The notes under the pieces: model-generated
What the model saw: the letters and a program-made list of their open reading frames with translations, nothing else
What the model was told of the DNA's origin: nothing
Database searches by the model: none
Position numbers and translations under genes: made by a program
Assembly (NCBI RefSeq): GCF_009687865.1
Contig: NZ_BLAE01000086.1
Location: forward strand, 4,536 to 47,835
Reading direction: 5' to 3'
Length of the DNA: 43,300 nucleotides
Source: Acrocarpospora macrocephala
GTDB lineage: Bacteria; Actinomycetota; Actinomycetes; Streptosporangiales; Streptosporangiaceae
In this document: positions 1 to 43,300 of the stretch, one piece after another
How positions within the stretch are numbered: the stretch's first letter is position 1
Layout: the number at the start of each line of letters is the position of its first letter

Positions 1-1982
1 ACCCTTTGTTTTCCCTCGGGGCTCCGCCCCGCCCCCCATTGCTTGCCCTCGGGGCTGCGCCCCGCACCCGCGATGATGTATCGCCTGGTCATTCCGTCGA
101 CGGTCGCGGTTCCTTCGGGTCCGAGTCCGGCGGTTACCACCGTGTCGCCGATCGCGACCTCGGCGTGGTCGCGAGTGCCTCGGACCCGGACATCGACGAT
201 CTCGCCGCCGGCTTCGAGGCGATATCGCGTCCAGGCCCGCTCCCCCAGCCGCCAGCCATCCGCGACCTCCCATGGATCGCCGCTCTCATCCCCTTCGGGA
301 TGGAAGTTCAACGCGGCCACCGCCAGCACGAATACCGAAATATCCGAAATTTCGGCGCTTGTGAGCAGCTCGTCGAGGTGCCGCTCCACCAAACCCGTGT
401 CCAGGCGTCCCGCGACCACTTCGGGATGCGCCAGCAAAGCCCGCAAGAACGCGATATTGGTGGGCACCCCCAGAATGACCGTCTCGCCAAGCGCATCCCC
501 CAAAGCCCGAAGCGCACCCTCACGCTCCGGCGCCCAGGCGATCACCTTCGACAACATCGGGTCGTAATCGCTCCCGACAACGACCCCTTCAGCCAGCCCG
601 GAATCCACCCGAACACGGGTAGGTGTCCGCGACGCAGGTCCCAGCGAGGAAGGGACGCCCCGCCCGGGTTCCTGCGGCACCCGCCCACCCGAGGCAAGAA
701 GTTCTTGACCCGCTTCTCGCAGTTGCCCGCTCGACGCAAGGGCGTCTTGACCCGCTCCTTCAGGTTGCCCGCCCAACGCAAGAACGTCTCGCCCGGCTTC
801 TCCAGGTTGCCCGCCCGACGCAAGGACGTCTCGCCCGGCTTCCCGCAGTTGCCCGCCCAAGGCAAGGAGCTCCTGCCTGGATTCTCTCGGCACTCCTCCC
901 AGAGGAACGAATCCCGCAGGCTCGCGCAGCGCCAGAACGGTCCCGCCTGTTGGCAGGAATCCGCGCCGGGGATCCTCCGCGTACACCCGCCCCTCGACCG
1001 CGTGCCCGACAAGCCGGACATCATCTTGCTCGAACCCCAGCGGCTCCCCCGCCGCCACCCGCAGCTGGCGCTCCACCAGGTCGAGTGGCTCCCCGGCGAC
1101 CCGGCACACGAGTTCGGTGACCGGATGTTCCACCTGGAGCCGCGTGTTCATTTCCATGAAGAAGAACTCGCCGGGCCCTTCGCCGCCGGGGACGATGAAC
1201 TCCACAGTTCCGGCCCCGGCATACCCGACCGACCGGGCCGCTTCCACGGCCGCCGAGCCCATACGCTCGCGGGTCGCCGCGTCCACGAACGGCGACGGCG
1301 CCTCTTCGATGATCTTCTGGTGTCGCCGTTGCAGGCTGCATTCCCGCTCGCCCAGATGCACCACGTTCCCGAACCCATCCGCGAGCACCTGGATCTCGAT
1401 ATGCCGGGGATTGGCGACAAATCGCTCGATCAGCAGCGTGCCATCGCCGAACGCCGCAAGCGCGGTCCGCCGCGCCGACTCGATCGCCTCCGGCAGTTCG
1501 GCGGCCGACCGGACGAGCAGCATGCCCTTCCCGCCGCCCCCGGCCGAGGGCTTGATCAGCGCAGGGAACTCCGCCCACCCGGACAGGTCGCCGGTCGCTC
1601 CGGGCACCACCGGCACCCCGGCCTTGGCCACCGTCTCCTTTGCCCGGATCTTGTCGCCCATCGCCTCGATGGCCTCCGGCGGCGGCCCGACGAAGACCAC
1701 CCCCATTTCCGCACAAGCCCTGGCGAAACCGGCGTTCTCCGCCAGGAACCCGTAGCCGGGATGGATCGCCTGCGCCCCGGACCGGCGGGCCGCGTCCAGG
1801 ATGCCGTCGATGTCGAGGTAGCCGCGCGGGAGCCGTACCGCGATGTCGGCGGCGCGGACGTGTGGTGCGCCGGAGTCGGCGTCGCTGTGAACGGCGACGG
1901 AGCGCACGCCGAGCGCACGCAGCGTCCGGATCACCCGGACTGCGATCTCGCCGCGGTTCGCGACCAGGACCGTGTCGAACAT
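1..1982 (-). CDS. mccA: Acyl-CoA (methylcrotonyl/propionyl-type) carboxylase alpha subunit, C-terminus beyond window
   Basis: This is a biotin carboxylase subunit of a biotin-dependent acyl-CoA carboxylase, which carboxylates biotin with bicarbonate and ATP. About 660 residues are visible. The protein starts [19 protein letters not shown] (ATG at 1982). An ATP-grasp glycine loop (AGGGGKGM) lies near residues 147-154, [10 protein letters not shown] near 221-230 and the catalytic [15 protein letters not shown] block near 276-290. The frame stays open to the left edge, so the biotin-carrier (BCCP) domain with its modified lysine is not seen. It follows the beta subunit by 5 bp and is probably translationally coupled to it. 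The odd point is about 100 extra residues between ALREP (~354) and [10 protein letters not shown] (~455), where relatives such as AccC have a loop of roughly ten residues; the insert is repetitive. The pairing with an MCC-type beta subunit and a BCKDH E1 favours leucine catabolism. Propionyl- or acetyl-CoA carboxylase alpha remains possible. Confidence 0.9.
6..71. repeat. 33-bp tandem duplication inside the carboxylase alpha gene
   Basis: Two adjacent 33-bp units (6-38 and 39-71) each contain CCCTCGGGGCT-C/G-CGCCCC. On the coding minus strand they encode an 11-residue unit, [10 protein letters not shown] plus one residue, twice. The array may continue past the left edge. Each unit also carries a GGGGC/GCCCC dyad able to form a short hairpin. 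Confidence 0.75.
681..890. repeat. 42-bp in-frame tandem repeat in the biotin carboxylase domain
   Basis: Four clear 42-bp units (723-764, 765-806, 807-848, 849-890) begin TTGCCCGC-C/T on the plus strand, and a more diverged fifth unit lies at 681-722. On the coding strand each encodes 14 residues with consensus LA-L/S-GGQ-x-x-E-A-G-R/Q-D-V. The period is a multiple of three, so the frame is kept. The array lies in the loop of the biotin carboxylase fold just before [10 protein letters not shown]. Confidence 0.9.
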
Positions 1983-1987
1983 GAGGA

Positions 1988-3556
1988 TCACATCCTGAAG
2001 ACGCCGTAGGCGACGGGTTCGAGGGGGGCGTTCGCGGCGGCCCCGAGTGCCAGGCCGAGCACGGTCCTGGTGTCCACCGGATCGATCACGCCGTCGTCCC
2101 AGAGGCGGGCGGTTGAGTAGTAGGGATTGCCCTGCTCCTCATACTGCGCCCGGATCTCGGAGGGATCGGCGTTGCCGACCGTGGAGAGCACGTTGGCGGC
2201 CTGCTCGCCGCCCATGACGGAGATGCGGGCGTTCGGCCACATCCACAGGAATCTCGGCTGGTATGCCCGCCCGGCCATCGCGTAGTTCCCGGCCCCGAAG
2301 GACCCACCGATGATCACCGTGAACTTGGGCACCCGCGCGCACGCGACCGCGGTGACCATCTTCGCGCCGTGTTTGGCGATTCCGCCCGCCTCGTACGCCT
2401 TGCCGACCATGAACCCGCTGATGTTCTGCAGGAACAGCAGTGGCGTGCCGCGCTGGTCGCACAGCTCGATGAAGTGCGCGCCCTTCAGCGCCGACTCGCT
2501 GAACAGGATGCCGTTGTTGGCGATGATCCCCACCGGGTGGCCGTGGATTCTGGCGAAACCGGTCACCAACGTCGGACCGTACTCCGATTTGAATTCGAGG
2601 AAGCGGCTGCCGTCGGCGATTCTGGCGATGACCTCGCGCACGTCGTAGGGGGTGCGGGTGTCGCCGGGGATGATGCCGTAGAGGTCGTGCGGCGAGTGCC
2701 GGGGGGATTCGGTGGGTTCGACCGTCCACGGGCGTTGTGCCGGGGGGCCGAGGGTGGCGACGATGTCGCGGACGATGCGCAGGGCATGGGCGTCGTCCTC
2801 GGCCAGGTGGTCGGTGACGCCGCTGACGCGGGCGTGCACGTCGCCGCCGCCCAGTTCCTCGGCGGTGACCGTCTCGCCGGTGGCCGCCTTGACCAGGGGC
2901 GGGCCGCCGAGGAAGATCGTGCCCTGGTTCCGGACGATCACGGCTTCGTCGCTCATGGCGGGCACGTAGGCGCCGCCCGCCGTGCAGGAGCCGAGGACGG
3001 CGGCGATCTGCGGGATGCCGCGCGCGGACATGGTCGCCTGGTTGTAGAAGATCCGCCCGAAATGCTCGCGGTCGGGGAAGACCTCGTCCTGGCGGGGCAG
3101 GAACGCGCCGCCGGAATCGACCAGGTAGACGCAGGGCAGGCGGTTGTGCAGGGCGACTTCCTGGGCCCGCAGGTGCTTCTTGACGGTGATCGGGTAGTAG
3201 GTCCCGCCCTTCACCGTGGCGTCGTTGGCGACCACGACGACCTCGCGGCCCGCGACCCGGCCCACTCCGGTGATGATCCCCGCCGCGGGGGCCTCGTCAC
3301 CGTACAGCCCGGTGGCGGCGAGTGCGGAGAGCTCCAGGAAGCGGGACCCGGGGTCGAGCAGGCTGTCCACCCTGTCGCGGGGCAGCAGTTTGCCGCGCTC
3401 GACATGCCGGGCGCGGGACCGCTCGGGGCCGCCGCGTGCCGCGATCTCCAGGCGTTCCCGCAGCTCGGCGGCGAGCCGCTCGTTGGCTTCCGCATTCCGC
3501 TTGTACGCCTCCGCGTTCTGATCACAGGTGCTCGCCAGCACCGGCCAGGTATTCAC
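1988..3556 (-). CDS. mccB: Acyl-CoA carboxylase beta subunit (methylcrotonyl-CoA carboxylase carboxyltransferase type)
   Basis: This 522-residue carboxyltransferase moves the carboxyl group from biotin to an acyl-CoA. It has the two-crotonase-fold layout of the MCC beta family. The N-terminal half carries [21 protein letters not shown] and the oxyanion/CoA segments [10 protein letters not shown] and [16 protein letters not shown]. The C-terminal half carries [28 protein letters not shown] and [16 protein letters not shown]. Length matches MCC beta (about 530 residues) and the order beta-then-alpha is usual. The start is GTG at 3556, supported by GGGAGGT 8 nt upstream; that Shine-Dalgarno touches the palindrome shared with the divergent TetR gene. 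The expected substrate is 3-methylcrotonyl-CoA (leucine pathway). Geranyl-CoA or another beta-branched enoyl-CoA cannot be excluded. Confidence 0.93.
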
Positions 3557-3568
3557 GCGCCACCTCCC

Positions 3569-3586
3569 TGTTAATTGAGACTAACA
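3569..3586. promoter_or_regulatory. Palindrome between mccB and tetR, putative TetR operator
   Basis: The 18-bp dyad TGTTAnTnnnnAnTAACA sits in the 37-bp gap between the divergent starts (GTG 3556 and ATG 3594). The spacing suggests one repressor could cover both promoters. It is a candidate operator for the adjacent TetR protein; binding is inferred only. Confidence 0.6.
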
Positions 3587-3593
3587 TTGCCTC

Positions 3594-4160
3594 ATGGCAG
3601 TCCCTACCCGCAATCGGCGCGTCGAGATTCTTGAGGCGGCGGCGGCCCTGTTCGCGGAGCGCGGCTTCCACGGCGTGTCGATCGAGGACATCGGCACGGC
3701 CGTCGGCGTCACAGGACCGGCCCTCTACCGCCACTTCCGTGGCAAGGAGGCGCTGCTCAGCGAGATCCTGCTCGACATCAGCGCCCGCCTGCACGACCAG
3801 GGCGCCGCCACCGCCGCGCTCCCCCCGCAGGACGCGCTGAACGCCCTGCTCACCGGCCACATCGAGTTCGCGCTCGGCCATCCCGCCCTGATCCGCGTGC
3901 ACGAGCGCGAGCTGCACAACGTGCCGGAGACCGCCCGCCGCCAGATCCGCCGCCTGCAGCGACTCTACGTGGAGGAATGGGTGAGCGTGCTGCGCGACCT
4001 GCACCCGGCGGTGGCGCCGGTCCGGCTGCGCTCGGCCACCCACGCCGTGTTCGGGCTGATCAACTCGACCCCGCACAGCGCGGGCGAGCTGCCCGCCGAC
4101 GAGATGGCCGAGCTATTGCACCGGATGGCCCAGGCCGCCCTCGCGGTTAGCGGTGACTAA
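3594..4160 (+). CDS. TetR/AcrR-family regulator, divergent from carboxylase genes
   Basis: This 188-residue TetR-family repressor has its helix-turn-helix in the first ~50 residues (RRVEILEAAAALFAERGFHGVSIEDIGTAVGV, then GPALYRHFRGKEALL). The C-terminal part is helical and variable, as expected for a ligand pocket. It lies divergently from mccB with a palindrome between them, so it probably controls itself and the leucine-type carboxylase operon, sensing an acyl-CoA or branched acid (inference). No Shine-Dalgarno precedes the ATG and the palindrome ends 7 bp upstream, so the transcript may be leaderless. The stop is only 2 bp from the stop of the convergent E1 gene, leaving no room for a terminator between them. 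Confidence 0.9.
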   Translation: MAVPTRNRRVEILEAAAALFAERGFHGVSIEDIGTAVGVTGPALYRHFRGKEALLSEILLDISARLHDQGAATAALPPQDALNALLTGHIEFALGHPALIRVHERELHNVPETARRQIRRLQRLYVEEWVSVLRDLHPAVAPVRLRSATHAVFGLINSTPHSAGELPADEMAELLHRMAQAALAVSGD

Positions 4161-4162
4161 CC

Positions 4163-6457
4163 TCAGGACAACATCTTCCTGGCCGCCTGCTCGATCTCGT
4201 GCTCGGTCAGCAGCACGTGGTCGGCGGCGGCGCCCAGCGGGATGAAGCTGTCCTGCGAGGTCACCCGCGCGATCGGCCCCGAGAACCCGTTGTCCACCAG
4301 GGCCGCGACGATCCCCTCCGAGACGCCGCCGGTCCTGCGGGTCTCGTCCGCGATCAGCACCTTGCCGGTCAGTTCGGCGGCCCTGAGCAGGTCGTCGATC
4401 GGCAGCGGGTTGAGCCAGCGCAGGTCGAGCACCCGGCAGCTCTTCTCGTCCTTGGTCAGCTTGACCGCCGCGCGCAGGCTCATCCGCACGCCGTTGCCGA
4501 AGGTGACGATGGTGAGGTCACGCCCGTCGCCGTACGAGCGGGCCCGGCCGATCGGCACGTGCGTCTCCGCCCAGCGCGCGGGCGGCGCGTACTTCGCCAG
4601 CCACCCGTCGTCGCCCTCCTCGAACAGATCCTTGGTGTGATAGAGCGCGATCGGCTCGATGAAGACGCAGACGCTGCCGTCGGTCCTGGCCGCGGCCAGG
4701 CAGGTGCGCAGCATGGCGGCGGCGTCGTCCGGCCGGGCCGGGGAGGCGACGACGAGGCCCGGGATGTCGCGCAGCGCGGCCACCGAGTTCTCGTTGTGGA
4801 AATGCCCGCCGAAACCCTTCTGGTACGCGTAACCGGGCACCCGTACGACCAGCGGATTCTGGTAAGCGCCCTGGGAGAAGAACCGCAGCGAGGACGCCTC
4901 GCCCCTGATCTGGTCGAGCGCGTTGTGCAGGTACGCCAGGTACTGGATCTCCGGCACCGGCAGCAGCCCGGAAACCCCGGAACCGAGCGCCAGGCCGAGG
5001 ATGGCCTGCTCGTCCAGGAGGGTGTCGAAGACCCGGGAGACGCCGAACTGGCGGAGCAGGCCGCGGGTCACGCCGTAAACGCCGCCTTTGCGGGCCACGT
5101 CCTCGCCGAACAGCAGCACGCCGGGGTCGAGGGCCATCGCGTCGGCCAGGGTGCGGTTGATGGCCTGCGCGAGGGTGAGGCGGTCCTCGTCCTCGGGCAG
5201 CGTCCGGAAGGCCTGCTCCCGCGCCGGGGCGACCCGGGCCACGTCGGCCGCGACGGCGGCGGGGTGGCGGGGCGCAAGCGGTTCCATCACCTGGTGGGCG
5301 GATTCCAGCCGGGGGCGCCGGGTGCATTCCAGGGCGAGTTTCAGCACGTGGTCGCGTTCTGCCTCGTACCGGGCGAGTAGCCCTTCGGGGGTTTCCAGTC
5401 CGGCTTCGACCAGCAGCCTGGCGGTGGTGACCAGCGGGTCGAGCGCCAGGTCGACAGCGATCTCCCGGCGGGTCCGGTAGGCCATCTCCACGTCGGATCC
5501 GGCGTGGCCCATCAGCCGTACGGTCCTGATCCGCAGGAAGGCGGGCGACCGGCCGGCCCGGACGTGGTCGGCGGCGCGGCGGGCGGTGTCGTACACGTCG
5601 GGCAGGTCGCAGCCGTCCGCCTCGAAGTACGGCAGCAGCGGGTGGTGCCCGGCCTCGACCCAGCCCGGCGGGGTGCGCACGCTGATGCCCAGGCCGTTGT
5701 CCTCGCAGACGAACAGCAGCGGCAGCTTCAGGCCGCGGAACTCGCCGTACGCCGCGGTGTTGAAACCGGTCAGCGCGCTGGCGTGGTTGACGGTGGCGTC
5801 GCCGAAGCTGCACACCGCGATGGCGTCGCCCGGCCAGCGGCCCGGCACGCCGAGCAGTTTGGCCCGCTCGATCGCGAAGGCGACGCCGACCGCGCGCGGC
5901 AGGTGGCTGGCGATGGTCGAGGTCTGCGGGATGATCGCCAGGCCGGGATGGCCGAAGACCTTGTGCCGCCCGCCCGCGATCGGCTCCTCCGCCGCCGCCG
6001 CGAGCCCGAGCAGCACATCCCGCAGGCCCTCCTCGGCGAGCCGCCCGGTCTGCGCCGAACGCTCCAGATAGAACGCGCCGGAGCGGTAGTGCAGCAGGGC
6101 GGGATCGGTGGGTTGGAGGGCCGCCGCCACGGCCGCGTTGCCCTCGTGCCCGGACGAGCCGATCGTGTAGTGGCCCTCGCCCTGGGCGCGCAGCCACCGG
6201 GCGGCGATGTCAAGGAGCCGGCTGCCGAGCTGGATCCCGAAGAGTTCCCTGCACCGGGTCCCCGTCAGGGTGGTTCCGTGCCGCACCGGCAGGCTCGGAT
6301 CCCTCGGGGTGCCCGGCTGGAGAGCACCGACGGCCTCGGCGAAATGCGTCTCAACAGTGTCCCGCGCCACAAGCCCGATTATGTCGCCACGACGCGGGCT
6401 CCGCGACAAGCCTTGCTCACTCTGTTCATGTCTTGTTGCAGAGCGCGTTCGGTTCAA
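4163..6457 (-). CDS. Fused alpha-beta E1 component of a branched-chain 2-oxoacid dehydrogenase
   Basis: This thiamine-diphosphate-dependent enzyme should decarboxylate branched-chain 2-oxo acids and acylate the lipoyl group of E2. The first half is E1 alpha, with GHYTIGSSGHEGNAAVAAAL, GRHKVFGH and the ThDP/Mg segment CSFGDATVNHASALTGFN followed by CEDNGLGIS. The second half, from about LTLAQAINRTLADAM, is E1 beta, with LLFGEDVARKGGVYGVT, PEIQYLAYLHNALDQIRGE and a transketolase C-terminal domain (VLIADETRRTGGVSEGI). Both parts are in one frame of up to 764 residues. The longest frame starts at TTG 6457; GTG 6370 (735 residues) starts closer to recognisable sequence and is equally likely. No E2 or E3 gene is in the window. 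Next to mccA/mccB this fits leucine breakdown. Confidence 0.9.
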   Translation of the reverse strand: MNRTRSATRHEQSEQGLSRSPRRGDIIGLVARDTVETHFAEAVGALQPGTPRDPSLPVRHGTTLTGTRCRELFGIQLGSRLLDIAARWLRAQGEGHYTIGSSGHEGNAAVAAALQPTDPALLHYRSGAFYLERSAQTGRLAEEGLRDVLLGLAAAAEEPIAGGRHKVFGHPGLAIIPQTSTIASHLPRAVGVAFAIERAKLLGVPGRWPGDAIAVCSFGDATVNHASALTGFNTAAYGEFRGLKLPLLFVCEDNGLGISVRTPPGWVEAGHHPLLPYFEADGCDLPDVYDTARRAADHVRAGRSPAFLRIRTVRLMGHAGSDVEMAYRTRREIAVDLALDPLVTTARLLVEAGLETPEGLLARYEAERDHVLKLALECTRRPRLESAHQVMEPLAPRHPAAVAADVARVAPAREQAFRTLPEDEDRLTLAQAINRTLADAMALDPGVLLFGEDVARKGGVYGVTRGLLRQFGVSRVFDTLLDEQAILGLALGSGVSGLLPVPEIQYLAYLHNALDQIRGEASSLRFFSQGAYQNPLVVRVPGYAYQKGFGGHFHNENSVAALRDIPGLVVASPARPDDAAAMLRTCLAAARTDGSVCVFIEPIALYHTKDLFEEGDDGWLAKYAPPARWAETHVPIGRARSYGDGRDLTIVTFGNGVRMSLRAAVKLTKDEKSCRVLDLRWLNPLPIDDLLRAAELTGKVLIADETRRTGGVSEGIVAALVDNGFSGPIARVTSQDSFIPLGAAADHVLLTEHEIEQAARKMLS

Positions 6458-6584
6458 CAGGAGTTAATGACAGCTTGTAAAGAGATCCAACCACTCGCCC
6501 CTTAAAACCGTCTACTAGTAAGGAACATGACGTGGCACCCTCAAACGCCGCGTTCAACAGCACCGGGGAGTAGAAAGGACCCGC

Positions 6585-7643
6585 ATGTTGAAACGCATCA
6601 GCGCCGTGGTCATCGCGGCCGCTATGGGAGCGGCGACCTTGGTCGCCAGCCCTGCGGCCCACGCCACGAGCGTGGCAAAACCGATCATCAAGGACATCTC
6701 CATCAGTCCGAGCCCTGTGGTGGTCACCAGCAGCACCGAAGTCAGCGCGACCTTCAGCTTCGGCACCGAGTTCGCGGATCCCACCAAGGTCACGGCGTCC
6801 CTCCAGGCGCCAGGTGGGGCGACGACGTCGCTCACTCTCACGGCGTCCGACAACAGCACCAAGTGGAGCGGCGGCGCGAAGTTCGCCCGCCAGTCCGCTG
6901 AAGGCGACTGGAAGCTTCAGATCACCGCTGCCAGCGGTAACGAGTCGACCAGCGAATCCCGTGGATTCAAGGTCGTCCAGGTCTGGGAGACCGACATCCG
7001 CGGCTTCGGGGCCTCCCCCGAGCCGATCGCGGCCGGTCAGTACCTGACCGTCCAGGGCGCGCTGGTCGCCAACAGCACCACCGGCTGGAAGGGCCTGCCG
7101 GGTCAGGGCGTCTGGATCACCTTCAAGGAGGAGGGCAGCTCCTCCTACAAGCGGATCGCCTGGGACCGCACCGACCACCGGGGCGGGTTCTCCGACCGGA
7201 TCAAGGTCTTCAAGTCGGGCTGGTGGCGCGCCGAGTTCGAAGGCGTGAGCAACCAGTTCCACCCGAGCACCAGTGACAGTGACCAGGTCGACGTCCGGCA
7301 CAAGCCCCGCCCGCCGGCGCCCAAGCCCGACCTCGACAGCCGCATCATCAAGTTCAACGCCTCACCCGAACCGGTGAAGTACGGCAAGTACGTCTACCTG
7401 CGTGGCGCGCTGCAGGTCAAGGACGGCTGGAGCTGGGACGGATACGACGCCAAGGTGTCGGTCTGGTTCAAGACCAAGCACGGTTCCTGGAAGTACGTGA
7501 AGACGACCTGGAGCAACGGCTCCGGGAAGTTCTACACCAAGACCAAGGCCACCAAGTCCGGCTACTGGAAGGTCGTCTTCAGCGGCGACCGCGACGTTGA
7601 CCCGTCGTCCAGCGCGCGGGACTGGGTGCGTGTGAAGCGCTAA
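6585..7643 (+). CDS. Secreted protein with two Ig-like repeats, function unknown
   Basis: This 352-residue exported protein has a Sec signal peptide (MLKRISAVVIAAAMGAA, cleavage near SPAAHA-TS at ~27). The mature part opens with a beta-rich domain (SPSPVVVTSSTEVSATFSF, about 35-125). Two related domains of ~100 residues follow, the first starting IRGFGASPEPIAAGQYLTVQ (~137) and the second IIKFNASPEPVKYGKYVYLR (~253), joined by a proline-rich linker (HKPRPPAPKP). Each repeat ends with a Lys-Ser-Gly-Tyr/Trp-Trp motif (KSGWWRAEF, KSGYWKVVF). Such architectures are common in secreted actinobacterial proteins and suggest adhesion or wall association, but no enzyme motif is visible. The ATG start has AAAGGA 7 nt upstream. 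A strong hairpin follows the stop. Confidence 0.85.
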   Translation: MLKRISAVVIAAAMGAATLVASPAAHATSVAKPIIKDISISPSPVVVTSSTEVSATFSFGTEFADPTKVTASLQAPGGATTSLTLTASDNSTKWSGGAKFARQSAEGDWKLQITAASGNESTSESRGFKVVQVWETDIRGFGASPEPIAAGQYLTVQGALVANSTTGWKGLPGQGVWITFKEEGSSSYKRIAWDRTDHRGGFSDRIKVFKSGWWRAEFEGVSNQFHPSTSDSDQVDVRHKPRPPAPKPDLDSRIIKFNASPEPVKYGKYVYLRGALQVKDGWSWDGYDAKVSVWFKTKHGSWKYVKTTWSNGSGKFYTKTKATKSGYWKVVFSGDRDVDPSSSARDWVRVKR

Positions 7644-7654
7644 CCCTGTTCAAC

Positions 7655-7686
7655 GGACAGCCCGGGGCCTATGCCCCGGGCTGTTC
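7655..7686. terminator. Strong bidirectional hairpin between convergent genes
   Basis: The arms ACAGCCCGGGGC and GCCCCGGGCTGT pair perfectly (12 bp) around a 4-nt CTAT loop, with a G-T then a G-C pair extending the stem. It lies 11 bp after the secreted-protein stop and 1 bp from the stop of the convergent permease gene, so it can serve both. Confidence 0.85.
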
Positions 7687-8544
7687 CTATTCGGCCCGCT
7701 TGAACTGCGCGATCGCGACCCCCAGCAGGACGACCGCGAGCGCGGCGACGATCCCCAGTTCGAGCCCGATCGGCAGCCGCCACCCGAACCACACGATCCC
7801 CGGATTGAGCGCCGCGTCCACCTGCGGCGAGACGGTCAGATACCCGAACACGGCGTGCCGCATCGGGTCCACCGCGTAGGTCAGCGGGTTCACCGTGGTC
7901 AGCACGTGCAGCCAGGACGGCAGGTTGGCCAGCGGGAACATCGCCCCCGACAGGAAGACCATCGGCATGATGGCCATCTGCATCACGCCGAAGAACGACT
8001 GCATCGACTTCATCCTGGCCGCCAGCAGCGTCCCGAACGCGGTGATCACGAACGCCGCGAGGAACATCTCGCCGAGCAGGGTGAGCAGCAGCCCAGGCGC
8101 GTACGGCACGCCGACCACACCGGCCAAGGCCAGGATGATCACGCCCTGCAAGGTGGCCACGATCGCCCCGCCCAGGCACTTGCCGAGCACGATCGCGCCC
8201 CGGCTGACCGGGGCGACCAGCATCTCGCGGAGGAAGCCGAACTCGCGGTCCCACACGATCGAGGCCGCGGAGAACATGCCGGTCGTGATGACGGTCATCG
8301 CGATCATGCCGGGGAACATGAACGTGCGGAAGTCGATGCCGGGGATCGAGTTCCGCACCAGCGAACCGAGTCCCGTGCCCAGCACGAACAGCCAGAGCAC
8401 GGGCTGGACCAGCGAGGACACCATCCGGGTCCGGTCGTTGACGAACCGGAGCATCTCCCGGTGCAGCACGACCCGCACCGCGCGCACATCATGCGAGGCG
8501 CCGCCACGCGGCAGCGCCACGCGAACCACATCGGTCACGGTCAT
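7687..8544 (-). CDS. ABC-2 type exporter permease (DrrB-like)
   Basis: This is the membrane subunit of a drug/lipid-type ABC exporter. About six membrane segments are visible (for example VLWLFVLGTGLGSLV, GMIAMTVITTGMFSAAS, GVIILALAGVVGV, FLAAFVITAFGTLLAA, MQMAIMPMVFLSGAMFPLANLP, IVAALAVVLLGVAIA). The ABC-2 signature region is ANLPSWLHVLTTVNPLTYAVDPMR. ATG at 8544 overlaps the ATPase stop as ATGA, so this start (285 residues) is preferred over ATG 8568. It is co-expressed with the ATPase and the PadR gene upstream. The cargo is unknown; DrrAB homologues export hydrophobic drugs, and substrate cannot be read from sequence. Confidence 0.92.
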   Translation of the reverse strand: MTVTDVVRVALPRGGASHDVRAVRVVLHREMLRFVNDRTRMVSSLVQPVLWLFVLGTGLGSLVRNSIPGIDFRTFMFPGMIAMTVITTGMFSAASIVWDREFGFLREMLVAPVSRGAIVLGKCLGGAIVATLQGVIILALAGVVGVPYAPGLLLTLLGEMFLAAFVITAFGTLLAARMKSMQSFFGVMQMAIMPMVFLSGAMFPLANLPSWLHVLTTVNPLTYAVDPMRHAVFGYLTVSPQVDAALNPGIVWFGWRLPIGLELGIVAALAVVLLGVAIAQFKRAE

Positions 8545-9596
8545 CGGCGGGCCATCACTTTCATCCACTGGTTCTTGCTGCCCTCGGACTCGGCGTCTCT
8601 GATCGTCGAGCCGGTGTATTCCATGAACACGTCGTCGAGGGACGGGCGGGAGACGCTCACCGACCGGATCGGGAGGCCGAGTTCGGCGAACAGGCGCGGC
8701 ACGAAGGACTCGCCACCGGTCACGCCGAAGGTGACCTGGCCCTCCCTGACCTGGGCTTCCAGGCCGAACTGGTCGCGGAGGGCGCGGATGGCGGCCTGGT
8801 CGTCGCCGGTCTGGATCTGCACGCGGTCCTTGCCGATGCTGGCCTTGAGCGCTTCCGGGGAGTCGATGACGACGATCTCACCGTGGTCGATGATCGCGAT
8901 CCGGTCGCAGTATTCGGCTTCTTCCATGTAGTGCGTCGTCATGAAGATGGTGATGTCCTCGGTGCGGCGCAGTTTGTTGATATATCCCCAGATGGCGGCG
9001 CGGGTTTGGGGGTCGAGGCCGACGGTGGGCTCGTCCAGGAACAGCACGCGCGGGGAGTGCAGCAGCCCTCTGGCGATCTCCAGGCGGCGCTTCATGCCGC
9101 CGGAGAAGGTCATGACCTTGCTGTCCTTGCGGTCCCAGAGGGCGACCATCTCCATGACCTGGCGGAGGCGGTCGTCGACCACGTTTCTGGGGACGCCGTA
9201 GAGTTCGGCGTGGAAACGCAGGTTCTGTTCCGCGGTCAGGTAGCCGTCGAGGGTCGGGTCCTGGAAGACCAGGCCGATGTTGCGGCGGACCTCGTCGCGC
9301 TGGGAGACGATGTCGTGCCCCGCGACCGTGGCCGTCCCGCCGGTCGGCGTCACCAGCGTGCAGAGCATGCTGATCGTGGTCGTCTTCCCGGCGCCGTTGG
9401 GCCCGAGGAACCCGAACACCTCACCGGGCGCGACCTCGAAGTCGACGCCCTTGACGGCCTCGACCTTCCCGTAGATCTTCTGCAGCCCTCGGACCGCCAC
9501 GGCGGGATCCGCTTTCTGCAGCCCTCCGGCCAGCCCTCGGACCATCTCCGCCGGATCCGGCTCCTGAAGTCCTTCGGTCTCCGCTGCTGGATTCAT
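8541..9596 (-). CDS. ABC exporter ATPase (DrrA-like)
   Basis: This 351-residue nucleotide-binding subunit is of the daunorubicin-resistance type. It has Walker A GPNGAGKTT, Q-loop VFQDPTLDGYLT, signature FSGGMKRR, Walker B VLFLDEPTVGLDP and H-loop TTHYMEEAEYCD, followed by the C-terminal extension typical of DrrA (ending VSVSRPSLDDVFMEYTG). It energises the permease encoded next. The start ATG at 9596 overlaps the PadR stop by 4 bp. The first ~40 residues, before the normal domain start at GLQKIYGKVEAVKGV, are an unusual extension made of a duplicated 16-residue segment. Confidence 0.95.
   Translation of the reverse strand: MNPAAETEGLQEPDPAEMVRGLAGGLQKADPAVAVRGLQKIYGKVEAVKGVDFEVAPGEVFGFLGPNGAGKTTTISMLCTLVTPTGGTATVAGHDIVSQRDEVRRNIGLVFQDPTLDGYLTAEQNLRFHAELYGVPRNVVDDRLRQVMEMVALWDRKDSKVMTFSGGMKRRLEIARGLLHSPRVLFLDEPTVGLDPQTRAAIWGYINKLRRTEDITIFMTTHYMEEAEYCDRIAIIDHGEIVVIDSPEALKASIGKDRVQIQTGDDQAAIRALRDQFGLEAQVREGQVTFGVTGGESFVPRLFAELGLPIRSVSVSRPSLDDVFMEYTGSTIRDAESEGSKNQWMKVMARR
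9477..9572. repeat. 48-bp imperfect tandem duplication at the 5' end of the ABC ATPase gene
   Basis: Two in-frame 48-bp units (9525-9572 and 9477-9524) encode GLQEPDPAEMVRGLAG and GLQKADPAVAVRGLQK. The second copy runs into the conserved start of the ATPase domain, so the first copy looks like a duplication of the domain's own leading edge. Confidence 0.65.
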
Positions 9597-10192
9597 CGCC
9601 GTCCCTCTCCTTCGTCCTCCGAGTCATCGTCGGCGAGGATCCTGAAGATCTCCCGCCGGGTGTTCTTGAGCAGTTTCTTCGTCTGCGCGACCTGCCCATC
9701 CGAGGCCACCTGGGTGAGATGCACGAACGCCTCCCCCAGCTGCCCCCACAGCAGCCTCAGCTCATGCCGGTCCTCCGGCATGCTCCGCGCCACCTCGTCC
9801 CACGGCTCCGCCCCCGACCACTCATCGGCCCGCCGCCGACCTTCGTCGGTCAGCCGATAGGTACGGCTACCGCCGGACTCCTCCGCCCTGACCAGCCCTT
9901 CGTCTTCGAGCTGCTGCAACGCCGGATACACGGAACCCGGGCTGGGACGCCAGATCCCGCTGCTGCGGCGGGCGATCTCTTCGATCATCTGGTAGCCGTT
10001 GCGGGGTTCCTCGTGGAGGAGGCGCAGGAGCGCTTGCCGTACATCGCCTCGCCGGACCCTCGGCCCCTGAAGGGGGACCCCGCGCGCCGGCGGGCGCGTG
10101 GCATCGAACGGACCCACCCCGCCATGGGGAGGAAAGGGAGGAGGAGGGGGCGGGAAGGGAGGCCCGCCCACCCACATCAGATTGTCTTCCAT
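9593..10192 (-). CDS. PadR-family transcriptional regulator
   Basis: This PadR repressor has a winged helix-turn-helix beginning VRRGDVRQALLRLLHEEPRNGYQMIEEIARRS, with the wing SGIWRPSPGSVYPALQQLEDEGLVRAEESGG-RTYRLTDEGRRRA. A helical dimerisation part follows. The N-terminus has a proline tract (PPFPPPPPPFPPHGG) seen in actinobacterial PadR proteins. ATG 10192 is chosen over GTG 10204 because the operator-like repeat reaches 10201. It heads the operon with the ABC exporter genes (4-bp overlap), so it most likely represses that exporter until a toxic ligand binds (family knowledge plus context). Confidence 0.92.
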   Translation of the reverse strand: MEDNLMWVGGPPFPPPPPPFPPHGGVGPFDATRPPARGVPLQGPRVRRGDVRQALLRLLHEEPRNGYQMIEEIARRSSGIWRPSPGSVYPALQQLEDEGLVRAEESGGSRTYRLTDEGRRRADEWSGAEPWDEVARSMPEDRHELRLLWGQLGEAFVHLTQVASDGQVAQTKKLLKNTRREIFRILADDDSEDEGEGRR

Positions 10193-10200
10193 GGCACCAC

Positions 10201-10241
10201 CCAACTATCGAGATACGTGAACGATATATCTAGATAGTTGG
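10201..10241. promoter_or_regulatory. Double PadR operator, two TATC(G/T)AGATA sites 21 bp apart
   Basis: The 15-bp arms CCAACTATCGAGATA (10201-10215) and TATCTAGATAGTTGG (10227-10241) form an inverted repeat with one mismatch around an 11-bp centre. Each arm also contains its own 10-bp palindrome-like site, TATCGAGATA (10206-10215) and TATCTAGATA (10227-10236), centred 21 bp apart. The element lies 9 bp upstream of the PadR start, over the expected promoter. Confidence 0.8.
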
Positions 10242-10343
10242 CGGAGCAATGGGATTTTGGGCGTTTTGTTGCTGATCACCAGGAGGGATGCCCCTGGCCG
10301 ACGCGCGGGAGCGACAGCCAGCCTCCACCCAGGCCCGGCCGTA

Positions 10344-10730
10344 TCAGCCTGCGGCTATTACCTCGATCTCGACGAGCCAGTCGCTGACAAGCGTTTCAGC
10401 GACGATCGCCGTGGTCGGGACGAGGCGGTTGCCCAGGGCGGCCACGCGAGCCCTTGCGTTCGCCTCGGCGTAAGAGGCATCGCGCAGGTAGCTGGTGACC
10501 CGCACGATGTTGTCGACGGTCATGTCGGCGGAGGCGAGGATGGCTCGAAGGTTCGACCAGATGAGTTCGAGCTGCTCCGCGAGCGTTTTTCCGGGTACGC
10601 CCGCGGGATCCAGCCCCATCGTGCCGGCGACGAATAACAGACGCTCGGCGTTACGCACCTCGATCGCGTGCGCGTAGTCACCGGTGGCGGCGTAGACGCC
10701 CTCGGTCGGGGTGTGCGTCACGGTCTCCAT
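10344..10730 (-). CDS. ridA: RidA-family (YjgF/YER057c/UK114) enamine/imine deaminase
   Basis: This protein of 128 residues has the chorismate-mutase-like RidA fold. Family signatures are NAERLLFVAGTMGLDPAG, EQLELIWSNLRAILASADMTVDNIVRVTSYL and LVPTTAIVAETLVSDWLVEIEVIA. RidA proteins hydrolyse reactive enamine/imine intermediates released by PLP enzymes. In the C-terminal motif the usual active-site arginine (R before the P-T/A run) is replaced by leucine-valine (NRLVPTTAI), so it may belong to a Rid subfamily without classical deaminase activity. ATG 10730 is preferred because AAGGA lies 7 nt upstream. It is a single gene. Confidence 0.88.
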   Translation of the reverse strand: METVTHTPTEGVYAATGDYAHAIEVRNAERLLFVAGTMGLDPAGVPGKTLAEQLELIWSNLRAILASADMTVDNIVRVTSYLRDASYAEANARARVAALGNRLVPTTAIVAETLVSDWLVEIEVIAAG

Positions 10731-10905
10731 GGGAATTCCTTCTTGATCGTTCGTCAGACAAGGGAGCGGCCCCGGCGGGATCATGAAGATCACTACCGAG
10801 GCTGCGAGGACGAGTCTGCTGCACGAACAGAACCGTGTCGACGCACTTAATCAGGACTGCCTGACCGCCGCGTTGTTCGAGCTCACCGGCGTACGACCTG
10901 GCACG

Positions 10906-11532
10906 TCATGGCCGGACGGCCACCACCCGGAAGCTGACACCGCGGGCCATCCGGGAGACCGACTCGAGCTGGAAACCGGCCTGCTCCAGGAACGGCCGGG
11001 GATCGCGGGTGAGGTAGTCGGCTGCGAACCGGACGAACAGCGGTTCCACCAGTCGCATCCCAGCCCGGATGATCAGGTTGCTGGACGGCCCGTGTTCGGC
11101 CAGCACGAAGCGCCCGCCCGGCTTGAGCACCCGGTAGGCCTCGCGCGCCGCGGCCGCCGGGTCCGGGATGGTGCACATCGTGAACGTGGACAGCACGGTG
11201 TCCGCGATGCCGTCGGGCAACTCCAGGTGCTGCACATCGCCCTGCCGCAGCTCCACCCGCTCGCCAAGGCCGAGATGCGCCACCCGCCGCCGCGCCAGTT
11301 CCAGCATGGGCTCGGACAGCTCGATCCCGACCACCGTGACGTCGGGGCCGTACAGCGGCAGGTTGAGCCCGGTGCCGAGCGCGATCTCCACAACGTGGCC
11401 GCGCGCCTCCCCGACGGCCCACTCCCGGCTCCCCGGGAACAGGCGCCGTTCCCAGGCCTGCATCTGGTCGTCATACCGATCCGCGATCCGGTCGAATACC
11501 CGGCGCACGTCGGCACCCGTGGTAGTACGCAT
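10906..11532 (-). CDS. Class I SAM-dependent methyltransferase (UbiE/PhcB-like)
   Basis: This 208-residue methyltransferase has motif I HVVEIALGTGLNLPLYG, the acidic motif II end VVGIELSEPMLELARRR, motif III (DVQHLELPDGIADTVLSTFTMCTIPD) and the post-motif AAAREAYRVLKPGGRFVLAEHGPS. The family includes ubiquinone/menaquinone and phospholipid N-methyltransferases as well as many natural-product enzymes, and the acceptor cannot be read here. The ATG start at 11532 has GAGAGGT upstream. It stands alone between RidA and corA, both on the same strand with gaps over 100 bp. Confidence 0.88.
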   Translation of the reverse strand: MRTTTGADVRRVFDRIADRYDDQMQAWERRLFPGSREWAVGEARGHVVEIALGTGLNLPLYGPDVTVVGIELSEPMLELARRRVAHLGLGERVELRQGDVQHLELPDGIADTVLSTFTMCTIPDPAAAAREAYRVLKPGGRFVLAEHGPSSNLIIRAGMRLVEPLFVRFAADYLTRDPRPFLEQAGFQLESVSRMARGVSFRVVAVRP

Positions 11533-11590
11533 CGAGCGACCTCTCTGGAACGGGTACTCCGCGAATCATTTCACGATATGAGACGGGGAA

Positions 11591-11631
11591 AATCGCCCTT
11601 AAGGACCAGCTCGAATCGCCCTTAAGGACCA
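11591..11631. repeat. Two 18-bp direct repeats with a CCTTAAGG core
   Basis: The 18-mer AATCGCCCTTAAGGACCA occurs at 11591-11608 and 11614-11631, 23 bp apart start to start. Each copy contains the palindrome CCTTAAGG. They lie between the methyltransferase start (11532) and the corA stop (11647), so they may be regulatory sites for the methyltransferase gene or a relic of duplication. Confidence 0.7.
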
Positions 11632-11646
11632 TGGGAAGCGGCTCGT

Positions 11647-12759
11647 TCACAACCAGTCGCGGCGTTTGAAGACGAGGTAGAGGGTTGCGCAGACGACGCC
11701 CATAAGGACGACGGCCAGGGGGTAGCCGAAGGTCCAGTGGAGTTCGGGCATGTTGTCGAAGTTCATGCCGTAGATGGTGCCGACCAGGGTGGGGGCGAAG
11801 AGGATGGCGGCCCAGGCGGAGATCTTCTTGACCTCGTTGCCCTGGGCGATGCTGGCGGCGGTGAGTTTGGTCATTTCCTCGTTCTGGGCCTGGCTGACCA
11901 GGGTGGAGTTGACGATGAGAATGTCCTGGAGCATCTGGCGGAAGCCGGCTACGCGTTCGGTGACGACGATGGCGTGATCGGCGACGTCGCGGAGGTAACT
12001 CTGGAGTTCCTCGTCGGCGCCGTACTTCGGGGAGCCGGCGATGAAGCCGTCCAGCATGGCGATGAGGGGGGTGGTGGCGCGCTGGAACTCGATGACCTCG
12101 CGGGAGAGGGCATAGATGCGGCGGGGCGCGGCGGGGTCGCCGCCGAAGACCTGGACTTCGATTTCGTCGATGTCGTTCTGGAGTCCGGCGACGACGGGGG
12201 CGTAGCCGTCGACCACGGCGTCCAGGATCGCGTACAGGACGGCTTGGGGGCCCTGGCGGAGGAGGTCGGGGTCGGCTTCCATGCGGCGGCGGACCACGGC
12301 CAGGTCGGGGGCTTCGCTGTGCCGTACGGTGATGACGAAGTCGGGGCCGAGGAAGACGTGCAACTCGCCGAAGGCCACTTTTTCGGGTTGGTCCAGGTAT
12401 TGAGCGGCCCGGAGGACGACGAAGAGGGTTGTGCCGTATCTATCGGCTTTGGGGCGTTGGTGGGCGACGATGGCGTCTTCGATGGCGAGGTCGTGGAGGG
12501 AGAACTCCTCGGCGACCTTGATGAGTTCGTCGTCTTCTGGGCGGTAGAGCCCGATCCAGGCCATCGATCCGGGCCGATCGCGGAGGCAGTCGATCGCGCC
12601 GCCGAGGGAGAGCGGGGAGTCGACACGCTGGCCGTTCACGTAGATGGCGTTGTCGATCACGCTCTGTTTGATCGACTGATCGTCCACGCGACGGGGGTCC
12701 ATCGAGTGCTCGGGCGCGAGTTCCCGCTTCATCCAGGATCGCAAACGAAGTCTTGCCAC
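11647..12759 (-). CDS. corA: CorA-family magnesium/cobalt transporter
   Basis: This 370-residue CorA channel has a large cytoplasmic alpha/beta domain and two C-terminal membrane segments. The selectivity motif YGMNF lies at the end of the first (WAAILFAPTLVGTIYGMNF), and the loop DNMPELHW precedes the second (YPLAVVLMGVVCATLYLVFKRR). It mediates divalent cation uptake at the plasma membrane. The start is GTG 12759; an in-frame ATG at 12732 is an alternative. A 90-bp gap separates it from the divergent HExxH protein gene. Confidence 0.95.
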   Translation of the reverse strand: MARLRLRSWMKRELAPEHSMDPRRVDDQSIKQSVIDNAIYVNGQRVDSPLSLGGAIDCLRDRPGSMAWIGLYRPEDDELIKVAEEFSLHDLAIEDAIVAHQRPKADRYGTTLFVVLRAAQYLDQPEKVAFGELHVFLGPDFVITVRHSEAPDLAVVRRRMEADPDLLRQGPQAVLYAILDAVVDGYAPVVAGLQNDIDEIEVQVFGGDPAAPRRIYALSREVIEFQRATTPLIAMLDGFIAGSPKYGADEELQSYLRDVADHAIVVTERVAGFRQMLQDILIVNSTLVSQAQNEEMTKLTAASIAQGNEVKKISAWAAILFAPTLVGTIYGMNFDNMPELHWTFGYPLAVVLMGVVCATLYLVFKRRDWL

Positions 12760-12849
12760 ACGCTGACGTTATCCCCGAAATGATGACGTATACCGATGGT
12801 GTTCGGCATACGGGACAATGATCGCCAATGAAGTTTCGCTTTCCTGGAG

Positions 12850-13587
12850 GTGGCCGCGCTGGAGGCGTTATGGAACCAGCTGATCGCGACGCAGGCCGCG
12901 CCCCCGTTGTGGCTGATCGGGGTGTCTGGGCTGGTGGCGCTGGTCGTCGTGGGATATCGGCCGTCCTGGCATCTGTCGCGGGGTCTGATCACGATCGCGC
13001 ATGAGGGTGGGCACGCGCTGGCCGCTGTGCTGACGCGGCGGAAACTGCGCGGCATTCGCCTGCATTCGGACACGTCCGGGGTGACGCTGACCCGAGGCAA
13101 CCCAACCGGTCCAGGAATGATGATCACGGCGGCGGCGGGGTACGTGGCGCCCTCGCTGGTGGGGGTGGGGGCGGCTTGGCTGACGTCGGCCGGATATGTG
13201 ACGTTGCTGCTTTGGGGTGTTCTGGCGCTTCTCGCGTGCATGCTTCTGTTGATCCGCAATGCGTTCGGGGTTGTCTCCCTGCTGGTGGTGGGCGGGGCGG
13301 TGTTCGCGGTGTCATGGTTCGCTCCGGCTGATGTGCAGGGCGTCATCGCGTATGGAGCGGCCTGGTTTCTGATGCTTGGTGGGGTACGGCCGATCCTTGA
13401 ACTCCAGGGGAAGCGACGGCGCGGCCGGGCGCCGGATTCGGACGCGGATCAGCTGGCACGGCTGACGCGGATTCCCGGAGGGTTCTGGGTGCTGGTGTTC
13501 TTTGTGATCGCGCTGGCGGCGCTTGGGTATGGGGGGTATCTGCTGGTTCGGTCGGAGATTGCGCTGCCGTTGGCATTCCTGAGCTAG
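12850..13587 (+). CDS. M50-type HExxH membrane protein
   Basis: This 245-residue integral membrane protein carries a zinc-peptidase-like HEGGH motif (residues ~51-55, in ITIAHEGGHALAAVLTRR) followed by strongly hydrophobic segments (ITAAAGYVAPSLVGVGAAWL, VTLLLWGVLALLACMLLLI, VVSLLVVGGAVFAVSWF, IAYGAAWFLMLGGV, FWVLVFFVIALAALGYGGYLLV). This layout matches the M50B-like family of actinobacterial membrane proteins of unknown substrate. The start is uncertain: GTG 12850 opens the frame, but GGAGG lies directly on it, so CTG 12859 or a leaderless start is possible. Confidence 0.75.
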   Translation: MAALEALWNQLIATQAAPPLWLIGVSGLVALVVVGYRPSWHLSRGLITIAHEGGHALAAVLTRRKLRGIRLHSDTSGVTLTRGNPTGPGMMITAAAGYVAPSLVGVGAAWLTSAGYVTLLLWGVLALLACMLLLIRNAFGVVSLLVVGGAVFAVSWFAPADVQGVIAYGAAWFLMLGGVRPILELQGKRRRGRAPDSDADQLARLTRIPGGFWVLVFFVIALAALGYGGYLLVRSEIALPLAFLS

Positions 13588-13625
13588 GGAGCGAAGACAC
13601 GCGTCCGATCCGGAATTCGACGGAA

Positions 13626-13724
13626 CGCAGCGGCGGAACTCCGGTGCTGTTCGTGGGCAGCTACCACAAGGAGCCCGCCTGCGACGTCATCCTGTCCGCC
13701 CTCGGCGGCGGGGCGTACCGCTGA
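13626..13724 (+). pseudogene. Possible 3' remnant of an unidentified gene
   Basis: In the 247-bp gap after the M50-like gene, one frame reads TPVLFVGSYHKEPACDVIL then SALGGGAYR and a TGA at 13722-13724. The segment looks like the folded end of a protein rather than random GC-rich DNA, but no start precedes it in frame nearby. I do not recognise the family. The rest of 13725-13834 holds no evident gene. Confidence 0.3.
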
Positions 13725-13834
13725 CTGCGCTTGTCCTGGAGCCCGGCGCGCCGCCCGGGGCGCGCTCCCGGTGGCCGCCGTTCCCTGGCCGTCGGCATTC
13801 CCAGACGGTTGGCGCTCGCCGGCCGTCCGCGTTC

Positions 13835-14800
13835 CTAGGTTAGGAAGGTTTGGACGTCGGAAATTTCGTCGTTGAGGGGGACTTGTTCGGCGAAGAAGGT
13901 GGGCGTGATCTGTTTTTGGCGGATCGTCCATGTGCCGGTGACTGTGGCGTTCACGATGATCGTCGGTCGGATGATTCCGCCGCCGGGATGGATCTCTCGG
14001 ACGTGGGACAACATTCCTTCGCGGTTGCGCCAGCCGAGGAGGTATTCGTCGAAGGCGGGCAGCAGCCGTACCAGATCGGCGGGTGGGTGGGGTTGTGGTT
14101 GTTTCTCGGGTGATCGCGCGAGTTTCCAGGCGCGGCGGGCGTCGCCCAAGGAGACGCCTGACCAGGCGGCGAGGTCTTCGGGAGCTGCGGGGCTGTGGGC
14201 GTGGAGATATCGTTTCGCCAGCTCGGTGAGTGCTTTGTCACGGTCAGGTTCGAAGGCGAGAGGAGCGCCCAGCCAGTCGGCGGTGTGGACATATGTGGCT
14301 TTGCCATCACGGTTGGGGCCGAGCACGAGGAGCCCTTTTTCGGCGGCGAGGGCGGCCAGATGAATGACCGTTTGGCCTTGGGCTGAGGTGTTCAACCGGG
14401 CGGCGAGTTCCGCCTTGGTCAGCGGGCCTTGGTCACGCATCGCCCGGTCCACACGATTGACGAGTTGTTCCGGGGTCTGTCCCTCGACGCCGAGCTGGCG
14501 GAGTCTGCGCATCGCGTTCTGGACTCCTGGGCGTACCAGGGAGAGCAGCCAGGGCAGGTCGTCCGCGGCGATCAGGTGGAGCGTGCCCCGAGGCCCCCAG
14601 GCGCGAACGATCTCCGCTTCGGCCAGCGCGCTCTCCACGTCCGTCCGGTGGAACCCCGTCCCCCGCGCGCGCAGCGCCAGCGCCGCCGCGCGCGCGTCCT
14701 GTGCCTGTACGGCGAGCAGGTGCCGTACGATCCCGGCCGGGGTGCCAGGTGGGCGGTGCAGCAGCTGGGACACCGCCCGCGCAGGCCACAGATCGTTCAT
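13835..14800 (-). CDS. Winged-helix DNA-binding protein, AlkZ/YcaQ-like (HTH_42)
   Basis: This 321-residue protein belongs to the winged-helix family that includes the AlkZ/YcaQ DNA glycosylases. The N-terminal segment HLLAVQAQDARAAALALRARG contains the QxQ-type catalytic motif (VQAQD) used by those enzymes. A tandem winged-helix region follows (RAWGPRGTLHLIAADDLPWLLSLV, QGPLTKAELAARL), and then the conserved LLPAFDEYLLGWRNR and GGGIIRPTIIVNATVTGTW. AlkZ-type enzymes unhook bulky or crosslinked alkylated bases, but many paralogues are uncharacterised. The ATG at 14800 has GAGGA 7 nt upstream. It is divergent from the SMC-like operon with only ~63 bp between starts. Confidence 0.85.
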   Translation of the reverse strand: MNDLWPARAVSQLLHRPPGTPAGIVRHLLAVQAQDARAAALALRARGTGFHRTDVESALAEAEIVRAWGPRGTLHLIAADDLPWLLSLVRPGVQNAMRRLRQLGVEGQTPEQLVNRVDRAMRDQGPLTKAELAARLNTSAQGQTVIHLAALAAEKGLLVLGPNRDGKATYVHTADWLGAPLAFEPDRDKALTELAKRYLHAHSPAAPEDLAAWSGVSLGDARRAWKLARSPEKQPQPHPPADLVRLLPAFDEYLLGWRNREGMLSHVREIHPGGGIIRPTIIVNATVTGTWTIRQKQITPTFFAEQVPLNDEISDVQTFLT

Positions 14801-14850
14801 GGGGATTCCTCAGAAGGTCGGCTTGCCGGAGAACTGTCGGCGGCGTGTCC

Positions 14851-14856
14851 TACGGT
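14851..14856 (+). promoter_or_regulatory. -10 box of a likely leaderless promoter for the SMC operon
   Basis: TACGGT matches the actinobacterial TAnnnT consensus and ends 7 bp before GTG 14864, the spacing expected when transcription starts at the first codon. No convincing -35 is seen at 16-19 bp. Confidence 0.5.
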
Positions 14857-14863
14857 AGGGCGC

Positions 14864-16075
14864 GTGCTTGAGGAGAACGTGCCGGAGACGCTGGATGCCG
14901 CGCTGACCGATGAGGCGGTGCTCGTCACTTATCGGAGGATGTTCGCGGCGCTGGCTCGCGATAGCGGGGCCGTGGTCGACGATCCGGAGCTGGTGGACAT
15001 CGCCGAGACGTTGTTCGCCGCGTTCGCGGAGGCCGGGGAGGAGTGGCTGACGCATGAGCAGATGCGGCATGCCTGCCGTGCCTATCCGGCCGATCAGTTC
15101 GAGAATCGGCTGCGGGTGCTGCGCGGGCTGGGCGCGGTTCGCGAGGTGTTCCCCAAACCGAACCAGCTCCGATATCGGGCGTCGTTCACCTCGGTCGTCG
15201 GGTTGATGTTCATCCGGCGGATGATGGACGACGGCGGGCAGAGCGAGATGCATCGCCTGCTGGCGTTGGAGGATCTCAACGTCGCCGATCCGCGGACCAC
15301 GATGGAGCAGGCCAGGCAATCGGCGTACAACCTGGCCAGGGCGTTCCGGTTGTGGGCGCTGGAGCTGATCACGCTCAGCACGGGGACGATCGAGGAGTTG
15401 CGGGAGCAGGCGCCCAAACTGTGGGGCACCGAGGAGATCGCCCGCCGGGCGCAGAGCCTGCACGGCACGATTCTCGGCCGCTGGCCCGCCCTGGACCGGA
15501 CGTGCACCGACCTGCGTACGGCGATCTACGCCTACAGCGACGCCTCCCGCCGCGCCGCCGGACGATTGGCCGATTCCGCCGGAACCACCAGGAACCTCAC
15601 CCTTCTCCCCGCCGAAACCTGGCGCACCTTCGCCCAGACCGCGACCAGGGAACGCCTCGCCGCCGTTCTCGACGGTTTCGCCTTCGACGCCGCCGCCCCC
15701 TGGCACGATCCCGCCGCGATCGCCCAGGCCGTCGACGAAGCCCCTCGCCCGGCCCCGATCCGGCCGACTCCGCCCAGGTCCCCTCTTCCCGACCCGGGTC
15801 CCGAGAATTCGTACGCTCCGGTCATCACCGGCCTCGACCGTCTGACCACCGTCGCCGAAGCCGCCCTTGCCGGCCGGTCCGAAGTCCCCCTGAGTGAGAT
15901 TCTCACCGACCGCTGGCCCGCGATCCGCCGGCTCCTGGCCGACCTCACGGCCGCCGACCTTCGTTCCGAACTGCCGTACCGGTTGCGCTGGTCCGACACC
16001 CTGACCTCGCATCCGGCGGGTCACCCCAGCTGGCTCTCCCACGGCACCTTCGAAAGGCACCCAACCGATGCCTGA
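14864..16075 (+). CDS. Kleisin-like subunit of an SMC/MukBEF-type complex
   Basis: This is the first gene of a three-gene coupled operon with an SMC-like ATPase (~403 residues). The N-terminal part looks like a winged helix (EWLTHEQMRHACRAYPADQ, then ENRLRVLRGLGAVREVF and LRYRASFT). A long helical region follows (MEQARQSAYNLARAFRLWAL, RTAIYAYSDASRRAAGRL). After a proline-rich linker (~290-310) comes a small C-terminal helical domain. That order resembles MukF/MksF/JetA kleisins, which bridge the two SMC heads. The assignment rests on architecture and context, not on a clear motif. GTG 14864 fits a leaderless start; GTG 14879 (AGGAG 3 nt upstream) is the alternative. The longer frame reading back into 14429 overlaps the divergent gene and is rejected. 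It overlaps the next gene by 8 bp. Confidence 0.7.
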   Translation: MLEENVPETLDAALTDEAVLVTYRRMFAALARDSGAVVDDPELVDIAETLFAAFAEAGEEWLTHEQMRHACRAYPADQFENRLRVLRGLGAVREVFPKPNQLRYRASFTSVVGLMFIRRMMDDGGQSEMHRLLALEDLNVADPRTTMEQARQSAYNLARAFRLWALELITLSTGTIEELREQAPKLWGTEEIARRAQSLHGTILGRWPALDRTCTDLRTAIYAYSDASRRAAGRLADSAGTTRNLTLLPAETWRTFAQTATRERLAAVLDGFAFDAAAPWHDPAAIAQAVDEAPRPAPIRPTPPRSPLPDPGPENSYAPVITGLDRLTTVAEAALAGRSEVPLSEILTDRWPAIRRLLADLTAADLRSELPYRLRWSDTLTSHPAGHPSWLSHGTFERHPTDA

Positions 16076-16305
16076 GCCCGAGCCACAGACCCACGCATCG
16101 CGGGACGACTTCGAAGCCACCCGACCTAGACCTGATCGTCCGCTACGGATCCACGAAATACAGAGCACCTTGGAAGGCGCCCAACCAGTACTTGGTTATC
16201 AGCCATCGCAGACCTCGACAACGCGGAGCACAGGTCAATCACCGATCCACGCATCGCGGGACGCATTGGAAGGTTCCCGGCCTGTATCGGAACGGCAGCC
16301 GCAGG
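16040..16305 (+). repeat. Degenerate 52-96-bp repeat array across the junction of the kleisin-like and accessory genes
   Basis: Four related units begin with CACG at 16040, 16092, 16152 and 16248 and share a later TT-C/G-GAAGG or TTCGAAG core and a CC-A/C-G/A-CC segment. Units 2 and 4 share a perfect 16-bp stretch, CACGCATCGCGGGACG (16092-16107, 16248-16263). The array encodes the last residues of the first protein and the first ~80 residues of the second (HASRDDFEATRP, STLEGAQPVLG, HASRDALEGSRP). Confidence 0.65.
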
Positions 16306-17537
16306 CGCACGCTCGGGCGCGGATGAATGGGGTTCTCCCCCTGAGTCCGGCTGAGAGCGTTCCTGCGGGGTTTGTCCGGCTCGCGCAGGGTCTCGCGCAG
16401 GGTGAGGCCGCGCTGGCTCTCGCCCAATGGCCGGATGGCGCTACGCCGTCGGTGCTGGATGAATACCAGCTTCCCGCGTTTCCCGTCGAGCGTTCGGGCG
16501 AGACCCGTCGCATGCTCGCGGCCTGTCTCCGGGTGTGCTGGACCGACCTTGGCAGCGATCCCTGGCCTGGCGCTGCCGTTCCCGTGGCCTCCGTGCTCAC
16601 CTGCTACCGGGCGCTGACGGGCCGCCCCGACGATTCCACCCGAAGCTGGGCGATCGGCGCCCTCCGCCGCCTCAACGACACCGCCTGGATCACCCTCACA
16701 TCCGGCTTGGACGACATCGCCACACGCGGCGGGCGAGCCCGGCTTGGTGATCTGACGAAGGCGTATGTCCGGCTTGGTCCCCGCTGCGCGACCTGGCCCG
16801 CCGATTCGCATGCCCAGCTCCGCGAGCTGATGCGAAGAATGCCGGTTCCCCCGCCGAACGAGGACACCGGATCCAAGCAGCTGCCGGTGAGCGGTTACCG
16901 GGACGAAGGGGCCGCCGATCTGGAAGATCTCCTAGCCCCGTATGACGAGCGCCGCCGGGCGGAGCTGGTGGCGGCGTTCATGGTCGTCGAGCAGGTCGCG
17001 GAACCGGTGCACGAGGCACGGTTCGCCGCCCTGCGCGACCCGGCCCTGCGCCGCACCCTCGCCGACATGCTGTCCCGCCGTGGCCGAACGCTGATCCAGC
17101 GCCGCGACACCTGGATCTCCGGCTACCAGGACGGCATCGCATCCGGCGACGGGCAACTCTCCGAGGGCGAGCGCGCGGTCCTGACCCTGGTGCTGATCCA
17201 TTCCGTGGCGATCCCCCGCTCTGAGGGCCTGCTGTCCGAGGACACCTGGCTTTCGCCGTATCCCGTGCCAGTCGAGGAACTGCGCAAACGAACCCTTCTC
17301 CCGATCGGCGAACTGGAGGCCGCCCTCAGAACACTCCGCCACGCCGGACTCCTCACCCAGATCAAGAGCGCCGACGAAATCTCCGGCGGCTACGTTCCCG
17401 GCCCTCAGTTCCACCGCCTCACCCAAACCGCCCGGGCCCGCCTCCAGGAGGAACTCATCCTCGCCGCCGGCCCGCACACCCCCCTGGCCATCGCCATCCG
17501 CTCCCGCCGAGCCACCACCACAAGGGGACAAGCGTGA
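16068..17537 (+). CDS. Winged-helix accessory (KITE/MukE-like) subunit of the SMC operon
   Basis: This is a 489-residue protein. Residues 1-85 are a low-complexity repeat-derived tail. The folded part starts near ATG 16323 (MNGVLPLSPAESVPAGFVRLAQGL), which is an alternative start. The middle is helical (TRRMLAACLRVCWTDLG; SWAIGALRRLNDTAWITL, a possible winged helix). The C-terminus has a clear winged-helix pattern: EGERAVLTLVLIHSVAIPR, then PVEELRKRTLLPIGELEAAL and RTLRHAGLLTQI, then HRLTQTARARLQEEL. Tandem winged helices are typical of MukE/MksE/JetB (KITE) subunits that bind the kleisin and DNA. Its role here is inferred from position between kleisin-like and SMC genes. It overlaps its neighbours by 8 bp and 4 bp (GTGA), indicating equimolar coupled translation. 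Confidence 0.68.
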   Translation: MPEPEPQTHASRDDFEATRPRPDRPLRIHEIQSTLEGAQPVLGYQPSQTSTTRSTGQSPIHASRDALEGSRPVSERQPQAHARARMNGVLPLSPAESVPAGFVRLAQGLAQGEAALALAQWPDGATPSVLDEYQLPAFPVERSGETRRMLAACLRVCWTDLGSDPWPGAAVPVASVLTCYRALTGRPDDSTRSWAIGALRRLNDTAWITLTSGLDDIATRGGRARLGDLTKAYVRLGPRCATWPADSHAQLRELMRRMPVPPPNEDTGSKQLPVSGYRDEGAADLEDLLAPYDERRRAELVAAFMVVEQVAEPVHEARFAALRDPALRRTLADMLSRRGRTLIQRRDTWISGYQDGIASGDGQLSEGERAVLTLVLIHSVAIPRSEGLLSEDTWLSPYPVPVEELRKRTLLPIGELEAALRTLRHAGLLTQIKSADEISGGYVPGPQFHRLTQTARARLQEELILAAGPHTPLAIAIRSRRATTTRGQA

Positions 17538-20500
17538 CGCAACCCTCGCCAGCTCCCTCCGACTTCACCCCCGCGGAGAGCGAACCCACCCATCCACCGA
17601 CACGGCCGACCACAAAGAAGGCCAGCACAACCGCCAACCACACCCCTGCCGAGGACGAAATCACCCAACCGCCAGCACAGCCAGCCACAAAGAAGACCGC
17701 CACGACCGCGCATGATCCATCCGCCAAGGGCACTGGCCCTGGGGTGCGTCCGGTGAACAGGGGGGCGGGAGCCGTACCAACCCTGCCCGAGACGGCCGCA
17801 GCCATGCGGACGGCGACCGACGTGACTGCGGCGGTCCTCACGCCCACGGTGACGGAGAATGTGGTCGGGGATCGGGTGTTGGTGGCTGTGCAGGCGATCA
17901 ATATTTCGCGGTTGTCGACGCATCCGGTGCCGACAGTGCCGGGGACGTTGATCGTGGTGGCGGGGGCCGGGCCCAAGGACTCCAATGGGGCGGGGAAATC
18001 GTCGTTCATCGCGGCGATCACGGCGTTGCTCGGGGATGAGCAGTGGCGGTTCGCGTCGGGGGCGAAGGCCGTGTCCGAATTGCTGTTCAACGCCGAGTTG
18101 GCGGCGCAGGGCGATCAGCAGTGGGCGAGCGCCGATCACGGATACATCATCGGTGTCTTCGACGTGCCCTCGGCGGGGTTGCCGATCACGGTCTGGGTGC
18201 GGGTGAATCAGGAGGCGCCGCATCTTGAAGTGCGGTGGGCGGAGGGCGTGCGCCTGTCCAGGGCGGCGTCCGAGGCCGATCGGGTCAGCAGAGCCGATGA
18301 GCTGTGGGCGGAGCTGCCGAAGAGCGCGGGGCGCCGGGACGTGGTCGCTCGTGACCTCACCCGGGTGCTTTATGGGGATCGCGTGAGGTGTGTCTCGTTC
18401 CTGTCGACGTCCGTCCGGAGCAAGGTCGCCACGAACCTGCTCTCGCAACCGCTGAATGAGATCTCGCCCGAGCGCATCTTCGAAGCGATCGCCGCGCTGA
18501 CCGGCCTGGACGGGGAGCTCGACCAGGAACGCGAAGCCCGGCGCGACGAGCACGCCAAACGTGTCCGCGCCGCCCAAGCCGAGGAGCGCCTGCGGGAATT
18601 CGAGCGAGACTCGGCCGCTCTGCTCGGCACGTTCGACCGGCGTGACCAGGCCAGAGCCCGGCTGGCCGAGGCACTGCGCTGCTGGCGGGGCAGGATCGCC
18701 CGCCGATTCGTCGACGCCGCGGACCGCGACCAGGAACTCAAGACCGACCTCACCGCCCACGAGGACGCCGCCGACACCACCTCCGAGGCGATCGCGGCGG
18801 TCAAGACCGAGATCAGCGGATTGAAGGACGACTCGCTCGACCGAGCTCTGGCCGCCGCCCGCCGCGAACTCGCCACCATCCAGGTTCGCGCCAACAAACT
18901 GGAGACCGAACGCGCCGTCATCCAGAACACCGCCGACGAACTCCGCGCGCGAATCCCCGCACTTGAGGATCTTCAGCGCCAATCCGACGGCCTTGACGTC
19001 CCCACGGCGAACACCGAACTCGCCGACGCCCGGCATCGCCTCAACGAGGCGCTCAAAGCCCAGGGCGTGGCCGACCGTGAAGCCCAAACCGCGGAAACCG
19101 CCCTCCAAGAGGCGGAGAACGGCCCCGCCTCCGCCCAGCTCAGAGCCCTGTCCGCAGCGGGCCTGCCCGCCGCCAGCCTCCTGGACGCCCTCGACGTCGC
19201 CGAACACGCCCACGACACCCTGCCCACCCCCGGCGGATGGCCCCACGACCTCGCCGTGATCGTCGACTCGGGACACATGCGGGCGGCGGCACAAGCATTG
19301 GCGGATCTGCCCGGCTCTGTCCTGGTCAGTCCTGCCGGAGTGACCGTGATCGGGGCTTTCGAAGACGCCGTGACCGGCCGTGACGCACGTATCAAAGCCG
19401 CCGAACAACGCCTGACCCGGGCACGGGACACCCAGCAACGAGCACTCCACGCCGTACGCCAAGCCGAAGAGGGAGTGGCCGCCGCGAAACGCCGCGTAGA
19501 AGGCGCCGAGGCCACCATCCGACTCGCCGAAATCCACCGGCGACTGACAGACCAGCGCGACCAACTCGGCATCCTGCAAGCGGCCATCACCGAACTGACC
19601 CCCACCCTGGACACCGCAGAACAGGAAGTGAGCACCCTCGACTTCCGCGCCAGAACCCGCAACATGGAGATCGAACGCCTCGACGCCCGCCGCCAGCGCC
19701 TGGAATCCGAACGCGACCAGGCCAGACTCCGAGCCACCGAGATAGCGACGGAACGCCACGCCCTCGACCTCCCAGCCCTGTCCCAAGAATGGGCAAGCAA
19801 CTGGCCCCCTCCCCCAACGCCTCAGCCGAGAACGGCAACAGGCTCCACGCCCCGCACCCCAGAATCGGCCCGTACTCCAGAAACGGCCCGTACCCCAGAA
19901 AAGAACGGCACGCCGGGTGAGCGGGTGGGCCAACCACTGTCTGGCGACCTACCCAGCGGCGCTGCCGACGGCCAAGAGGCGGCCCGTGCCCCAGGGACGG
20001 ACGGCATTTCGATGGCCGCCCGCACCTCGGAGAGCGGCGGCACCCCGGAAACGGCGCCGACCCCGAAGGCGGCCCGCATCCCGGAAACGGACGGCATTTC
20101 GAAGGCGGCTCGCATCTCGGAGAGCGGCGGCACCCCGGAAACGGCGCGGACCCCGAAGGCGGCTCGCACATCAGGGGCGAGCGGCAGGCCGGAGATGGTC
20201 CGCGAACTGGAGGCGGCCCGGGACTGGCTGACCGCCGCCGACCCCTTGACCGCCGACGAATGGTGGCGCACTGCCGAACGGCACCTTGACGCCGCTCTGC
20301 GGGCCACATTCGCCGAAACCGATGAGACTCCCGAAGAGCTCGACTTTCTTATCAAAGAGCGCCGCAGCGGACGCTCTGCTCAGGAACTGGCGACCTTCCC
20401 CGCCCTCTGTGCTTCCCTCGCCTCTTACCTTCGCGGCCAGGAAGAATACGAACGCCACCAGCGCCGCCAAATCGAATCTCAGGTGACGTCACGCCGCCGC

Positions 20501-21121
20501 GACCTATCCGCCGCCACCAAAGGCGCCGAAGAAGCCGCCCAATCGACTGCCGTCCACCGTGCCGCCCTGACCGAAGCCATCAGAACAAGACTCGCCCGAG
20601 TGGCTGAAGAATTCGGAAAACTGGACACCGGTTACGGCGGCTACGGTGCCACCCTCGACTTCCCCGTCCCCACCGCCCCCGCAGACCCGGAACAACGCTG
20701 GTCCTGGCGAGTGATCCCCAAATGGCGCCGCGGCGAAGGCCAAAGCTACGTCCCCTACAACCGCCGCGCCAACACCGCCCTCATGGACGAGAAAGCGGTC
20801 AAACTAGTCTGCGCCGCCGCCATCGCCTCCTCCGGCGGCACCCACCTGACCCTCGTCCTCGACGAACTAGGCCGCAACCTGGGCAAAGAACACCGCCGAG
20901 AAGCCGTCTCCCTGTTCCGCCGAATAGGCGAAACCCACGGCATCACCGTAATCGGCGCCCTCCAGGACGACATGGAACCCTACGCCATTGACGCCTGCGG
21001 CCAGTACATCAAACTCCGACGCTCCTCCGACACGACCCCCTACAACGACCCCCCAATCATCATCGCCCACGACCGCCACCCCGAACGAGTCCACACCCTC
21101 AGCCCCTGGATAACTCGCTGA
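17534..21121 (+). CDS. SMC/MukB-like coiled-coil ATPase with degenerate ABC signature
   Basis: This 1195-residue protein would act as the motor of a condensin-like complex. Residues 1-110 are a disordered tail. The N-terminal head has Walker A SNGAGKSS (Lys155). A long coiled coil (~330-530) leads to a small globular hinge-like region (~540-615, with DLAVIVDSG and GSVLVSPAGVTVIGAF). The returning coil (~615-755) is interrupted by a ~135-residue Thr/Pro/Ala-rich repeat region (~756-891) and resumes to ~1045. The C-terminal head has Walker B LVLDELGR (Asp1110, Glu1111) and GITVIGALQDDMEPY as an H-loop equivalent. The usual LSGGE signature before Walker B reads TALMDEKAVKL (1081-1091): the glutamate-lysine remains but the Ser-Gly-Gly is lost. 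The GTG start overlaps the preceding stop. No JetD/MksG-like gene follows. Confidence 0.85.
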   Translation: MTQPSPAPSDFTPAESEPTHPPTRPTTKKASTTANHTPAEDEITQPPAQPATKKTATTAHDPSAKGTGPGVRPVNRGAGAVPTLPETAAAMRTATDVTAAVLTPTVTENVVGDRVLVAVQAINISRLSTHPVPTVPGTLIVVAGAGPKDSNGAGKSSFIAAITALLGDEQWRFASGAKAVSELLFNAELAAQGDQQWASADHGYIIGVFDVPSAGLPITVWVRVNQEAPHLEVRWAEGVRLSRAASEADRVSRADELWAELPKSAGRRDVVARDLTRVLYGDRVRCVSFLSTSVRSKVATNLLSQPLNEISPERIFEAIAALTGLDGELDQEREARRDEHAKRVRAAQAEERLREFERDSAALLGTFDRRDQARARLAEALRCWRGRIARRFVDAADRDQELKTDLTAHEDAADTTSEAIAAVKTEISGLKDDSLDRALAAARRELATIQVRANKLETERAVIQNTADELRARIPALEDLQRQSDGLDVPTANTELADARHRLNEALKAQGVADREAQTAETALQEAENGPASAQLRALSAAGLPAASLLDALDVAEHAHDTLPTPGGWPHDLAVIVDSGHMRAAAQALADLPGSVLVSPAGVTVIGAFEDAVTGRDARIKAAEQRLTRARDTQQRALHAVRQAEEGVAAAKRRVEGAEATIRLAEIHRRLTDQRDQLGILQAAITELTPTLDTAEQEVSTLDFRARTRNMEIERLDARRQRLESERDQARLRATEIATERHALDLPALSQEWASNWPPPPTPQPRTATGSTPRTPESARTPETARTPEKNGTPGERVGQPLSGDLPSGAADGQEAARAPGTDGISMAARTSESGGTPETAPTPKAARIPETDGISKAARISESGGTPETARTPKAARTSGASGRPEMVRELEAARDWLTAADPLTADEWWRTAERHLDAALRATFAETDETPEELDFLIKERRSGRSAQELATFPALCASLASYLRGQEEYERHQRRQIESQVTSRRRDLSAATKGAEEAAQSTAVHRAALTEAIRTRLARVAEEFGKLDTGYGGYGATLDFPVPTAPADPEQRWSWRVIPKWRRGEGQSYVPYNRRANTALMDEKAVKLVCAAAIASSGGTHLTLVLDELGRNLGKEHRREAVSLFRRIGETHGITVIGALQDDMEPYAIDACGQYIKLRRSSDTTPYNDPPIIIAHDRHPERVHTLSPWITR
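17567..17716 (+). repeat. 75-bp tandem duplication in the N-terminal tail of the SMC-like gene
   Basis: Two adjacent in-frame 75-bp units (17567-17641, 17642-17716) encode 25-residue units of pattern TPAE-x-E-x-T-x-PP-x-x-P-x-TKK-A/T-x-TTA. They form a Pro/Thr/Lys-rich, probably disordered tail before the ATPase head. Confidence 0.8.
20000..20179 (+). repeat. 90-bp tandem duplication within the low-complexity insert of the SMC-like gene
   Basis: Two 90-bp units (20000-20089, 20090-20179) encode 30-residue units starting DGIS-M/K-AAR and containing SESGGTPETA and TPKAAR. Shorter repeats of TPE-x-ARTPE lie just upstream (19850-19905). The whole low-complexity stretch covers about 19801-20205 and lies within the returning coiled-coil arm. 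Confidence 0.88.
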
Positions 21122-21220
21122 GTTACCTGAATCGGTCTTGGAATCCGTGGGAACGGGGGCAAGAAGCAGCCTCCGGAAAGGAGCGTTCTTGGCGGGTGGA
21201 TCAATTCTCAAATGCTTTCA

Positions 21221-21249
21221 GGCCCGGGATTCACGCTGAATCCCGGGCC
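21221..21249. terminator. Perfect 12-bp hairpin between the SMC operon and catabolic operon 1
   Basis: GGCCCGGGATTC and GAATCCCGGGCC pair perfectly around the 5-nt loop ACGCT. The hairpin lies ~100 bp after the SMC-like stop and ~16 bp from the stop of the convergent hydratase gene, so it can end transcription from both sides. There is no T-run on the plus strand. Confidence 0.8.
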
Positions 21250-21264
21250 CGCTCCAGGATGCCG

Positions 21265-22101
21265 TCACGGGTTCAGGCGGATGTAGCCCGTTGCCGTCAG
21301 GCGGCCACCATGATCCCGGATCCTCGTGTCCCAGTTCGGCTCGCCGGGACGTGCACCCACTACCAGCCCTTCATGCGCCAGGAGGGGGGCTACAAGTTTG
21401 TACTCGATTGCAGCGGCCCGACGACCCGATCGTCGTACCGCCTCCGCCATGAGGAGTGCTTGAAGGGGACCATGAGTCACCAGCCCTGCGTACCCCTCGA
21501 CGTCGCGGGCGTAGTCGCGGTCGTAGTGGATGCGGTGGGCGTTGTACGTCAGCGCTGAGAATCGGAAGAGCAGCGTCGGATCGGTCTCGACCTCCCACTC
21601 CTCCCACTCCTTACGCTCCGGCGGCTGCGGTACGAACGCACGGGCTGCAGATTCGGACCCGGGGCCGGGGCGAGCGGCGTCACGGTATACGACGTCCTGC
21701 TCCTCCACCACCGCGACATCCTCTGCTTGGGTGATCGTGTGTCTGACCGTCACGAAGGTCAGACGCCCCGATCGCCCCTCCTTGTCGGCGACCGAGGTGA
21801 TCTCCGACCTGCGGGTGGCCTCTCGGTCCAGCATCAAGGGGCGCAGCCGGGTCACCCGGCCGCCCGCCCACATTCGGCGGCGACCTGGCTCCGGCGGTGT
21901 GGGGATCACCCCCCGGACCGGATGGCCGTCCGCCCCTAGATCTGCCTGGTGCGGACACTCGAGGAGGTAGAGCCAGTGCCATAGCAATGGCAGGCCGTCT
22001 CGCTCCAGGTTCGGAGGCGCAACGTCGAGCAGCCGGGCCAGGGCGACGGCCGGCGCGGGCCGCAGGATCTCCGTCCGCACAATCACGTGGGAGTCGCTCA
22101 T
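21265..22101 (-). CDS. Hotdog-fold dehydratase, mesaconyl-C4-CoA/itaconyl-CoA hydratase-like
   Basis: This 278-residue FAS1/MaoC-type hydratase has the layout of mesaconyl-C4-CoA hydratase and HTD2: an N-terminal half with LPLLWHWLYLLE and MWAGGRVTRLRPL, and a C-terminal hotdog with DPTLLFRFSALTYNAHRIHYDRDYAR and EGYAGLVTHGPLQALLMAE. The RFSALTxNxHxIHYD block carries the expected catalytic Asn/His. Family members hydrate mesaconyl- or itaconyl-CoA to citramalyl-CoA. It is last in operon 1 and overlaps the CoA-transferase stop by 4 bp; with the CitE-like lyase upstream the order of reactions is consistent. The exact acyl group is not determined. Confidence 0.85.
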   Translation of the reverse strand: MSDSHVIVRTEILRPAPAVALARLLDVAPPNLERDGLPLLWHWLYLLECPHQADLGADGHPVRGVIPTPPEPGRRRMWAGGRVTRLRPLMLDREATRRSEITSVADKEGRSGRLTFVTVRHTITQAEDVAVVEEQDVVYRDAARPGPGSESAARAFVPQPPERKEWEEWEVETDPTLLFRFSALTYNAHRIHYDRDYARDVEGYAGLVTHGPLQALLMAEAVRRSGRRAAAIEYKLVAPLLAHEGLVVGARPGEPNWDTRIRDHGGRLTATGYIRLNP

Positions 22102-23255
22102 CGACCTACCACATCACGAGGTGCCAGAAACTCGGCGCGGAGCAGGTCATTGTGCTCGCCGAGCCGGGGCACGGCACCCATCGGCGCCTCCTGCCCGACG
22201 ATCGACGCCAGCGGCAGCAGAGCTTGGAACGAGCCGCCTGAGGTCGTCACCGTCCGCCACCGCTCTCGCGCGAGCAGCTGCGGATGGCTCAATAGGTCCG
22301 CGGGCGTGCGCATCCGGGCGCAGGCGATCCCCGCAGCGTCGAGGCGGGCGACGACCTCGTCAACGCCGAGACGGCTGAAGGCTGCCTCGATCAACGGCCG
22401 GATCGCGGCGTCGTTCGCCACCCGCTCAGGGTTGTGCGCGAAACGTGGGTCCTCGACCAGGTTCGAACGATCCAGCACCTCACGACAGAGGCGTTCCCAC
22501 TCCCGGTCGTTCTGGACGCTGAGGAAGACCAGCGCGCCGTCACCTGCGGCGTACGGCCCGTACGGCGCGATCGAAGCATGCCTGGCACCGGTACGGCGAG
22601 TCGCTTGTCCGCCGTACCCCGAGTAGTACGCCGGCTGCAGCATCCACTCGCCGAGCGCGTCGATCATGGCCACCTCGATCGTGGCCCCTGCGCCCTGAGT
22701 GGCACGTTGCAGGAGCGCGGTCAAGATACCGGAGTAGGCGTACATACCCGTGGCGATGTCGGCGATAGAGATCCCGACCTTGCTTGGCTCCTCGCTGGTG
22801 CCCGTCGCCATCACCAGACCGGCCTCGCACTGCACGAGAAGGTCGTAGGCCTTCCGCGCGCCGTCCGGCCCTCCGGTCCCGTACCCGGAGATCGAACAGT
22901 GGATGAGCTCCGGTCGTCGCTCGCGGAGGGTCACCGCGTCCAGTCCCAGCCGCTCGACGGCTCCGGGGGTCAGGTTCTGCACGAGGACGTCGACCCGGTC
23001 GATGATCGCGTCCAGCACCGCACGATCGGCGGTGGACTTGATGTCGAGTTCGATCGACTCCTTGCCTCGATTGAGCCACACGAAGTAGCTGGACTCACCG
23101 TGCACCGTGCGGTCGTAGTCACGAGCGAAGTCCCCGGCTCCGGGGCGCTCGACCTTGATGACCCGTGCGCCGAGGTCGGCCAGTTGGCGCGTCGCGAACG
23201 GCGCCGCGACCGCCTGCTCGAGCGCCACGACCGTCACGCCGGAAAGGGGAAGCAT
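22098..23255 (-). CDS. CaiB/BaiF class III CoA-transferase (mesaconyl/itaconate/methylsuccinate type)
   Basis: This 385-residue family III CoA-transferase begins LSGVTVVALEQAVAAPFATRQLADLGARVIKVERPG, with the catalytic aspartate in KAYDLLVQCEAG (Asp138) and IADIATGMYAYSGILTALLQR in the second half. Family members form aspartyl-CoA anhydride intermediates and move CoA between small dicarboxylates. Placed between a CitE-like lyase and a mesaconyl-CoA-hydratase-like gene, it may activate a methyl-branched dicarboxylate or move CoA between its two carboxyls, as Mct does in the 3-hydroxypropionate bicycle (inference). It starts 6 bp after the CitE stop. Confidence 0.88.
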   Translation of the reverse strand: MLPLSGVTVVALEQAVAAPFATRQLADLGARVIKVERPGAGDFARDYDRTVHGESSYFVWLNRGKESIELDIKSTADRAVLDAIIDRVDVLVQNLTPGAVERLGLDAVTLRERRPELIHCSISGYGTGGPDGARKAYDLLVQCEAGLVMATGTSEEPSKVGISIADIATGMYAYSGILTALLQRATQGAGATIEVAMIDALGEWMLQPAYYSGYGGQATRRTGARHASIAPYGPYAAGDGALVFLSVQNDREWERLCREVLDRSNLVEDPRFAHNPERVANDAAIRPLIEAAFSRLGVDEVVARLDAAGIACARMRTPADLLSHPQLLARERWRTVTTSGGSFQALLPLASIVGQEAPMGAVPRLGEHNDLLRAEFLAPRDVVGR

Positions 23256-23261
23256 CTGACC

Positions 23262-24068
23262 TCACTGGGGGTGGGAGCGCAGGATGTTCCGGGCGCGCTC
23301 AACGACGGGCTTGTCGACCATCCGGCCGTCCGGAGCACTGCTCACGGCTACTGGCGACTCGTCCTGGGCACGGAGCACCTCGCGCGCCCAGGCGACCTCT
23401 GCCTCAGCGGGCGCAAGACCTCTCGAGGCGGCGGCGAGTTGGGCCGGATGGATGCACAGCTTGCCGCGGAAGCCCAGGCTCCGCGCACGGCGGGCGTCTC
23501 TCTCGACGGCGCCGGCGTCGTGGATGAGCGTGGTGACGCCATCGACCGGGGCGGGGAGCCCGGCCACCCTTGAGGCTAGGACCAGGCTGCTGCGCGCGTG
23601 GAGCAGCGGCGTCGGGTCATCCTCGACACCGAGATCGGCGGCAAGGTCCAGCGAGCCGAACGCCAGCCGCGCGACGCCCGTCCCTGTCGCAACCTCATGG
23701 ACCCGATGAAGGCCCAACGCCGTCTCGATCAGCGCGACCACCGGGCCCATCCGTTCGCTGACCGCAGCCAGCACGCCCGGGGACTCGGCCTTCGGCACCA
23801 TGACGCCCGCGAGCCCCTCGACCCCCTCCAGGGCGTCAAGGTCATCGGCGAACCAGGGCGACGTGGCATCGTTGACCCGCACCCAGGCACGTCCGCCGGA
23901 GCTGAGCCACTCGCGGACCGCCGAACGTGCTTGGTCCTTGTCCTCGGGGCGGACCGCATCTTCGAGGTCGAGCAGAACCGCGTCGGCGCCCGAAGCGACC
24001 GCCTTACCGAACCGGTGGGCGTCACTGCCTGGGACGAACAGCCACGTCGCGGCCCCGGCCACCGTCAT
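23262..24068 (-). CDS. CitE-like (HpcH/HpaI) acyl-CoA lyase, citramalyl/malyl-CoA lyase family
   Basis: This 268-residue TIM-barrel lyase has the family motifs TWLFVPGSDAHRFGKA, DAVLLDLEDAVRPEDK (metal-binding Glu/Asp), RAWVRVND, VMVPKAESP, VVALIETALGLHR and LAFGSLDLAADLG, with GFRGKLCIHPAQL near the end. Enzymes of this family cleave or form beta-hydroxyacyl-CoAs such as malyl-, methylmalyl- or citramalyl-CoA, giving acetyl- or propionyl-CoA plus a 2-oxo acid. In this operon it would act after the hydratase. It overlaps the acyl-CoA dehydrogenase stop by 4 bp. Confidence 0.92.
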   Translation of the reverse strand: MTVAGAATWLFVPGSDAHRFGKAVASGADAVLLDLEDAVRPEDKDQARSAVREWLSSGGRAWVRVNDATSPWFADDLDALEGVEGLAGVMVPKAESPGVLAAVSERMGPVVALIETALGLHRVHEVATGTGVARLAFGSLDLAADLGVEDDPTPLLHARSSLVLASRVAGLPAPVDGVTTLIHDAGAVERDARRARSLGFRGKLCIHPAQLAAASRGLAPAEAEVAWAREVLRAQDESPVAVSSAPDGRMVDKPVVERARNILRSHPQ

Positions 24069-25222
24069 CGCGCCACCCGGTTGCGCGCCACGAGCTGGCG
24101 GACGATGACGTTCTTCAGGATCTCGTTGGTGCCCTCGCCGACGATCATCAGCGGCGCGTCTCGGAAGTAGCGCTCGACATCGAACTCGGTGGAGTAGCCG
24201 TAGCCGCCGTGGATGCGGACCGCGTCCAGCGCGATCTTCATCGCGGTCTCCGACGCGAACAGCTTGGCCATCCCGGCCTCCATGTCCGCGCGACCACCGT
24301 CGTCGTACCGGCGCGCCGCGTACTGGACCAGCTGCCGCGCCGCGGTCAGCTGGGTCACCATGTCGGCCAGGTAGTTCCCGACGGACTGGTGCTTCCAGAT
24401 CGGCTGGCCGAAACTCTCCCGTTCCTGGCTGTACTTGAGCGCATCCTCCAAGGCAGCGCGGCCGACGCCGAGGGCACGGGATGCGACCTGGATCCGTCCG
24501 ATCTCGAGACCGCGCATCATCTGACCGAAGCCGCGGCCCTCCTCGGTCCCGAGCAACGACGTCGCCGGGACTCGGAGGTCGTCGAAGGCCAGCTCGCAGC
24601 TCTCGACGCCCTTGTAGCCGAGCTTGGGGAGGTCACGTGACACCGAGAAGCCGGGACCCTTCTCGACCAGCAGGATGCTCATCCCGCTGTGCGTCGGCTG
24701 CGCATCGGGGTCGGTCAGGCACAGCAGCGCGATGAGTTGTGAGCGCCGGGCGTTGGTGATCCAAGTCTTCGACCCGTTGATGACGTAGTCGTCGCCGTCC
24801 CGGCGAGCGACGGTGCGCATCGCCTGCAGGTCGGATCCACCGCCGGGCTCGGTCAGCGCCATCGTCGCCCGGATCTCACCGGTTGTCATCCGCGGCAGGT
24901 AGTGGTCCTGCTGCTCCTGGGTGCCGAAGTTGACGAGGAGCTTCGCCACGACGCTGTGGCCGCCCATGGCACCGGCAAGGCTCATCCAGCCGCGCGCCAA
25001 CTCCTCGGTCACCGCGGCGTAGCAGGGTGTGGACACCCCCGCGCTGTTCCACGGCTCGGGGATCGCGAGACCGTAGATCCCCATCAACTTCATCTGCTCG
25101 ATGAGCGTCTCGGGGTAGGTGTCGGCGTGCTCGAGATCCCGGACGACCGGCTTGACCTGCCGGTCGACCCAGTCCCGCACCACCGACACGATGGCGGACT
25201 CTTCGGCGTTCAGCTCGTACAT
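24065..25222 (-). CDS. Acyl-CoA dehydrogenase
   Basis: This 385-residue flavoenzyme of the acyl-CoA dehydrogenase family should introduce an alpha-beta double bond. It has the N-terminal helical domain, the middle motifs ATMALTEPGGGSDLQAMRT and VINGSKTWITNA, and the C-terminal domain with RIQVASRALGVGRAALEDA, VRIHGGYGYSTEFDVER and the catalytic glutamate in IVGEGTNEI (Glu363). FAD and ETF would be cofactor and acceptor. Lying before CitE, CaiB and the hydratase, it could oxidise a methylsuccinyl-CoA-like thioester to a mesaconyl- or itaconyl-CoA-like product (inference). It starts 9 bp after the permease stop. Confidence 0.95.
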   Translation of the reverse strand: MYELNAEESAIVSVVRDWVDRQVKPVVRDLEHADTYPETLIEQMKLMGIYGLAIPEPWNSAGVSTPCYAAVTEELARGWMSLAGAMGGHSVVAKLLVNFGTQEQQDHYLPRMTTGEIRATMALTEPGGGSDLQAMRTVARRDGDDYVINGSKTWITNARRSQLIALLCLTDPDAQPTHSGMSILLVEKGPGFSVSRDLPKLGYKGVESCELAFDDLRVPATSLLGTEEGRGFGQMMRGLEIGRIQVASRALGVGRAALEDALKYSQERESFGQPIWKHQSVGNYLADMVTQLTAARQLVQYAARRYDDGGRADMEAGMAKLFASETAMKIALDAVRIHGGYGYSTEFDVERYFRDAPLMIVGEGTNEILKNVIVRQLVARNRVAR

Positions 25223-25231
25223 TCCATGCTC

Positions 25232-26275
25232 CTATCGTCGGGCCGCGCCGGTCAGGCGACGGTGGGTCAGCAGCGACGAGACCGCGACTGCCACGATGAC
25301 CGCGCCACCGTTGAACACCGGCTCGACCCAGTCCGCGGCACCGGCCAGGGTCAGGCCGTTGATGCTGATAGCCACGAAGAACACCCCGACGAGCGTCCCG
25401 GCGACGGTGTAGCGGCCGGGCCTGATCGTCGTCGAGCCGAGGAAGATCGCCGCCAGAGCAGGCAGCAGGTAGCCGACGCCGACGCCGGAGGCCGCGCTGC
25501 CAGTACGGGCGAGCAGCAATGCACCGGCCAGGCCCGCGAGCGCACCCGACGCGACGAAGCTGAGGGCGACCGTCCGCTGGACCGGGAGGCCGACGAGGTG
25601 CGCGGCCGACTCATTGACTCCGACCGAGAGCAGCCGCCGGCCGAAGACCGTCAGGCCCAGCAGGAACGACACGCCCAGCGCGACCGCGACCACGAGGATT
25701 ACCGGCCGCGGAAGGCCCAGCCAGAGTCCGTTCCCGAAGTTCGTGAGCGCCTCGGGCACACCCACGATCGTCCGGTAGCCCGACCAACTGGCGGCCACCC
25801 CGCCGAGCAGGGTCGCCATCCCCAGGGTGATGACCAGCGAGTTCGCACGGCAGTAGGCGACCAGCACCCCGTTGGCCAGGCCGATGATCGCGCCGGTCCC
25901 GACGGCGAGGCCAATGCCGACCAGGATGGGGAGGTCCATCGAGGTGGTGGCCTTGGCCGCCGCGATCGACGTCAGCGCGACGATCGCCCCAACCGAGAGG
26001 TCGAATCGGTGGGCGACCAGCGGGATCAGCGCGGCAAGCGCGACCAGGATCAGCACCGACTCGTTGGCCGCGATGTTGCGGAAGTTCGATGTGGTCGGGA
26101 ACGTCGCCGAGGTCGCCGGGTTGAGCGCGAAGTAGGCGGCCACTCCCGCCAGCAGGATCACGAGCCCGAAGCGCTCGGCGACGCGCAGCGACGCGGTGAA
26201 CGGTTGACGCTGCGGCACCTCCTCGATGTCTGGACTCACGGCGCGCGTCACGCTCTGGCCGTCATGCGATGTCAT
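25232..26275 (-). CDS. CUT2-type (RbsC-like) ABC importer permease
   Basis: This 347-residue membrane subunit has eight to ten hydrophobic segments (for example FGLVILLAGVAAYFAL, SVLILVALAALIPLVA, LVITLGMATLLGGVAASW, PVILVVAVALGVSFLL, AGALAGLAGALLLARTG, LLPALAAIFLGSTTI, GTLVGVFFVAISINGL). The BPD_transp_2 signature regions include LSVGAIVALTSIAAAKATT and NSLVITLGMATLLGG. It forms the channel of the importer with the ATPase (4-bp overlap) and the lipoprotein. Family members carry sugars, but CUT2 systems for other small molecules exist and the catabolic partners here are not sugar enzymes. Confidence 0.93.
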   Translation of the reverse strand: MTSHDGQSVTRAVSPDIEEVPQRQPFTASLRVAERFGLVILLAGVAAYFALNPATSATFPTTSNFRNIAANESVLILVALAALIPLVAHRFDLSVGAIVALTSIAAAKATTSMDLPILVGIGLAVGTGAIIGLANGVLVAYCRANSLVITLGMATLLGGVAASWSGYRTIVGVPEALTNFGNGLWLGLPRPVILVVAVALGVSFLLGLTVFGRRLLSVGVNESAAHLVGLPVQRTVALSFVASGALAGLAGALLLARTGSAASGVGVGYLLPALAAIFLGSTTIRPGRYTVAGTLVGVFFVAISINGLTLAGAADWVEPVFNGGAVIVAVAVSSLLTHRRLTGAARR

Positions 26276-27810
26276 TTCGGTGCCTTCTCATGCTGGTAGA
26301 CGTTCTCGAAGATCCAGTGCCGCGTGATGCGGTCACCCGAGGCCTCGCACGTGACCCGACCGTCGACGAGGACGATCACCCGGTCCGCCAGGTAGAGCAG
26401 CTCGTCGAGGTCCGACGTCGCAAGGAGCACGCCTGCGCCAGCGGCGACTGCCGCGTCGATCTGTGCGTAGATGTCGGCCCGTGCGCCGACGTCAACCCCC
26501 TGCGTCGGCTCGTCGAGGAGCAGCACAGCTGGGGAGGTCCTCATGGCTCGGGCAATGATGGCCTTCTGCTGGTTCCCCCCGGAGAGCCTGGAGATGGGCG
26601 CATCGATGGCCCCCTTGATCCCGTAGGCAGCCACGTCCCGCTCGGCGTCGCGGCGTTCGGCGGAACGGCGCAGCCACCCGCCGCGTCGGTACCGGCCGAC
26701 CGTGGTCGCCGAGAGGTTGTCGGAGACCGAGAGGCTCTGGAACGCCGCATCGCGACCCCGTTCCTCGGGGACCATGGCCAGCCCCTTGGCGATCGCGTCC
26801 GCGACGTGGCCTCGGCGCACGGGCAGGCCGGCTACCTCCACCGACCCGCTGCGGGGGCGGACCGCGCCGAAGATGTTCTGCAACAGGCTGGTTCTACCGC
26901 TTCCGACCAGTCCGGCCAGGGCGACAGCCTCGCCCGAGTTGACATCGAACGAGATGTCCTTCAAGGGGCCGCCGGTGAGTCCGCGCACCGACAGCACCAC
27001 GGCGTCCGACGCGGTACGGCTCACCCGGTTGACGTCCTCGGGAGCATGTCCGGCGATGCTGGCGACCAGGCCGGCTCGATCGTGCTCCGCGGCCGGGCGG
27101 GTGTCGACGTGTCTCCCGTCGCGGAGCACCGTGATCGTGTCGGCGTATGTGAGCACCTCGTCGAGGCGGTGCGTGACGTAGAGGATGCTCTGTCCCTGCT
27201 GGCTATAGGACTTCAGCCGCCGCAGCAGCCCCTCGACCTCGTCCGCAGGCAGGCGGGTCGTCGGCTCATCGAGGACGAGGAGCCCCACCCCTCCCGCGTC
27301 ACGGTCGCGGAGGCACCTGGCGATCGCGACCAGCGTCTGATCGGCCGGTCGCAGGTCGCGAACAGCTGTCCGCGCGTCGACCTCCGCACCGAGACCGTCC
27401 AGGAGTCGCTGCACGGAGCGGTGCGCCTCCCCCCAGTCGAGCCCGCCGGCCCTGCGCGGGTACGACGACCCAGCCAGGACGTTCTCGGTGACGGTCAGCT
27501 GCGGGAACAGGCCCAGATCCTGATGGACGAACCTGATGCCGGACTCCCGCGACCAACGTGGCGAGAGTCGCTCGACGTCGAAGGTCGCGTCGCCCAGTCG
27601 CAGAGATCCGCCCCGATCGGCGCCGTACACGCCCGCGAGGATCTTGATCAGCGTGGACTTGCCCGATCCGTTACCGCCGACCAGAGCGTGGAAGTGACCG
27701 GGCTCGATCGAGAAGCTGACGTCGGCCAAGGCTCTCGTGCCCGGGAAGGTCTTCGACACCCCGACGAGCGACAGCGCGCTCGCCGAGGCGTCGACGGTGG
27801 CGTCGAACAC
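26272..27810 (-). CDS. CUT2-type (RbsA/MglA-like) ABC importer ATPase with two nucleotide-binding domains
   Basis: This 512-residue tandem ATPase has a first domain with Walker A VGGNGSGKSTLIKILAG and Walker B LLVLDEPTTRLPADE. The second has a modified Walker A GLVGSGRTSLLQNIFG (Arg for Lys, usual in the CUT2 C-terminal domain), signature LSGGNQQKAIIARAM and Walker B VLLLDEPTQGVDVGARADIY. The first-domain signature is weak (LRPADQTLVAIAR in place of LSxGxQQ). GTG 27810 directly abuts the lipoprotein stop. It energises uptake of the substrate bound by that lipoprotein. Confidence 0.95.
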   Translation of the reverse strand: MFDATVDASASALSLVGVSKTFPGTRALADVSFSIEPGHFHALVGGNGSGKSTLIKILAGVYGADRGGSLRLGDATFDVERLSPRWSRESGIRFVHQDLGLFPQLTVTENVLAGSSYPRRAGGLDWGEAHRSVQRLLDGLGAEVDARTAVRDLRPADQTLVAIARCLRDRDAGGVGLLVLDEPTTRLPADEVEGLLRRLKSYSQQGQSILYVTHRLDEVLTYADTITVLRDGRHVDTRPAAEHDRAGLVASIAGHAPEDVNRVSRTASDAVVLSVRGLTGGPLKDISFDVNSGEAVALAGLVGSGRTSLLQNIFGAVRPRSGSVEVAGLPVRRGHVADAIAKGLAMVPEERGRDAAFQSLSVSDNLSATTVGRYRRGGWLRRSAERRDAERDVAAYGIKGAIDAPISRLSGGNQQKAIIARAMRTSPAVLLLDEPTQGVDVGARADIYAQIDAAVAAGAGVLLATSDLDELLYLADRVIVLVDGRVTCEASGDRITRHWIFENVYQHEKAPK

Positions 27811-28971
27811 TCAGTCCACGCCCCAGATCTTCTTGTAGTTTCCCTGGTAGTTCGACGACTTCGGGTTGCCGTCGTAGACATCTCCCTCCGGGAGGTGGTC
27901 GGCGTCCATGCTTCCGATACCCGTGCCAGAGTCCACCTGGTCGACACCGGCGAACAGGCGGTTCAGCCCGTCGGCGGCGGCCCAGCCGGTCCACGTCAGC
28001 GGTCGACCGACCGCGTACGACTGGGTCCCCTTACGGATCAGTTCGATCGACGAGGGCACGCCTTCGTTGCCGGTGAGCAGGAGTCCGTCCCGACCGCTCT
28101 TGCGGGCCTGGTCGACTGCGGCGCCGACGCCCAGGGTGATCGCGGAGTCCGCGGGAACCATGACCACGCCGGCATTCGGGTGCTTCTGCAGCGCTGCCGT
28201 GGCCTTGCCCTGGAGCTTGCCACCGAAGAGGTCACCGGCAGTGAACGGGACCTCGTGCACGAGGCAACCGCCGCATTCGGCGAGCCGCTCCGCCTGCGCG
28301 TCGCCGACGAGCCGGAGGGTGGCATTGTCGTCCTGGCGCATCAGGATGATCTCGGCCTTGCCGTCGGTCTCGGCGATCACCCAGTCGGCGATCGTCGGGC
28401 CGACGAAAGTGCTCATGTAGTCCTCGTACGAGATCAGGTCGTCGTTGAACCGCAGGTATTCATCGAACAGCGGCTTTCCGCCGCCGCTGAACTTGTCGTC
28501 GCAGTCGAGTGCGTTGCCGCCGAAGACCTTCACGCCCACGCCCTGCACGTGCTCGATCGAGGCCTTCACCATCGAGCAGTCGACGCCGAACAGTGCGACC
28601 GCATCCACCGATGCGGCGGCTGCTGCGCGCAGCTGGGCGTTGTAGACCGCTGGATCGGCCTTGCCGTCTACGAGCTTGACGTCCCACCCCAGGGCTTCCG
28701 AGGCCGCCACGAAGCCCTCGGCGGGGAGTACGCAGCCCGCTGCCTGGGTGCTGCAGGCGAGCGCCCACACGGTCTTGCCCTCCTGCGCTGAGGGCCCGTC
28801 AGCAGGCAGCGCACGGTCGGTGCCCGCGAACGCCGCCGCTGTGGCAGCCTTCGCCTTGTCGATCACGTCGGTGCTCGTCGACCCGGCAGAGTCGCTCGAG
28901 GACCCCCCGCACCCGGCCAGAACCAGCGCCAGGAGCGGCGCGCACAGCGCCGCGATACGAGTTCTCTTCAT
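27811..28971 (-). CDS. Substrate-binding lipoprotein of the CUT2-type importer
   Basis: This 386-residue exported lipoprotein has signal MKRTRIAALCAPLLALVLAGC with lipobox LAGC, then a Ser/Gly linker and a type I periplasmic-binding fold (Peripla_BP_4 class). Recognisable blocks are KTVWALACSTQAAG, GFVAASEALGWDVKLVDGKADPAVYNAQL, VDAVALFGVDC and SGRDGLLLTGNEG. Its cysteine content (Cys in ACSTQAAGC, GVDCS, LDCDD, ECGGC) is unusual for this family and may form disulfides. It is the first gene of operon 1; the start has GGAG 6 nt upstream. The ligand is not a recognisable sugar class. Confidence 0.92.
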   Translation of the reverse strand: MKRTRIAALCAPLLALVLAGCGGSSSDSAGSTSTDVIDKAKAATAAAFAGTDRALPADGPSAQEGKTVWALACSTQAAGCVLPAEGFVAASEALGWDVKLVDGKADPAVYNAQLRAAAAASVDAVALFGVDCSMVKASIEHVQGVGVKVFGGNALDCDDKFSGGGKPLFDEYLRFNDDLISYEDYMSTFVGPTIADWVIAETDGKAEIILMRQDDNATLRLVGDAQAERLAECGGCLVHEVPFTAGDLFGGKLQGKATAALQKHPNAGVVMVPADSAITLGVGAAVDQARKSGRDGLLLTGNEGVPSSIELIRKGTQSYAVGRPLTWTGWAAADGLNRLFAGVDQVDSGTGIGSMDADHLPEGDVYDGNPKSSNYQGNYKKIWGVD

Positions 28972-29328
28972 CCCATCTCCTCGGTTCTTGCGGCCGCTGG
29001 TCCTGTAACCGTGCCGTCTTGTGGCAGGTCGATCGATTCATCCGAGTGGCTCGATCGAGCTCTTCGGCACACCCCATGCCGACTACGTCCAGCCCAATGA
29101 ACGTGATGTGGCCCACAGTGGGGTACCGTGAGCGGTATCGTAGGAACGATTCTGGTACCACGTCAACCCTGTCGCCACGCGCTCCGCACGCATCGGCAGC
29201 GGGTTTCGGGCACGCCTGGCCACCGTCGCAGGAGCGGGTTGTCCCGTTCGCACGCGCCGATCAGACGACGGATTCAGGGCACGCGGCAGCACCAGGAGCT
29301 GCGCGGTACGGCGTCAGGGACGCGGCGT
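28972..29328. other. Intergenic region with operon 1 promoter, otherwise no gene seen
   Basis: This 357-bp gap separates the lipoprotein start from the TetR stop. About 28972-29130 would be a ~160-nt 5' leader of operon 1, in which I see no known riboswitch. The promoter and operator lie at 29122-29166. In 29167-29328 I see neither a gene nor a clear hairpin. Confidence 0.6.
29122..29166 (-). promoter_or_regulatory. Operon 1 promoter with GGTACC/GGTATC operator (site 1)
   Basis: On the minus strand TTGACG (29166-29161), an 18-bp spacer and TACGAT (29142-29137) form a good promoter. Overlapping it on the plus strand is a 38-bp element (29122-29159): GGTACC, then GAGC, GGTATC, 14 bp, GGTACC. 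GGTATC-N14-GGTACC is an inverted repeat (GGTAYC/GRTACC), and the first GGTACC is an extra half-site 12 bp away. The same layout occurs before operon 2. Confidence 0.72.
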
Positions 29329-29907
29329 TCAGGCCAGTCCGCGACGGCAGAAGTGCCCGAACAGCTCCAGTGCGTCACCGCGTGAGGCGCCGACCCGATC
29401 GAGGACTTCGGGGTCCCGCAAGCGCCGGATCACGGCACCGAGCATCTCCGCCCACAGGGCGGGTGTCCCTTCGGTCACCTCGCCCCTCTGCATCGCCTTG
29501 CGGACGATGCTCTCGAGCTCGCGGATAGCGATCTCCTGGTGCCGGTCGTAGACGTGCCGGGTCGGTGCGTAGTTCTCGACGTCGTGGATGAACTGGCGGC
29601 TGGCGCGCCGGTTGCGTTCGACCGACGCCGACAGGTAGGCCTCGATCTGATCGTGGACCCCGGCGGCGTCTTGCGCCCGCCGCAACGCGTCCTTACCCAT
29701 GCCGTTGAAGAATCGGTCGATGACGCCGACCACGACCTCCTCCTTGCTCTGGCCGAGCTGGTAGAGCGTGCGACGCGAGGTGTGCGCCAGCCCCGCCATG
29801 TCACCGATTGTGAGGTGGCGGAAGCCCTCGGCGAGGAAAACCTCCTGAAGCGCATTGAGGACGTCGGCCTGCCGGGCTGAGAGCAGGTTCGGTCTCACAT
29901 CGCTCAT
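29329..29907 (-). CDS. TetR-family regulator of the catabolic operons
   Basis: This 192-residue TetR-family protein has its helix-turn-helix in SARQADVLNALQEVFLAEGFRHLTIGDMAGLAHTSRRTLYQLGQSKEEVV (residues ~10-60) and a helical ligand domain (DQIEAYLSASVERN, TRHVYDRHQEIAIRELESIVRKAMQRGEV). It lies downstream of operon 2 on the same strand and upstream of operon 1. Core half-sites of the same type occur before its own start and before both operons, so it is the likely shared repressor, perhaps released by an acyl-CoA intermediate (inference). Confidence 0.9.
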   Translation of the reverse strand: MSDVRPNLLSARQADVLNALQEVFLAEGFRHLTIGDMAGLAHTSRRTLYQLGQSKEEVVVGVIDRFFNGMGKDALRRAQDAAGVHDQIEAYLSASVERNRRASRQFIHDVENYAPTRHVYDRHQEIAIRELESIVRKAMQRGEVTEGTPALWAEMLGAVIRRLRDPEVLDRVGASRGDALELFGHFCRRGLA

Positions 29908-29957
29908 TCAGCACCTTGATCCCACGGTGGACGCCGGGCGGCCGACACGAGCGCACG

Positions 29958-29985
29958 GCGGTACTTTCCTGGCGAGGAGGATACC
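29958..29985. promoter_or_regulatory. Third copy of the operator core (site 3), upstream of tetR
   Basis: GCGGTA (29958-29963), 16 bp and GATACC (29980-29985) repeat the arms and the exact 28-bp span of the cores in sites 1 and 2. It lies about 50 bp upstream of the TetR start, as expected for autoregulation. The extra half-site and a clear -35/-10 are missing, so confidence is lower. Confidence 0.5.
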
Positions 29986-30025
29986 AGCGCCGCATCGTCG
30001 CCTCGTCGCCTCGTCGCCAGGTTGA

Positions 30026-30985
30026 TCACTTGCCCTGGTGGCGCTGTCGCCACCGCGCCATCTCCGCGAACAGCTCGGTCGCCTGGGAGACCGGCGTTTC
30101 AGGGCGGGCACCCCGGTAGGCGTTGTAGACGGTGACCACCACCCGCTCCGCCTGCGGCCAGCGCGCGTAGGGCCCGAGATCGAGATGCTCGACGGCTTCG
30201 CGCCAGGAGCGGCCCGCTGCCAGCGAGGCGTCGACCCCGTCGCGAACCACCGCCAGGTAGTCGCGCATCGTGAGGATGCCGTCGACATCGGTCACGGCCC
30301 CGTGTCCGGGGACGACGACCTCAGGCCCCAGCTCGATCATGCGGTCGCATGCGGCGATCCAGCTCGATATGGAGTCTGCCCACATGATCGGCGTACCACC
30401 GTTGAACAGCAGGTCGCCGGTGAAGAGAACCCCGCAGTCGGGGACGAAGGCGACCGCATCGCCGTGTGTGTGTGCCGGCCCCAGCCGACGGAGCTCGACC
30501 AGACGTCCCCCGACGTCGACGGTGCGTGCCTCGTCGAATGTCGTGTCGGGGCCGCGCAGGATGATCCCGTCGAAGGCGAACGCGCCGAAGCAGTGCTGAA
30601 AGAACTCCGACAGGAGCGGCTCGTGATCGCCCGCCACCAGACCGGCCAGCCGCTCGGGGGTCGTACCATGTCGCATCTCGTGCTCGGTGTCAGCCGTCGC
30701 ATGGATCGTCACCTCGGGTCCCAGCAACTGGTTGCCGAAGCAATGGTCTCCGTTCGCGTGGGTGTTCAGCGCAGCACGGATCGGGTGTTCCTCGGTCACC
30801 GAAGTCATCGCCTCGAACATCTCCCCGGTCAGCTCCAGGTCGAAGAGCGTGTCGATGAGGAAGGACTCCCCCTCCCCTCGGACCAGTCCCGCGTTGCTCC
30901 AACCCCACCCACCATCGGGCAGCAGCCACGCCCAGACGTCCTCGGCCACACGATGCAGCCCACGTGTGTACTCGACCACATTCAC
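30026..30985 (-). CDS. Metallo-beta-lactamase-fold hydrolase
   Basis: This is a ~319-residue MBL-fold hydrolase. The metal motif is THANGDHCFGNQ (residues 75-86), where Asn78 replaces the usual second His of HxHxDH. Further ligands are in GPAHTHGDAVAFVPD and FTGDLLF, and the C-terminal His is in VVVPGHGAVTD. GTG 30985 is chosen because AAGGAG sits 5 nt upstream and the domain starts there; the longer frame to 31147 would overlap the FAH gene. It starts 8 bp after the FAH stop, as the last gene of operon 2. It probably opens a lactone or thioester in the pathway (inference). Confidence 0.85.
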   Translation of the reverse strand: MNVVEYTRGLHRVAEDVWAWLLPDGGWGWSNAGLVRGEGESFLIDTLFDLELTGEMFEAMTSVTEEHPIRAALNTHANGDHCFGNQLLGPEVTIHATADTEHEMRHGTTPERLAGLVAGDHEPLLSEFFQHCFGAFAFDGIILRGPDTTFDEARTVDVGGRLVELRRLGPAHTHGDAVAFVPDCGVLFTGDLLFNGGTPIMWADSISSWIAACDRMIELGPEVVVPGHGAVTDVDGILTMRDYLAVVRDGVDASLAAGRSWREAVEHLDLGPYARWPQAERVVVTVYNAYRGARPETPVSQATELFAEMARWRQRHQGK

Positions 30986-30993
30986 CAGCTCCT

Positions 30994-31929
30994 TTAGAAT
31001 CCGGACGGCAGACGGTGGACCGGGACACCGGGGACGACTCTCTGCTCCGTACGCCCCAGGAGGTCGCCCCCCAGGGAGACCACGTCCCCCGGCCTCAGCC
31101 AACGATCGAATGTGTCGGGATCCCCCGTGAGGTGCTCCAGCAGACACCCGCCGGGCAGGGTGCCGGAGCCGATGACGTCACCGGGGCGCAGATCGGTCCC
31201 CCGCGAGACATAGGAGACGATCTCGGCGAACGTCCAGTCCATGCCGGCGAGCGTCCCCCGAGCGATCTCCTGCCCGTTCACCGACGCCCAGATCTCCAGG
31301 TCCAGCGCGCCGTCGCGCACCGAGTCCGCGATCTCCTCGGCGGTGACCAGCCACGGACCCAGGGTCAGACCTGAGTCCTTGCCCTTCCCCTGCCCGATTC
31401 CCAGCGCCGTGTCGAGCCGCTGCAGGTCGCGCGCCGTCCAGTCGCAGAACAGGGTGTAGCCGACGATGGCCTCCTGCGCGGCACGCAGGCCGAGGTCGCG
31501 ACCCGTCCTACCGATGACGGCACCGACCTCGAGCTCGAAGTCGAACCAGCGCGAGCCGGGTGCCATCGGCACCTCGTCGTAGGGCCCGAGGACGGAGGAC
31601 GGGTTCCCGAAGTAGAACGCCGGCACCTGGTGCCACACCTCCTCCAGATGAGGATCCCGACCGTAGGCACGGCGGCAGCCCCGGACATGGTCGAGGAACC
31701 CAACAGTGTCGCGGACCGAAGGCGGGCGCGGTATCGGCGAGACGAGGTGGCACTTGTCGAGCGGCAGTACGTCGGACGGCGACCGCCGCAGGCGCGCAGC
31801 GACCTCTGCCACCTCGCCGCCGTCGATCACCTCGATCAGGCCGGGCCCCCTGTCGTGCAGGTGGACGTCGTCCCCGACGATGAGCCCGACGCGCTCCTCG
31901 CCCTCGAGTTCGCAGGTCACCCAGCGCAT
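30994..31929 (-). CDS. Fumarylacetoacetate hydrolase (FAH) family protein
   Basis: This 311-residue FAH-superfamily enzyme starts MRWVTCELEG (ATG 31929). The metal-binding FDFELEVGAVIG, the segments TLFCDWTARDLQ and GKGKDSGLTLGPWLVT, and the terminal GDVIGSGTLPGG with RPGDVVSL identify the family. Members hydrolyse C-C bonds in diketo acids, decarboxylate or isomerise hydroxydienoates, or act as acylpyruvases. Here it could cleave a beta-diketo product of the pathway. The upstream frame to 32103 overlaps the amidohydrolase and is not used. Confidence 0.9.
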   Translation of the reverse strand: MRWVTCELEGEERVGLIVGDDVHLHDRGPGLIEVIDGGEVAEVAARLRRSPSDVLPLDKCHLVSPIPRPPSVRDTVGFLDHVRGCRRAYGRDPHLEEVWHQVPAFYFGNPSSVLGPYDEVPMAPGSRWFDFELEVGAVIGRTGRDLGLRAAQEAIVGYTLFCDWTARDLQRLDTALGIGQGKGKDSGLTLGPWLVTAEEIADSVRDGALDLEIWASVNGQEIARGTLAGMDWTFAEIVSYVSRGTDLRPGDVIGSGTLPGGCLLEHLTGDPDTFDRWLRPGDVVSLGGDLLGRTEQRVVPGVPVHRLPSGF

Positions 31930-31948
31930 GCTCGTGCCATCCCTCTGC

Positions 31949-33376
31949 TCATGCCTTGGTGGTGGGTGCGCCCGACCCGGCCGTGTCCGCGCCCCACCAG
32001 TCCGGCTTGGGCGGCACGAGCCCGCCGTAGGCCTGGGACTGCTCTCGGATGTAGGCGCCGGACTCCTGGAGCCCACGCGTCGCCTTCTCGAGCAGGTCGG
32101 CACGCATCCGTCCGCCGCACTTGACGACCTCTCCGCCGACGACCACGGTGTCCACGTCGGCGATGGTCGCGTTCATCACGATGGTCGAGAGCGGGTCAAG
32201 CGACGGGTTGAGCCTGGGTCCGCGGCGGTCGATGAGCACGAGGTCCGCTGCCTTGCCCACGTCGATCGACCCACACTCCGACTCCAGGCCCAGGCCGATG
32301 GCACCACCGAGCGTCGCGTAGTGCATCACGTCCGCTGCCTTGAGCTGAAGTCCCTCCATCTCGTAAATGCCGACCTCCTCGAGGGCCTTCTGGTTGCTCC
32401 GCGCGCGCTCGCCGGACAGCATCAGCCGCATCGCGGTGAACATGTCGGGTGAGTTGTTGGACTGGATGTCGGTACCGAGCCCGGCCGCGACACCAGCGCG
32501 GTCCGCCGCCGCGGCGATCGGGTACCCCATCCCCATGCCGAGCTCGGTCTCCGGCGTAGAGGAGACCTTGCACCCGAACTCTGCGAGGAGTGCCAGGTCC
32601 GCGGCGTCGGCGGTGTTGCAGTGGGAGTGCAGCTGGTGCGACCACAACAGACCGGCCTGGGCGAGCTGCTGGATTTCCGAGGGGTAGCCCGGCCGCCAGC
32701 GAGCGTTGGTGTGGGTGTGGATGAGGCAGTCGAGGTCTCGGCCCACCTGCATCTCGCGGGCGACCTGATCGATGCCGACCAGACTCATCTCCGTCGGCGC
32801 GATGCCGAACCTGACCCGGTCTTCGAGGTCGCTGGATCGGGTGTTGCGCACCCGGTGGGCGTCGGCGATCCGCTGCTCCACACTCGTGAACGTCCTCGTC
32901 GCCGCCGGCTGGTCGTACAGGCCGTAGCACCACACGCCGCGGATGCCCGACTCGACGAACGCCTCGAGACCGGCGTCGGCATGGTCCGGCGTGACGATGC
33001 AATGGTTGTAGTCGACCGAGCACGTCGTACCCGAGTCGAGCAGTCCGACGGCGGCTCCGAGCGTGCCGTTGTAGACGTCCGCCGCACGATGGATTCCGGA
33101 GTGATTCCGGCGGATGACCCAGACGTAGTCGGCGAGGGTGAAGTCGGCCGTCAGGCCGCGCATCGTGGCCTGCCACATGTGCTGATGGGCGTCGACGAAT
33201 CCTGGAATGATCCAGGCCCAGCCGACGTCGACGACTTGGGCGCCTTCGGCCTCCAGGTCTCTGCCGAGGCGCGCGATACGTCCCTCGACGACCTCGACGT
33301 CGACGTCCTGGAAGGAGCCTGCGCGTGGGTCTCCTACCAGAACCCGGGCACCTTGGTAGATGGTGTGGTTGGTCAC
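31949..33376 (-). CDS. Metal-dependent amidohydrolase (TrzN/AtzB/SsnA-like)
   Basis: This 475-residue enzyme belongs to the cytosine-deaminase-like branch of the amidohydrolase superfamily. It has [11 protein letters not shown] (His64, His66), [30 protein letters not shown] and the catalytic aspartate in [20 protein letters not shown]. It ends with [15 protein letters not shown], the typical closing strand. Relatives hydrolyse C-N or C-Cl bonds on ring compounds. Within a CoA-dependent catabolic operon it may open or deaminate a cyclic substrate before CoA activation. The start is GTG 33376, overlapping the CoA-transferase B stop by 4 bp. Confidence 0.92.
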
Positions 33377-34038
33377 CGTGCGCTCCTCCTGAGCTCGTCC
33401 TGCCGATTACGACCATCGGCGAAATCGCATGCCGTGCGGTCGCGTACCTCCTCGAGCGTGACGTCCGGGGCGAGCTCGACCAGATCGAGTCCCTGGTCCG
33501 TCACATCGAACACTGCGAGGTTGGTGATGATGCGGTCCACGACACGCCGCCCGGTCAACGGGAGGTCGCACGACCTCACGACCTTCGAACGGCCGTCCTT
33601 GGCGGTGTGGTCGGTGACGACCACGACGCGCTTGGCGCCGACGACGAGATCCATCGCACCGCCCATCCCCTTCACCAGCACGCCCGGAATGGTCCAGTTG
33701 GCCAGGTCGCCGAGTTCGGAGACCTGCATCGCGCCAAGGATCGCGAGGTCGACATGGCCGCCCCGGATCATCGCGAAGGACTGGTCGGAGCCGAAGAAGC
33801 TCCCACCCGGGTTGATCGTGACCGTCTGCTTCCCGGCGTTGATCAGGTCGGCGTCCTCCTCGCCCTCGACAGGGAACTCCCCCATGCCCAGCAGGCCGTT
33901 CTCGCTCTGCAGCGTGACTCGCACGCCCGCGGGCACAAGGTTGGCGACCAGCGTGGGGATCCCGATGCCGAGATTGACGTAGGAGCCGTCGACCAGCTCC
34001 CGGGCCGCGACACCTGCCATCTCCTCACGCGTCCACAT
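33373..34038 (-). CDS. CoA-transferase family I, beta subunit (ScoB/PcaJ-like)
   Basis: This 221-residue subunit has the catalytic glutamate in [14 protein letters not shown] and the family blocks [41 protein letters not shown] and [19 protein letters not shown]. It should pair with the alpha subunit encoded next upstream (14-bp overlap) to form an enzyme moving CoA between succinyl-CoA or acetyl-CoA and an oxo or other carboxylic acid. SCOT, 3-oxoadipate and acetoacetate transferases are all possible. Confidence 0.93.
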
Positions 34039-34741
34039 GCGCCACTCTCCTCGTCGTGCGCTGCTCGATCTCCTTCTTCCGGGGCGATGCGACGACCACC
34101 TCGTCCACGTAGATGCCCGGTGTCTCCACGGCGTCAGGGTCGATGAACTCCGGGAGGAGCTGCTCGGCTTCCGCGATCGTGACCCGTCCCGCCGTGGCGA
34201 CGACAGGGTTGAAGTTGCGGGCGGTCCGGCGATAGGTCAGGTTGCCCGCCCGGTCCGCGCTCTGCGCCCGGACCAGTGAGAGATCGGCGACGATCGCGCG
34301 CTCGAGAAGGTAGATGCGGCCGTCAATCTCCATCGTGGGCTTACCCTCGGCGACCGAGGTATGCGCACCGGTCGGGGTGTAGAAGGCAGGGATACCGGCG
34401 CCGCCGGCCCGAAGTCGCTCCGCGAGCGTGCCCTGCGGGGTGAACTCGACCTCGAGATGCCCGTCGAGGTACTGCCGGGCGAACAACTGGTTCTCGCCGA
34501 CGTACGACGCCACCACCTTGCGCACCTGCCGGCCCTCCAGCAGAACACCGAGGCCCTTGCCATCCACGCCCATGTTGTTGGAGACGATCGTCAGATCCTT
34601 CACCCCTGAGTCGCGTACCGCCTCGATCAGGTCGAACGGGTTGCCGCAGAGGCCGAAACCTCCGACCGCGATCGTCATCCCGTCGAACAGGTGCGGGTAG
34701 ACCACTTCCTGGACGGACCCGAGCCCGCCTGCCGCCCTCAC
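34025..34741 (-). CDS. CoA-transferase family I, alpha subunit (ScoA/PcaI-like)
   Basis: This 238-residue subunit carries the CoA-transferase signature [23 protein letters not shown], then [20 protein letters not shown] and [30 protein letters not shown], and [16 protein letters not shown]. It is partner of the beta subunit. The GTG start at 34741 overlaps the racemase stop by 4 bp. Confidence 0.93.
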
Positions 34742-35892
34742 GACCGGTCCTCGATCCCGGCCGGCAGCACGACGGCTCCGGCGTCGACGTGACGCCGCAC
34801 CTCGCGCTGGTCCATGCCGAGTTCGGCGAGGAGCGCCGCGCCGTCGCTACCGACGATCGGCGCCGGCCGAGGGTCGCCTGCGGGGGTCCGGTCGAATCGT
34901 GGAACCGGCCGAGGCATGTGGCCGCTGCCGAGAGCCACGTAGGTTTGTCGATAGGCGTGGTGCGGGTGCAGCGGTGCCTCGTTCATCGACAGGACGGGCG
35001 TGACGCACGCCGAGCTCGTCGTGAACGCCTCTGCCCACTCGTCGCGGGATCGTGAGGCGAACTTCTCCCGCAACCGCTCGATCATCACCGGCCACCGGTC
35101 GCGGTCCTCCTGGTTGGAGAACGCCGGATCATCGGAGAGTTCCAGTCCGTCCAGGAGGGCGGCGTAGAACTGGGGCTCGATACAGCCGACGGCGACATGC
35201 CGGCCGTCGCCGCATTCGTAGGTGCGGTAGTACGGCGCCGCCCCATCGAGGTGGTTGACCCCGCGCTGGTCCACCCATCGACCTTCGACGAGGTAGCCGT
35301 GCAGCATCGCCATGAGTGCGGCCGATCCGTCGATCATCGCCGCGTCGACCACCTGGCCGCGACCGGTCGTGCGAGCACTGACGAGGGCGGCGAGCACGCC
35401 ATAGGCGAGGAGCATGCCGCCCCCGCCGAAGTCGCCGATCAGGTTCAACGGGACGACGGGGTCGCCGCCGGCCGGGCCGATGGCATGAAGCGCTCCGGTC
35501 AGGGCGATGTAGTTGATGTCGTGCCCTGGCAGCTGCGCCCACGGTCCGTCCTGACCCCAGCCGGTCATCCGGCCGTAGACCACCCGCTGATGGGCGCGAT
35601 GGACGTCGCTCGGGCCGAGGCCGAGGCGCTCGGCGACACCCGGACGGAAGCCTTCGATGACGATGTCGCTGGCCTCGATCATCCGCAGTGCGACCGTGCG
35701 TCCCTGCTCGGACTTCAGGTCCAGCGCGATGGACCGCCGGCTGCGGTGGAGAACCGGGTGGAGCTCTGCTCCGGGGCGATCGATCCGGATCACGTCGGCG
35801 CCCAGGTCCGCGAGCATCATGCAGGCGAAAGGCGCCGGTCCGATCCCGCCGAGCTCGACCACCCGCACACCGTTGAGAGGCCCGCTGTTCAT
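34738..35892 (-). CDS. Alpha-methylacyl-CoA racemase (AMACR/MCR type)
   Basis: This 384-residue CaiB/BaiF-fold protein has the racemase catalytic set rather than the CoA-transferase aspartate: His124 in LPGHDINYIALTGALHAIG, Asp154 in LNLIGDFGGGGMLLAYGVLAAL, and Glu239 in CIEPQFYAALL. These match His126, Asp156 and Glu241 of mycobacterial MCR with a constant offset of two. It should epimerise (R)- and (S)-2-methylacyl-CoAs so that beta-oxidation can proceed. This is the strongest clue that the pathway substrate contains a 2-methyl-branched acyl chain. Confidence 0.9.
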   Translation of the reverse strand: MNSGPLNGVRVVELGGIGPAPFACMMLADLGADVIRIDRPGAELHPVLHRSRRSIALDLKSEQGRTVALRMIEASDIVIEGFRPGVAERLGLGPSDVHRAHQRVVYGRMTGWGQDGPWAQLPGHDINYIALTGALHAIGPAGGDPVVPLNLIGDFGGGGMLLAYGVLAALVSARTTGRGQVVDAAMIDGSAALMAMLHGYLVEGRWVDQRGVNHLDGAAPYYRTYECGDGRHVAVGCIEPQFYAALLDGLELSDDPAFSNQEDRDRWPVMIERLREKFASRSRDEWAEAFTTSSACVTPVLSMNEAPLHPHHAYRQTYVALGSGHMPRPVPRFDRTPAGDPRPAPIVGSDGAALLAELGMDQREVRRHVDAGAVVLPAGIEDRS

Positions 35893-36662
35893 CGGCCGCT
35901 CCAGACCGGTCGGCGCTTCTCGGCGAAGGCGAGCGCCCCTTCACGAGCGTCCGCCGACTCCATGACAGGGCGGGCGACTTCCAGCTGGCGGTCGTACGCC
36001 TCGTCGTGGCGCCATGAGGGCGAGGTCATGACGATCTCCTTGCTTGCTCGCAGTGCCAGGGGCCCGTTGGAGGCGATCCGGTCCGCCATCGCCCGCGCTG
36101 CCGCGAGCGCATCTCCGTCCGGCGCCACGGCGTTGACGAGACCGACGTCGTGCGCGCGGGAGGCGCCGACCATGTCGCCGGTCAGGATCCACTCCATGGC
36201 GATCTGGTAAGGGATCCGCGCGGGAAGCTTGAGGAGCGCTCCGCCCACGGCGACCAGGCCCCGCTTGACCTCGGGTACGCCGAACCTCGCCGACTGCCCC
36301 GCGACCACCAGATCGCACGCGAGGACGAGCTCACATCCGCCGGCGACGGCAGCACCCTCAACGGCGGCGATCACCGGGATCGCGGGCGGTCGAGCCGTGA
36401 ATCCCGCGAACCCACGACCGGGGATGGAGGACCGCTCACCGCGCACGAACGCCTTGAGGTCCATGCCCGAGCAGAAGCTCCCCCCTGCCCCGGTGAGGAT
36501 GGCGACCCGAAGGTCGCTGCGCTCGTTGAGGTGGTCGACGATTTCGGCAAGGGCTTGCGCCATCGCCGCGTCGACAGCGTTGCGCGCCGCCGGGCGGTTG
36601 AGCGTGATCGTCGCGACGCCGTCCGCCTCCTCGAACAGGACGGAGTCGGTGGCCCCGGTCAC
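35889..36662 (-). CDS. Enoyl-CoA hydratase/isomerase (crotonase family)
   Basis: This 257-residue crotonase has the oxyanion segment GAGGSFCSGMDLKAF and VEGAAVAGGCELVLACDL. Both acid/base glutamates are present: Glu111 in GGCEL and Glu131 in FGVPEVKRGL. It should hydrate the trans-2-enoyl-CoA made in this pathway. It overlaps neighbours on both sides by 4 bp. Confidence 0.94.
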   Translation of the reverse strand: MTGATDSVLFEEADGVATITLNRPAARNAVDAAMAQALAEIVDHLNERSDLRVAILTGAGGSFCSGMDLKAFVRGERSSIPGRGFAGFTARPPAIPVIAAVEGAAVAGGCELVLACDLVVAGQSARFGVPEVKRGLVAVGGALLKLPARIPYQIAMEWILTGDMVGASRAHDVGLVNAVAPDGDALAAARAMADRIASNGPLALRASKEIVMTSPSWRHDEAYDRQLEVARPVMESADAREGALAFAEKRRPVWSGR

Positions 36663-37423
36663 CGGGCAGCCATCCTGATCGCGCCGTCGAGCCGGATGAC
36701 CTCGCCGTTGAGGTATCGGTTGTGCAGGAGCTCGTCGGCTAGCGACGCGTACTCCTCCGGGTCCCCGAGACGTCGGGGGAAGGTGACCGTGGCCGCGAGC
36801 CGCTCACGAACCTCGGCGCCGAATCGGGCCAGCAGCGGCGTGTCGAAGATTCCGGGTGCGATCGTGTTGACCCGGATGCCCAGGTCGGACAGGTCGCGCG
36901 CCGCACACAGGGTCATGCCGACGACGCCCGACTTCGCAGCGGCGTACGCGATCTGGCCCACCTGTCCGTCCCAGGCTGCGACCGATGCCGTCATGACGAC
37001 GGAGCCGCGCTCGCCCTCGTCCGGTTGGTTGCCGGCCATGTGCGCTGCGGCGAGACGCAATGCGTTGAACGTCCCCACCAGGTTCAGCCGCAGGGCGTTC
37101 TCGAACTGGTCGAGGGGGAAGGGGATGCCCTCGCGGTCGACGATCCGACGGGGAAATCCCTTGCCGGGGCAGTGGACGAGCCCACGCAGCGGCCCGCGGT
37201 CGGCAGCGATGTCGAAGACGCCGGCGAGGTCCGTCTCGGAGCAGACGTCACCCTGCACGAAGGTGATGCCTTCTCCCCACCGTGCCTTCGCGGCGGTTTC
37301 GTCGACGGCGACGATGTCGGTCACGACGACCGTCGCGCCGCGATCCGCCAATCGTCGGGCAGTGGCGCCTCCGAGGCCACCGGCCCCGCCGGTGACCACG
37401 TACACCGGAGATTTGTTGCTCAC
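36659..37423 (-). CDS. SDR-family 3-hydroxyacyl-CoA dehydrogenase
   Basis: This 254-residue short-chain dehydrogenase has the nucleotide motif TGGAGGLGG (11-19), the Asp of VVVTDI (NAD preference), the catalytic triad Ser147, Tyr160 and Lys164 (AYAAAKSG), and the PG motif in VNTIAPGIFDTPLL. It most resembles type II 3-hydroxyacyl-CoA dehydrogenases (HSD17B10-like), which fits its place after the hydratase. Other secondary alcohols remain possible. Confidence 0.92.
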   Translation of the reverse strand: MSNKSPVYVVTGGAGGLGGATARRLADRGATVVVTDIVAVDETAAKARWGEGITFVQGDVCSETDLAGVFDIAADRGPLRGLVHCPGKGFPRRIVDREGIPFPLDQFENALRLNLVGTFNALRLAAAHMAGNQPDEGERGSVVMTASVAAWDGQVGQIAYAAAKSGVVGMTLCAARDLSDLGIRVNTIAPGIFDTPLLARFGAEVRERLAATVTFPRRLGDPEEYASLADELLHNRYLNGEVIRLDGAIRMAAR

Positions 37424-39087
37424 CTAGGTTCCTCTCGATCAGTGCGGCTGCCGCCGCGGCACAGCACACGGCGGGTGAGGGCGGCCGCGTCGCTGGCGGG
37501 TCCTGCCTTCGCGGTCGTCGGGAGAAGGACCTCGTCCAGGATCCGAGTCCTGTTGACCTTCCCCAGGGACGTTCTGTGGACCGAGTCGACAAACCGGTAC
37601 TCGCGCGGGCTCTTGAAGCGTGCGAGACGGGGGGCCAGGTGGCGGCGGAGCCGCTCGACGGCTTCCTCTCCGGCCTCTTCGCCGGGCTTGAGCTCGACGA
37701 CAGCGACCACTCGCTGACCCCACTCGGTGTCCGGGACACCGACGACGACGGCGTCCGCGACCGTGGGCTCGGTGACCAGGGCAGCCTCGACCTCGGCCGG
37801 GTATATGTTGACGCCCCCGGAAAGGATTAGGTCCGCCCGCCGGTCGCCGACGTACAGGAAGCCGTCCTCGTCGAGGTACCCGACGTCGCCGGCGGTCCGG
37901 AAGCCGTCGGCAGGGCCTTCTTGGTCGCTGGCCGCACTCACGGCCGCGCCACTGTAGGCGAACTCGTAGCCGCCCCGGACCCAGATGGTCCCGATCTCAC
38001 CGGGCGGCAGGCTCACCCCGTGGTCGTCGCGGATCTGCAGCGAGATCCCATCGGCGGCGCGACCAACCGAGCCTGGCTTGTCCAGCCAGACCTGCGAGGT
38101 CACCAAGGTGGCCATACCGAACTCGGTGCATCCGTAGTACTCCGTGAGGACGGGGCCCCACCAGCGGATCATCTTGTGCTTGACCTCGACGGGACAGGGC
38201 GCTCCGGCGTGCATGACGACCTCGAGCGAGGACCCGTCGAACCGGGCCCGATCCGCTTCGGGGAGCTCGAGCATCCGGTGGAACATCACCGGCACCATGA
38301 AGGTGCTCGTCACCCGGTGAGCGTCGATGAGTTCGAGTATCTCCCGTGGGTCGAAACGCGGCCGGAGAACCAGCTCCTGACCCAGGTGCAGCGCACTGAG
38401 AGCGTTGAGGTTCGGGCCCGGGTGGTAGAGCGGCGCGACGGCGAGATGCACTTGGTGTTCCTCACCCATCCCGAACTGGGCCGAGCGCTGGCGGGACCGG
38501 GCGTCGGCGGCCTCATCCGGTGTGCTGGTTGGGAAGGGGCGTCTGACGCCCTTGGGGCGACCGCTGGTCCCCGAGCTGTAGAACAGCATGGATCCGGCGT
38601 GCCTCCCTGATGGCATCGCCACCGGCTGCTCGGCGAGCAGCGCCTCGAGGGCGATCCCGGTGTCCGGCCGGCCGGTGAGGAGGAGTGCGTCGCCGGCGAT
38701 GCCGACCTCGGCCGCCGCCTCCCCCACGACATGTGCATGCCGCGGATCGGTGATCACCAGGCCGGAGCCGGAGTCGTCGAGGAGATAGGCGATCTCCGCA
38801 GCGGTCAGGTGCCAGTTGACCGGAACCATGCGAAGGCCGGTCTGCTCGACCGCGAGTTGGGCCACGACGAAGTCGAGGCTGTTGGGCAGCACCACGGCGA
38901 TCGTTCCGCCTCGCGAGACGCCCCGGGGCCCCGACAGCAGGTGCGACCACTGGTTGACCCGGCCGAGCAGGTCGCCGTACGTGACCACGGCACCGTCGAC
39001 GTGGATCGCAGCGCGCCGGGGATCGGCGGCGGCGATCTCGTAGAACCCGCGGGCCTCCCGCGCTCCGGCATCGGTCGAGGCGGTCAC
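37420..39087 (-). CDS. Acyl-CoA synthetase (AMP-forming, FadD-like)
   Basis: This 555-residue ANL-superfamily ligase has the P-loop MLFYSSGTSGRPKGVRR, the substrate-pocket motif VLTEYYGCTEFG, FRTAGDVGYLDEDGFLYVGDR, LILSGGVNIYPAEVE, and the C-terminal catalytic lysine in RTSLGKVNR. It activates a carboxylic acid as adenylate and then CoA thioester, and is probably the entry step to the beta-oxidation enzymes around it. Length and motifs match fatty-acyl and bulky-acid ligases; chain length cannot be inferred. Confidence 0.95.
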   Translation of the reverse strand: MTASTDAGAREARGFYEIAAADPRRAAIHVDGAVVTYGDLLGRVNQWSHLLSGPRGVSRGGTIAVVLPNSLDFVVAQLAVEQTGLRMVPVNWHLTAAEIAYLLDDSGSGLVITDPRHAHVVGEAAAEVGIAGDALLLTGRPDTGIALEALLAEQPVAMPSGRHAGSMLFYSSGTSGRPKGVRRPFPTSTPDEAADARSRQRSAQFGMGEEHQVHLAVAPLYHPGPNLNALSALHLGQELVLRPRFDPREILELIDAHRVTSTFMVPVMFHRMLELPEADRARFDGSSLEVVMHAGAPCPVEVKHKMIRWWGPVLTEYYGCTEFGMATLVTSQVWLDKPGSVGRAADGISLQIRDDHGVSLPPGEIGTIWVRGGYEFAYSGAAVSAASDQEGPADGFRTAGDVGYLDEDGFLYVGDRRADLILSGGVNIYPAEVEAALVTEPTVADAVVVGVPDTEWGQRVVAVVELKPGEEAGEEAVERLRRHLAPRLARFKSPREYRFVDSVHRTSLGKVNRTRILDEVLLPTTAKAGPASDAAALTRRVLCRGGSRTDREEPR

Positions 39088-40226
39088 ATCGGCTCCTGGT
39101 TCGACAAGACCAGCGTCGCAGCCTCGGAGAAGAAGTGGCCCACTCCCTGTACGACACTGATCTCGACGTCCTCCAGCTGGGCGAAGGCCTCACCGCGGAG
39201 CTGACGAACGGACTCCTGGATCGCGAACATTCCGTACATGCCGGTATGGGTGTACCGCAGGCCGCCGCCATTGGTGTTGAGGGGCATCCAACCGCCGGGG
39301 CGGGTGTTGCCATCGGCAATAAAGGCGCCCGCCTCTCCCCTGCCGACAACTCCCAGCGCTTCGAGTCCGTAGAGCGGCACATGAGCGAAGGCGTCGTAGA
39401 TCATCAGGTGGTCGATGTCGGAGACGGCGATACCCGCCTCTCTGAAGGCCGCTGTCGACGAGCGCTCGAACGTCTCGGCCCTCGTCAGGTCGGGCATCTG
39501 GGACACCAGAGGACTCTGACCGGCCTCACCGGCACCCCAGAGGTAGACCGGGGGTCGCCTGCCGTCCTTCGCTCGGTCCGCGGCCGTGACCACGAGTGCA
39601 CCTCCACCGTCGCTGACCATGCAGCACATGAGCTTGGTGAACGGCCAGGCGATGGGCTGGGAGGCGAGGACGTCATCGACAGACACCCGGGTCGGACGTG
39701 CTGCGCGCGGGTTACCGTCAGCCCATTCGCTCTGAATCGCCGGCACCGCGGCCAACTGCTCGACGGTCGTGCCGGTCTCATGCGCGTACCGCATATACGG
39801 CAGAGTGAACATGGTTGGCGGGCCGTAGACGCCGTAGGGGAGCTCAAACTGTCCCATCATGCCGTCGGCCGGGATCGGCCGCGGGTGGCGGCCGACCGTC
39901 GACCGGCGGGACTCACCATGGAGGACGAGCACCACATTCGCATGGCCCGCAGCGATGGCGTCCGCGGCGTGACGGACGTGGACGAGGAACGACGTGCCCC
40001 CGACGGTCGTGCCGTCAAACCAGGTGGGCTCGACTCCGAGGGCATGTGCCACCTCCACCGGGTTGTGGACAGCGCTGGTGACGCCGTCGACGTCCGCCAG
40101 ACTCAGTCCCGCGTCAGCGAGCGCGAGAAGCGCCGCCTCCACATGGAGGTCCAGTTCAGAGCGGTCGTCCAGCCGCCCCAGGTCGGTCTCGGCGGCCCCG
40201 GTGATCGCGGCGAGCGACCTCCTCAA
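39084..40226 (-). CDS. SCP-x/Ltp2-like thiolase-fold protein without the catalytic cysteine
   Basis: This 380-residue thiolase-fold protein is of the lipid-transfer-protein/SCP-x branch. The position that holds the nucleophilic cysteine in true thiolases reads GTTVGGTSFLVHV (72-84), with no cysteine. The C-terminal half has IDHLMIYDAFAHVPLYGLEALG and MPLNTNGGGLRYTHTGMYG. Such proteins with a DUF35 partner (Ltp2 with ChsH2) cleave C-C bonds by retro-aldol chemistry in steroid side chains. TTG 40226 overlaps the DUF35 stop as TTGA, supporting coupled synthesis of a complex. The frame continuing to 40541 overlaps the DUF35 gene and is not used. Confidence 0.88.
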   Translation of the reverse strand: MRRSLAAITGAAETDLGRLDDRSELDLHVEAALLALADAGLSLADVDGVTSAVHNPVEVAHALGVEPTWFDGTTVGGTSFLVHVRHAADAIAAGHANVVLVLHGESRRSTVGRHPRPIPADGMMGQFELPYGVYGPPTMFTLPYMRYAHETGTTVEQLAAVPAIQSEWADGNPRAARPTRVSVDDVLASQPIAWPFTKLMCCMVSDGGGALVVTAADRAKDGRRPPVYLWGAGEAGQSPLVSQMPDLTRAETFERSSTAAFREAGIAVSDIDHLMIYDAFAHVPLYGLEALGVVGRGEAGAFIADGNTRPGGWMPLNTNGGGLRYTHTGMYGMFAIQESVRQLRGEAFAQLEDVEISVVQGVGHFFSEAATLVLSNQEPM

Positions 40227-40645
40227 TGGACACCCCCGGCCGGAGCGAAGACGGGCAAGACGCGACCAGCGCGCTGCTCGAACCGGACTTCCAGCTCCAT
40301 GTCCACCCGCAGGTTCTCTGGCCGCGGTTCGACGCCAACGATGTTGGTCATCATCGACGGACCTTCGACGAGCCGGACGATCGCCAAAACGTACGGAACG
40401 GCGTCCTCGAACCCCGGAGCAGGCAGATGAACGATGACGAAGCTGCTCAGCGTGGCTCGCCCGCTCGCAGTTACCCACGTCAACTCCCGAGCGCCGCACC
40501 CGACGCACGAAACCCGCGGGTAGAACACGACGGTCGCGCAAGAGTCACACCGCTGGATGTCAAGCCTGCCGTCGCGCGCGGCGGACCAGAACGGTTCCGT
40601 CGTCGGTGTGGGTTGTGCTCTGGCAGCTCCGACCGACACGGCCAT
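40223..40645 (-). CDS. DUF35 zinc-ribbon/OB-fold partner of the thiolase-like protein
   Basis: This 140-residue protein has the two-part DUF35 architecture: a rubredoxin-like zinc ribbon with CDSC (Cys33, Cys36) and CVGC (Cys47, Cys50), then an OB-fold (TWVTASGRATLSSFVIVHLP, PYVLAIVRLVEGP, ELEVRF). DUF35 proteins bind acyl-CoA and form complexes with SCP-x/Ltp-type thiolases. ATG 40645 is chosen because the longer frame to 40711 would run through the promoter and operator. It is the first gene of operon 2, with a ~25-nt leader and no clear Shine-Dalgarno. Confidence 0.88.
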   Translation of the reverse strand: MAVSVGAARAQPTPTTEPFWSAARDGRLDIQRCDSCATVVFYPRVSCVGCGARELTWVTASGRATLSSFVIVHLPAPGFEDAVPYVLAIVRLVEGPSMMTNIVGVEPRPENLRVDMELEVRFEQRAGRVLPVFAPAGGVH

Positions 40646-40661
40646 CGATGAGTCGTGGATG

Positions 40662-40705
40662 GGTATCACGAGCGGTACTATATGCCTTGATTCGGTACCG
40701 GACAA
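40662..40705 (-). promoter_or_regulatory. Operon 2 promoter with GGTATC/GGTACC operator (site 2)
   Basis: On the minus strand TTGTCC (40705-40700), a 17-bp spacer and TATAGT (40682-40677) form a strong promoter. The 38-bp plus-strand element 40662-40699 (GGTATC, then GAGC, GGTACT, 14 bp, GGTACC) matches site 1 in the first 16 positions at 13 places and in the last six exactly, with the same total length. The right half-site lies at the same distance from the -10 as in site 1. Confidence 0.72.
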
Positions 40706-40764
40706 GCGCACATGCCCGCCAGGCTGAGGCCCGAGGCGCCTAGACGCCCGCCCTCAAGCCTGGG

Positions 40765-41235
40765 CTACGACGGTTTCGCGACTATCGGCGGCGCACCCGC
40801 GATCTGCTTGAGTGCCGCGAGCCCGACGGCGTGCTGCCGCGAGCCAGGGACGACATGGCTGCGCGGATTCGCCGGAGCGTCGATTTCATCCCGAACGAGT
40901 TCGGCGAGAGCGGCCGATGGCCTGAGGCCACGTGCCTTGCAGTCACGCAGCTTGATCATCCATGGATAGTAGGCGCTGTGCGCCTCGTGGCCGGCAGCTG
41001 GACGTACCTGCCACCCCACGACGTCGTCCTCGTTGTTGGCGTAGATGTACGCGATGATGACGTCGGACTGATTCGCGATGGCGATGTAGTCGACGGATTT
41101 GTCGGTGATTCCCTTGTAGCTCGGCGGGCCTGAGATCTCCCGCAACTGCAGGTCCTCGGTCATGTAGCCCGGCGGATTGCGGTCTGTGCTCATCAAAGTG
41201 AACTCTACGTCGGAGAAGGCCGTCCAAGCCCTCAT
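40765..41235 (-). CDS. Hypothetical protein
   Basis: This 156-residue protein has no motif I recognise. It has a short beta-rich N-terminal part (YMTEDLQLREISGPP, VDYIAIANQSDVIIAYIYANNEDDVVGWQVRP) and a charged helical C-terminal part. There is no signal peptide or membrane segment. The ATG at 41235 overlaps the MerR stop by 4 bp, so it is probably co-expressed with that regulator; ATG 41193 (MSTDRNPPGY) is an alternative start. Confidence 0.65.
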   Translation of the reverse strand: MRAWTAFSDVEFTLMSTDRNPPGYMTEDLQLREISGPPSYKGITDKSVDYIAIANQSDVIIAYIYANNEDDVVGWQVRPAAGHEAHSAYYPWMIKLRDCKARGLRPSAALAELVRDEIDAPANPRSHVVPGSRQHAVGLAALKQIAGAPPIVAKPS

Positions 41236-41606
41236 GCGTCTTCCTCCACCCGGGCCCGCGCGGCGAGTTGTTCGCGCACTTGGGACAGGCGAGCGATCTC
41301 CGCGTCGAGGGCGGCGATCCTGCGCTCCACCACGCCGCTCGACATGGTGCAGCCGGGGCCGCCACGGGGCGGGAGCGTGTCGCCGTCCAGCAGTTCCAGG
41401 CGATCGGCGCAGCTGCGGACGTCCTCGACGGTCAGCCCGAGCGACAGCAGCTCGCGGATAATGCGCACTCGGGCCACCTCGCGCTCCCCGTACTCACGCT
41501 GCCCGGTCATCGTGCGCGGGGGCGGGGTCAGCAGCCCGCGCTGCTCGTAGAAGCGCAGTGCCCGGGGTGTGGTGCCCGCCGCGGCCGCCGCGTCACCGAT
41601 GCGCAT
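41232..41606 (-). CDS. MerR-family transcriptional regulator
   Basis: This 124-residue MerR-type regulator begins MRIGDAAAAAGTTPRALRFYEQRGLLTPPPRT, the typical MerR helix-turn-helix and wing, then YGEREVARVRIIRELLSLGLTVEDVRSCADRL and a C-terminal coiled coil (ERRIAALDAEIARLSQVREQL). A single cysteine occurs in GPGCTMSSG. The ATG at 41606 has GGAGG 4 nt upstream. It follows the oxidoreductase gene, whose promoter has the long-spacer layout with a dyad that MerR proteins use. Confidence 0.93.
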   Translation of the reverse strand: MRIGDAAAAAGTTPRALRFYEQRGLLTPPPRTMTGQREYGEREVARVRIIRELLSLGLTVEDVRSCADRLELLDGDTLPPRGGPGCTMSSGVVERRIAALDAEIARLSQVREQLAARARVEEDA

Positions 41607-41622
41607 CCGTCCTCCAGAAGTC

Positions 41623-42642
41623 CTACAGTTCGACGATGACGGTCCCGAAATGCCGTCCATCGAGCACTTCGTGCAACGCCCGGGGTGCGTAATCGATGCC
41701 CGTGACCCGAACGTGCGGGAACGTGATGTCGCCCGCGCGTAGCCAGCCTCCAAAGCGTTCGAGCCACTCGGATCGTGCCTGCTCGTCGAAGCCTTGGAAT
41801 GCCTGCATCGAGATCCGCTTGAGGATTAGCTGGTAGGTGTCGAGTTCGACTGGCGCCGTCCCACCCGTTCCGTTGGGTGACATCTGGCCGGACAGTGCGC
41901 CGACCAGGACGAACCGGGCGCCAGGCCGGGCTGTGGCCACCGCCGCCTGGAGCTGGTCGCCGCCGACGTTGTCCAGGTAGACGTCGATGCCGTCGGGGGC
42001 GACCTTCGCAAGCTGCTCCTCGATCGGCGCCGCGCCGCGGATCACGGCCGCGCCGTATCCCAGCTCAGAGATCAGCCGATCGGCCTTCTCTCGCGAGCTG
42101 GTGCTGCCGATCACCTGACCGGCGCCGAGCAGCCGGGCGATCTGCCCGGCCAGCGATCCGACCGCGCCCGCGGCGCCCGAGACGAACACCGTGTCCCCCG
42201 GCCTGACCTCGGCATCCCTGGTCAGCGCCGCGTAGGCGAACGCGCCCTGGCCCAGATGCGCGACTGGGTCGGGCAGCGCGTCGCCCAACGGCGTGACCTG
42301 GCCGACCGGCACGACCGCATACTCGCGCCAGCCCAACCAGTGTGAGACCAGGTCGCCCGGCCGCAGCCCGCTATCCTCGGTGGCCGACACGACCTCCCCA
42401 ATCGCGGGCCCGAGCAGGGTGTCGCCGGGGCGCAGCGGCGGCATGGGCGAGCCCTTCACACTCCCACCGATCAACGTGCGAAGCGCGGCGAGGACGTGGA
42501 AGAAACGATTGCGGACCAGCACGTGGCCATCGTCCGGCAGTGGCAGCGAGACCTCGGCGACCACGAAATGCTCTGGCTGGGGCAGCCCGTCCGGCACTGT
42601 GGCGAGCCGAACTTCTCTTGACATGTGCGGCAGGGACGGCAC
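41623..42642 (-). CDS. NADP-dependent medium-chain oxidoreductase (prostaglandin/leukotriene reductase-like)
   Basis: This ~339-residue MDR-superfamily enzyme lacks zinc ligands. It has VSHWLGWREYAVVP, AYAALTRDAEVRPGDTVFVSGAAGAVGSLAGQIARLLGAGQVIGSTSS (Rossmann AxGxxGS) and DVYLDNVGGDQLQAAV followed by GARFVLVGALSGQ. Relatives reduce alkenals and alkenones with NADPH, or quinones. GTG 42642 is preferred (GGAG 6 nt upstream); ATG 42624 is possible. The MerR gene downstream probably controls it, as with many stress-induced reductases. Confidence 0.92.
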   Translation of the reverse strand: MPSLPHMSREVRLATVPDGLPQPEHFVVAEVSLPLPDDGHVLVRNRFFHVLAALRTLIGGSVKGSPMPPLRPGDTLLGPAIGEVVSATEDSGLRPGDLVSHWLGWREYAVVPVGQVTPLGDALPDPVAHLGQGAFAYAALTRDAEVRPGDTVFVSGAAGAVGSLAGQIARLLGAGQVIGSTSSREKADRLISELGYGAAVIRGAAPIEEQLAKVAPDGIDVYLDNVGGDQLQAAVATARPGARFVLVGALSGQMSPNGTGGTAPVELDTYQLILKRISMQAFQGFDEQARSEWLERFGGWLRAGDITFPHVRVTGIDYAPRALHEVLDGRHFGTVIVEL

Positions 42643-42679
42643 GTTACGCTCCTCAGATTCACGGCCAAAGGGCGTGGTG

Positions 42680-42711
42680 ACCCTAACCCTTGACGCGCAC
42701 GTCAAGAGCAA
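42680..42711 (-). promoter_or_regulatory. MerR-type promoter with 18-bp dyad in a 20-bp spacer
   Basis: On the minus strand TTGCTC (42711-42706), a 20-bp spacer and TAGGGT (42685-42680) frame a dyad at 42689-42706 with 7-bp perfect arms CTTGACG/CGTCAAG. A long spacer containing the palindrome is the classical MerR-activated arrangement. It lies ~40 bp upstream of the oxidoreductase start. Confidence 0.75.
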
Positions 42712-42736
42712 CCCCATAGCAGGGCCGAAGGAATTC

Positions 42737-42856
42737 TCACTTTGTGAGACCGAGGGCGATGAGCGGGTTGTGGAAGTCGTCGCGGGCCCAGCGGGCGCCT
42801 TCGGCGATGTCGGTGAAGTTCAGCAGGCATAGCGCGCCGATCGCGTAGCCACGCAT
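42737..42856 (-). pseudogene. C-terminal remnant of an ISAs1-like transposase
   Basis: A 39-codon frame encodes MRGYAIGALCLLNFTDIAEG followed by ARWARDDFHNPLIALGLTK and TGA. The pattern R-x-x-A-I-G-x-L and T-x-I-A, then A-R-D, then P-L-x-x-L-G-L matches the end of ISAs1-family transposases as I remember them. The frame is closed by a stop at 42878-42880 upstream, so it is a fragment. Confidence 0.5.
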
Positions 42857-42882
42857 GGTGGCGCACCGATCAGGTGGCTACG
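42844..42882. repeat. 9-bp perfect inverted repeat at the IS remnant edge
   Basis: CGTAGCCAC (42844-42852) and GTGGCTACG (42874-42882) are perfect inverted copies, 21 bp apart, each followed or preceded by GCATGG. They overlap the 5' end of the transposase-like fragment. The rest of 42883-42989 holds no gene I can support, only a short AACCCC/GGGGTT dyad near 42939-42951. Confidence 0.6.
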
Positions 42883-42989
42883 CATGGCGGGCCAGGATTG
42901 ACCCTTCACGCGCTGTCTCAGGATCGGAGATCTCCCTCAACCCCCGGGGTTCCCGGCCTGGGTGGGTGGCGCTCTCGTGCCGGTTCGGT

Positions 42990-43300
42990 TCAGCGCCGGA
43001 ACCGTCCGGCGAAGCGGTTTCGTTTGCCGTGGTAGAGGAGGGTCCAGGTGCCGTCGTGGTTGCGGCGGGTGCGGTAGCGGTCGGGGTGGGTTGCTTTGTC
43101 GCGGTTGTGCCAGGTGCAGGCGGGGGCGAGGAGATCCAGGTCGGTGGTACCGCCCTCGGCCCAGCCTTGGACGTGGTCGATTTCGGCCATGTCGGCGGGG
43201 ATGGGGCAGCCTTCGCGGTAGCAGGTGGCGTAGCGGGCCAGGACGGCCCGCCGCTGGGCGGGCGTGGCCAGGCGAACGGCGCGGCCCATGTCCAGGACCT
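42990..43300 (-). CDS. HNH endonuclease-domain protein (DUF222 type), N-terminus beyond window
   Basis: About 103 C-terminal residues are visible. The HNH core reads CPIPADMAEIDHVQGWAEGG, then TTDLDLLAPACTWHN and RDK, with Asp-His, Asn-type and His-Asn positions and a nearby cysteine pattern (CYREGC). The preceding VLDMGRAVRLATPAQRRAVLARY is the usual link from DUF222 to HNH in actinobacterial repeat-family proteins. The frame remains open to the right edge. Such genes are often multicopy and associated with mobile DNA. Confidence 0.85.
   Translation of the reverse strand, partial: VLDMGRAVRLATPAQRRAVLARYATCYREGCPIPADMAEIDHVQGWAEGGTTDLDLLAPACTWHNRDKATHPDRYRTRRNHDGTWTLLYHGKRNRFAGRFRR

Follow-up and report, generated by a model that had tools for sequence, protein, structure and literature searches.

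Wadjet, MksBEFG, and EptABCD have in common a plan built on a kleisin, a KITE protein, and an SMC ATPase, and the same set occurs in three-gene, nuclease-free form in P. aeruginosa MksBEF and E. coli MukBEF. Wadjet, a plasmid-defense system, cuts circular plasmids with its JetD nuclease. One review describes MksBEF as having likely arisen by JetD loss and as organizing chromosomes, regards as unresolved where Wadjet came from and how it is related to MukBEF and MksBEF, and speculates that MukBEF and MksBEF descended from nuclease-armed defense complexes (PMC10586767). The window (the whole stretch of DNA analyzed here, 43,300 nucleotides) contains a three-gene SMC-like operon beside which no JetD/MksG gene was found, as the first-pass annotation had reported.

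The three genes, A, B, and C, overlap by 8 bases (A/B) and 4 bases (B/C) (Table 1), and the GTG start of A aligns with the ATG of close relatives. Codon-position G+C (positions 1/2/3) was 0.69/0.53/0.86 in A, 0.73/0.55/0.77 in B, and 0.71/0.55/0.78 in C; being lowest at the second and highest at the third position, it makes all three look coding. Relatives were gathered with C as query, of which the best 80 of 138 were kept and 77 fetched. Of the 78 loci that these best-80 matches gave, the own-genome fragment included, all 78 have C, 77 have B, and 72 have A, and a missing A or B always lay at a contig or locus end. The three ORFs first delineated in the window are thus confirmed and are kept together in relatives, and their A-B-C order is conserved in two families and another class.

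Table 1. Coordinates of the operon, its predicted parts, and the divergent neighbor
Feature	Positions	Strand	Remarks
Gene A	14864-16075	+	GTG start, 403 aa; kleisin-like subunit (MukF/JetA role)
A N-terminal winged helix, predicted	14990-15181	+	Residues 43-106; AF2 model secondary structure, low confidence
A helical bundle, predicted	15185-15583	+	Residues 108-240; low confidence in parts
A C-terminal winged helix, predicted	15833-16057	+	Residues 324-398, after Pro-rich linker; AF2 model
Gene B	16068-17537	+	ATG start, 489 aa; KITE-like subunit
B1 unit	16305-16853	+	Residues 80-262, one winged helix
B2 unit	16923-17513	+	Residues 286-482, tandem winged helices
Gene C	17534-21121	+	GTG start, 1195 aa; SMC/JetC-like ATPase, conserved from about residue 107
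C Walker A region, PKDSNGAGKSS	17972-18004	+	Contains Lys155
C putative hinge-like segment between helix-rich arms	19121-19438	+	Residues ~530-635; suggested by composition and conserved alignment columns
C ABC-signature position, ANTALMDEKAVK, without SGG	20768-20803	+	From alignment
C Walker B, LTLVLDE	20846-20866	+	Asp1110, Glu1111
AlkZ-like DNA glycosylase family neighbor, divergent	13835-14800	-	PF06224 1.9e-53; not counted in system

The ATPase read from gene C proved real: Lys155 of Walker A and Asp1110 and Glu1111 of Walker B are invariant in both C alignments (30 and 19 proteins). Asp149 replaces the leading Gly of the P-loop (DSNGAGKS). An SGG or STG ABC signature is absent from C, the corresponding stretch being ANTALMDEKAVKL; the signature is degenerate, with TALM where JetC of locus L126 has SGGQ. 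Residues 1 to ~105 are low-complexity and variable, so the true start may lie downstream. An antisense tRNA-Ser candidate inside C was dropped for want of Rfam support.

Profile comparison with hhalign related C to the Wadjet SMC protein over its Walker B half, the C-terminal head, which matched the JetC profile at 97.7% probability (E 1.3e-12; 95.8% with core-only rows). The Walker A half aligned with JetC at 4% only, and a two-row profile of nuclease-bearing C proteins alone gave no match (7.4%). Rad50/SbcC is, like C, a coiled-coil ABC ATPase, and SbcCD is often encoded near the operon, but its profile matched C more weakly (46.5%, coils only), C has no CxxC hook, and the window has kleisin/KITE-like partners. 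Against SMC_prok_B, C scored 23.6 bits (cutoff 567.35), with the match outside the heads. Matches of C in Pfam, NCBIfam, and PADLOC were weak and mostly to coiled coil, those in PADLOC being mad3 (6.8e-4), LmuB (0.025), JetC2 (0.26), and JetC3 (1.2). No Pfam or NCBIfam model scored above its cutoff for any of the three window proteins, Pfam gave no MukF, MukE, or MukB match for any of the three, and PDB sequence searches returned nothing meaningful. Comparisons with E. coli MukF, MukE, and MukB by hhalign, which used single sequences and had low power, stayed at or below 6.3% when the full sets were used and came to at most 18.3% when core C was compared with MukB.

For B, the predicted structure fits a KITE-like protein fairly well. 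The model (pLDDT 74.7) has three winged-helix-like elements, including the tandem winged-helix fold of KITE proteins. Its top PDB fold match was ScpB of Smc-ScpAB (6juv_A, E 7.8e-4), and MukE entries and the JetABC chains 9qe0_D and 8dk1_E were within the first 25, with target-normalized TM-scores of at most 0.45 against ScpB, MukE, and JetABC entries; RNA polymerase III, MarR-like, and IscR-like winged helices were interspersed among these KITE matches. B corresponds to B1 plus B2, each of which has a gene of its own in Actinomadura-type loci, in the second family, and in another class; relative to Wadjet, it has an extra winged-helix unit.

A is only weakly assignable as a kleisin by its predicted fold. 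Winged-helix-like elements at both termini flank a helical bundle, an order that fits a kleisin, yet the model is poor (pLDDT 58). The top PDB fold match was chain B of 3rpu, a MukE-MukF complex (E 1.9e-2), taken as MukF because it is 302 residues long; MukF(1-287) entries followed at ranks 24 and 32. Neither A nor B had a Pfam, NCBIfam, or PADLOC match even at E 10. A library scan of relatives gave generic winged-helix matches for B2 (best DprA_WH, 6.5e-6) and no improvement over the window's own proteins for A and C, and profile comparison gave no match of A, B1, or B2 to JetA, JetB, MukE, or MukF. The first-pass description of two winged-helix proteins agrees with the models, which have SMC-complex entries as top matches (weakly for A) and did not turn out unrelated to kleisin and KITE folds.

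Three D profiles gave no JetD-like match better than E 0.3 across 92 core stretches, which total 1.86 Mb and overlap in part. JetD of locus L133, an independent control outside the building set of every profile, scored 1.2e-138; the remaining controls were members of the profiles themselves. The profiles cross-detect poorly, so a very diverged JetD could be overlooked: the canonical JetD profile missed the nuclease D' of locus L140 and reached D'' of locus L132 at E 0.6 only. The window's own genome had no match to JetD_C, DUF3375, or D', with a gap hiding a JetD being possible since the assembly is in 166 contigs. Of 28 core genomes searched with D', 26 gave no match; the two positives were G396, in its second operon, and G154, a weak stop-bearing match (E 0.03). 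That a fourth gene is absent from both flanks agrees with the profile search and with the neighbor clustering below, and the searches made found no JetD elsewhere in the flanks or in the own genome.

Two intact nuclease-bearing relatives were found, a number that is a lower bound since the first genome search missed A'' of G396 and A' of G555. One, L132, is a D-A-B-C operon in G396, a genome of the window's genus in which the nuclease-free operon is present as well, on a separate contig. Its D'' matches JetD_C (4.7e-12), and its A'', B'', and C'' match the window-family profiles at 6.5e-29, 2.9e-38, and 7e-118, with 24% (A) and 27% (C) identity to the window's proteins. The other, L140, is an A-B1-B2-C-D operon from another class, whose D' matches DUF2399 (7.3e-9) and JetD1 (1.7e-6) and whose A is 29% identical to that of the window. 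By profile, A, B, and C of both operons are homologous to those of the window, and a JetD-like Toprim nuclease is the extra component. JetA and JetB models recognized no protein of L132 or L140, and JetC matches were absent or weak. The first-pass view of a complex without a nuclease therefore applies to the nuclease-free branch and not to the whole family, whose divergent relatives carry a JetD-like gene. L132 adjoins ORFs that read like transposases, one of which received no name from a PDB match. G545 (L141) holds a broken relative with a JetD-like end.

These loci may represent an unrecognized fourth kind of Wadjet, with a JetD-like nuclease, A, B, and C proteins missed by the models, a two-KITE B, and a degenerate-signature C, one branch of which would have lost the nuclease and would now be a vertically inherited chromosome organizer in at least two actinobacterial families; we give this proposal slightly less than an even chance. 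If true, it would be an independent instance of a defense machine turned housekeeping complex. States with and without JetD coexist in one small family, and in G396 even in one genome, so that they can be compared directly. A JetD-bearing lineage goes unrecognized by the defense-system models applied here, which also provide no name for the conserved SMC-like complex found in Nonomuraea, Actinomadura, Streptosporangium, and their relatives.

Gene A was present in 29 of 394 genomes of the class (14 in family f1, the own genome included, 14 in f19, and one remnant in f17), and gene C in 28, the same set minus the f17 remnant. The other 365 genomes had no match to gene A, indicating that the system is not generally essential. 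All five genomes of the window's genus have the operon. In f19, 14 of 22 genomes were positive: all 12 genomes of one genus, both genomes of a second, and none of the 8 from four others. The nuclease-free form occurs in two families, in all listed genomes of the genera having the operon, and is confined to one side of a supported branch of a tree that has no outgroup and long branches and so does not prove that D was lost and not gained. The dN/dS values of A (0.05-0.09), B (0.13-0.19), and C (0.10-0.22) indicate purifying selection. The f17 genome (G017) was rejected as an operon carrier, since it has only an N-terminal A remnant followed by an ORF reading like a transposase. Mobile carriage was likewise unsupported: phages (searched with A and C'') and viral contigs (two C profiles) gave no match, and the sole match in the plasmid set was a chromosome-sized Nonomuraea gerenzanensis record of 11.85 Mb, entered as circular, whose matched stretch has no genes listed.

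A divergent kleisin/KITE/SMC complex without JetD/MksG, as first suggested, is supported by the folds (weakly for A), the JetC-like head of C, and the lack of any JetD found. With somewhat more than even confidence, we assign the operon to an uncatalogued SMC family resembling Wadjet and MksBEF, as its nuclease-free branch, which would organize the host chromosome. The branch is probably vertically inherited and chromosome-organizing, a role that we infer from its conservation. In the proposed mechanism, A would be the kleisin, B the KITE subunit (B1 and B2 fused), and C the SMC ATPase. C would dimerize via its hinge and its heads would engage on ATP; A would connect one C, at its neck, with the other, at its cap, B would clamp DNA, and ATP cycles would enlarge a DNA loop. 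JetD would have been lost during the history of this branch. Having no JetD, the complex would not cut, and so would act on the host chromosome, organizing or segregating it as MksBEF reportedly does.

It is scarcely credible that A and B are two winged-helix regulators lying beside an unrelated coiled-coil ATPase. Winged helices are common, neither A nor B matches any family, and the fold searches returned folds of the MarR, IscR, and RNA polymerase III types as well; however, SMC-complex entries were the top fold matches of both, C is JetC-like, two families and another class share the gene order, and two relatives have JetD-like genes alongside the set. We also consider it very improbable that a JetD acting in trans, or one diverged beyond detection, serves the complex. 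G404 combines the core operon's A with a DUF3375/JetD_C locus, G396 combines a core A with the D-A-B-C operon, and poor cross-detection by the profiles would favor an undetected JetD, but the own genome lacks JetD_C and D' matches and D' is missing from most core genomes.

Neighboring genes bear on two further explanations. Clustering covered the 73 of 78 loci (best 80 of 138) in which a G+C-based gene caller, which undercounted B, had kept C. A, B, and C alone were general, so a fixed fourth gene was rejected and the suggestion of another nuclease received no direct support. SbcC was the commonest neighbor within the fetched stretches (37 of 73 loci). Together with the AlkZ-like gene it could suggest a DNA-repair complex with the adjoining glycosylase or SbcCD, which we judge improbable. 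The divergent AlkZ-like gene is real, and its cluster occurred in 13 of the 73 loci, but only 14 of 67 loci, from three genera, have it immediately upstream in divergent orientation, and it was rejected as a partner; neither the SbcC nor the AlkZ-like cluster matched in 12 stretches of other families, and C lacks a CxxC zinc hook. An unlikely but more substantial possibility is that the complex is still defensive, using loop extrusion to sense plasmids or DNA of phages and then silencing or trapping them uncut, or recruiting a host nuclease encoded elsewhere. The nearest nuclease-bearing relatives do have JetD-like genes, one beside transposase-like ORFs, SbcC is frequently nearby, and Smc5/6, which acts against viral DNA, is not known to cut it. 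Patchy defense genes, however, do not typically occur throughout a genus under strong purifying selection as this operon does, phages and viral contigs gave no match and plasmids only the chromosome-sized one, and SbcC, on the opposite strand in 36 of its 37 copies, has no match in the window; nor was a further gene generally conserved beside the operon found. Smc5/6 is described in the same review as opposing viral DNA by blocking gene expression (PMC10586767). Among the less frequent neighbors in the 73 loci (best 80 of 138), SbcD, named like SbcC from a PDB match at one locus, was near the operon in 23, and a large protein was encoded directly downstream in 10.

Distribution and coding status were analyzed for the genes of the SMC-like operon, namely kleisin-like A, KITE-like B, and the SMC/JetC-like ATPase gene C. 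The first-pass annotation had described three overlapping genes, and this was borne out, since all three overlap on the plus strand and have a gene-like codon-position composition. A genome-collection scan with C as the query returned 138 relatives; the best of these, forming 77 loci, were retained, named from Streptosporangiaceae or Actinomadura-group genomes (two being metagenome assemblies). With the own-genome fragment counted, all 78 loci have C, 77 have B, and 72 have A, and the missing copies of A and B sit at contig or locus ends. Identity to the window's proteins was 69–96% for A (36 aligned relatives) and 57–83% for C (29 aligned relatives). Against three Acrocarpospora relatives, dN/dS was 0.05–0.09 for A, 0.13–0.19 for B, and 0.10–0.22 for C.

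Genes of the SMC-like operon in the window
Gene	Position	Strand	Basis
A	14864-16075	+	ORF, codon-position composition
B	16068-17537	+	ORF, codon-position composition
C	17534-21121	+	ORF, codon-position composition

The earlier description of C as a coiled-coil ATPase also held: Walker A and Walker B lie near opposite ends, with helix-rich stretches between them and a center richer in Pro and Gly. Curated libraries gave sub-threshold matches only (SMC_N, SMC_prok_B, ASRP, and PADLOC mad3, LmuB, and JetC). The Walker B half matched a profile made from the JetC proteins of six actinobacterial loci (97.7%, E 1.3e-12). Lower probabilities were obtained with an SbcC profile (46.5%, confined to the coils) and with MukB as a single sequence (6.3%). 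In the C–JetC alignment (29% identity), TALM replaces the SGGQ of JetC. A 90-base tandem repeat of about two copies (window 19977-20174) falls in a Pro/Gly-rich insert of C, residues roughly 750–890, that is absent from the aligned L099, L132, and L140 proteins. A tRNA-Ser called antisense inside C by ARAGORN (window 18998-19082, minus strand) is probably false because Rfam gives it no support.

Curated libraries gave no name to A or B. AlphaFold2 models made with the alignments had pLDDT values of 58 (poor) for A and 74.7 for B. The predicted secondary structure of A, from the model at pLDDT 58, runs from a winged helix through a helical bundle and a Pro-rich linker to a second winged helix, an order resembling that of MukF-type kleisins. 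Searched against the PDB with Foldseek, the A model had no match under E 0.001; a 302-residue chain of the MukE–MukF complex ranked first (E 0.019), and MukF(1-287) appeared at ranks 24 and 32. For the B model, ScpB ranked first (E 7.8e-4), and the first 25 matches include MukE entries, Pseudomonas aeruginosa JetABC, and Wadjet-II JetABC chains, as well as RNA polymerase III, MarR-like, and IscR-like winged helices. B is equivalent to two units, B1 with one predicted winged helix and B2 with two; Actinomadura-type loci, the second family (f19), and another class encode these halves as separate genes.

A was found in 29 of 394 class genomes, 14 from the window's family f1 (own included), 14 from f19, and one truncated f17 remnant, and C in 28 of 394, the same set minus that remnant. 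Among the 22 listed f19 genomes, the counts were 12 of 12 for genus g54, two of two for g75, and none of eight for four other genera; in f1, no genus was mixed for A among the matches listed. The f17 copy is decayed, with a lone N-terminal A remnant followed by a transposase-like ORF (L106:6041-6604, genome G017). Neither phage records (searched with A, and with C'' of the divergent relative L132) nor viral contigs (two C profiles) gave a match, and plasmid records gave none beyond one chromosome-sized record. In a tree of 42 C proteins (short search, no outgroup), the 31 f1 core, nine f19, and two nuclease-bearing sequences each fell on one side of a branch with support of 99–100, the last on long branches.

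A nuclease was sought in 92 core stretches totaling 1.86 Mb (the window and two flanks that overlap it, the 77 loci, 11 stretches from f19, and one from Nonomuraea gerenzanensis). Every ORF of at least 50 aa was searched with profiles of canonical JetD (five loci), of the two new D proteins described below, and of all combined. The best E was only 0.3, in line with the first-pass claim that the flanks carry no JetD gene. Controls were mostly profile members; the independent one, JetD of locus L133, reached E 1.2e-138 against the JetD profile but 0.089 against the D profile. The canonical profile gave only E 0.6 for D'' of L132 and missed D' of L140, so an equally distant nuclease could escape it. 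JetD_C, DUF3375, and D' had no match in the own genome, and Corynebacterium glutamicum, the positive control, matched both JetD_C and DUF3375. Across 41 genomes (own included), JetD_C was found in six and DUF3375 in seven, one below cut-off. D' was absent from 26 of 28 core genomes searched, the best 55 candidates being scored in many of them; the exceptions were G396, where D' lies in a second operon, and G154 (weak, E 0.03, two stops).

Two intact nuclease-bearing operons were found in divergent relatives. When the phylum was searched with the C profile and the two best candidates per genome were scored, three of 396 genomes matched: the window's own genome and two from another class, both in family f89. 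One genome of another class, G555, carries five genes in the order A'-B1'-B2'-C'-D' (L140:648-7645), in which D' matches DUF2399 (7.3e-9) and PADLOC JetD1 (1.7e-6) and C' has weak mid-protein matches to JetC2 (3.1e-5) and JetC3 (1.2e-4). The other operon, overlapping genes D''-A''-B''-C'' (L132:7876-15112), lies on contig C20 of G396, which belongs to the same genus as the window. ORFs reading like transposases, one of them without a PDB match, occur a few kilobases away. D'' matches JetD_C above cut-off (4.7e-12), and core profiles match A'' (6.5e-29), B'' (2.9e-38), and C'' (7e-118), which have no match to JetA, JetB, or JetC models and none in Pfam or NCBIfam. By sequence, this operon is a candidate new Wadjet type. 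A of the nuclease-free operon also occurs in G396, on contig C15, and in five of five genomes of the genus searched. A third relative (L141) is broken with a D-like end. In L143, A' and part of B1' are all that is present, and they lie at the end of a contig. The first look of the genome search missed A'' and A', and nuclease-bearing operons are thus undercounted. An N-terminal extension of A'' (L132:9287-9400) holds IFDSNR, faintly IFDR-like, in this single sequence; an IFDR motif is reported for the contact of JetB with JetD (PMC10586767).

The A-B-C operon shares its overall plan with Muk, Mks, and Wadjet but matches none of the curated models, and it differs from Wadjet in having no detectable JetD. 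Its own traits are a two-unit KITE, a degenerate ABC signature, and uncatalogued nuclease-bearing cousins. A review reports that MksBEF organizes chromosomes and probably arose when JetD was lost (PMC10586767). Another review groups MukBEF, MksBEF/Wadjet, Smc5/6, and Smc-ScpAB as KITE-based complexes (PMC10512200), and a further paper links the kleisin MksF to the nuclease MksG (PMC10123090); no paper on the operon was among the matches listed in open-licence PMC text. Drawing on gene and protein anatomy and established SMC knowledge, C would form a dimer bridged by A, B would clamp DNA, and ATP would drive loop enlargement; without JetD, no DNA would be cut. From this anatomy, SMC knowledge, and the cited papers, we therefore lean toward a nuclease-free complex acting on the chromosome over a defense complex that does not cut, which we consider unlikely though still worth weighing. 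A JetD supplied in trans or undetected seems very improbable, although the weak cross-detection by JetD profiles makes it a little more likely and the chromosome reading slightly less so. We infer that JetD was lost in the core branch, a direction taken from its being common to canonical Wadjet and not from a rooted tree.

Among neighboring genes, 37 of 73 loci have SbcC (named, like SbcD, from L002:9808-14718) within the retrieved stretch, and 23 have SbcD; SbcC had no match in the window. In 10 of 73 loci (L054:5608-8934 and nine others), C is directly followed on its own strand by a gene for a protein of ~1100 aa, which matches HEAT_2 below the cut-off.
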